Source: Candidatus Chloroploca asiatica
Lineage (GTDB): Bacteria; Chloroflexota; Chloroflexia; Chloroflexales; Chloroflexaceae
Length of the DNA: 39,918 bases
Direction of reading: 5' to 3'
Assembly: GCF_002532075.1 (NCBI RefSeq)
Contig: NZ_LYXE01000118.1
Location: forward strand, 1 to 39,918
Shown: piece by piece, positions 1 through 39,918 of the stretch
Layout of the letters: the number at the start of each line of letters is the position of its first letter
How positions within the stretch are numbered: position 1 is the first letter of the stretch
The notes under the pieces: model-generated
Seen by the model: the letters and a program-made list of their open reading frames with translations, nothing else
Told to the model about the DNA's origin: nothing
Databases searched by the model: none
Position numbers and translations under genes: made by a program

Positions 1-182
1 TTGGCTGAAGCCAGCAAGAAACCCGCCTAACCGCACGCGCTCAAGCGCGGCGGCTTGCGGCGGGTTCCCAAAGGTCAATGCTGCGCGACACGGCAGAAGG
101 GGCCAAAGAGAACCGCGCCATGCCAGGGCTAGTAGGGCCATACGGTGCCTGAACATCAGGGGATGGCGCACCTGTTTTCCTT
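1..182. other. left-edge non-coding sequence upstream of the NACHT gene
   Basis: I see no convincing gene here. An 8-base inverted repeat (AACCCGCC at 20-27, GGCGGGTT at 59-66) encloses a second GC-rich palindrome near 36-49, which could be the terminator-like end of a gene outside the window. No clear sigma-70 promoter and no Shine-Dalgarno sequence are visible directly before the ATG at 183. Confidence 0.3.
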
Positions 183-3100
183 ATGAACGATACCCTTGCG
201 ACGACGATTACGCAATTGCTGGGGCTGCATGCGCAGGGCTTGCTTGATGATGCCGAGCTGACGGCCAAGCTTAATCAGCTGCGCGCCCGCGTCGGGGCGT
301 CGGCGGTGGCCGAGGTGTTGGCAGCGTGCGCGACCGAGGCGCCGCTGTCGTCGCCAGCCGAGGTGCCGCGTGTCCATGTGCAGACCGTGACCGGCAGTCC
401 GCAGGTGGCGGTGGCGGGCGATGTCCACGGACATGTCTTTCTCGATGGTCAGCGCACGGAGGCCCATGCCACCCTGCTTGCCACCTATCTCCAGCGGGTA
501 GTGGCAAGGTGTGCGACGCTCTCGTTGCAGCCCTTTCATGATCAGCGCGATCTGCGCGAAACGTTGGCCGTGGGGCTGGCGCAGGTCTATACTGAATTGG
601 CGACGACCGCTGATCCGGTGCCTCGCGAGCGACTGACGCCGGCGGAACTGGCGTCGTTCGATGCCGCAGCCTTCTGGCGTGACCATGTGGGTCCGCAGCA
701 TGGGCCTCGTCAGCGGCGCCTCTCGGTGATCCGCCCGGCGACGGACGACGAGCAGCGCCAGGCGCACGCGCTGCCGCCAGGGCAACGCGGAGGACGCCCT
801 GATCGGCCTGACCCTTGGGTTGAACACGCCTGCGAGACGCTCGATGCGGCCCAGTTCGCTCAGATGGTGGCCGCGCATCCCTGGGTGCAGCTAACGGGGC
901 CCCAACTGGTGACAGAGGCGGTCGCGGGAACGCCGCGCTTGGTGCTGCTGGGTGAGCCAGGGAGTGGCAAGAGTACCGTCTGCCGCTATCTCGCCCTGAC
1001 CCTGGCCCAGGCGGCCCTGACGCCCACGGTGCCGCTGCCTGATGTCCTGCTGGGGTGGCCTGCGGCGACCGTGCCTCAGATCCCGGTGCTGGTGCCGCTG
1101 CTGCCCTTTGCCCGTCGGCTCGAAGCTGCGCCGGGACAGGCGCTGGATGCGACGGCGCTCTGGAATGACGTGGCGGCCACGTGGCAAGGCGAGGGCCGTT
1201 CGCCTGGGCTCGCGGCCGCGCTGCATCACGAACTCGACGCCGGGCGAATGATCCTCTTCCTGGATGGCCTGGACGAGGTGCCCACCGTGGCGACGCGCCG
1301 CTTGGTGGTTCAGGCGCTTGAGGCCTTTGCAACGGCGTACCCTGACGCTCATATGGTGGTGGCCTGCCGCGTGCGCGCCTACGAGGGTGCCCGCGACCAC
1401 GGGTGGCACCTGGCGGGGTGGCCGACGGCGACCCTGGCCCCCTGGACAGACGGCCAGATGCGCCAGTTTGTGGCCGGGTGGTATGCCGCGATCGGTGGCC
1501 TGCCCGCAACCGAGCGTGCGCGGCGCCAGGCCGATTTGCAGCTGGCGCTCACGCGCCGCCCTGACCTGCAACGGCTCGGGAGCAATCCGATGCTGTTGAC
1601 GATCATGGCGCTGGTGCATTTCAATGAGAGCCAATTGCCCGAAGAACGTGCGGCCTTGTACGGTCGCTGCGTGGCGATTCTGCTGGCCCGGTGGGAACTG
1701 GGACGGATTGGCTACGTGAGCGCCTATGGCTCGTTGATGACCTATCTCGGGATGCCCGAAGTGGATGTGCAGCGGTTGCGTCCGATGCTGCAACAGGCAG
1801 CCTATCGTGCGCACCAGGCGCATGCAGCGGGCCAGCCGGGTCGGCTTGCACGGGCCGAGGTGCGCGAGTTGGTCGCGGAGGCCTTAGCCGCGTTGCAGCA
1901 TCCCAATCCCTACGAAGGGGCGAAACAGTTCCTGACCTACACCGACGGGCGGGCCGGGTTACTGCATGCGCAGGGGGCCGGGGAAGACTATGTCTTTCCG
2001 CATCAGACCTTTCAAGAGTATCTGGCGGGCCTGGAACTGGTGAGGGGTCCGGCCTTCGTCGAGCAAATGATGGCCGTGCGGCACGACGACCGGTGGCAGA
2101 TTCCGATGATGCTGGGGCTCGGGCATGCGGTGCATGAAGGCTTGTTTGCCATCCCGTACCAATTCCTGAGCCGACTGCGCTGTCTGCGCGAGCGCAGTGC
2201 CGGGCAGCGACAGCAGGATCTGCTCTTGGCGGCAGTGATCGCGGCGGATGTGGGCTGGAAGCGGCTGCGACGCGGGGGCGACGAATTCGGGCAACTCCAG
2301 GAGGATCTGGCGGCGGATCTGGCGAGCCTGATCACCGACCCAACCGTCCCGGCGGCGGTACGCGTTCAGGCGGGTGCCCTGGTCGCGCCGCTGGGCGACC
2401 CCCGCCCCGGTGTTTGTACGCTGCCGCCCGCGATGGTGGAACTGCCTGGGGGCAGCGTGATGCTGGGGGTGACTGCTGCGGAGCTTGCCCAACTGCCAAA
2501 TAATAGGCAGCATTGGTTTGACGATGCCGAGAATGAGGCGGATGTGCCTGTTCCTGGGTTCGCGATCGGGCGCTACCCGGTGACGAATGCGCAATATGCC
2601 GAGTTTATCGCCGCAGGCGGGTATGATCCAGCGGCCCCCTGGTGGGATGCGGCTGGGCGGGCGTGGCTGGCACGCGATGATGATGCCCCAGAGGGCTTCC
2701 GAGGCTGGCGGCGGCAGCGCAAAGATCAGCCAGAGGCATGGGATGACGAAGCGTTCGGGTATGGGCGTGGGAACTCTCCGGTGGTCGGGGTCAATTGGTA
2801 TGAAGCCATGGCCTTTGGCCGCTGGCTGACGGCGTCTCTGAACGATGGCTTCGTCTACCGCCTGCCGAGCGAAGCGGAGTGGGAGTATGCGGCGCGGAGG
2901 CCAACGCGACGGATCTATCCGTGGGGGGCGGCTGAGCCTGAGGGTGAGCGGGCCAACTTTAATCGGATCTATGATGGCACGACCGCGGTGGGCTGTTTCC
3001 CGGCCGGGGCAACGCCGGACGGGGTGCTGGATCTGGCAGGCAACGTGTGGGAATGGACGCGGAGCGTGTATCGCCCGTATCCCTACGATCCCGCCCTCGA

Positions 3101-3269
3101 CGACGGACAGGAGGAGGGGGCTGATGCCGCCGAAAAACGCTTTACACTTTGTGGCGGCTCGTGGTACGATGAATCGTTCAACCTGCGCGCGGCCAACCGC
3201 AACCTTAATACGCCCGACGGCCATCTTCGGAATGTGGGTTTTCGGCTTGCCCGGCACCCACATGTGTAA
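183..3269 (+). CDS. NACHT-type NTPase with C-terminal formylglycine-generating-enzyme/sulfatase-modifying-factor domain
   Basis: The protein has 1028 residues. Residues 1-80 form a short helical N-terminal region that resembles an effector-associated adaptor. A STAND/NACHT NTPase follows, with Walker A GEPGSGKST at 257-265 and the Walker B-like DGLDEVP beginning at 361; a helical region extends to about 720. From about residue 745 (VELPGGSVMLG) to the end is an FGE-sulfatase (C-type-lectin-like) domain with the usual GNVWEW, GGSW and GFRLAR landmarks. Bacterial NACHT proteins are a known class of anti-phage sensors, and the FGE-like fold can serve as a binding module rather than an enzyme. 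The gene stands alone on the plus strand, with no recognisable effector gene beside it in the window. A stress-signalling role other than defence is possible. The domain assignment is strong; the defence role is inferred. Confidence 0.85.
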   Translation: MNDTLATTITQLLGLHAQGLLDDAELTAKLNQLRARVGASAVAEVLAACATEAPLSSPAEVPRVHVQTVTGSPQVAVAGDVHGHVFLDGQRTEAHATLLATYLQRVVARCATLSLQPFHDQRDLRETLAVGLAQVYTELATTADPVPRERLTPAELASFDAAAFWRDHVGPQHGPRQRRLSVIRPATDDEQRQAHALPPGQRGGRPDRPDPWVEHACETLDAAQFAQMVAAHPWVQLTGPQLVTEAVAGTPRLVLLGEPGSGKSTVCRYLALTLAQAALTPTVPLPDVLLGWPAATVPQIPVLVPLLPFARRLEAAPGQALDATALWNDVAATWQGEGRSPGLAAALHHELDAGRMILFLDGLDEVPTVATRRLVVQALEAFATAYPDAHMVVACRVRAYEGARDHGWHLAGWPTATLAPWTDGQMRQFVAGWYAAIGGLPATERARRQADLQLALTRRPDLQRLGSNPMLLTIMALVHFNESQLPEERAALYGRCVAILLARWELGRIGYVSAYGSLMTYLGMPEVDVQRLRPMLQQAAYRAHQAHAAGQPGRLARAEVRELVAEALAALQHPNPYEGAKQFLTYTDGRAGLLHAQGAGEDYVFPHQTFQEYLAGLELVRGPAFVEQMMAVRHDDRWQIPMMLGLGHAVHEGLFAIPYQFLSRLRCLRERSAGQRQQDLLLAAVIAADVGWKRLRRGGDEFGQLQEDLAADLASLITDPTVPAAVRVQAGALVAPLGDPRPGVCTLPPAMVELPGGSVMLGVTAAELAQLPNNRQHWFDDAENEADVPVPGFAIGRYPVTNAQYAEFIAAGGYDPAAPWWDAAGRAWLARDDDAPEGFRGWRRQRKDQPEAWDDEAFGYGRGNSPVVGVNWYEAMAFGRWLTASLNDGFVYRLPSEAEWEYAARRPTRRIYPWGAAEPEGERANFNRIYDGTTAVGCFPAGATPDGVLDLAGNVWEWTRSVYRPYPYDPALDDGQEEGADAAEKRFTLCGGSWYDESFNLRAANRNLNTPDGHLRNVGFRLARHPHV

Positions 3270-3525
3270 AGTGTTCTGTGTTCTGTCGCGTGACGTAAGT
3301 ACCGCCGTGCAGTGAGCACAGGTACGGCTAGCGGGGGCGCGGCGCGGTGCCGGGGGGATGCAAGGGGGCGCACCCCCTTGCTTGCGCCCGTGGCGCAACG
3401 GCGCGGCATGCATCGCTTGCTGGCTCACATTCACTGGTCGCTATGTGCGCATCGCCTCGGGGCCGCAATGCATACGGGCACCAGGCGCGTGCCATCTTAT
3501 GCCACGCGCCTGATCTTGGGCGCGG
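3270..3525. repeat. intergenic region with two perfect hairpins
   Basis: Downstream of the NACHT gene, GCAAGGGGG (3360-3368) and CCCCCTTGC (3373-3381) form a 9-bp stem with a 4-base loop. CAGGCGCGTG (3482-3491) and CACGCGCCTG (3503-3512) form a perfect 10-bp stem with an 11-base loop. Neither is followed by a T-run, so they look more like extragenic palindromes than intrinsic terminators, though either may slow transcription leaving the NACHT gene. A short direct repeat, TGTTCTGTGTTCTG, lies just after the stop codon. No gene is visible. Confidence 0.5.
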
Positions 3526-3855
3526 TCACACGTATGGACGCACCCCAGCTTCTGTGCCAAGGTTCGCACCCCCGTTGAACGTGCCGTTGGGCGGGTTGGG
3601 GTGAGTTCCCAGGTGGGTGGCCTCGCCACTCGTGGGGCTGATCGTTGCGTCGCCACCGTCGGGCAGCTGGATGGGTGCAGCGACGATCGCGTCGTTGCGG
3701 TCGCTGGGCTCGTTGGTGTCGCTGAGCAGCAATGAGCGGGCGACGGCGCTCAGGTCGGTGATGGCGGTCTGGATGTCCTGCTGGTGCATGCCGAGCAGAT
3801 CGGCGTAGAGCTGGGCGCGGGCGATGACCTGCTGGTAGGCATCGGCTAGCGCCTA
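3526..3855 (-). pseudogene. 5'-truncated gene relic (unknown protein)
   Basis: On the minus strand an open frame begins directly after a stop codon at about 3853-3855 and runs about 108 codons to 3526. Its opening part (ADAYQQVIARAQLYADLLG) reads like normal helical protein and continues past the first available ATG at 3789, into which no start signal leads. The frame begins within nine bases of the end of the MFS gene (3846). The simplest reading is that the original N-terminus was lost when the two sequences were joined. The second half is Pro/Gly/Thr-rich. I do not recognise the family. Confidence 0.4.
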
Positions 3856-5180
3856 TCGGTTAGGTTCACGTTAGCCGTATGGGTGCGCTCGGCCCTGAGC
3901 GGTTGATCCTCGATCCTGAGTAGATCGGGGAGCGCGAACCCCAGTAAGCAGATGGTCGCCGAGGCCAATCCGCCGACGATGAAAATCCCCCGTACGCCAA
4001 TGAACGCGCCTAAGAGTGCCGCCAGGCCTAGCCCGAGCGGTGCCGCCAGGCCCATCACGGTACTCAGCAGTGAAAGCACCCGACCCTGGAGCTGGTTCGG
4101 CACCTGCGACTGAATGAGCGCAATCAGTGGCGCATTGCCAGTTGAAAACGTCACCCCGCTCAGGGTCCACCAGAATACGGCGAGCCAGAAGAGCGAACTG
4201 GGCATCAGGGCAGTGAAAGCGACGGTGACGCATGAGATCGCGAACGAGAGCAAGATAGTCACAATCCGACGCTTGAAGAGCGGCACGGCAGCGATGAGCG
4301 CGCCGCCGACGATAATTCCGATCCCAGCCAGCCCTTCCATCAGGGCTACCTGATTCACACCGCCACCAAAATGATCCTTGACCAGTAGTGGGGTAAGCGT
4401 GAAGGTAGGCATGATCGTCAGCACGACCAGGGCCACCAGTCCATAGAGCATCAAGAGGGCGCGGTTGTGGACGATGACGTGCGCCCCGCCGAGAAAGTCG
4501 GTCCACAGACCACCACGCTGAGCCACGTTGCGCGGCGCCTGGGGGATACGATAGACCAACAGCGGGACGATCCCGAACAGTGCGGTAACGACATCTATCA
4601 ATAGCGCACCCTCGAAGGGCAAGAAGGCTAACAACAACGCCCCCAGAGGTGCGGCGGCAATCGTCATCACCCCCTGGAGCATCTGGTTGAGCCCGGCCAC
4701 CCGGCTGAGCCAAGCGGTGGGGACGAGCATCGCCGTGCTTGCTGCTGCCGCCGGAGCCTGAAACGCTTGCATGCTGCTACGAATGAACATCATCACGTAG
4801 AGGTGCCAGAGCTGGATCTGATCGCTCTGGAAGAGCCAGACCAGCCCGAGCATACAGGCGGCCGAGATCACATCGGCAACGATCATAAGCATCCGGCGGC
4901 TGTAACGGTCGGCCAGAATGCCGCCGAGGGGACCAAGCAGCGCCTGCGGCAGCAACGCCATCACGCCTGCAATGGACAAGGCGGTCGTCGAGCCGGTATT
5001 GAGCGTGATCCACCAGAGCAAAACAAACTGGGTCAGCGCGCTGCCAGTTAACGAGAGCGCCTGGCCAAGCCAGATGCTCCAGAAACGGAGTTGCCACGGC
5101 TCACTCGACGCGGGATCGGGAGCCGACGATGCAAGGTCGTGCTGGGCCTGCATAAGCCTCCATGAGAACTGGTCGCCCAT
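3846..5180 (-). CDS. MFS transporter (drug/siderophore efflux type, MFS_3-like)
   Basis: The 444-residue protein has about 12 hydrophobic helices. The N-terminal half carries an MFS loop signature near GGILADRYSRRMLM. The WSIWLGQALSLTGSALTQF opening and overall length fit the MFS_3 group, whose members include EntS-like exporters and macrolide/multidrug efflux proteins. It would sit in the inner membrane and export a small molecule by proton antiport; the substrate cannot be told from sequence. It is divergent from the TetR gene at 5308, with a shared 127-bp control region containing a consensus sigma-70 promoter for this gene. No obvious Shine-Dalgarno precedes the ATG. The arrangement suggests a TetR-controlled, inducible efflux pump. 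Confidence 0.85.
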   Translation of the reverse strand: MGDQFSWRLMQAQHDLASSAPDPASSEPWQLRFWSIWLGQALSLTGSALTQFVLLWWITLNTGSTTALSIAGVMALLPQALLGPLGGILADRYSRRMLMIVADVISAACMLGLVWLFQSDQIQLWHLYVMMFIRSSMQAFQAPAAAASTAMLVPTAWLSRVAGLNQMLQGVMTIAAAPLGALLLAFLPFEGALLIDVVTALFGIVPLLVYRIPQAPRNVAQRGGLWTDFLGGAHVIVHNRALLMLYGLVALVVLTIMPTFTLTPLLVKDHFGGGVNQVALMEGLAGIGIIVGGALIAAVPLFKRRIVTILLSFAISCVTVAFTALMPSSLFWLAVFWWTLSGVTFSTGNAPLIALIQSQVPNQLQGRVLSLLSTVMGLAAPLGLGLAALLGAFIGVRGIFIVGGLASATICLLGFALPDLLRIEDQPLRAERTHTANVNLTDRR

Positions 5181-5200
5181 GATTGAATAGATTATCTATA

Positions 5201-5246
5201 TTGACAATCTATATTTGATTATAAGCTTGTTGCGATAGATTGTCAA
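5201..5246. promoter_or_regulatory. probable TetR operator pair (12-bp perfect inverted repeat)
   Basis: TTGACAATCTAT at 5201-5212 is the exact reverse complement of ATAGATTGTCAA at 5235-5246, with 22 bases between the arms. One arm covers the -35 box of the MFS promoter and lies in the spacer of the TetR promoter; the other lies downstream of the MFS start point. Binding here by the adjacent TetR protein would silence both genes, the normal logic of divergent tetR/efflux pairs. Confidence 0.6.
5218..5246 (-). promoter_or_regulatory. consensus sigma-70 promoter of the MFS gene
   Basis: On the minus strand a perfect -35 TTGACA (5246-5241) and a perfect -10 TATAAT (5223-5218) are separated by exactly 17 bases. 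The expected start point, near 5211, leaves a leader of about 30 bases. A full-consensus promoter usually needs tight repression, and the operator arm overlaps its -35 box. Confidence 0.75.
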
Positions 5247-5258
5247 CTCTGATAGAAT
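5230..5258 (+). promoter_or_regulatory. probable promoter of the TetR gene
   Basis: TTGCGA (5230-5235, four of six matches) and TAGAAT (5253-5258, five of six) are separated by 17 bases, giving a start near 5265 and a leader of about 43 bases. It overlaps the MFS promoter and one operator arm, consistent with autoregulation. Confidence 0.5.
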
Positions 5259-5307
5259 ATCATTTTGATCTGGATTGCAGTGAACCACGAGTGACAGCAG
5301 GAGACCG

Positions 5308-5886
5308 ATGGGGAGAAAGAGCATTGCCGCAGCGCGGCGCGCAGAGATCCTGGCAGCCTTTGAGCGCTGCATCGGGCGTTACGGCATTGATGTCGCCCTT
5401 GATCGCATTGCCGAAGAAGCCGGGGTGCAGCGCAGCCTGATCAGGCACTACCTGGGCAACCGCGACGAAGTCGTCATGCAGCTGGTCGTACGGATTGCCG
5501 AAGAGTACCCGCGCAAGGTCGCTGCGCAGATGGATCTGGCAGTGGAGCGCGGGGGCGCGGGCATCCTTGAGGTTTTCTTTGGCCATGACATGATCAAGCC
5601 GACCGACGTTGAAGCGCTCAATGCGGTGCTCAATGCGCCGCCGGAGCGCTACCCGCAGGCGCGTGATCTAGTCGCCCAGGCCTGCGAGGCTATCGTAACC
5701 CAGGCGACAGCTGGGCTGGCGCGCCTCTACCCTCAGGCTCCGCAGGCGCATTGCCGCGCGGTCGCGTACAGCCTCTTCTGTATGGCAATGGCGCACGACG
5801 ATTTTCGTTGGCTTGGCCTTGATGCCCGTTACAATGAGATGGTTCGTGAGCAAGCTGCGCAGTTGATCAATGCACTTGGGGGTTGA
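5308..5886 (+). CDS. TetR/AcrR-family transcriptional regulator
   Basis: The protein has 192 residues. The N-terminal TetR helix-turn-helix is visible at about residues 10-55 (ALDRIAEEAGVQRSLIRHYL), followed by an all-helical ligand-binding and dimerisation half of the usual length. A good Shine-Dalgarno (CAGGAG) precedes the ATG at 5308. The gene is divergent from the MFS efflux gene and most likely represses both, with release on binding the pump's substrate. The ligand cannot be predicted. Confidence 0.88.
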   Translation: MGRKSIAAARRAEILAAFERCIGRYGIDVALDRIAEEAGVQRSLIRHYLGNRDEVVMQLVVRIAEEYPRKVAAQMDLAVERGGAGILEVFFGHDMIKPTDVEALNAVLNAPPERYPQARDLVAQACEAIVTQATAGLARLYPQAPQAHCRAVAYSLFCMAMAHDDFRWLGLDARYNEMVREQAAQLINALGG

Positions 5887-6019
5887 CATGCTCCTGGCCG
5901 CAGACGTGCTGGAGATCAACCGGCGGGACCGAGGCGGACACACCATCATTCATAGGGGGCTCCTTATCGCACGCCCCCCACACCGCGCCACGGGCGCGGT
6001 ACGCTGCCGCTGCGGCTGC

Positions 6020-6072
6020 GCCTTGTAAGGATATCCAGCGGTTTCGTGAACGCTCGGTTGTTACTCACTCAT
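6020..6072 (-). pseudogene. relic of the start of an IS1634-like (DUF4277-type) transposase gene
   Basis: Reading the minus strand from the ATG at 6072, the sequence aligns base by base with the start of the transposase relic at 28162: the same CGCGGT leader, then ATG-AGT-GAG, CAACCG, a CAC codon, and the GCTGGAT core. It differs by an inserted TAA stop and small indels, so it codes for nothing. It is about 50 bases of old insertion-sequence debris. Confidence 0.45.
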
Positions 6073-6104
6073 ACCGCGTACCACCCAAATGGGCTGAACC
6101 TCCA

Positions 6105-6171
6105 TATCCGTTCAGGGCGGGGAGCTAGACGCCGTGCTGCGTGGCGAGAATCGTATCCGTTCAGGGTGGGG
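6105..6171. repeat. 18-bp direct repeat flanking the lipoprotein relic
   Basis: TATCCGTTCAGGGYGGGG occurs at 6105-6122 and again at 6154-6171, differing at one base. It lies between the transposase relic and the end of the SH3 reading frame, so it may be terminal sequence of the lost mobile element or the cause of a local deletion. Confidence 0.5.
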
Positions 6172-6762
6172 CAATTGCCTCACTTCTGAGTTGCGAGAAA
6201 TCACATGATCCGGCATATTCCTCCTATCAGAACGGAGCCGACCACATCCTGCGGGCGCGATCTTGATCCAGTCTTTGTAGACCCAGCCGGATACGGTTTC
6301 GCCATTGGTCGACTCGCCCTCGACCTGATACCATTGTCCACCACGATAGAGCACACGTACATTGGTACCCGGATCTGCCTTGATCACCTCGCGCCCCTCG
6401 AACTCATTGGGGATATCGAAGCTACGGATGGTACGAATAATTTCGCCCAGTACTGACTCCCCCGGCTCCAGCGGAGGCGCTGCCGTCGGTTTGGGCACGG
6501 CCGTTGGCTCGGGCACGGCCGTTGGCTCGGGCACGGCCGTCGGTTCGGGCACGGCCGTTGGCTCGGGCACGGCCGTTGGCTCGGGCACGGCCGTTGGCTC
6601 CAGCGTTGGCACGGCAGTGGGCGGCACCGGCTCCGCTGTGGCGGTAACGACGATCACCTGGGTCTCGACGCGTACCACCTCGCGGGTGACTTCCTGCATA
6701 ACGACACGCGTAACTTCGATGGGTGCTGGGATGGCAGCTGGTTGTGCGGTACAGCTGAAAGG
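6112..6762 (-). pseudogene. SH3-domain lipoprotein lacking its signal peptide
   Basis: The minus-strand frame opens just after a stop at 6763-6765 with P-F-S-C-T-A-Q (Cys codon 6751-6753). It continues through repeated E-V-T-R-V-V motifs, six PEPTAV repeats, and a bacterial SH3-like domain ending near W-I-K-I-A-P. A Cys followed by such a linker is the mature start of a lipoprotein, but no hydrophobic signal peptide or start codon lies in front of it; the upstream bases belong to the end of the toxin relic. The first ATG inside (6699) would give a cytoplasmic product. The C-terminal 45 residues after the SH3 domain look like run-on. I judge this a gene that lost its 5' end by deletion. Confidence 0.6.
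6493..6600. repeat. six tandem 18-bp repeats (PEPTAV linker)
   Basis: Six units of GGGCACGGCCGTTGGCTC, with one or two variants, run end to end at period 18. On the minus strand they encode the Pro-Glu-Pro-Thr-Ala-Val linker of the lipoprotein relic. Such arrays change copy number by slippage. Confidence 0.8.
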
Positions 6763-7065
6763 TCACTTAGGTCTCCGTAATCATATGGCGGACGCTTTTG
6801 TATTGTCAGAACGTCAATGATTTTAGCTTCTTCGGTCACGGCATAGACGATCCGCCACCGATTTAATGCGCAGGCGCCGTAATTCATAGGGCCGTGGCTC
6901 CTCGTCCACCCCAGGTGGTGGCACGTCAAGCGCTTTGCTGGTTGACGGACGCGGCGTGTCGGCAAGGCGATCGATATCCCGACGTAACCGTTGTCGCATA
7001 TGGCCAGGAAGGGCCTTCACTTCGCGCCACGCCCGTGGGGTGAGATAGATGTCGTACTGGCTCAT
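6759..7065 (-). pseudogene. RelE/ParE-family toxin, frameshifted and missing its end
   Basis: The first frame, from ATG 7065, reads as a RelE/ParE toxin (YDIYLTPRAWREVKALP, then ELRRLRI). The family continuation RWRIVYAVTEEAKIIDVLTI and KRPPYDYGDL sits in another frame from about 6860. One extra base in the T-run at 6862-6864 explains the shift: removing it restores R-I-N-R-W-R-I-V. After GDLSDL the frame runs into the lipoprotein relic without a stop, so the 3' end is also lost. The start codon overlaps the antitoxin stop (ATGA), the usual toxin-antitoxin coupling. RelE/ParE proteins cleave mRNA at the ribosome or poison gyrase; this copy should be inactive unless rescued by frameshifting. 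Confidence 0.7.
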
Positions 7066-7250
7066 GCCACGTCATCCGCCACATCGGTCCATTTCACCCA
7101 CCCCGCCTTGCCGCGGTCGCCGCCTGCGGCTTTCAATTGGGCAAACGCTTCCTTGGCAATGGCCACATCCTCCAAGGTTTCCAGCCACTCAATCAGCGCT
7201 TCCCAGTCGTCCGCACTTAAGACGGCCAATCGCTTGCCCTTCACTGTGAG
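7062..7250 (-). pseudogene. antitoxin of the RelE/ParE relic, N-terminus replaced
   Basis: The last 62 codons (from L-T-V-K-G-K-R-L-A-V to W-T-D-V-A-D-D-V-A) read like the dimerising and toxin-neutralising end of a Phd/YefM-type antitoxin, and the stop overlaps the toxin start. Upstream in the same frame the sequence becomes Arg/Pro-rich nonsense and enters a dispersed repeat copy (7347-7426), so the natural N-terminus, including any start with a ribosome-binding site, is gone. Confidence 0.5.
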
Positions 7251-7346
7251 GCGGTGACGGCGTTGCAGGCGCAGGTGACGGCGCTGGTGGCACAGGGGCA
7301 GAAGGGGTAAGGGCCGCCGTTGCGTCGGTGGTGTGGATCGGTATGG

Positions 7347-7426
7347 TTGACGCCAAGGCGCAAGGGCGCTGAGGGAGTAGTGGGCCAACCTCTGCGGCTC
7401 CCCGTCTCTGCGGCTCTGCATTAAAA
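7347..7426 (-). repeat. dispersed mini-repeat, copy 1
   Basis: One end carries the GACGCCAAGGCGCAAGGGCGC motif family and the other CTCTGCGGCTCTGCATTAAA. This is the same pair of ends as the copy at 8131-8212 in the opposite orientation (TTTAACGCAGAGGCGC and CCTTTGCGTC). It sits where the antitoxin N-terminus breaks off. Confidence 0.45.
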
Positions 7427-7468
7427 CAATCAAGCCAAAGGTCACGGGAGGCGCTACGGTTTGAGGCA

Positions 7469-7657
7469 TCACCATGCGCAGCTTTGCGTCATGGCGTCAC
7501 GTGAGGGCATGTTTAACGCAGAGGCGCTGAGGCGCTGAGGATTATGAGGGACGCTCGATCCTCTCACCAACTCCGTCAGGCGCATGATCCACGCGCTCCC
7601 AACCTCGCCAAGATACCGCTTCACCAACGCACTCGTATCGAGAAAAGAGATGCTCAT
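7469..7657 (-). pseudogene. VapC-like PIN-domain toxin, truncated after about 31 residues
   Basis: From the ATG at 7657 the frame encodes MSISFLDTSALVKRYLGEVG, the classic first strand of a PIN domain with its metal-binding Asp (FLDTSAL). After about residue 31 (TELV) it runs into the dispersed repeat at 7501-7552 and stops, whereas a VapC is about 130 residues. PIN toxins are Mg-dependent RNases; the other acidic residues are missing, so this one cannot be active. The start overlaps the stop of the antitoxin gene (ATGA). Confidence 0.65.
7501..7552 (+). repeat. dispersed mini-repeat, partial copy 2
   Basis: About 50 bases starting GTGAGGGCA are nearly the same as 8121-8170, differing at a few positions. 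They include GTTTAACGCAGAGGCGC and GCGCTGAGGAT. This copy abuts the broken end of the VapC relic. Confidence 0.55.
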
Positions 7658-7971
7658 ACCTTCGGGCCACGCTGTTCAAGCACAAGCTCGCTGAGTGTTG
7701 GGCCGCCACCTTGCGCGAGCGCGGCCTGCACTTCTTCTAATGTTGCGGTGGAGCGCGCGGCACGCTCCTTTTCCTCCGGTGACAGTTCGGTCAGTAGACC
7801 AGCCGCACGCAGCACGGCGGTTGCGCGCTCGCGCTCGCTCAGGGACACATCGGCAAGTTGTTCGGCCAGCAGCTTCGCGGCCACCGCCTCGACCGGTGCG
7901 CCACGCTGCGCGGCTTCCACCAGCAAGCGCTGGTAGGTGTCAGGTGAAAGATCGAGCGTGATTGTTGTCAT
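7654..7971 (-). CDS. VapB-like antitoxin, orphan
   Basis: A 105-residue, Ala/Glu-rich protein whose opening (MTTITLDLSPDTYQRLLVEA) resembles a ribbon-helix-helix DNA-binding strand and first helix. The C-terminal half is helical and acidic, as in toxin-wrapping antitoxins. Its TGA overlaps the ATG of the truncated PIN toxin, so the two were a VapBC pair. A reasonable Shine-Dalgarno (AGGAGC) lies just upstream on the minus strand. The frame is intact although the toxin is destroyed; it may still autoregulate or neutralise a related toxin elsewhere. Confidence 0.6.
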   Translation of the reverse strand: MTTITLDLSPDTYQRLLVEAAQRGAPVEAVAAKLLAEQLADVSLSERERATAVLRAAGLLTELSPEEKERAARSTATLEEVQAALAQGGGPTLSELVLEQRGPKV

Positions 7972-8401
7972 ACGTGCTCCTTTTTCAGTCTTGATTCTAC
8001 CACACGAATGGAAAGGGGCAAGGTGAAACAGTCTGGCGAACGCTTCGCCCCGCTCCTGGCGAGCCTCGATGAGCAGGACACCGCACTGATCGACCGGGTG
8101 CTGGCGTTGATCGCGTCGCCGTGAGGGCAGGTTTAACGCAGAGGCGCAGAGGCGCTGAGGATGATGAGGTACTTTGTCTCCCTGCCTTTGCGCCTTCGCG
8201 CCTTTGCGTCAAAAAAACAAGCCTCGTGCGGCACGCTCCCTGATTTCCTTGGGTAATACCATCATTATCATATGTAAATATGCTATACTTGCTTTCAGAT
8301 AATGTGGCATCGCTCATGCCCCCGCTGCCATTGTCGTCAGGGGTTACTGCTGCTTACTATACCCCGAACCAATGCTCGTCCATCACACCAGGGAGCCGCA
8401 G
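7972..8401. other. intergenic region before the defence operon
   Basis: This 430-base stretch holds a 38-codon plus-strand frame (8008-8124) ending L-I-D-R-V-L-A-L-I-A-S-P, which may be the C-terminal relic of a lost gene. It also holds the dispersed repeat at 8131-8212 and an AT-rich patch (about 8255-8305) that is the only likely promoter location for the downstream operon. A TATACT (8284-8289) could be a -10 box, but no good -35 lies 17 bases upstream. Confidence 0.3.
8131..8212 (+). repeat. dispersed mini-repeat, copy 3
   Basis: It begins TTTAACGCAGAGGCGCAGAGG and ends GCGCCTTCGCGCCTTTGCGTC. The two ends recur at 7347-7426 (inverted) and the second end motif recurs in the tandem repeats at 21861-22082. 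It probably belongs to a family of short non-autonomous elements. Confidence 0.5.
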
Positions 8402-11400
8402 ATGCGCCTCGAAGCATTGACCATTGGACAGTCGCTCATCGGTATCGAGCCCGCTGCGGTTGCCACCGTGATTGCAGTGCTGTCCATTGGGGATGGCGCG
8501 GTGCAGATCGTGTACAAGACTCCCGATGGCTCCATTAAGGAACGCCTGCTCGGGCGCGATGATGAAGCGACGATTGACCTCGCCACAACTGAGCGCCCGT
8601 GGTCTTTTGATGGGAATGGTGAGGACTTCAAGCTCGTTGTTGAAGCCAAACGCATTGACCTCGCCTTCCTCTTTGACCCGATGATGGCGGTGCATACGTC
8701 CAACGTCCAACCGCTCCCCCATCAGATTACGGCGGTGTATGAGTCGATGCTCCCCCGCCAGCCCCTCCGCTACGTGCTGGCCGATGACCCTGGGGCGGGC
8801 AAGACGATTATGGCCGGCCTCTACATTCGCGAGTTGCTGATGCGGGCCGATGCGCGACGCATTCTCATCGTTGCCCCCGGGAGCCTGGTGGGCCAGTGGC
8901 GCGACGAACTCTTTGAGAAATTCGGGCTGGACTTCCGTGTCTACACCCGCGACCTTGAGGATGCCTCCCCCAGCGGCAACCCCTTTGCGGATCACCATCA
9001 CCTGATTGTCCGGTTGGATCAGATGTCGCGGAACGAGGACGCTCAGGAGAAACTCTGCCGTGCGGCCTGGGATCTGGTCGTGTTTGACGAGGCCCACAAG
9101 CTCTCGGCGCACTTTTCAGGGCGCGAGATTGCGCGCACCAAGCGCTTCAACTTCGCCGAGAAGCTAGGCCAGCACACTCGGCACCTGCTCCTGATGACCG
9201 CCACGCCACACAACGGCAAAGAGGAGGATTTTCAACTCTTTCTCTCGCTGCTCGACGCTGACCGTTTCTACGGGAAGTTCCGCGACGGTGTCCACAAGGT
9301 TGACGTGTCCGATCTGATGCGGCGCATGGTGAAAGAGGAGATGGTGCGCTTCGACGGCACTCCGCTCTTTCCCGAGCGCAAGGCGTACACGGTCAACTAC
9401 ACGCTCTCGGCCCTTGAGTACGCGCTGTATGAGGCGGTCACCCAGTACGTCCAGATGGAGATGGGCAAGGCTGACCAACTCGACGGTGCGCGTCGAGGCT
9501 CGGTGGGCTTCGCGCTGACCTCGCTCCAGCGCCGCCTCGCATCCAGCCCCGAAGCCATCTTCCAGTCTCTCAAGCGGCGCAAGGAGCGCTTGGAGCGTCG
9601 GCTTCAAACAGAACGCCTTGGCCCCGCTGGTCAGACGATCCTCGCCGAAACGCTCGTGGGTCTCCCTGAGGATGACGACGACTTGACGGCGGAGGAGCAG
9701 GAGCAGCTAGAGGAGACTCTGGTAGACCAGGCCAGCGCTTCGCGTACCATCGCTGAACTTGAGCAGGAGATCGCGATCCTCAAGGCACTTGAGCAACAAG
9801 CCAAAGCGGTCGTTGCCTCGGGGCAGGATCGTAAGTGGGACGAACTCTCACAGATCTTGCAGAACAACCCGGAGATGCGCGACGCCGCTGGACGCCAGCG
9901 CAAGCTCATCGTCTTCTCCGAACACCGCGATACGCTGAATTACCTGCACCAGCGAATTGCGGGCGTGCTCGGCACAAGCGCGGCGATTGTGACCATTCAC
10001 GGTGGCACACACCGCGATGATCGCCAACGCATCCAGACCCTCTTTCGTTCCGATCCTGAGACGCGGGTACTCATCGCCACCGATGCGGCGGGTGAGGGCG
10101 TCAACCTGCAGACCGCCAACCTGATGGTCAACTATGACCTGCCGTGGAACCCCAACCGGCTTGAGCAGCGCTTCGGGCGCATCCATCGTATCGGGCAGCA
10201 CGAGGTCTGTCACCTGTGGAACTTGGTCGCGAAGGAGACGCGTGAGGGCGCTGTCTACCACCGCCTCCTCCAGAAACTCGAAGTCGAGAGCGGGGCGCTC
10301 AACGGCCGGGTCTTCGACATTCTCGGCGAGGTCTTCGAGAATATCAGCCTCAAGGATCTCCTGCTGCAAGCCATCCGCTATGGCGACCAGCCAGAGGTAC
10401 GCGCCCGCCTCGGCCAGCGGATCGAGAGCGCCCTCGACTACGCGCACTTGCGGGCGATCCTCGACCGCAACGCGCTGGCCCAGGAGACGATGAGCCCCGA
10501 GCGGATCTTCGCGGTGCGCGAGGAGATGGAGAAGGCTGAGGCCCGCCGCCTCCAGCCCTACTTTGTCCGCTCGTTCTTCATGAAGGCGTTCAAAGCGCTG
10601 GGCGGCTCGATCTACCCGCGTGAGGCGGAGCGCTTCGAGATCACCCACGTCCCAGCCACGATCCAGGAGCGTGACCGCCTGATCACCGGGCGCAACCATC
10701 GCGAGCCCGAACCCGTGCTCAAGCGGTACGAGCGCGTCTGCTTTACGAAAGAGGCCATGCAGCCGCTTGATCGTCCGGGCATCTCCCGTGCCGTCTTGCT
10801 CCATCCTGGTCACCCGCTCATGCTTGCGCTCAGCGACCTGCTGCTCACGCAGCACGGCAACCTCCTGCGCCAGGGGGCTGTCCTGCTCGACCCGGCGGAT
10901 GAGGGGACGACGCCGAGCCTGCTCTTTCTGCTCACGCACGAGATCAAGTCTGGCGACGGCCAGGTGCTGTCGAAGCGCCTTCAGTTCGTGCGCGTGGCGC
11001 CTGACGGTTCGGCCACCTTCGCCGGCTGGGCGCCGCACCTCGACCTAGAGCCAATCGGCCCAGATGACCGAGCCCTGCTCGACCCGGTGCTTGCCGAGCC
11101 CTGGATTCGGGTTGACCAAGAGCAACGCGCCCTCGCGCTGGCCGCCGCCACCCTCGTGCCCGATCACATGCGCGAGATCGCGGGGCGGCGGGTCGCCTAC
11201 GTCGACAAAGTGCTCGCCGCCGTCCACGAGCGCCTGACCAAAGAGATTGCCTTCTGGTCGGATCGCTGGCTCAAGCTCAAGGAAGACCTGGAAGCAGGCA
11301 AGGATGTGCGCCTCCCCCTGGAGAATGCCCGTCGCACGATTAGCGACCTTGAGGGTCGTCTCGATAACCGCAAGCAAGAGCTCCAAGCCATGCGCCACGT

Positions 11401-11914
11401 CTCCTCGGCCACGCCGGTGGCCCTCGGCGGGGCATTCGTCATTCCAGCCGGGCTGCTGCGTCGTGTGCGTGGCGAGACCACGCCCACTGCGGTGGCGACG
11501 TTCGCGGCCGATGCGGCTGCCCGCGCCCGCATTGAGCGCCTCGCCATGGACGCCGTGCGCCGGGTTGAGGAGGCGGCTGGCTGCTGCGTTGTCGATGTAG
11601 CGGCACAGCAGTGCGGCTGGGATCTCACCTCTTACCCACCAGCTACCGACGGCAAACAGCCCGAGGTGCGCCACATCGAGGTGAAGGGGCGGGTCAAGGG
11701 TGCGACCACCGTGACGATCACCCGCAACGAGATCCTCTACGCCCTGAACCAGGCTGACAAGTTCTTGCTGGCTATTGTGTTCGTGAACGAGGATGACACG
11801 GTTGACGGCCCCTACTACCTGCGGAACCCGTTCGATCAGGAGCCCGGCTGGGGTGTCGCGTCGATAAATTTTGACCTGCGCACCTTGCTCAACAAAGGAG
11901 TGACCGCCCAATGA
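8402..11914 (+). CDS. SNF2-type helicase with C-terminal DUF3883 domain (DrmD-like)
   Basis: With the start at 8402 the protein has 1170 residues; an upstream ATG at 8372 is possible, but GGGAG lies correctly before 8402. Helicase domain 1 has Walker A (PGAGKT, about 130-135), DEAH (229-232) and TATPHNGK. A Glu-rich coiled coil occupies about 420-480. Helicase domain 2 has SEHRDTL, GEGVNLQ and [11 protein letters not shown] (about 590-600). The last 120 residues carry a DUF3883 module with IEVKGR, a restriction-endonuclease-like active-site pattern. This is a DNA translocase of the kind found in DISARM class 1 (DrmD) and related anti-phage loci. Its stop overlaps the next start (ATGA), so the downstream methylase is translationally coupled. 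Cleavage of DNA by the DUF3883 part is inferred. Confidence 0.88.
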
Positions 11915-14856
11915 CCCCTCCCATCAAATCCCCCCGCAAGCTTATTGAAGTCGCGCTCCCGCTTGATGCCATTAATGCGGCGGCGGCACGGGAGAAGTCG
12001 ATCCGGCACGGGCATCCCAGTACGCTGCACCTGTGGTGGGCGCGGCGTCCGCTGGCTGCAGCGCGGGCAGTTATCTTTGCTCAGCTTGTGAACGATCCGG
12101 GCTACCAGCAGGGTGGCGGGTTCAAGTACGGCATGAATAAGAAGGCTGCCGCCGAAGAGCGCAAACGTCTGTTCAAAATCATCGAGGATCTGGTGCTGTG
12201 GGAAAATACGACGAACGAGGAGGTGCTGGAACGCGCCCGAGCCGAGATTCGCCGCTCGTGGCGCGAAGTCTGCGAGCTGAATAAGGATCACCCGGAGGCT
12301 GCCGAACTCTTCAACCCAGAGAAACTCCCCGCACTGCATGACCCATTCGCCGGAGGAGGGTCAATCCCGTTAGAGGCCCAGCGACTTGGGTTGGAGGCAT
12401 ACGCTTCCGACCTCAACCCAGTAGCTGTATTGATCAACAAGGCGATGATTGAGATTCCGCCGAAGTTTGCGGGGCGTGCGCCGATAGGCCCAATCCCCCA
12501 GGGTGAGGAGCAGGCATCCTTCACCAAGAAGGAGTGGCCAGGGGCTACAGGTCTCGCGGAAGATGTGCGTCGTTATGGTGTCTGGATGCGTGAGGAAGCG
12601 CAGAAGCGCATTGGTCACCTTTATCCAAAGGTTGAGATCACTGCCGAGATGGCCCGCGAACGACCAGATTTGAAGCCCTTAGTTGGTCAGAAACTCACTG
12701 TCATTGCATGGCTCTGGGCGCGTACGGTCAAGAGTCCGAATCCGGCCTTTTCGCATGTGGATGTGCCGCTAATATCATCCTTTATTCTCTCCAGCAAAGC
12801 GGGTAAAGAGGCGTATGTGCAGCCGGTGGTTGAGGGAGATCGCTACTGGTTCACCGTGAAGGTGGGGAAGCCGGAAGATGAGGCAGCGGCGAAGATGGGC
12901 ACGAAGTTGGCGCGTGGGGCGAATTTTCGTTGTCTGATGTCGGATACACCGATTGCACCTACGCGTATTAAGTCTGAAGGAGTTGCTGGGCGCATGAGCG
13001 CACGGCTTATGGCGATTGTGGTTGAGGGAGATCGCGGGCGAGTCTACCTTACACCACTGCCTGAGCATGAGGCGATTGCACAACAAGCAAAGCCGGAGTG
13101 GGTTCCAGAGACATCTCTTCCCAATGATCCGCGCAACTTCTGGACAGTGCAGTACGGTCTTGTCACTTTTGGTGATCTCTTCACTCCACGCCAACTCGTC
13201 GCGCTGAACACCTTTGTCGATCTTGTGGGCGAGGCGCGTGAGCAGGTGCGGCGTGATGCGCTGGCGGCCGGGATGTGCGATGATAGGCGTGGAATCGATG
13301 CGGGCAGCAACGGCGCGACGGCGTATGCGGAGGCAGTGGGGGTTTATTTGGCGTTTGCGATTTCAAAGATTACCAATATCGGCTCGTCAATTGCCTCATG
13401 GATGAGTGATCGTGGTGCATTTCGTGAAACGTTCGCTCGCCAGGCAATTCCAATGGTTTGGGATTTTGCCGAGGCTAACACGTTTGCCGATGTTGGAGGA
13501 AGCCTTGCAACAGCACTCGATAAAGGCGCAATGGCAATCGCCACGTTCCCAGCTACCCCAACATCAATTGCTTCACAAAATGATGCTTCTTCGCAGGAAA
13601 TTGCCCTCGGCAAATTAGTGTCTACTGATCCTCCTTACTATGACAACATTGGCTACGCTGATCTCTCTGACTTCTTCTATGTCTGGCTGCGGCGCACGCT
13701 GCGCCCGATCTTCCCCGATCTCTTTGCCACGATTGCCGTACCCAAAGCGGAAGAGTTAGTCGCTACACCCTATCGCCATGGTGGAAAAGAAAGCGCAGAG
13801 AAGTTTTTCCTTGAGGGAATGACTCGGGCTATGCAGCGTCTTGCTGAACAAACTCATCCGGGCTTTCCTGTAACCATTTACTACGCCTTCAAGCAGGCGG
13901 AAACTCTGGGTGCGCGGGCCTCTGGCCCTCACCATGCGGGCCAGAGGTCCGCGCACCCAGGTACGGTCAGCACGGGGTGGGAAACGTTCCTCGACGCGGT
14001 GATCTCTGCTGGCTTTGCTATTAGTGGCACCTGGCCGATGCGTACAGAAGGTTCAGGGCGCATGATTGGACAGGGTACTAACGCCCTCGCCTCCAGCATC
14101 GTCCTGGTCTGCCGCAAGCGCTCCGCAGATGCGCCCACCATCTCCCGTCGCGAGTTCCTACGCGAACTGAATGCGGTGCTGCCCGAAGCGCTCGATGAGA
14201 TGACCCGAGGGGCAGGCGCCGACCGCTCGCCTGTTGCGCCGGTGGATCTCTCTCAGGCCATTATCGGCCCCGGCATGGCGGTTTTCTCCAAGTACGCCGC
14301 CGTGCTTGAGGCGGATGGCACACCAATGAGCGTCCGTACCGCGCTTCAGTTGATCAATCGCTTCCTGGCCGAGGACGAGTTCGACGCTGATACGCAGTTC
14401 TGCCTGCACTGGTTCGAGCAACACGGCTGGGGCGAGGGTCGCTTTGGCGTTGCGGATACGCTCTCCCGTGCGAAGGGCACGAGTGTAGAAGGAATGCGCG
14501 ACGCGGGCGTGATTGAGTCCGGTGGCGGCATCGTGCGCCTGCGTAAGTGGTCGGAGTACCCACGTCATTGGAACCCGCAGAGCGATACGCGTGCCCCGGT
14601 CTGGGAGACCCTTCACCACCTTATCCGCGCCCTCAAGCAAGATGGCGACGCTGGCGCGGGAGGGGTACTCGCCAGTGTGCGCGGGAAAAGCGAGGCAGCA
14701 CGACAACTGGCGTATCGCCTCTACACGCTCTGCGAGCGTCAGGGCTGGGCCGATGACGCCCGCGCCTACAACGAACTGATCACCAGTTGGAGCGGCATCG
14801 AGCTTGCCGCCGCTGATGCACCGACGAAGCCGACGCAGCGTAGTCTCTTTGACTGA
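11911..14856 (+). CDS. DUF1156-containing DNA methyltransferase
   Basis: The protein has 981 residues. The DUF1156 N-terminus is clear ([29 protein letters not shown]). The SAM-binding motif DPFAGGG is at 144-150 and the catalytic DPPY at 573-576, so the motif order is I then IV and the target is an exocyclic amino group (N6-adenine or N4-cytosine). About 430 residues separate the motifs and probably hold the recognition region. The start is preceded by AAAGGAG. DUF1156 methylases occur in anti-phage loci next to DUF499 ATPases and helicases. Residues about 666-684 are encoded by an inserted palindrome (13906-13960) that keeps the frame; whether the enzyme tolerates it is unknown. Confidence 0.88.
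13906..13960. repeat. palindromic element inserted in frame in the methylase gene
   Basis: Two 23-base arms (13906-13928 and 13938-13960) are reverse complements at 22 of 23 positions, with a 9-base loop. The sequence begins CTGGGTGCGCGGGCC. The encoded stretch ([18 protein letters not shown]) is low in complexity and sits between conserved-looking segments (YYAFKQAE and [11 protein letters not shown]), so it looks like an acquired REP/MITE-like hairpin. Confidence 0.75.
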
Positions 14857-14880
14857 TCGTTCAGCGATTGGAGCCATACG

Positions 14881-17739
14881 ATGAAACCCTGGCGAGAAGT
14901 AGCAATTCCTCACCCGGATGTGCTTGAGGGAACCTTCCAGCAATCCGAGTTCGCTGCGGACATTACCGCTGTCCGCTCTGGCAACGCCTCTCGGGAGTAC
15001 CAGGACGCTGCCGCGTTCTTCCAACGCACGTTCATCACCGAGGGCATGCGCCTGCTCCTGATTCAAGTCGCCCAACGCCTGAACGGACGCGGCGGCGAGC
15101 CAGTGATCCAGCTCCAGACCGCTTTTGGTGGCGGGAAGACGCACACCATGCTCGCGGTCTACCACCTTGCCACCCGGGCAAGGAACTTGAGTGACTTGGT
15201 GGGCATTCCGGATCTCATCGACCAGGCAGGTCTGATGGACGTACCACAGGCCCGCGTTGCCGTGCTGGATGGGAACGCCCACGCGCCTGGTCAGCCGTGG
15301 TTGCATGGCACACAGCGCATTCGTACGCTCTGGGGCGAACTTGCATGGCAGCTCGGCGGTGCCGAAGGGCTCGCCCTGGTGCAAGAGGCGGATGCCACGG
15401 GCACCTCACCCGGGAAGGATCTGCTCAAGACGCTGTTAGCGCAGTATGCCCCCTGCGTGGTGCTGATTGACGAACTGGTCGCCTACATTCGGCAATTCCA
15501 GGAGGGGCAACCCCTCAGTGGCGGTAGCTTTGACAGTAACCTGTCCTTTGTTCAGGCGCTTACCGAGGCGTGCAAGCTTGTGCCCAATGCCATCCTGCTT
15601 GCCTCCTTGCCTGAGTCAGAGATCGAGGCTGGCAGCCAGCGCGGGGTGTCCGCGCTGCGAGCGCTGGAAAAGACCTTTGGTCGTGTGCAGGCCTTGTGGA
15701 AGCCTGTCGCAACCGAAGAGGCCTTCGAGATTGTCCGACGGCGCCTGTTCGAGCCCGTGAGCGACGCCCATGCCCGTGACGTTGTCTGTCGTGCCTTCAC
15801 CGACGCCTATCTTGCCGAGGGAACCCGGCTGCCCAGCGAGACCCAGGAGACCCGCTACTTCGACCGGCTGGTTCAGGCGTATCCCATCCACCCGGAAGTC
15901 TTTGACCGGCTCTACGAGGACTGGACAACAATTGACGGCTTCCAGCGCACGCGCGGCGTGCTCAAACTGATGGCGAAGGTGATCTACCGGCTGTGGAAAG
16001 ACGCCAACCAGGATTTGCTCATCCTCCCCGGCAGTCTGCCGCTCTACGACGGCAGCGCACGCAATGAACTGACGTACTACCTCCCTGCGGGATGGGATCC
16101 CGTGATCGAAAAGGACATTGATGGCGACCGGGCTGAGACGACCGATCTCGAGAGCAAAGAGCCGCGTTTTGGTGCCGTGAACGCAGCCCGCCGAGTGGCT
16201 CGCACGCTTTTCCTTGGCAGTGCGCCCTCATCCGGGGCCACCAAACCAGGCATCCGTGGGATCGACCGCTCGCGGATCCTCCTGGGCTGCCTCCAGCCAG
16301 GCCAGACCGCCTCGACCTACTCGGATGCACTGAATCGCCTCGCGGATCGGCTGCATTACCTCAACAGCTCCGGCGACAAGGCCCAGGAGACGACGCTCTT
16401 CTGGTTCGACACACGGGCCAACCTCCGCCGTGAGATGGAGGAACGCAAGAAGCGCTTTGACGATACGAGCGACATCCGTGGGAAGCTAGACAGTGTCCTC
16501 AAGAAGCTGACCAATGGAATCACCTATTTTGATGGCACGCACGTCTTCACCCCCCACGCAGATGTGCCTGACGACAGTGCGCTGCGCCTCGTCTTGCTGC
16601 TCCCTGAGCAGTTCTACTCCCGTGACGAGACCCGCCAGGGGGTCGATGCGGTGCTGGACTACGTACGGAACCACGGCCTCAAGCCGCGTTACCGGAGCAA
16701 CCGGCTCATCTTGCTCGCCCCCGACCACGGCTCGTTGGTGCGCCTACGCGACTGCATCAGGATCGCGCTCGCCTGGGCTTCGATTGTTGATGACGTGAAG
16801 AGCGGGCGGTTAAACATTGATCAACTCCAAAAGCGGCAGGCAGAGAAGGAGTTACAGACCGCTGAGGATGTACTACCACGGGTCGCCCGTGAGTGCTACC
16901 GCTGGCTGCTCTGCCCGGTACAGCACACGCCCACCGATCCGCGCCCATCCGTCGAGGCCTTCCCGCTCAACACCAGCGGCGCATCATTGGGCAGCGAGAT
17001 CGAGCGCGTATGCGTAGATAACGAACTCGTGATCAGCGCGTGGTCGCCCATCCACCTACGGACAAAGCTGACCGCTCTGTACTGGAAACCTGACAAAGCG
17101 AGCGTCGCGGCGCTTGCCTTTTGGGAAGATACCCTCCGCTACCTGTACCTGCCGCGCTTACGAACGCGCAGTGTCTTAGAGCAGGCCATCCTCAAAGGGG
17201 CGGCCAGTCGCGACTTTTTCGGGACGGCCTACGGACAAAGCGACGGTGTCTTTGCGGGCTTCCAGCTTGGCAACGCCAACATTCAGGTTGATACCACCCT
17301 CCTGCTGATCGAGCCGACGGCAGCGGCGCAGTACGAGGCAGCCCTGGCTGCGAAAAAGGCCGAGAAGGTGCCAACGCCCCCAGTGGAACCACCGCAGCCA
17401 CCTGGCCCTGGCCCGGGCTATCCTCCGATCCCAGGCGGCTCATCAAAACAGCTACAGGAAGAAGGGGGTTGGGGCAAGCCGACGCCCCCAAGTGGCGACG
17501 ACAAAGCAAAGGCCCACACCTTCATCGGCACCGTTGACGTGAACGCAGCGACCGCCAAGACACGCTTGGTTGAAATCGCTGACGAGATCATCAGCCACCT
17601 AACGAGCGACATGCTCGCCTCGGTCCAGGTCAGCATCGAGATCAAGGCCGATTTCCCTGCGGGGGTTTCTGATCAAATCAAGCGGGTTGTCTCGGAGAAC
17701 GCCGCGAATCTGGGGTTTAAGAACAAGACGTGGGAGTAA
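14881..17739 (+). CDS. DUF499-containing ATPase (anti-phage-associated)
   Basis: The protein has 952 residues. A P-loop ATPase lies in the first 300: Walker [10 protein letters not shown] (82-90) and Walker [12 protein letters not shown] (192-202). The middle is a long helical region rich in charged residues. Near 820-870 is a Pro/Gly-rich linker, followed by a small terminal domain ending [10 protein letters not shown]. The family is repeatedly found with DUF1156 methylases in defence islands; its likely role is as an ATP-driven switch or scaffold linking DNA sensing to helicase or nuclease action, but no mechanism is established for it here. It starts 24 bases after the methylase stop and ends 25 bases before the CHAT gene start, so it is the third gene of the operon. 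Confidence 0.85.
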
Positions 17740-17764
17740 GCAAGGCATCAAGAAGGGAGTTCCG

Positions 17765-20700
17765 ATGACGACCATCCTCATCCGCGAGATCGCCACCGCC
17801 GCCGACGGCCCCAACGCCACCCTGAGCATCGACGGTCAGGGCGAGTACCCGGTCACGGTGCGCGACCCTTTCGACCCGGAGGAGGAGCGCCTCTTGGAGT
17901 GGTACTTCGAGCAGTGGCTACACTTCCCCTTCACCAACTCTGTCCGGGCCGCCACGGCCGCCCGTAGCATCCAGACCTACGGCACGCGCCTCTTCGACCA
18001 ACTCTTCGCTGACCGCAGCGCCTTTGCGCACTACAGTCAGGTGCGCCAGACCAATCTGGGCGAGATCCGGATGGAGATAGCAGGCTCGCCCGCCTTCCAT
18101 GCGCTGCACTGGGAGGCGCTCTACGACCCGACCCTCCAGAAGCACCTGGCCCTGGAGGCGACCATGGTGCGCCGTACGAGCGCCCCACCCGCGTTGCGCG
18201 CCGAGGCCCGCCCCGGCCCGACGATCAACCTGCTGCTGGTGACGGCCCGCCCCGGCGGTGCCCACGATGTCGGCTACCGCACCATCGCCCGGCCCCTCGT
18301 CGAGTTACTGCGCCAGAGCAAGCTCCCTGTGCAGGTCGACCTGGTACGCCCAGGGAGTTACCAGGCTCTGGTGAACCACCTGAACGACACCCGCGACCGC
18401 CACGGCCCGGGGTACTACCACATCATCCACTTTGACCTGCACGGTGGCCTGCTGCGCTACGACGAGTTCGACCGCTTTGACCAGGCCGCCCGCCACCTGA
18501 GCGCCCACACCTTCATCGGTTCACGCTACGGGCGGGGCACCCTGGAACCCTACGAGGGCCAGAAGGCCTTCCTGTTTTTTGAGGGCGCAACCGAGGGCAA
18601 GCCCGACCCGGCGGAGGCATCTGAGGTTGCCGCGCTCTTGCAGACCCACCAGATCCTGATCGTCATCCTCAACGCCTGCCAGTCGGGCAAGCAGGTAGGG
18701 GCCAGCGAGACCAGCCTGGGCGCACGACTCATGCAGGCCGGGGTGCGGCTGGTGCTGGCGATGAGCTACTCGGTCACGGTGAGCGCGGCTGAGCGGGCCA
18801 TGCAGACCCTCTACAGTCAACTCTTTGCCGCAGCCGACGTCGCCCATGCCGTGCGCCGGGCACGCAGCGAGTTGCACGCGGACAAGCGCCGACGGGCCTA
18901 CTACCGCCAGATCATCGAGCTCGATGACTGGCTGCTGCCAGTGGTCTACCAGAACGCCCCGGTGCGGCTGCACCCCACCCCGATGGGTTCCGAGGAGCAG
19001 GCAGCCTTCTACGAGCGCCAGGCCCAGCGCTACGTGGTCGCCGCACCGACCTACGGCTTCATTGGCCGCGACCTGGACATCCTCGCCATCGAACGCCGCC
19101 TGCTCGGAACCAAGAACCTGCTCCTCGTTCGCGGGATGGGCGGGGCCGGCAAGACCACGCTGCTGCGCCACCTGGGTGCCTGGTGGCAAACCACGGGCTT
19201 GGTTGACCAGGTCTTCGCGTTCGCCTACGACCAGCGGGCCTGGACGCACCAGCAGATCCTCGACGCCATCGCCCAGAAACTGCTGACCTCAAAGGAGTAT
19301 ACCGACTTCCAGGCCAGGAGTCCGGCGGCCCAGCAGGCGCTGATCGCAGCCAGGCTGCGGGCCACCCGCCACCTGCTGATCCTCGACAATCTCGAGTCGA
19401 TCACCGGGGTGGAACTCGCCATCCGCCACACCCTGCCCGAAACCGAGCGAGCGGCGCTGCACAGCCTCCTGGGCGCACTGGCCGACGGACAGACCCTGGT
19501 ACTGCTTGGCTCGCGGGCGGCTGAAGCGTGGCTGTCCCCCGGCACCTTCGGCAACAACCGCTACGAACTTCCTGGACTGGATGCAGAGGCCGCCAGCGAT
19601 CTGGCCGAAGCGATCATCAAGCGCCAGGGCGGGGCGCAGTACCGTGGCACCGAGGAACTGACCCGGCTGATCGGGCTGCTTGGCGGCTTCCCGCTGGCCC
19701 TGGAGGTCGTGCTGCCCAACCTGGCGCACCAGCGTCCGGCCGAGATCCTAGAGGCGCTGCAAGCCGGTGACGCCGTGATCGACCCCAACGCCGACACCCA
19801 GGACAAAACCCGCAGCATTCTGCGCTGCATTGACTACTCGTTCAGCAACCTCGACCCAGAGGCGCAAACCCTGCTGACCTGCCTTGCGCCCTTTGTGGGC
19901 GTAATCTTCACCAACACGCTGGGCAGCTACATCGCAAAGCTGAAGCAACAGCCAGCTTTGGCCGGGCTGCCCCTCGACCGGCTGCCCGAGGTGGTGCAAG
20001 CGGCAGTGGCCTGGGGCCTGCTCGCGCCGCACCCGCAGGCCGGGGGCTTCCTGAGCATCCAGCCAACGCTGCCCTACTTCCTCCGCCATCGCCTCGCGGA
20101 AGCGGCGCCGCATGGCCTGAGCGAAGCGATCGCACGCGCCTTCGTAGCCCTGTACCAACAATTCGGTGCGGAAATGAATCGGCTGCTCACGGCGAAGGAG
20201 GCCCAGCAGCGCCAACTCGGCGCGGCCTTCGCCGGTCTGGAGTACGAAAACCTGCTTGCCGCCCTGGAGGCGGCCCTGACCCACCAACTGTCGCTTACCG
20301 GGATCTATGTCGCGCTCGACGAATTCTGGGACATCACGCAGGAGCATCAGCGCGGCATCATCGTCGGCGAGCGAGCACGCCAGGCGTTGGCCCGCTACCC
20401 CGTTGAACGGCTCCAGGACAGGGATGGCTTCTTTCTGATGCGGGTCGGTGGTGACATCGCACGTCGGCGACAAAATGCCCGAGAGTATGATCGTGCAGCC
20501 GAAATATATACGTCACAGCTGCCTCTCGTGGATCAACTGCTTGGATACCCCGAAAAACAACGTGGGCTTTGGAAAGCAGTCACCTACCATGAACTGGGCC
20601 GCGTCGCGCAGGCGCAGCGCCAGTGGGCCCAAGCCGAGCGCTCCTACCAGCAGGCCCTCGCCCTCAAAATCGAGTTCAACGACCGCTACAGCCAGGCCAG

Positions 20701-21349
20701 CACCTACGGACAGATGGGCATCGTCGCGCAGGAGCAGCGCCAGTGGGCCCAGGCCGAGCGCTCCTACCAGCAGGCCCTCGCCCTCTTTGTCGAGTTCAAC
20801 GACCGCTACAGCCAGGCCAGCACCTACCATAACCTGGGCCGCGTCGCGCAGGAGCAGCGCCAGTGGGCCCAGGCCGAGGGCTATTACCAGCAGGCCCTCG
20901 CCATCTACGTTGAGTTCAACGACCGCTACGAGCAAGCGGGAACCTACCATCAATTGGGCCGCGTCGCCGAGGAGCAGCGCCAGTGGGCCCAGGCCGAGGG
21001 CTTCTACCAGCAGGCCCTCGCCCTCAAAATCGAGTTCAACGACCGCTACGAGCAGGCCAGCACCTACGGACAGCTCGGCCTGCTCGCCGAAGCGCAAGGG
21101 CAGCTTGCGCAGGCCCAGCAGCACCTGCTCCAGGCCCTGGCGATCTTCGCCGAGTACAGCGACCAGCACAGCCTGGGCATCACGCTGCAAAACCTGGCCC
21201 GGCTGCGGGCGGCGAGCGGCGATGCCACGCTGGCGGCAGCGGTGGCGCAGGTGCTCGGCGTGAGTGTGGCGGAGGCCGAGCAGCAGCTTCAGGCTGCGGC
21301 ACCCAAGGATGCGCCGGAGCAGCAGGGCGGCGCAGAGCCCAACGCGTGA
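17765..21349 (+). CDS. CHAT-protease / NTPase / TPR protein, probable abortive effector
   Basis: The protein has 1194 residues from the ATG at 17765, which has GAAGGGA upstream; an earlier in-frame start at 17687 would overlap the DUF499 gene and has no such site. A CHAT caspase-like domain covers about 150-400, with catalytic-type His226 (HFDLHG) and Cys305 (NACQSG). A STAND NTPase follows, with Walker A GMGGAGKTT (457-465) and LLILDNLES. Residues 940-1180 are TPR-like repeats, four nearly identical 40-residue units then diverged ones. In this architecture the TPRs or a bound partner sense a trigger, the NTPase oligomerises, and the protease cuts host or partner proteins. It is co-directional with the helicase-methylase-DUF499 genes and probably belongs to the same unit; the target is unknown. 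Confidence 0.85.
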   Translation: MTTILIREIATAADGPNATLSIDGQGEYPVTVRDPFDPEEERLLEWYFEQWLHFPFTNSVRAATAARSIQTYGTRLFDQLFADRSAFAHYSQVRQTNLGEIRMEIAGSPAFHALHWEALYDPTLQKHLALEATMVRRTSAPPALRAEARPGPTINLLLVTARPGGAHDVGYRTIARPLVELLRQSKLPVQVDLVRPGSYQALVNHLNDTRDRHGPGYYHIIHFDLHGGLLRYDEFDRFDQAARHLSAHTFIGSRYGRGTLEPYEGQKAFLFFEGATEGKPDPAEASEVAALLQTHQILIVILNACQSGKQVGASETSLGARLMQAGVRLVLAMSYSVTVSAAERAMQTLYSQLFAAADVAHAVRRARSELHADKRRRAYYRQIIELDDWLLPVVYQNAPVRLHPTPMGSEEQAAFYERQAQRYVVAAPTYGFIGRDLDILAIERRLLGTKNLLLVRGMGGAGKTTLLRHLGAWWQTTGLVDQVFAFAYDQRAWTHQQILDAIAQKLLTSKEYTDFQARSPAAQQALIAARLRATRHLLILDNLESITGVELAIRHTLPETERAALHSLLGALADGQTLVLLGSRAAEAWLSPGTFGNNRYELPGLDAEAASDLAEAIIKRQGGAQYRGTEELTRLIGLLGGFPLALEVVLPNLAHQRPAEILEALQAGDAVIDPNADTQDKTRSILRCIDYSFSNLDPEAQTLLTCLAPFVGVIFTNTLGSYIAKLKQQPALAGLPLDRLPEVVQAAVAWGLLAPHPQAGGFLSIQPTLPYFLRHRLAEAAPHGLSEAIARAFVALYQQFGAEMNRLLTAKEAQQRQLGAAFAGLEYENLLAALEAALTHQLSLTGIYVALDEFWDITQEHQRGIIVGERARQALARYPVERLQDRDGFFLMRVGGDIARRRQNAREYDRAAEIYTSQLPLVDQLLGYPEKQRGLWKAVTYHELGRVAQAQRQWAQAERSYQQALALKIEFNDRYSQASTYGQMGIVAQEQRQWAQAERSYQQALALFVEFNDRYSQASTYHNLGRVAQEQRQWAQAEGYYQQALAIYVEFNDRYEQAGTYHQLGRVAEEQRQWAQAEGFYQQALALKIEFNDRYEQASTYGQLGLLAEAQGQLAQAQQHLLQALAIFAEYSDQHSLGITLQNLARLRAASGDATLAAAVAQVLGVSVAEAEQQLQAAAPKDAPEQQGGAEPNA
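20582..21061 (+). repeat. four near-identical 120-bp tandem repeats encoding TPR units
   Basis: Units begin at 20582, 20702, 20822 and 20942, exactly 120 bases apart, each encoding a 40-residue TPR unit around RQWAQAE, YQQALA and EFNDRY. A fifth, diverged unit follows at 21062. The units share long identical DNA stretches, more than protein conservation alone needs, pointing to recent duplication or gene conversion. Confidence 0.9.
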
Positions 21350-21461
21350 TACCATTTTAGATTTTAGATTTCAGATTTTGGATTGCCGCGCATGGCGTTC
21401 CAATGCGCCCTGGCAGCACGACCGATGCGGAGCCTGAAACCTTGCCTGAGGGGAACACCAG

Positions 21462-21836
21462 ATGGATATCCAGATTATTGTTGACAAGGATCTCGGCATC
21501 GCGCCAGCGGAGATCGTTGCGGCCTGGAACAGCGGGCCGTACGGCGCGACCCCGGCCCGCCTGGAACTCGACCCAGCGGTCGCCTATGATGCCGGGCTCC
21601 TCGAACTCATCGTGCTCACCGTGACGACGATTGGCAGCACGCTTGTGGCGAGTGGGATCCAGCAGATCGTGAACGACATCTTCACGGCCAAGCACCCTGC
21701 GCAGCCCGGAGTTGAGCCGCCCCAACCTCCACCATCGGCGGCCACAGGGGAGCCGCCAGTCGAGGTGATCCAGCTGACAAACCAAGATGGCAGCCCGCTG
21801 CTTGTTGTTCGACGACGGAGCTCGATCACGGAATAG
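21462..21836 (+). CDS. small single-helix membrane protein (possible EACC1-like partner of the CHAT protein)
   Basis: A 124-residue protein with GAGGGG six bases before the ATG. An N-terminal strand-helix segment (MDIQIIVDKDLGI) leads to one hydrophobic helix at about 45-65 (LELIVLTVTTIGSTLVASGI), a Pro-rich linker at 77-95, and a C-terminal beta-hairpin-like segment (VEVIQLTNQDGSPLLVVRRR). This strand / central helix / strand layout resembles effector-associated constant component proteins (EACC1), known to accompany CHAT or STAND conflict genes. The resemblance is by layout only. It begins 112 bases after the CHAT stop on the same strand and may anchor or restrain the protease at the membrane. 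Confidence 0.5.
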   Translation: MDIQIIVDKDLGIAPAEIVAAWNSGPYGATPARLELDPAVAYDAGLLELIVLTVTTIGSTLVASGIQQIVNDIFTAKHPAQPGVEPPQPPPSAATGEPPVEVIQLTNQDGSPLLVVRRRSSITE

Positions 21837-21860
21837 GACGGGATGAGGATGAAGCTGCGC

Positions 21861-22082
21861 CCTTTTTTGACGCAAAGGCGCAAAGGCGCAAAGATCTTCA
21901 CCCACGGCAGGGCGCAGCAGCGATGGGGACGGCGATGTGATCAACGGAGGCGCAGGGGCTGCTGCGCCCCTCCTTTTTTGACGCAAAGGCGCAAAGGCGC
22001 AAAGATCTTCACCCACGGCAGGGCGCAGCAGCGATGGGGGCGGCGATGTGATCAACGGAGGCGCAGGGGCTGCTGCGCCCCT
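21861..22082 (+). repeat. 111-bp tandem duplication with internal stem
   Basis: Copy A (21861-21971) and copy B (21972-22082) appear to differ at one base (21930 versus 22041). Each starts with CCTTTTTTGACGCAAAGGCG, related to the dispersed mini-repeat end, and each contains a perfect 12-bp inverted repeat, GGGCGCAGCAGC and GCTGCTGCGCCC (21910-21921 and 21958-21969 in copy A). It lies just after the small membrane protein gene and could terminate the operon or be purely repetitive. Confidence 0.85.
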
Positions 22083-22139
22083 ACGTGACTCACCTCGACT
22101 CGCGTTGGGCTCGTGTTCAGATGTGGAGGAACAGGCCAG

Positions 22140-22202
22140 CCTGGAAGCAAGGGCCTCCCGCGCTCGAAGGCATGCCGAGGGCAGGACGCCCTCGCTCCCA
22201 GG
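22140..22202. repeat. imperfect palindromic element upstream of the thioesterase gene
   Basis: CCTGGAAGCAAGGGC (22140-22154) and GCCCTCGCTCCCAGG (22188-22202) pair at 13 of 15 positions around a 33-base loop. It resembles an extragenic palindrome. Together with the 111-bp repeats it fills the 422-base gap between 21836 and 22259, where I see no gene. Confidence 0.5.
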
Positions 22203-22258
22203 ATACGGGTAAACAGTCACCTCCTTGGTTGTGGATGGTTTAGCTTAGGAGTTCAAGG

Positions 22259-22636
22259 ATGGATCATCGCGTCGCCTACAAAGTCTACTACGAAGACACC
22301 GATAGCCTGGGAGTTGTCTACTATGCCAATTATCTGAAGTATCTTGAACGGGGGCGGAGCGAATTTGTGGGAGCCCAAGGCAAGCCGATCGAGCAATGGA
22401 ACCGTGAAGGCTTCTATTTTGTCGTCTATGCGCTCACGATGAAGTTCAAGAAAGCGGCGACGTTGGGCGATATGGTCGAGGTTGTGTCGGCCTTTCGTTT
22501 GACATCGGCATATCGCGCGCGCTTTCGCCAACGCATCGAGTGCCGTGGCGACCTCCTTGTCGAGGCTGAGGTCGATATTGTATGCATCAATTCGCAGCAG
22601 CAACTCCGCGAATTTCCAGCGTTTGGGGCGGGCTGA
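22259..22636 (+). CDS. YbgC/FadM-type acyl-CoA thioesterase (hotdog fold)
   Basis: The 125-residue protein opens with the family signature Y-E-D-T-D-S-L-G-V-V-Y-Y-A-N-Y-L, in which the Asp near residue 14 is the expected catalytic acid, and ends with a typical second hotdog strand set. AGGAG lies about eight bases before the ATG. It should hydrolyse short- or medium-chain acyl- or hydroxybenzoyl-CoA in the cytoplasm; the substrate is not predictable. It is slightly shorter than many family members (130-140) but looks complete. It converges on the VOC gene. Confidence 0.85.
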   Translation: MDHRVAYKVYYEDTDSLGVVYYANYLKYLERGRSEFVGAQGKPIEQWNREGFYFVVYALTMKFKKAATLGDMVEVVSAFRLTSAYRARFRQRIECRGDLLVEAEVDIVCINSQQQLREFPAFGAG

Positions 22637-22699
22637 CCCTGCTCTCTGGGCTCATCGTCGCACTGGTGATGTACGACGCCGTCGGCTGGACGAACGTAA

Positions 22700-23104
22700 T
22701 TATGCCGCAGGGTCAGCATCAATCGGTGAGCAGATTTCAACCAACGTGCCATCTGGGCAGCGGACATACGAGACCACTTGGCCCCACGGCTTCGCCTCAG
22801 GCGCTTTCAGTTCGGTCGCACCCGCAGCCAGGGCTTTCGTGTGAGCGTCAGCGACCGTGGGCGTCACCAGCGCAACTTCAACGCCAAGGGGCGTCATGGA
22901 TTCGCTTGCCGCAACAAACCCGTTGGGCAGGTTCATGTGCCCCAAGGCATGCGATGCAAACGCGAGCGTGGTTGCTCCCGTCTCAAGTTCGCCGTAGTCG
23001 CCAGACTCGTGAAGAAAGCGTCGCACGAGCCCAAAGGCACGTTCAAAGAAGGCCAACGATGCACCGACATTGGGAACATAAATGATGGTGTAACCAAATT
23101 TCAT
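22700..23104 (-). CDS. VOC-family protein (glyoxalase/bleomycin-resistance fold)
   Basis: A 134-residue protein with two beta-alpha-beta-beta-beta halves. The first is I-I-Y-V-P-N-V-G-A-S-L-A-F-F-E-R-A-F-G-L. The second ends S-Y-V-R-C-P-D-G-T-L-V-E-I-C, where the terminal Glu is a usual metal ligand. Members are metal-dependent lyases, dioxygenases or drug-binding proteins; this one resembles the general VOC group with no assigned substrate. AGGAGC precedes the start on the minus strand. Confidence 0.85.
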   Translation of the reverse strand: MKFGYTIIYVPNVGASLAFFERAFGLVRRFLHESGDYGELETGATTLAFASHALGHMNLPNGFVAASESMTPLGVEVALVTPTVADAHTKALAAGATELKAPEAKPWGQVVSYVRCPDGTLVEICSPIDADPAA

Positions 23105-23268
23105 GCGTGCTCCTGTTTTGTGCCCTAACGGCGACCATTTGCCATTGACAATCCGTCAGCACTAGCCAAACGCCTGGTTTCCGGCGCCTTCTTCTGCGTT
23201 ACCTCTATCCGCGAGGGCCATTGTACCATCTGGCTCAAAAGATAGGAAGCCACGAGACGATGCTCCGC

Positions 23269-23432
23269 AGGGCGATTGCATCATACGAAACCGGATACAA
23301 AAAGACGCGCTATCAGGGCACCCGCAAGGGGTGCCCGTACACCGGATCCGGCCCCCGGCCGGTAGGGGCACCCCTTGCGGGTGCCCTGGCGGGTGCCCTG
23401 GCGGGTGCATTCACGGAAGATGCAATCGCCCT
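23269..23432 (+). mobile_element. MITE-like element, copy 1 (164 bp)
   Basis: The terminal inverted repeats AGGGCGATTGCATC (23269-23282) and GATGCAATCGCCCT (23419-23432) match perfectly. Inside, 25-base arms (23316-23340 and 23362-23386) form a second inverted repeat around a 21-base core. No transposase is encoded. A second copy at 33499-33657 shares ends and arms but has its core inverted. The flanking CGATGCTCCGCAGGG on both sides may reflect duplication at insertion or a second partial copy. Confidence 0.75.
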
Positions 23433-23496
23433 GCGATGCTCCGCAGGGTGATTGCCTCTCTTGCGTTGGTGAGTGCCGCCAGACCGGCGGAGCGCC

Positions 23497-23531
23497 CCCA
23501 CCGTCGCCGTCAACTGCTCGGCGACGGTGGG
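23497..23531. repeat. perfect 12-bp hairpin
   Basis: CCCACCGTCGCC (23497-23508) and GGCGACGGTGGG (23520-23531) pair completely around an 11-base loop. There is no T-run after it in either direction, so it is probably an extragenic palindrome rather than a terminator. Confidence 0.6.
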
Positions 23532-23570
23532 CGAAGCCGGCCCTGCGCTGGCTCGCTCCAGGCTCACGGC

Positions 23571-23599
23571 TTGCCCCAGGGGGGGCCGCATGCTATCAT
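23571..23599 (+). promoter_or_regulatory. probable promoter of the four-helix membrane protein gene
   Basis: TTGCCC (23571-23576) and TATCAT (23594-23599, five of six matches) are separated by 17 bases, giving a leader of about 60 bases before the ATG at 23666. Confidence 0.4.
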
Positions 23600-23665
23600 A
23601 GCCAGCAAAGATCATCTGCCGAAGCTGCTACTAAAATACGGGATTACCGTCGAATAAGGACATGT

Positions 23666-24055
23666 ATGCCTACGACGCTTGACCGCTGGCTCACCCGCAG
23701 CCTCTTCCTGAGCGTTGGTTTCAACGCAATGGGTGCGTTCGCATTAGCGTTGCCTCAGGTCTTCTACCCAATCCTTGGAATACCCGTGCCACCGCATCCC
23801 GTGTACCAAGCCGTCACGGTTCTCACGATCGCGTTGTTTGGGCTTGGATACCTGCTCCAGGCGCGCGCCGTGCAGCGTGATCGCACGTTCTTGACCATCG
23901 CCGCGCTCGGCAAGGCCGGATTCTTTGGGATCTTCCTGGTAAGTTGGATCGCCGGCTTGGTTCCCTGGACGGCGCCACTGGTGACGTTTGGCGATGTGAT
24001 CTTTGCTGCGGTGTTTGTGGCATGGTTGTGGAAAACGCGCTCTGAGCAGGTCTAG
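23666..24055 (+). CDS. small integral membrane protein with four helices, unknown function
   Basis: A 129-residue protein with hydrophobic segments at about 12-32, 44-66, 72-92 and 98-122. AAGGA lies just upstream of the ATG. The pattern resembles small DoxX- or DUF-type membrane proteins, but no diagnostic motif is visible. It is a single gene with its own promoter, and no partner is evident. Confidence 0.65.
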   Translation: MPTTLDRWLTRSLFLSVGFNAMGAFALALPQVFYPILGIPVPPHPVYQAVTVLTIALFGLGYLLQARAVQRDRTFLTIAALGKAGFFGIFLVSWIAGLVPWTAPLVTFGDVIFAAVFVAWLWKTRSEQV

Positions 24056-24220
24056 ATGCCATACTTTCCCCACTTCAAGCGTCAGGCCAACGCAGTCGTT
24101 CCCCCGAAGGAAGGCGCAGTTGGGATGCGGAGACTAAGCCAGTGGCGCGCCACAGTCCCACTCCTGGCCCGCATGGAACAGGAGCTTGGTGGTACACAGC
24201 CCCAACGACAGTGACGTTAC

Positions 24221-24257
24221 AACAAAGCCGCTCAGGGAGACCCTCCCTGAGCGGCTT
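24221..24257 (-). terminator. intrinsic terminator of the cytochrome c gene
   Basis: AAGCCGCTCAGGGAG (24225-24239) and CTCCCTGAGCGGCTT (24243-24257) form a perfect 15-bp stem with a 3-base loop. In the minus-strand direction it is followed by TTTGTTGT and starts about 30 bases after the cytochrome stop codon, so it ends that transcript. It could weakly act in both directions. Confidence 0.85.
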
Positions 24258-24288
24258 CGTGATGCCTGCACGGCAATGCGAAGAGCCG

Positions 24289-24963
24289 TTACGGCAAGGT
24301 CAGCATGTAGGCCACCAGATCTTCAATCTGCGCTGGGGTGAGCCCCTGTTGCTGTTGATAGACGGCTGGCATCGTTCCTGCAGCAAAGCCGTCCACGAGA
24401 TAGGCGTTTGGGTTGATGATTGAGACGCGCAGGTACTGCGCGGCACTCAGGTCAGGCTGGCGTGAGGCGGCCGTAGCGCCAATACCGCTCAGACTCGGCC
24501 CCACGAGGGTGCCGCTCCCCGGAGCGATATTGTGGCAAATGTTGCAGTTGATCCCGCCTACGGCGATGGCCTCGGACGGCAGGGCGGCGAAGAGGACGGC
24601 CCCCGCAGCGGCATCGCCGGTGGTCTCCACAGGTCCGGCCTCGGCAGCGCTGACGGGTGCCGCAGTGGCTTGCGTCGCACGGCTACGGGCAGCAACGGTC
24701 GGGGCCGGGGTCGCGGTCGGCACAGTTGTCGCGGTCGGGGCTGGCGGCAGGGTGGCAGCGACTGGCTGCGGTGGCATGGCCGTCGTAGCTTGCTGGCCCA
24801 TCCCTCCGCCGAAAACAACGATCAACCCAACGCCAACCAGCCCCAGAACCAGGGCGGCACCGATCAGGATCAGCAGCGTGGGATTGAGCAGTGAGGGCTC
24901 TGTGCGCCCAGAGCGAGATGATGACGACCCACGGCGATCGTGGTTTGTTGGACGCCAGCTCAT
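24289..24963 (-). CDS. membrane-anchored monohaem c-type cytochrome
   Basis: From the ATG at 24963, which has a GGAGG at the right distance on the minus strand, the protein has 224 residues. A charged N-terminus leads to one hydrophobic helix at about 27-52, then a Pro/Thr/Ala-rich periplasmic linker, then a cytochrome c domain with the haem site CNICH (140-144) and a likely distal Met in G-T-M-P-A-V-Y. It would carry electrons on the outer face of the membrane, e.g. in respiratory or photosynthetic chains. The gene is divergent from a DsrE-like gene 57 bases away and has a strong terminator. Confidence 0.88.
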   Translation of the reverse strand: MSWRPTNHDRRGSSSSRSGRTEPSLLNPTLLILIGAALVLGLVGVGLIVVFGGGMGQQATTAMPPQPVAATLPPAPTATTVPTATPAPTVAARSRATQATAAPVSAAEAGPVETTGDAAAGAVLFAALPSEAIAVGGINCNICHNIAPGSGTLVGPSLSGIGATAASRQPDLSAAQYLRVSIINPNAYLVDGFAAGTMPAVYQQQQGLTPAQIEDLVAYMLTLP

Positions 24964-25020
24964 ATGCATACCTCCATAAAAAACGGGTTCGACCACTTCA
25001 TTGCGCTGAGGAGACGATCA

Positions 25021-25365
25021 ATGCATGACATGACGACCGTGATCCTGATCAACCGCGCCGGGATGGGCGAGACCGACCCGGCCCTGCAGCAAAAGTTGCT
25101 GGCGACGTACCTGCGTCTCCTCAACGAAAACAACAGCCTCCCCGCCGCCATCTGCGTCTACACCGAGGGAGTCAAGCTCGTCGTCCACGGCTCGCCCGTG
25201 CTCGCCGAACTTCAGGCGTTGGAGGCTCGGGGCGTCCACGTCATCAGCTGTCTCACCTGTCTCGATTATTATGGCCTGACCGAACAACTGGCAGTCGGGG
25301 TGATCGGCGGCATGCCTGACATCATCGCAGCCCAGTGGGGTGCCCAGAAGGTGATCACGTTGTAG
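25021..25365 (+). CDS. DsrE/YedF-C-like small sulfur-carrier-type protein
   Basis: A 114-residue protein with GAGGAG before the ATG. A Rossmann-like DsrE fold is suggested by the opening TTVILINRAGMGE, by EGVKLVVHGSPVLAELQALE, and by the cysteine pair in I-S-C-L-T-C-L-D-Y-Y-G. The latter matches the C-terminal DsrE domain of YedF-type proteins, where it would carry persulfide. It has no N-terminal TusA domain. A sulfur-transfer or redox role is likely; the partner is unknown. Confidence 0.75.
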   Translation: MHDMTTVILINRAGMGETDPALQQKLLATYLRLLNENNSLPAAICVYTEGVKLVVHGSPVLAELQALEARGVHVISCLTCLDYYGLTEQLAVGVIGGMPDIIAAQWGAQKVITL

Positions 25366-25482
25366 GGGCAGTACGGTCATAGACCTTGACCAGCAGGATG
25401 TGATGGTTACGCCATGCCGTACCGCTCAGCGGCGTCACCTTCCGGTGCGATTCGTCACTTGCGCCCCCCCGCCAGAGGGCGA

Positions 25483-27834
25483 TCACGAGACGGTCGGTGC
25501 AGGCGACTCCTGTTCGTCGTCTGACAGGGCGAGCTCGATCACGCGATCCAGGGGCATCGTCTTGCCATGCGCATAGATGCGGGCAAAGTCCGTCGCCGCC
25601 AACTCGCTCCGCGCCCGCGTCAGATATCGATCATGAATTGATTGTAAGGTCGGCGAAAGCATAGAACCGATGACGTCACGGAGGGCTGCCGCTGCGCCGG
25701 CAAACTGCACGGCCCGCTCGATCTGCCCGTTGGCGACGGCGATCGCGGCCAATCCCTCAAAGCTTTCGGGGATGATGATCCGACGACCGAGCCCAAGCGC
25801 CTGCCGGATACCATCACGAATCATCTGTTCCGCCGTGCCGTGCTCACCTTTGACGATCAGTAACAGCCCCAGATAGGTACTAATATACATGAAGCCCCAG
25901 CGATCGCCAGCCAATTGTTGGTAGGCAAAGGATTCGCGAAGGTGGTTTTCAGCATGGTCAAATTGGGCGAGGTTAAACGCCGCAGTGCCCTGGCTTCCCA
26001 ACACCGCGGCAATGCCCCATGCGTCATTCAGTTGGCGAAATAGCGCCAGACTTGTTTGCTGATATGCGGCAGTCTGATCCGGCTGCCCGTGATGGGTAGC
26101 GTGAACACCCAGAATAATCTGGGCAAAGGCACTATCACGCTGATTGCCGCCGTTGTCCGGTACGGAGACGGCGCGCTGGGCCAGCGCGGCCGCCTGGTCA
26201 AGCTGGCCCTGATACCAGGCTAGGGTCGCCGCACCCTTGAAGAACCGGCTCTGCACCGGTGGTTCAACCGCATCAATCAGCGGGAGGAGTTGCGTGTACC
26301 ATTGCGCACCCTCCCGGACATAGCCATAGATTGGCCAGAACCACCAGAGGGCTCCCGCCAAGCGGAGTCCGACATCCGCCGCCTGGTGTTCGACTGCCCA
26401 CCTGAGTGCGGCAAGCAGATTATCGTGCTCGACCGTGAGCCAGTGATACCAGATCGCCTGGTGGGGCCCGCGAAGCTCGGGCTCAGCCTGCTCGGTAAGC
26501 TGTAGGTAGTACGCCGCGTGGCGTGCGTGCAGCAGCGCTTCCTCCGCACGGGCGGCAAGCTGCTCGCGGGCAAAATCGCGGATCGTTTCGAGGAGGCGAA
26601 ACCGTACCTCATCGTCGGACCGGAGCTCCTGCTGCACCAGGCTTTGGCCCACCAACAGCGCAAAGCCGTCGGGGCCGTCGAACGACCTGCTCTCCGCATC
26701 AGTGCAGACCGCCGCCGCCGCTTCGAGCGTGAAGCTCCCGCCAAACACGCCGAGCCGCGCGAAGAGCGCTTGTGCCTCCGCCGGCAACAGGTCATAGCTC
26801 CAGGCGATCGTGCTGCGCAGCGTCTGCTGGTGGGCTGGCAGGTTGCGCACGCCGACCGTCAGGACCGCCAGGGGGTTCTGGAGGCGGGCGAGCAAGGCGG
26901 GTGGCGCGAAGATCGTGCAGCGCGTCGCGGCCAGTTCCAGGGCCAGCGGCAACCCGTCGAGCCGCTGGCAGATCGCCGCCACGGTAGCAGCGTTGGTCGC
27001 CGTCAGCACGAACGCCGGGAGGACAGCCTGCGTGCGCTGCACAAAGAGGGCGACCGCCGGAACCTGCGCGAGCTGGTCAACGGCAGGCAGATCGGCGAGG
27101 TCGGGCAGGGCGAGCGGTGGCACCAGGAACAGGTGCTCCCCGGAGAGGTGCAAGGCGGCGCGGCTGGTCACCAGCACCTTGAGGGTCGGTACTGCCGCAA
27201 GAAGGGCGCTGATCTCAGCTGCGGCTGCCAGCACCTGCTCGAAGTTGTCGAGCACCAGGAGCCGCGGGGCGGGACGCAGCGCGGCGATCAGTTGGGCCAG
27301 TACCGATTGATGCGTTGCCTCGGGCAGGTCCAGCGCCTGCGCGATGCGCCCGAGGACGAGCCCGGCCTCTTGGATTGACGCGAGCGGAATGAAGCTGGCG
27401 TGCTCACGCGCGCGTGCGCTCAATTCGTGGGCGACCTGGAGCGCCACCCGGGTTTTGCCCACGCCTGGCGGGCCACTGAGCGTCAGGAGCCGCACCTCGG
27501 GGCGGCGCAGGGTCGCACAGACCGCGTCGACGAGCGGGGCGCGGCCGATCAGCGCGGTTGGGGCGACCGGCAGATCCGACCGCTGCGGGTTTGGCTCCGC
27601 CACCCCTGCGGGAAGGCGGGCCGCTTCCAGAAAGGCCAACCGTTCCTCCGCCGTGAACGCCAGGTGGTCAGCCAGCCGCTCCGCCATCGGTGTTGATGGG
27701 CGAAGCGCACCCGCCTCCAGTTTCTGGATCGTGATCGTGGCGCATCCGACCCGGCGTGCCAGGGTGTCCTGGGTCAAGCCAAGCTGCTTACGCCGTTGTT
27801 TCAGCCAGGGCGCGAACGCCGGTGCATCGCTCAT
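25483..27834 (-). CDS. HTH (XRE) / STAND NTPase / TPR-like transcriptional regulator
   Basis: The protein has 783 residues. An XRE helix-turn-helix is at 8-62 (LKQRRKQLGLTQDTLARRVG, then TITIQKLEAGALRPS). An NB-ARC/STAND ATPase follows, with Walker A SGPPGVGKTR at about 119-128 and LLVLDNFEQVLAA as Walker B. The C-terminal 350 residues are helical TPR-like repeats. It is a soluble ATP-dependent regulator of the AfsR/MalT style, widespread in Chloroflexota and actinobacteria. A GGGGGTG stretch precedes the start. It stands alone, so its targets are not apparent. Confidence 0.85.
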   Translation of the reverse strand: MSDAPAFAPWLKQRRKQLGLTQDTLARRVGCATITIQKLEAGALRPSTPMAERLADHLAFTAEERLAFLEAARLPAGVAEPNPQRSDLPVAPTALIGRAPLVDAVCATLRRPEVRLLTLSGPPGVGKTRVALQVAHELSARAREHASFIPLASIQEAGLVLGRIAQALDLPEATHQSVLAQLIAALRPAPRLLVLDNFEQVLAAAAEISALLAAVPTLKVLVTSRAALHLSGEHLFLVPPLALPDLADLPAVDQLAQVPAVALFVQRTQAVLPAFVLTATNAATVAAICQRLDGLPLALELAATRCTIFAPPALLARLQNPLAVLTVGVRNLPAHQQTLRSTIAWSYDLLPAEAQALFARLGVFGGSFTLEAAAAVCTDAESRSFDGPDGFALLVGQSLVQQELRSDDEVRFRLLETIRDFAREQLAARAEEALLHARHAAYYLQLTEQAEPELRGPHQAIWYHWLTVEHDNLLAALRWAVEHQAADVGLRLAGALWWFWPIYGYVREGAQWYTQLLPLIDAVEPPVQSRFFKGAATLAWYQGQLDQAAALAQRAVSVPDNGGNQRDSAFAQIILGVHATHHGQPDQTAAYQQTSLALFRQLNDAWGIAAVLGSQGTAAFNLAQFDHAENHLRESFAYQQLAGDRWGFMYISTYLGLLLIVKGEHGTAEQMIRDGIRQALGLGRRIIIPESFEGLAAIAVANGQIERAVQFAGAAAALRDVIGSMLSPTLQSIHDRYLTRARSELAATDFARIYAHGKTMPLDRVIELALSDDEQESPAPTVS

Positions 27835-28257
27835 TGGTCACCCCCAGGATCGCCAGAAGAAACCCATATATGGCTTTTGTATCGTTTTTTCTATCGCTTT
27901 GGAGCTTCCATTCGCCGCAGCACTGTGATGTAATGCAGAGCATCCGCAGACCCAATATCAACCTGGAACAGAGACTGACCGACGGGCGCAGCCAGCGCCA
28001 GCGCTCACGTGGTGGGGAGTGTAGGTCAATAATACCATTTCCAGCCTCGTTTTTGGGATGGTGAATGATCCAAAGGTGAGGCAACGCCGGGCGTTGCATG
28101 TGGGCCAGCAGTAGCGGCACGGCATCCAGCCGTTCCGTGTGTATCGCCGGTTGCTCGCTCATACCGCGAGCCTAGTCGGACGGCATCGTGTGCCTTGTTT
28201 GGGCGAACCTTAGAAAGTTACGTAGGCACCACTCAGTTTGTACGGGTCACTCGAACG
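27835..28257. other. intergenic region holding a transposase relic
   Basis: In the 423 bases between the HTH/NTPase gene and the next minus-strand gene I find only the transposase start relic (28086-28162) and degraded sequence. Frames across the rest are not protein-like. No tRNA or clear promoter was seen. Confidence 0.4.
28086..28162 (-). pseudogene. N-terminal relic of an IS1634-like (DUF4277) transposase
   Basis: From the ATG at 28162 the minus strand encodes M-S-E-Q-P-A-I-H-T-E-R-L-D-A-V-P-L-L-L-A, the recognisable beginning of DUF4277/IS1634-type transposases. After about 25 residues the match ends. The frame drifts on for about 100 codons of unrelated sequence. No catalytic DDE region is present, so this is the broken start of an insertion sequence. 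A second, shorter relic of the same start lies at 6020-6072. Confidence 0.6.
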
Positions 28258-28893
28258 CTATGGGTAGACGCGTAATGGACGAAAGGCATCGTGATCAAGG
28301 CCGTACCATGCGGTCATCAACTCAGCATACCAGGCAGCGCGCGCCGGGTCGGTCGTCCAGCGTACGCCCAGATAGTCGGCGGCTTTGGTTATACCGAGCA
28401 CCGCGTGTTTCAGCTCTTCTGCGGTGTCGTCTGGCCCGACGGGTACCAGCAGTACCCGTGCCAGGCAATCCGCTGTTGCGCTACCATTCGGTACACCGTC
28501 GGCGCGAATCGCCGCGTAATGCAATGGGCGCAGGGCAGGCAGCCAGCGCACCGGGGTCTGCTCGCCAAGCACATAGGCATAAAACGTGGCGGCATCGCAC
28601 GGCGCGGGGATGCGAACCGCGATATGATGCGCCAGCACCACGGGGTTCGCTGCGAGCAACGGCAATCCGGCGGCCTCCTCCAGACCCTGCCGCACGGTCG
28701 CCAGCGCTGCACCCTGCCGTACTGCGAGCCCGTCGGATCCTGCGAGGCGCCGCAGTTGGGCCAGAGCCAGTGCGGCGTCGGGAAGATCGTCGGGCTGTGT
28801 GAGCGCGTCGAGGGCCAGGGCCAGCAATGTGCGTTCTCGCCTGCTCAATTCGCCGATGCAGTGCTGAAGCACCCATCGCGACCTCCATCGCAT
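28258..28893 (-). CDS. conserved-looking protein of unknown function, coupled to the WD40 gene
   Basis: From an ATG at 28893 the protein has 211 residues. That ATG overlaps the stop of the WD40 gene as TAATG, so it is translationally coupled; an in-frame ATG at 28932 is further upstream. It is Ala/Leu-rich and soluble, with a helical first half (RRERTLLALALDAL) and a mixed second half ending in W-Y-G-L-D-H-D-A-F-R-P-L. I recognise no family. Its place at the end of the CobW-WD40 run suggests a part in the same process. Confidence 0.6.
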   Translation of the reverse strand: MRWRSRWVLQHCIGELSRRERTLLALALDALTQPDDLPDAALALAQLRRLAGSDGLAVRQGAALATVRQGLEEAAGLPLLAANPVVLAHHIAVRIPAPCDAATFYAYVLGEQTPVRWLPALRPLHYAAIRADGVPNGSATADCLARVLLVPVGPDDTAEELKHAVLGITKAADYLGVRWTTDPARAAWYAELMTAWYGLDHDAFRPLRVYP

Positions 28894-29963
28894 TACCGAA
28901 GCGCAAGCAGGGCGACCGTGCCATCGTCGCACCCCACCGCCAGCGCCTGGTCGTCGGGAGTCCAGATCAATTGGCTAACCGGTGCCGGGAAAGCATACTG
29001 GGCCAGGGGCTTCTGACTGCGCGTTGGCCGCCAGAGCGCGACCAACCCGTCTTGCCCCGCCGAGGCCAGCATGGCCGGCGCGATGTTCGTCTCGGCGTGT
29101 TGGTAGGTCAAGGCACGCAGATACGCCTCGTGGAGGCCGAGCATGATCGGTGTGCTCTCCTCGGGGCCTTTGTTGCTGGCCCGCGTATCCCAGACCGCCA
29201 CATCGCGCCCGCCCCCCGTCGCTAGGTAGCGGCTCGTCGGATCCCAGGCCAACTCACGCATCTTGGTCTCGTAGCCCCACATTTGCAGGTCGTTGCCACT
29301 GGCGGCATACCAGAAATGGACGGTCTGATCCTGGTCGCCTGTGGCGAACATCGCCCCATCGGGACTCCAGGCGAGCACGAGTGACGACCCCTTCCAGGCG
29401 TAACGTCGCAGCGGCGTGCGCGCATCCAAGCCCCAGAGCGTGGTGCCACCATAGGCGACGGCGGCGATCTGGGGCAGGCCAGGCTTCCAGGCGAGGTCGG
29501 CAATGGTCGATGCGTGATCGGTGTGCTCACAGACAAGATGTGCCAGCGCATCCCAGACGCGCAGGCTGCGACCGGCCGCCGCCGCCAGATACCGACCGCT
29601 CGCATCATAGCTCACCCGTTCGACCCAACTCGTGGCGTGGCGCAGCGCCAGCGCCTGCACGCCGGTCTGGCTCTCCCACAAGCGCACGTGGCCGTCCTGA
29701 CCGGCCGAGGCGAGCAGTCGTCCGTTGGGGTGCCAAGCTACGGCCGTCGTGCCCAAGCCATGGCCGGGCAGTTCGTGCAAGCGTTCGCCGGTCATCGCGA
29801 GGATCGTGATCGGCCCATCGGCAAGCGCAGCGGCAAGCTGCGTCCCGTCGGGCGAGCAGCGCAGACTAATGATGTGCCCGTCGAGCTGGGCTCGCCAGCG
29901 TTGCTCGAGGGTTACCTTGGTGGGCGACGGAACCGCACGGCCCCGGGGACGAAAGAGGTTCAT
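28893..29963 (-). CDS. WD40-repeat beta-propeller protein
   Basis: The chosen ATG at 29963 has a perfectly spaced GGAGG, giving 356 residues; a GTG at 29990 overlapping the upstream stop is possible. Six or seven WD-type blades are visible from the repeated S-P-D-G, L-A-S-A-G-Q-D-G and V-R-L-W patterns. There is no signal peptide, so it is cytoplasmic. Such propellers act as binding platforms. It lies 23 bases after a CobW-type GTPase gene in the same operon and probably helps the GTPase recognise its clients, which is inference. Confidence 0.85.
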   Translation of the reverse strand: MNLFRPRGRAVPSPTKVTLEQRWRAQLDGHIISLRCSPDGTQLAAALADGPITILAMTGERLHELPGHGLGTTAVAWHPNGRLLASAGQDGHVRLWESQTGVQALALRHATSWVERVSYDASGRYLAAAAGRSLRVWDALAHLVCEHTDHASTIADLAWKPGLPQIAAVAYGGTTLWGLDARTPLRRYAWKGSSLVLAWSPDGAMFATGDQDQTVHFWYAASGNDLQMWGYETKMRELAWDPTSRYLATGGGRDVAVWDTRASNKGPEESTPIMLGLHEAYLRALTYQHAETNIAPAMLASAGQDGLVALWRPTRSQKPLAQYAFPAPVSQLIWTPDDQALAVGCDDGTVALLALR

Positions 29964-29986
29964 TGCTGCCTCCAGTACAACTATGC

Positions 29987-31342
29987 TCACGCCAAGCAGG
30001 CCACAAAGTCAGCGTTCAATTGCTCACGGTCAAGGTTGCGCCCAATAAAGATCAGCTTGTTGGTGCGTGGTTCGCTGCCCCACGCACGGTCGGGGCGACC
30101 ATCGAAAAGCATATGCACGCCCTGAAAGACGAAGCGGCGCGGATCGTCGGCAATGCTCAAGACGCCCTTCATGCGGAAGATATCGGTACCCTGCTCGCGC
30201 AGCAGCCGCGACAACCAGCGATTGAGCCGCTGCGGGTCAAGGTCGCCGGTCAGCGTAATCCCGACCGAACTGACCTCTTCGTCGTGCTCGTGGTCAGGCT
30301 TGTAGGCATGTTCCAGCATTGGGGCAAGCGGAGCATCACCCGCCAACAGGCGCAGGTTGAATTCATCGGGGCCGTGTTCCGTGAACAGGGCATACGCGCC
30401 AGGGGTGGAAATGTCGAGCGTGAAATGGAGTGACGGATCCCAGAGGTTCAGGCGGTAGAGTATGCCCCCCGGCGTGATCGTTGCCCCCGGATCAAGCACC
30501 AGTTCCTCGTCGGCAAAGACCCGCACGGCCTGCTCTTGGGTCACGGCTAGCGCTTCGGGTGTACTGGCTTCAGTTGGGAGCATGGCGAGCTGCATGGCCG
30601 GATCTGGCCCTTCATCGAGGGCCAGCGTATACGTTCCAGCCTCCAGGTAATAGATGCCGCCCCACTCGAAGGGGTATTCGGGCTCCATAAACTGCGGATC
30701 GATCTCCATCGCCCGCTCCAAGTTAAAGCCCCCGACATGGAGCACGGCGTCCAGATCAATGGCCGCGTTCTGGGTACGATAGATCTTCGCCGCCGCGTTC
30801 ATCCCCAGAATGCGGCGCTCGAGCGCATCCAGTTCACCGACCTCGACCAGATCAGTTTTGTTCAACAGGATCACATCGGCAAACGCGATCTGCTCTTGGG
30901 CCTCGGGCGCATCGTCAATGTGGAGCACAATATGGCGGGCATCCACCAGGGTCACGATGGCATCCACGCGCAGCTTGGCCTTCAATTCATCATCCATCAA
31001 GAAGGTTTGCACGACCGGCCCGGGATCAGCGAGCCCGGTGGTTTCGATCAACACGTAATCAAACGCATCCTTGCGCTTCATCAAGTTCGAGAGAATGCGG
31101 ATCAGGTCGCCGCGCACGGTGCAACAGATGCAGCCATTGTTCATCTCGAAGATCTCTTCCTCGGCATTGATCACGAGGTCGTTATCCACGCCGACCTCAC
31201 CAAACTCGTTTTCGATCACGGCAATGCGTTTGCCGTGCTGCTCGGTCAAAATGCGATTCAGCAACGTCGTCTTGCCAGCCCCCAGAAAGCCCGTCAGGAC
31301 GGTCACCGGGGTGCGTGGGTCATCAAGCGTGGTCGCGGTCAT
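29987..31342 (-). CDS. CobW/COG0523 G3E-family GTPase with an inserted domain (metallochaperone-like)
   Basis: The protein has 451 residues, longer than the usual 320-400. Walker [10 protein letters not shown] is near 18-26. The metal-binding motif N-G-C-I-C-C (CxCC) lies near 69-74, and the G-box NKTDLVE near 160. From about residue 225 to 350 sits an extra Ala/Leu/Gly-rich segment (starting [13 protein letters not shown]) before the CobW C-terminal domain, and a short D-H-E-H-D precedes that domain. COG0523 proteins hand metals, mainly zinc, to client enzymes under GTP control. AAGGAG precedes the start. It heads an operon with the WD40 and unknown genes. Confidence 0.88.
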
Positions 31343-31450
31343 CGGGTCTCTCCTTCGTTATGCGTCAGCAGCATACCGATCGCGAATAGTGTCGACCGTC
31401 ATCGTGCTGGTTGCTTGGGGCAGCTTGCGCTGCTCAGGCGGCTGGCCTGG

Positions 31451-31619
31451 TCACAGCACAGCAATGACGGTCTCGCACGGCGGACAGCCAGGCTCAGTGC
31501 AGTTCGGTCACCAGCATGGTGACGTTGTCGGACAGCGCCAGCGTTTCAGCCACCCAGGCTTTGCTGGTCGCACGGTGGGCCGGGTCAGGGCGCAGCTGTA
31601 TGCCAAACAGATCAAGCAT
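31451..31619 (-). pseudogene. small Cys-containing protein gene, frameshifted
   Basis: An ATG at 31619 overlaps the end of the GNAT gene by eight bases. The frame reads MLDLFGIQLRPDPAHRATSK and continues to V-T-E-L-H before a stop at 31494-31496. Shifted by one frame from 31501, the next bases encode C-T-E-P-G-C-P-P-C-E-T-V-I-A-V-L and a stop at 31451. That Cys-rich stretch looks like the natural continuation (V-T-E-L then C-T-E-P-G-C-P-P). If so, the gene has suffered a small indel near 31500, and two cysteines or more that might bind metal are lost from the main product. A 41-residue product could still be made. Confidence 0.5.
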
Positions 31620-32241
31620 CGGGAGGCTCCACGTTGGGGGAGGCACACAGTTCCATGGCCAAATGATGGTGCCCCAATTCGATCTGATGCGCAGCATGAC
31701 CGTTGGTCTCGCACGAGGGGTCGGGCGGTGGGATAACGCCCGGTGCAGGCGTCAAGGCAATGCGCCAGATCTCTTGTACGGGGGCGAAACCGCAGCGAGC
31801 ATAGAAGTGCTTGGCGTGCGTGTTCGCAGCGGTGACGTAGAGCTGGATGCGGTCGAAGCCCTGGGCGGCAGCCCACTGCGTGCCAACCGCGATCATGCGT
31901 CGGCCCAGATCACTGCCACGTTGATCCGGGACGACATAGAGGGCCACCAGTTCGGCCCAGCGCCGCGCGGCAAACAGTGGGGAATCGGTGTGCGCCTCCA
32001 GCAACAGCAGCCCGACTGGCTCATCCCCCCGCCAGGCCAAGAGCCAGCAGGCACCGGGGGCATGGTGAGTCTGCCGAAAGTGCTCGTAGAGCAACGCCTC
32101 CCAGGTTTCGGCGAGGCGAAAGAGGGGGTCGAACCCAGCATTGAACTGATGCAATTCGGCAAAGAGCCGGGCCACCGCCCAGAACTCAGCGTCAGCGGCT
32201 GGCCGGAGCACCAGGGCGGTCGTGGAGGCTGTGGGTGTCAT
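31612..32241 (-). CDS. GNAT-family N-acetyltransferase with His/Cys-rich tail
   Basis: The protein has 209 residues. The GNAT core is clear: V-A-L-Y-V-V-P-D-Q-R-G-S-D-L-G-R-R-M as the acetyl-CoA-binding region, followed by Q-L-Y-V-T-A-A-N-T-H-A-K-H-F-Y-A-R-C-G-F. The last 40 residues are unusual for the family: several His and Cys (C-E-T-N-G-H-A-A-H, E-L-G-H-H-H-L-A-M-E-L-C). They could bind metal, fitting the CobW neighbours. The acetylated substrate is unknown. Confidence 0.8.
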   Translation of the reverse strand: MTPTASTTALVLRPAADAEFWAVARLFAELHQFNAGFDPLFRLAETWEALLYEHFRQTHHAPGACWLLAWRGDEPVGLLLLEAHTDSPLFAARRWAELVALYVVPDQRGSDLGRRMIAVGTQWAAAQGFDRIQLYVTAANTHAKHFYARCGFAPVQEIWRIALTPAPGVIPPPDPSCETNGHAAHQIELGHHHLAMELCASPNVEPPDA

Positions 32242-32284
32242 GGTGCCTCCTCGCCACGCAGATCAATCACAGTGTTGTCGTTGC

Positions 32285-33391
32285 TCACGCCTTCACCTCA
32301 CGCATCCAGGTTTGTTGGGCCGCAACGGCTTGTTCCCGCGACAGTTCAGTGCAGCAGCGGTCGAACGCCGCTTGTAACTCGGCTTCGTTCAGCCCGCCTG
32401 GTGTGCTGAGGAAGACTAGTTGGGTGCGCGGCAACTCCTTGCCCCAAGATTCGGCAAGGGTGACGGTGACCCGTGGGCCAACCGCTTGCAGGATGGCCCG
32501 GCGATGGGGCGCGTCGGCCAGGTAGATCAGCCCCTTGCCGCGGAAGATTTCCACCGGCAGGTTCAGGACAACCTCACGCAGCGCTTTGAAGCCGAACGGT
32601 CGCGCACTGGTATAACTCCACGTACTGAAAGCGGCCCCGTGGTCGTGATGATGGCCGTGGTCGTGGTGATCGTGCGCACACGCCGAATCATGCTCGTGGT
32701 CGTGGACGCTATCCGGCTCGTGGACATGATCGTCGTGGGTCTGGTGTGGTGCTGGCTGGAGGGGCATCAGATCGATCTTGTAGCGCCCAATGCCGAGCAG
32801 CAGATGGAAGGGAACGTCGCCGTGAACGGCGGGAAGGATGCGCGCACGCGGCACAATCTGGCGCACCCACGCGATCATTGCTGCCTGCTGATCGGCCTCC
32901 ACCAAGTCAACCTTGTTGAGCACCACGATGTCGGCTGCACTCACCTGATCAATGATCAGATCCTCGTAGTGCCGTTGCTGGCGCACATACTCAGCATCAA
33001 CGACCGTGATCACCCCGTCGATCCGGAAAAAGGGTCGCAACTCGGGCAGTTCAAAGGTCTCGGCCACCGCCCAGGGATCGCTGACCCCACTGGCCTCGAT
33101 GAGAAGATATTCGGGTGGCTCGCGCCGCTCGAGCAACTGGAGCGCACTGTTGAGCAGGTCGCCGCGGATGCTGCAGCAGATACAGCCATTGGCGAGCGAG
33201 ACGGCGTCACCCTCGACACCCACCACAAGCTGGGTGTCAATATTGATGCTGCCGAAATCGTTGACCATCACCGCAACGCGTAGGCCGTGGTTGGCGTGCA
33301 AAATGCGATTGAGCAACGTCGTCTTGCCGGCCCCCAGGAAGCCGGTCAGGATGGTCAACGGAACGGGGTGAACAGGCACCTCAACGGGCAT
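32285..33391 (-). CDS. CobW/COG0523 G3E-family GTPase with His-rich loop
   Basis: The protein has 368 residues. Walker [10 protein letters not shown] is near 17-25, the metal motif N-G-C-I-C-C near 69-74, and NKVDLVE near 159. Between about 215 and 255 is a very His/Asp-rich stretch (H-D-H-E-H-D and H-D-H-H-D-H-G-H-H-H-D-H), the typical metal reservoir of zinc-allocating COG0523 proteins. A CobW C-terminal domain follows. The start is preceded by AAGGAG. With the second G3E GTPase, GNAT and WD40 genes downstream it forms a likely metal-homeostasis operon; a Zur-like operator was not recognised. Confidence 0.9.
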   Translation of the reverse strand: MPVEVPVHPVPLTILTGFLGAGKTTLLNRILHANHGLRVAVMVNDFGSINIDTQLVVGVEGDAVSLANGCICCSIRGDLLNSALQLLERREPPEYLLIEASGVSDPWAVAETFELPELRPFFRIDGVITVVDAEYVRQQRHYEDLIIDQVSAADIVVLNKVDLVEADQQAAMIAWVRQIVPRARILPAVHGDVPFHLLLGIGRYKIDLMPLQPAPHQTHDDHVHEPDSVHDHEHDSACAHDHHDHGHHHDHGAAFSTWSYTSARPFGFKALREVVLNLPVEIFRGKGLIYLADAPHRRAILQAVGPRVTVTLAESWGKELPRTQLVFLSTPGGLNEAELQAAFDRCCTELSREQAVAAQQTWMREVKA

Positions 33392-33498
33392 GATCCTCTC
33401 CTTCGCAGTTGCTTGCCTTTAGGCGCGGAAGCCCAGCACGTGTACGGCTGGGAGGAAGCGCCCTGCTTGAGCGGCTTGAGCCCACAGCGCCGTTTGCT

Positions 33499-33657
33499 AG
33501 GGCGATTGCATCATACGAAACCGGATACAAAAAGACGCTCTATCAGGGCACCCGCAAGGGGTGCCCCTACAGGCTACAGGCCGGGGGCCGGATCCGGTGT
33601 ACGGGCACCCCTTGCGGGTGCCCTGGCGGGTGCATTCACGGAAGATGCCATCGCCCT
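33499..33657 (+). mobile_element. MITE-like element, copy 2 (159 bp), core inverted relative to copy 1
   Basis: Ends AGGGCGATTGCATC (33499-33512) and GATGCCATCGCCCT (33644-33657) match copy 1 with one change. The 25-base internal arms (33546-33570 and 33599-33623) match too. The sequence between them reads as the reverse complement of the copy-1 core: ACCGGATCCGGCCCCCGGCC appears here only on the opposite strand. The flanks (GCT before, AGC after) extend the symmetry, leaving TA just inside. Confidence 0.75.
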
Positions 33658-33677
33658 AGCTATTCCTGTGCATATTA

Positions 33678-33706
33678 TTGACATTGGATTATTTATAGGC
33701 TAATAT
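33678..33706 (+). promoter_or_regulatory. probable promoter of the MarR gene
   Basis: TTGACA (33678-33683, perfect -35) and TAATAT (33701-33706) are separated by 17 bases in an AT-rich patch. The leader to 33806 would be about 95 bases. Confidence 0.5.
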
Positions 33707-33715
33707 ACAACAAAG

Positions 33716-33729
33716 ATGAAATGTTTCAT
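33716..33729. promoter_or_regulatory. candidate MarR operator
   Basis: ATGAAA-TG-TTTCAT is a short inverted repeat with 6-base arms and a 2-base spacer, right at the predicted start of transcription. MarR proteins usually bind such sites near their own promoter. The site is short, so chance is not excluded. Confidence 0.35.
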
Positions 33730-33805
33730 GCAAGAATAATCCACATGTCATAAACCAACGTTTGTTGTTGCCCGCGCCAATGGCCACCTGGCCAGGGAGG
33801 CCCTG

Positions 33806-34330
33806 ATGAACGAGACCGAAACCCGTACCGAGTACATTGCCGCGATTGATGATGTGATTCGCCAGATCACCTGGCAAAGCCATAAGCAACTGTTGCAAAC
33901 CCTGAATCGCCCCGCAATTAGCCTGACAATGCCTCAAATGGTAACCCTTTTTGCTATTCGTGACGCTGGTACTTGCCGCATGAGCGAACTGGCCGAAATC
34001 ACCCAGCAATCTGCGGGAACCCTGACCGGCATTGTTGATCGCCTGATCGAAGACCATCTCGTTGGACGCGTACGCGATCACGAAGATCGACGCGTCGTGC
34101 AAGTTACCCTTACAGCCCACGGCGAAGAACGCCTCGCTCAGGTCGAACAGGCACGCCGCGAAGATATGGAACGTATTTTACAGCATTTTGACTTTGGACA
34201 GTTGATCGATCTTGAGCTACTCCTGCGCCAGTTGCTCCAGGGCATCCACGATCTCCTCAGTGGTGGAACCCTGCTTGATCAGCACCAGGTGGCTTCAGCT
34301 GCGGTCTATTCCCCGCTTCAGCAAGCCTGA
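33806..34330 (+). CDS. MarR-family transcriptional regulator
   Basis: The 174-residue protein has the MarR winged helix: S-E-L-A-E-I-T-Q-Q-S-A-G-T-L-T-G-I-V-D-R-L at about 67-88 as the recognition helices and D-H-E-D-R-R-V-V-Q-V-T-L-T as the wing (about 95-108). Helices at both ends form the dimer. GGGAGG precedes the ATG. It is likely autoregulated at the adjacent palindrome. The ligand and other targets are unknown; a sensor kinase gene follows downstream. Confidence 0.88.
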   Translation: MNETETRTEYIAAIDDVIRQITWQSHKQLLQTLNRPAISLTMPQMVTLFAIRDAGTCRMSELAEITQQSAGTLTGIVDRLIEDHLVGRVRDHEDRRVVQVTLTAHGEERLAQVEQARREDMERILQHFDFGQLIDLELLLRQLLQGIHDLLSGGTLLDQHQVASAAVYSPLQQA

Positions 34331-34363
34331 GACCTGGTATACTAAGAGCAAGAGATTGTCAAC

Positions 34364-34473
34364 GCTGAGCACTCCACATCTGGCTTGCGGAACCAGGCAG
34401 ATCATTGCATCGTGCCTGGCTGAACAAATTGCCATCTGGTAGGTGTCCACGATACTTATTGGCGGTGCTCAGC
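34364..34473. other. structured region between MarR and histidine kinase genes
   Basis: GCTGAGCAC (34364-34372) pairs with GTGCTCAGC (34465-34473) across about 92 bases. Inside, CCAGGCA (34393-34399) pairs with TGCCTGG (34413-34419). The nested pairing suggests a folded leader RNA or a small repetitive element. No known riboswitch class is recognised. Confidence 0.35.
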
Positions 34474-34538
34474 AATACAATGCATAGCGCAACACTGTCT
34501 GGGTATGTGTGCCAAGCAAGTGGACAGGGGTATGGGTA

Positions 34539-36785
34539 GTGACTGAGCGGCAGCCGATCCGTCGCCATGTGCGGCGTTCTCGACGCAGAGGTGACGGTGC
34601 AAACGTTCACCGATCTGATGCTACCAATCAGGTTGCAACGATGCAGGTGACTGGGCTGCTCAAGCTCTCATCATACCTCGTTTCCGTCATTGATCCTCAG
34701 ACGATCCTCACAAATCTGGTTTCAAGCCTGGTCGAGATCTTGCCCTCGGTGCAGGCAGGTGTGCTCTGGCTTGAGACCAACGGGCGTCTGCGACCAAAAA
34801 CCGTGCTAGGGTTACCCCTGGATGCCGCAACCCACGAAGCCTTGCACCATTGCCAGTTACGCTCAGGCGAAGGCCTGGCAGGGCTCGCCCTGCAACACGC
34901 CGAGCCGCAACTGAAGTCGGCAAGGCGGGGGTACCAGCAGACTGCCGCCTCGATCAATCCGGTGAATGATCCTTTGTTCCATCAGCTCAGTGCTCAATTG
35001 CCCTCTCGCCTGACCGCGGCGGCCTTACCCCTGCGTGTTGGTTCCGAAACAATCGGCGTGCTCGAACTGATCAATCTTGGCCACGACTCAAGTGACACCG
35101 CGTGGCAACCGCTTGATCAGACAGCCATCCCGGTCTTACAGGCCTTTGCTAATCTTGCGGCTTCGGCCATCAAGAATGCACAACTCTACGCCGCTGCCCA
35201 GCAGAGTGAACGACGTTTGAAGGCCTTTGATGCCGTGGTGACCGCGATCTCGACTGCAACCGATCTCGATGATATGGTACGCAGTGTCCTTGATGTGGTG
35301 GTGGGCTTGATTCCTGATGCCAGTGGGGCGCTGCTCTTGCTCGATCCAACCCACGATCACCTTGCCCTCGCCGCAGAGCATCAGCTTCCCCCCGATGGGG
35401 CCACGTACCTGGCTCAGCTTCCTGTTGCCGATTCGCCCTGTGCCGAGGTCGTTCATTATGGGCAACCAATGCAACGCCCTCTGCTGGAAGACCGTGGCGA
35501 GGGGCCATTGATCACTGGAGGTCTCGTGGAGGCCGCCTACTTCCCCTTGTTGGCAGGTGGCACTGTCGCCGGTGTGCTGGCCCTCTATGGGCCGCCAGGA
35601 CTCACCACGCATACCGACAAAGACCTGCTGATGCCGATCTGCAATCAGGTTGGGTTTGCCATTGCGAACGTTTTGCTCTATGCCGATAGTTCGAGTGAAC
35701 GACGCAAGCTGAATACCGTCGTTACCTCAATCGCTGAAGGCGTGCTCCTCTGTGATGCCGCAGGACGGTTGACACTGGCGAATGATGCGGCCCTTGCGCT
35801 CCTGCGCCTCGACTCGCTCCCCTTTGAACAACCCCTGGCCGCAATGCCCGATTTCTACCGCATGCGTGATATGGAAGGCCGCCCCCTGACCCTCGAAGCC
35901 CTCCCGTTTACCCGTGCGCTGGCCGGGGAAGTGTTTCAAGATTATCGCCTCATCCTGCACGGATCGAGTGGCGATGAAACGGTGATGAGTTTTAGTGGGG
36001 CACCAGCCCACGCCGGTGATGGCATGATCGAGGGGGCTGTTGTGGTCTTTCGTGATGTCACCGCCAGTCAAAAGGTCGAACGCGCGAAAGATGAATTCCT
36101 GGCTGTCGCTGCACACGAGTTGCGGAGCCCCCTGGCGGCTGTGCGCAGCTACGCAGATCTGTTGCTCAGACGTGAACAGCAACGGGGTGAGGCTGATCCA
36201 CGTGACCTGCATGGCCTGACTATTCTGACCCAGCAGGTGAGCCATATGCTCCGCATGGTTGACAACCTGCTTGATGTGTCACGGATTGATGCCGGCCAAC
36301 TCGATCTTCAGTTACAACGGGTCAACCTGGTGCATCTAGCCAATCAGGTCATTGACCAGCAACGGCCCGCTGCCGGGCAGCATCCGCTTATCCTTGAATG
36401 CAATGAAGACGAACTCGTCGCTACCTGTGATATGCTACGGATCAGACAAGTGCTCACCAATCTGATCAGTAATGCAATCAAATATAGTCCTTCCGAAAGC
36501 CCGATTATCTTGCACCTCTGCCATCGTGACGCTGACACTCCCGAGGCCGAGGGCTTCAGTGGCCCGGTGGCCGTGCTGAGTGTGACCAATGAGGGGCCAG
36601 GAATTGCCCCGGAACAACAGGCGCGCCTCTTTCAACGCTATTATCGGGTGCGCAGTAGCCGTACGGAAGGGCTCGGGTTGGGACTCTACCTTAGTCGCCA
36701 GTTTGTGCAAATGCATGGTGGTCGTATCTGGGTGGAGAGCAATGAAGAGATCGGGAGTACGTTTGCTTTTGTCTTGCCACTCTAA
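34539..36785 (+). CDS. soluble sensor histidine kinase (GAF-GAF-PAS-HisKA-HATPase)
   Basis: From the GTG at 34539, with an AGGGG about 9 bases before it, the protein has 748 residues; the ATG at 34641 is an equally good start, and the 34 residues between are Arg-rich. Two GAF domains cover about 45-380, and a PAS-like domain about 385-520 (R-K-L-N-T-V-V-T-S-I-A-E-G-V-L). The phospho-accepting H-box is A-A-H-E-L-R-S-P-L-A-A. The ATPase has N-L-I-S-N-A-I-K-Y-S-P, D-G/NEGPGIAP and G-L-G-L-G-L-Y. It has no membrane segments, so it senses a cytoplasmic signal. No response regulator is next to it. Confidence 0.88.
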   Translation: MTERQPIRRHVRRSRRRGDGANVHRSDATNQVATMQVTGLLKLSSYLVSVIDPQTILTNLVSSLVEILPSVQAGVLWLETNGRLRPKTVLGLPLDAATHEALHHCQLRSGEGLAGLALQHAEPQLKSARRGYQQTAASINPVNDPLFHQLSAQLPSRLTAAALPLRVGSETIGVLELINLGHDSSDTAWQPLDQTAIPVLQAFANLAASAIKNAQLYAAAQQSERRLKAFDAVVTAISTATDLDDMVRSVLDVVVGLIPDASGALLLLDPTHDHLALAAEHQLPPDGATYLAQLPVADSPCAEVVHYGQPMQRPLLEDRGEGPLITGGLVEAAYFPLLAGGTVAGVLALYGPPGLTTHTDKDLLMPICNQVGFAIANVLLYADSSSERRKLNTVVTSIAEGVLLCDAAGRLTLANDAALALLRLDSLPFEQPLAAMPDFYRMRDMEGRPLTLEALPFTRALAGEVFQDYRLILHGSSGDETVMSFSGAPAHAGDGMIEGAVVVFRDVTASQKVERAKDEFLAVAAHELRSPLAAVRSYADLLLRREQQRGEADPRDLHGLTILTQQVSHMLRMVDNLLDVSRIDAGQLDLQLQRVNLVHLANQVIDQQRPAAGQHPLILECNEDELVATCDMLRIRQVLTNLISNAIKYSPSESPIILHLCHRDADTPEAEGFSGPVAVLSVTNEGPGIAPEQQARLFQRYYRVRSSRTEGLGLGLYLSRQFVQMHGGRIWVESNEEIGSTFAFVLPL

Positions 36786-36868
36786 CCCATACGAGATGGC
36801 ATGATAGTACATGGTGAGGGCCAACAGAGTACCGCTAGCCCTCGGAACTTGCGTCGAGGTTGAGTATT

Positions 36869-37939
36869 ATGCGCTTGAAATCACATATTCAGAGTTTGCC
36901 GGCTTATAAACCACCCCAGTTACTGACCGGGCCAGCCGTTGATCTGGTCAAACTTTCGTCGAATGAGAATCCCCTCGGGCCTTCGCCACAGGCGCTGGCA
37001 GCCCTGCACGAAGCACTTGATCAGGTGCATCGTTATCCCGACTCGTCGAGTCTGGCCTTGCGCCAGGCGCTTGGGGCGCATGTTGGGCTTGGGTACGAGC
37101 ATGTCACCTGTAGCAACGGCTCGGATGAATTGATCCTGATCCTCTGTCTGGCGATCCTCGAAGCAGGCGACGAGGTCGTCATGGCCGAGGGAACCTTCAT
37201 CAGTTACCTGCTCCGTACCCTCGAACTGAAGGCCCATCCACGTCGCGTCCCACTGCGTGCCTATACCCACGACCTCGAAGCAATGGCCGAAGCGATCACT
37301 CCGCAAACGCGGATGATCTTTCTCTGCAATCCGAATAACCCCACTGGAACGAGCAACAGCGCAACCGAGGTTGAGCGATTCTTGAGCAGAGTTCCCGAGG
37401 ATGTTCTGGTTGTCATCGACGAAGCCTATCTTGAGTTTGTGACCCGGCCCGACTATCCCGATCTGATCCCGCTGATCCGCGCAGGGTGTCCCAATCTCAT
37501 CTTGCTCCGTACCTTCGCCAAGATCTACGGGTTAGCCGGGTTACGCCTGGGGTATGCGTACGCCGAACCTACACTGATTGCCTATCTTGAGCGAGCCAGG
37601 CCAACCTTTAATGTCAACCTGCTGGCGCAAGTCGCCGGGGTCGCCGCGCTCACCGATCACGAACATCTTGCACACAGCCGTGAGCACGCCATCGCGAGTC
37701 GCGCCTTTTTTGACCAGGGGCTACGTACCCTCGGGCTTGAACCAGTTCCTGGCGAGACCAACTTTGTTGCCGTCGCGGTTGGCGACGATGCAGCGGTCAC
37801 AGCCGGGCTCCGTGAACATGGCTTTACGGTCACCCCGCTCACCGGATGGGGGCTTCCCGGGCTTATCCGCATCTCTTTTGGCACCAAGGCGCAAAACGAA
37901 GCCATCCTCCATGCGCTGCGGAGCGTCCTTGATAGATAG
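36869..37939 (+). CDS. hisC: histidinol-phosphate aminotransferase
   Basis: From the ATG at 36869 (a TTG at 36860 is possible) the protein has 356 residues, the normal HisC length. It is a fold-type I PLP enzyme: S-S-N-E-N-P-L-G-P-S-P near the start, C-N-P-N-N-P-T-G in the middle, D-E-A-Y-L-E-F, and the PLP lysine in R-T-F-A-K-I-Y-G-L-A-G. The C-terminal R-I-S-F-G is the substrate-carboxylate Arg. It transfers the amino group from glutamate to imidazole acetol phosphate in histidine synthesis. HisC and aromatic aminotransferases are hard to separate; the gene is not next to other his genes. Confidence 0.85.
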   Translation: MRLKSHIQSLPAYKPPQLLTGPAVDLVKLSSNENPLGPSPQALAALHEALDQVHRYPDSSSLALRQALGAHVGLGYEHVTCSNGSDELILILCLAILEAGDEVVMAEGTFISYLLRTLELKAHPRRVPLRAYTHDLEAMAEAITPQTRMIFLCNPNNPTGTSNSATEVERFLSRVPEDVLVVIDEAYLEFVTRPDYPDLIPLIRAGCPNLILLRTFAKIYGLAGLRLGYAYAEPTLIAYLERARPTFNVNLLAQVAGVAALTDHEHLAHSREHAIASRAFFDQGLRTLGLEPVPGETNFVAVAVGDDAAVTAGLREHGFTVTPLTGWGLPGLIRISFGTKAQNEAILHALRSVLDR

Positions 37940-37958
37940 CAGCAAGGGGATGGACGTA

Positions 37959-39026
37959 ATGAATGTTGCAAAAGATCGTGAAGAAGAGCTCACGTATCTG
38001 GAAATGCTGCTCTGCCAGCCAATCAATCGGTGGGAAGGCTTTGATCTGAACCAACCTGAAGAGAGCGAGCAAAACCTACGGGTGCAGGTTCTCTTTACGG
38101 GTATAGCGATCGCAGCCCTGGGCCTGCAAGCCGATGCCACACCCGAGCAGCAACAACGGGCGCGGGCAGGCATCGTTGCGGCGCTCGAACGCCTGGTACA
38201 ACGACGGATCTGGGCGTACTGGGCAACGCCCATTGACCAAAAGGGGCTCGTGCCAGACCCGATTGGTGGAGGCTTTGCAGCCTACAGTGGAGCACTGGCA
38301 ACCTTGCTTGGGCTAGCGTCCCTTTTAGGCGAAGAGCGCTACCATAATCCACCGCTCGAATTTCGCTGGTCAAGCACCTGGCGGTTCAGCTACACCTATG
38401 CGCAATTAGTCGCCATGCTTGCCGCACAGATGCGCGCAGATCATGGCGGAGCAATTGCGACCTTAAACGATACCACCACCCCGTCGGCGATGGCACTGGT
38501 ACTCTGGGGCGTCCACCTAGCCGATCATATCTACGGCAGCGAACATAAGAGTGCAGGGCAACGCTGGCTTCAAGTCTTACGTGAGCAACTCGTGCTACGC
38601 GGGCCACGCCTACCTAATCGCGGAGTCTTTGCCTCAGGGTACCATCTCAAGCGTCGGAAAGCCACGCTGACGAGCAAACCCCTCGAAGATGTGATGACCC
38701 TAATCTTAATGGCCCCGTACGCGTCCGAGCTCACCCGCGAACTCGCCGTTCGTCACTGGCCTGCGGTCAGACAACCTGAACGCATCAATTCACCGCTCTT
38801 GCTTGCCTTCAGCAGTCTTTTGGCAGTAGAACTAGGCGAGACCGAGCGGGCTGCTACACTAAGCCTGACTGCGAGCACAAGCATCGAAGGATCAACCTCG
38901 CCCAACTGGATCGAGGCCCTGCTCATCCTTGGTCGTGCCGGCGGCATGCCCCGCTTACTAGAACCGAGACCTGCCAAGGAGCGCAATGATGGAAACGTAC
39001 TTGAACGGCCTTCGTCTGGCCTATGA
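37959..39026 (+). CDS. conserved-looking protein of unknown function
   Basis: From the ATG at 37959 (AAGGGGA upstream) the protein has 355 residues, with no membrane helix. It is Leu/Ala-rich and mostly helical: R-E-E-E-L-T-Y-L-E-M-L-L-C near the start, then repeated helical pairs that resemble a TPR-like or alpha-solenoid protein. Its final 41 bases overlap the hydrolase start. It may be co-transcribed with hisC, 19 bases upstream, and with the hydrolase. I do not recognise the family. Confidence 0.65.
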   Translation: MNVAKDREEELTYLEMLLCQPINRWEGFDLNQPEESEQNLRVQVLFTGIAIAALGLQADATPEQQQRARAGIVAALERLVQRRIWAYWATPIDQKGLVPDPIGGGFAAYSGALATLLGLASLLGEERYHNPPLEFRWSSTWRFSYTYAQLVAMLAAQMRADHGGAIATLNDTTTPSAMALVLWGVHLADHIYGSEHKSAGQRWLQVLREQLVLRGPRLPNRGVFASGYHLKRRKATLTSKPLEDVMTLILMAPYASELTRELAVRHWPAVRQPERINSPLLLAFSSLLAVELGETERAATLSLTASTSIEGSTSPNWIEALLILGRAGGMPRLLEPRPAKERNDGNVLERPSSGL

Positions 39027-39774
39027 AGACGAAGGAAGCGGACCGCCCCTCCTTTTGCTACATGCCTTTCCCTTCAATGGAGCGATGTGGAACGATCAAG
39101 TTGCCGTCCTTCGCGACCGTTACCGGGTCATTGTGCCTGATTTACGTGGTTTCGGGAAGAGCGGTGCGCCCAACGAAGTCTATTTTATGCAGCAATACGC
39201 CGACGACCTCGCCCTCTTGCTGGCCACCCTGGCGGTCAAACAGGCTACAGTGATCGGGCTATCAATGGGCGGCTACATTGCTTTTGAGCTCTGGCGTTCA
39301 CACCGCAGCCTGATCAACGGGTTGGTTCTAGCCGACACACGAGCAGGAGCCGACAGCAGCGAAGGCAAAGTAGCACGGGAAACCAACGCATGTCTCGCCG
39401 AGAGCCAGGGATCGACAGCAATTGCCGACATCCTGCTACCGAAGCTCATTGCACCGGGTGCCAGCGACGAACTACGCGCATCGCTACGCGCCACCATCAG
39501 CGCAACCAATCCAGCGGGCATCGCTGGGGCGTTACGAGGAATGGCCCTGCGGCCCGACTCAACCATTGATCTGCCGACAATTGCCGTACCTGTCCTGATC
39601 ATCGTCGGTGCCGAAGACATACTGACGCCACCGAGCGAAGCACATCTGATGCAGAAATATCTTCCCGAGAGCAAAGTCGCCCTGATCGAAGGAGCGGGCC
39701 ACTTGAGCAACCTCGAACAACCAGCATCATTTAATGCGGTACTAAGCGAATTTCTTGACCACCGACTAGGCTAA
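38986..39774 (+). CDS. alpha/beta-fold hydrolase
   Basis: A 262-residue protein. The nucleophile elbow G-L-S-M-G-G is near residue 92. The oxyanion region L-L-H-A-F-P-F-N-G-A lies near 25-34. A late Asp in G-A-E-D-I-L-T-P and the His in G-A-G-H-L-S-N complete the triad. It is the usual length for a 3-oxoadipate-enol-lactonase- or esterase-like enzyme. AAGGAG precedes the start; the first 41 bases overlap the upstream gene, so the two are coupled. Substrate unknown. Confidence 0.88.
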   Translation: MMETYLNGLRLAYEDEGSGPPLLLLHAFPFNGAMWNDQVAVLRDRYRVIVPDLRGFGKSGAPNEVYFMQQYADDLALLLATLAVKQATVIGLSMGGYIAFELWRSHRSLINGLVLADTRAGADSSEGKVARETNACLAESQGSTAIADILLPKLIAPGASDELRASLRATISATNPAGIAGALRGMALRPDSTIDLPTIAVPVLIIVGAEDILTPPSEAHLMQKYLPESKVALIEGAGHLSNLEQPASFNAVLSEFLDHRLG

Positions 39775-39779
39775 CGTCG

Positions 39780-39829
39780 CAAAACAACAAAAAAAGAGAG
39801 GTGACTGTCATTAGACAGTCACCTCTCTT
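39780..39829 (-). terminator. intrinsic terminator of the 5S rRNA operon
   Basis: A perfect 16-bp stem (39794-39809 and 39814-39829, loop ATTA) is followed in the minus-strand direction by TTTTTTTGTTGTTTT. It lies right after the end of the 5S gene and serves to end the rRNA transcript; the hydrolase transcript from the other side may also stop here. Confidence 0.9.
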
Positions 39830-39836
39830 GTACATT

Positions 39837-39918
39837 GGAGCGTGCGTGGACCTACGTTCCCAGGGCTCAGGCCCCAGTAGCATCGGCGCGACCATGTTTC
39901 ACGACCCGGTTCGGGATG
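39837..39918 (-). rRNA. rrf: 5S ribosomal RNA (3' part; continues past the window)
   Basis: The reverse complement of the last 82 bases reads CATCCCGAACCGGGTCGTGA, then the loop-C/loop-E-like GCGCCGATGCTACTGGGGC and the GGGAACGTAGGTCCACGCAC tail. These are the conserved features of a bacterial 5S rRNA from about position 35 to the 3' end. The 5' third is outside the window. The terminator follows directly, so this is the last gene of an rRNA operon read leftwards. Confidence 0.9.

Follow-up and report, generated by a model that had tools for sequence, protein, structure and literature searches.

How does a dispersed palindrome of a largely extragenic type come to lie, in frame, inside the gene of an anti-phage DNA methyltransferase, and what becomes of the enzyme that carries it? 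The window, meaning the whole stretch of 39,918 nucleotides that was analysed, is one entire contig of the 5.84-Mb draft genome of Candidatus Chloroploca asiatica (199 contigs). It encodes HmaA, HmaB and HmaC next to one another on one strand, with profile scores that identify an Hma defence system. The same operon make-up (helicase, DUF1156 methylase and DUF499 ATPase) is described for Hma, or for a DUF499-centred BREX-related system, in PMC12839542, and inserts of the type found in the window are absent from the available part of that description. The features discussed first are:

8372..11914, forward strand: hmaA, SNF2/DEAD helicase with a NOV_C domain (PADLOC HmaA, 2008 bits)
11911..14856, forward strand: hmaB, DUF1156 DNA adenine methylase of 981 aa (PF06634, 108 bits; PADLOC HmaB, 1741 bits)
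14881..17739, forward strand: hmaC, DUF499 ATPase (PADLOC HmaC, 1437 bits)
13906..13960, no strand: REP-like palindromic element of 55 nt with two inverted half-units, hmaB codons 666-684
13906..13931, forward strand: left arm of the palindrome (inverted-repeat search)
13935..13960, reverse strand: right arm of the palindrome (inverted-repeat search)

The arms of the palindrome are 26 nt each, are 92% complementary and enclose a 3-nt spacer. The first-pass annotation of this DNA had placed a 55-base hairpin at exactly these positions, and its arms, given as 22/23 matching, were slightly too short. The element is the sole inverted repeat between 12000 and 16500 (arm of at least 12, distance of at most 60), and one of 12 in the whole window with an arm of at least 13. 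The predicted RNA fold of 13890-13976 has an energy of -63.6 kcal/mol (z -8.1), which none of 200 shuffles equalled. Scored as a gap-free palindrome, the element reaches 20.4; no dinucleotide shuffle exceeded 11.4 and no codon shuffle of hmaB exceeded 11.2 (200 of each). A chance palindrome is ruled out by these three controls.

The open reading frame at 11911-14856 (981 aa) passes through the palindrome without a stop. Aligned with 80 homologues (the best-scoring 80 of 579, so that insert-rich ones are possibly under-represented), the window HmaB has 19 residues at a loop where the others have 4-6. The frame is kept, as the annotation had proposed, and the net gain is 14 aligned residues rather than the approximately 18 it had counted. 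The palindrome is absent from this loop in 80/80 homologues, and the same residues occur in none of them, which rules out a conserved DUF1156 feature. The nearest hmaB, that of Candidatus Chloroploca sp. Khr17 (NZ_RYFF01000072.1), is among these homologues, and its site is empty where the window carries the palindrome. As 55 is not divisible by 3, approximately 13 nt of the older loop have apparently gone, if Khr17 is taken as a proxy for the ancestor; it is only a proxy, because the window flanks diverge from it. Such a loss appears to fit a non-clean event, whereas clean transposition would cause none.

Within the protein, the motifs DPFAGGG and DPPYY are intact. An AlphaFold model of HmaB (mean pLDDT 71.8, pTM 0.50, with a weak methylase core) places residues 661-687 at pLDDT <50, between a strand (654-661) and a helix (688-699). 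A Foldseek search of this model against the PDB returned nothing at E<=0.001 (best 0.13), and a Pfam scan of the window HmaB returned no Hint or splicing domain of the kind expected in an intein. Intact catalytic motifs, together with the low order predicted for the region that houses the insert, argue that the enzyme tolerates it. On this modelling, the element most likely does no more than lengthen a flexible loop.

The palindrome belongs to a dispersed family. A one-arm pattern matches the genome of origin 57+61 times, compared with 4+4 matches for a reversed control pattern, so that the genome search suggested by the annotation yielded 118 arm matches against 8. Matches to the palindrome at E<=0.001 occur in 9/41 genomes, its own included. 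The best copies are 91% identical in two genomes of the same genus (G001 and G002) and 87-89% identical in one of the same family (G013), and they share the two-arm plan with a GCATGC-like centre. In another member of the family, the single-contig genome G045, a related pattern has 131+205 matches against 0 for its control. Units of ~35 nt and pairs of ~50-73 nt coexist. The copies are thus many, single or paired and mainly extragenic, as judged by codon usage and open frames rather than annotation, and this is what characterizes REP-like dispersed palindromes. Membership in the known superfamilies is a different matter: sequence inspection gave termini of CTGGG...CCCAG with adjoining bases GTAC, which excludes the GTAG type, and the window copy contains no CGTC, a motif that is present inside the arms of other members of the family. 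A REPIN consists of two inverted REPs and a spacer that act as a single mobile unit. The window element may be of this kind: it has two inverted half-units and a short centre, and unit copies occur in G001, G002 and G013.

Few of the family members examined lie within coding frames by the in-frame test used here. This test detects only elements in an open frame with coding-like flanks, and misses out-of-frame insertions; the clusters examined are part of the 118 matches of the own genome and the 336 of G045. In G045, 1/92 distinct clusters examined passed, and it is a copy in hmaB at the loop that carries the window element (site 659, see below); 29/30 loci had no coding-like frame common to both flanks. 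G045 has another copy in hmaB, at site 443 (L225:8251), one flank of which did not reach the threshold. In the own genome 9/60 clusters examined passed, and a clear palindrome is present in only 2/9, namely hmaB (20.4) and L292 (16.8). The matches at L330, L336-L340 and L345 are 25 nt long with 3 mismatches (for L337, <=2 by another listing), and their palindrome scores of 3.0-6.8 are within the background (maximum 7.0). The idea that the family lies in frame in many genes is therefore not borne out. The L292 copy (L292:701-812), which joins that of hmaB as a clear palindrome in frame, lies in an open reading frame read by eye as a membrane glycosyltransferase.

Palindromes inside proteins have precedents. 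GTAG/CGTC REPs are described as mostly intergenic, with some in frame in genes; the intragenic ones are often dimers or groups coding for 20-30 aa, and many of the host genes function in DNA synthesis and repair, recB being hit at approximately the same site in two species (available text of PMC3733652). The window element resembles them as a short palindrome in frame, and differs in having no GTAG or terminal CGTC tag. Its host is an anti-phage methylase, and the main text of that paper contains no word beginning with "methyl" or "restriction". The Rickettsia palindromic elements (RPE) are likewise palindromes in frame, in unrelated proteins, and are longer (~105-150 bp) than the window element (PMC2229807, PMC10969869, as far as their available text goes). 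The Rickettsia kinase gmk is reported, in the part of PMC2229807 available, to be translated with its RPE and to be active, with a changed substrate affinity. The view that an extragenic-type element had become protein is borne out by the in-frame hmaB copy of a dispersed family. That the case would be singular is not borne out, given that intragenic in-frame REPs are documented (PMC3733652, in part) and that relatives carry other in-frame inserts at the same loop.

REPs are associated with RAYTs, the REP-associated tyrosine transposases (PMC3733652, available text), and in the relatives of the window, unlike the intragenic REPs of that source, RAYTs lie in frame in the same gene as the palindrome. 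Y1/RAYT domains are present inside the hmaB open reading frames of G052, G013 and G054. The RAYT model NF047646 (cut-off 80) scores 91.9 bits in G052, 91.0 in G013 and 87.4 in G268, and 76.1 in one search and 80.4 in another in G054. In G052, G013 and G054 the match begins at 26-28 and ends at 145-146 of the model's 146 positions, so that the domains are near-complete, and all three keep the HUH motif. RAYT-family matches were found in 56 of 82 genomes of the order, five of them in open reading frames of at least 1000 aa, and 400 genomes sampled from the phylum contributed at least one more of this length, in G268. Among the matches listed, all 6 RAYTs in such long frames are in defence-type DNA methyltransferases: 4 in HmaB (G052, G013, G054 and G268) and 2 in Eco57I/type IIG enzymes (G008 and G044), the latter at 75-78 bits, under the cut-off. 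Open reading frames of 509-526 aa with RAYT matches (G155, G001 and G005) did not, on reading by eye, resemble insertions into a further gene.

A few further loci deserve mention. In the two type IIG genes (L397:903-5447 in G008 and L398:832-5493 in G044), an in-frame RAYT separates the FYTPR segment from motif I at an equivalent position, with repeat-like peptides beside it. The HmaB of G268, a distant member of the phylum (L391:1742-5362), has its RAYT at site 197 and has further loops with seemingly repeat-coded peptides. On contig C528 of G012 (L399), an hmaB-like match is preceded, ~300 bases upstream, by a RAYT match.

The palindromes themselves accompany the hmaB RAYTs of G054, G013 and G052. 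The RAYT of G054 (L373) has palindromes on either side that match the consensus with 0 mismatch; those of G013 are on both sides with 3 mismatches, and those of G052 on one side only with 2-4 mismatches. Among 30 RAYT loci of the order that were scanned, several palindromes occur only at these three, L369 and L371 have one each, and the palindrome (<=4 mismatches) is absent at 25/30, among which are both type IIG genes and the stand-alone G045 RAYT. The arrangement recalls REPtrons, in which palindromes adjoin the RAYT; the fusion of the RAYT frame with that of a host methylase is unlike them (PMC3733652, available text). Because the in-frame RAYT of G054 is flanked by the same palindromes, the family would have been moved, at least originally, by a RAYT-type single-strand transposase, and RAYT movement of the family in general is likely. 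Against this stand the RAYT loci that lack the palindrome, the missing REP tags and the own genome, which gave 0 RAYT matches at E<=1e-12 and four at E<=1e-5, weak or partial. A literature search for in-frame RAYTs in defence methylases found none among the best-ranked titles (subscription journals were mostly outside its scope); they look new, whereas in-frame REPs in genes are already known.

The loop of the window is one of several in HmaB that accept foreign DNA. When 27 HmaB open reading frames of the order were aligned to five references from Proteobacteria (L024 numbering), 15/27 had inserts of at least 14 aa, at five sites: 197, 303, 443, 568 and 659. The 27 are not independent, since they include fragments, both halves of the split G020 gene, paralogues and relatives by descent; left out were L349 (G064) and L360 (G072), with no frame passing the filter, and some weaker or contig-end matches. 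Site 659 is that of the window element; the window equivalents of the other four, all empty, are:

12514..12516, forward strand: equivalent of site 197, filled in relatives by a RAYT or by an insert of 23S-IVP type (alignment mapping)
12835..12837, forward strand: equivalent of site 303 (alignment mapping)
13261..13263, forward strand: equivalent of site 443, occupied by a RAYT (G054) or a DUF559 element (G020) (alignment mapping)
13636..13638, forward strand: equivalent of intein site 568 of G021, in motif DPPYY (alignment mapping)

An insert unique within the HmaB family is ruled out, as the same loop is filled otherwise in relatives. Among the occupants of site 659 in relatives, G045 carries a palindrome that is related to the window element without being the same, G030 and G054 carry GA/CT-rich stretches, G025 an insert that is itself palindromic, and G013 a tandem array. 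Of the inserts searched for further copies, those of the window, G045 and G030 have them elsewhere in their respective genomes; the G030 insert has 10 matches in G030, 5 in G054 and 0 in G025. A genome search with the G025 palindrome, which missed the site itself, gave 2+1 matches against 1+1 for the control. The label of repeat for the inserts of G013, G021, G047, G052 and G068 is a reading by eye, and neither the G065 insert nor an acidic one in G052 can be recognised as an element. The insert of G021 (L231:5584-10260) is intein-like, with Hint and LAGLIDADG domains within DPPYY, and is a probable intein.

Site 197 has RAYTs in G052 and G013, and inserts of the 23S-rRNA-IVP type in G002, G045, G013 (second copy) and G020. 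The IVP insert of the Khr17 hmaB (L082/L227) scores 129.7 bits with PF05635, and the other IVP inserts were assigned by likeness. In L082/L227, L225 (G045), L347 (G013) and L229 (G020) the four-helix IVP gene uses another frame and the hmaB frame stays open. Read in the hmaB frame, the Khr17 insert runs through 147 codons without a stop, and 5/2000 shuffles of it were stop-free, as were 0/2000 of the longer G045 stretch, counts that are no independent test in frames that were chosen for being open. A comparable case is the ShiLan insertion, a stop-free insert in a phage DNA methylase gene that has another open reading frame in a different frame; that second frame encodes an HNH endonuclease in phages, and the one in hmaB encodes a four-helix IVP protein in bacterial genomes (PMC11855218, available text). 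A literature search for IVPs in protein genes found none among the best-ranked titles, with subscription journals mostly outside its scope.

The frequency of inserts separates HmaB from HmaC (15/27 versus 0/16 with at least 14 aa, Fisher p 0.00015), and fails to separate it from HmaA, given 6/14 in the latter (p 0.52). Inserted residues number ~2700 in HmaB versus ~170 in HmaA, with different references, namely the five proteobacterial HmaB in the one case and, as for HmaC, majority columns in the other.

The immediate surroundings of the palindrome bear on how it arrived. In comparison with the Khr17 hmaB, it lies within a divergent tract:

13831..14022, forward strand: divergent patch around the element versus the Khr17 hmaB (identity comparison)

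Identity is 0.79 over 13831-13905 and 0.76 over 13961-14022. Outside the patch it is 0.99 over 13411-13830, 0.96 over 14023-14070 and 0.90 from 14071. Counted as mismatches, there are 3/420 before 13831, 15/73 and 15/62 on the two flanks of the element and then 2/48, and 24/30 of the flank mismatches are at third codon positions. Identity is also low over ~12331-12630 and ~12811-13170, two stretches that include sites 197 and 303. Because the patch flanks diverge, the element may have been imported with a short recombined tract, or the tract may have been replaced in Khr17.

Taken together, the preferred reading, with a probability of approximately 0.78, is that a variable loop of HmaB contains, in frame, a copy from a dispersed REP-like family that was at least originally moved by a RAYT, that the surrounding patch of hmaB has recombined and that the insert is tolerated. 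Short-patch recombination between hmaB alleles would have delivered the window copy or later altered its surroundings. The palindrome would owe its persistence to a tolerant loop and to a methylase that is predicted to stay active.

A competitor, given somewhat under even odds, dispenses with transposition at this locus: the element came with a divergent hmaB tract by homologous recombination, or the patch was lost from Khr17 in the same way. The concentration of mismatches in the patch flanking the element speaks for it, as do the low-identity stretches at sites 197 and 303. However, no donor allele with the window element was found, the G045 palindrome at the same loop is related but different, the right edge of the patch is blurred by the identity of 0.90 from 14071, and Khr17 may just as well be the one with a foreign patch, a question on which GC3 does not discriminate. 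Damage to the methylase in a decaying operon would be suggested by an insert within the methylase part, and broken hmaB genes do exist in relatives (the frame of G020 is lost after the DUF559 element at site 443, and only a C-terminal part was found in G030). The open 981-aa frame with its two intact motifs, and the open and well-matched hmaA and hmaC, make this rather unlikely. The insert may weaken or alter the enzyme, as once suggested, although the intact motifs and the low predicted order favour tolerance.

It is also improbable that the hairpin acts as regulatory RNA (a pause, an RNase III site or a translation brake in the hma mRNA) and not as protein. The hairpin is very stable, and a role in mRNA is ascribed to REP hairpins (PMC3733652, available text); on the other hand, relatives have the same gene without the hairpin, others have different inserts at the same loop, and neighbouring loops carry inserts of protein type (intein, RAYT). 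An assembly or sequencing artefact, for which the draft state of the genome in 199 contigs might be invoked, is extremely unlikely, since other genomes contain family members of the same form, since G045, a single contig, has relatives of the palindrome inside its hmaB, and since the reading frame is kept.

The reading of a tolerated, RAYT-moved palindrome can be extended, speculatively, to the whole class of hosts. Anti-phage DNA methyltransferase genes might be a preferred in-frame nest for short mobile elements (REP palindromes, RAYTs, 23S-IVP, DUF559 elements and inteins) in a few permissive loops, where simple loss would cost the host its defence, and from which the elements would spread with defence genes by recombination and horizontal transfer. 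We regard this as a doubtful proposal for the present. If true, it would be an intein-like strategy mostly without splicing, of which the window shows the smallest form. Near relatives provide a filled and an empty site, and one enzyme a series of passengers from ~18 to ~430 codons, and both the tolerance of the loop to inserted DNA and the action of a RAYT from inside a host protein become testable. Should the bias towards defence methylases hold more widely, mobile elements would ride immune genes from within the coding frame. Low-complexity stretches in methylases of the HmaB group should be read with caution, as they may be translated repeats.

Elsewhere in the window, another one-arm match to the family, with 2 mismatches, is located at 22177-22201. 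A different long inverted repeat (CAGGGCACCCGCAAGGGGTGCCC) is present twice, at 33544-33625 and 23314-23388, and possibly represents a second dispersed palindrome family.
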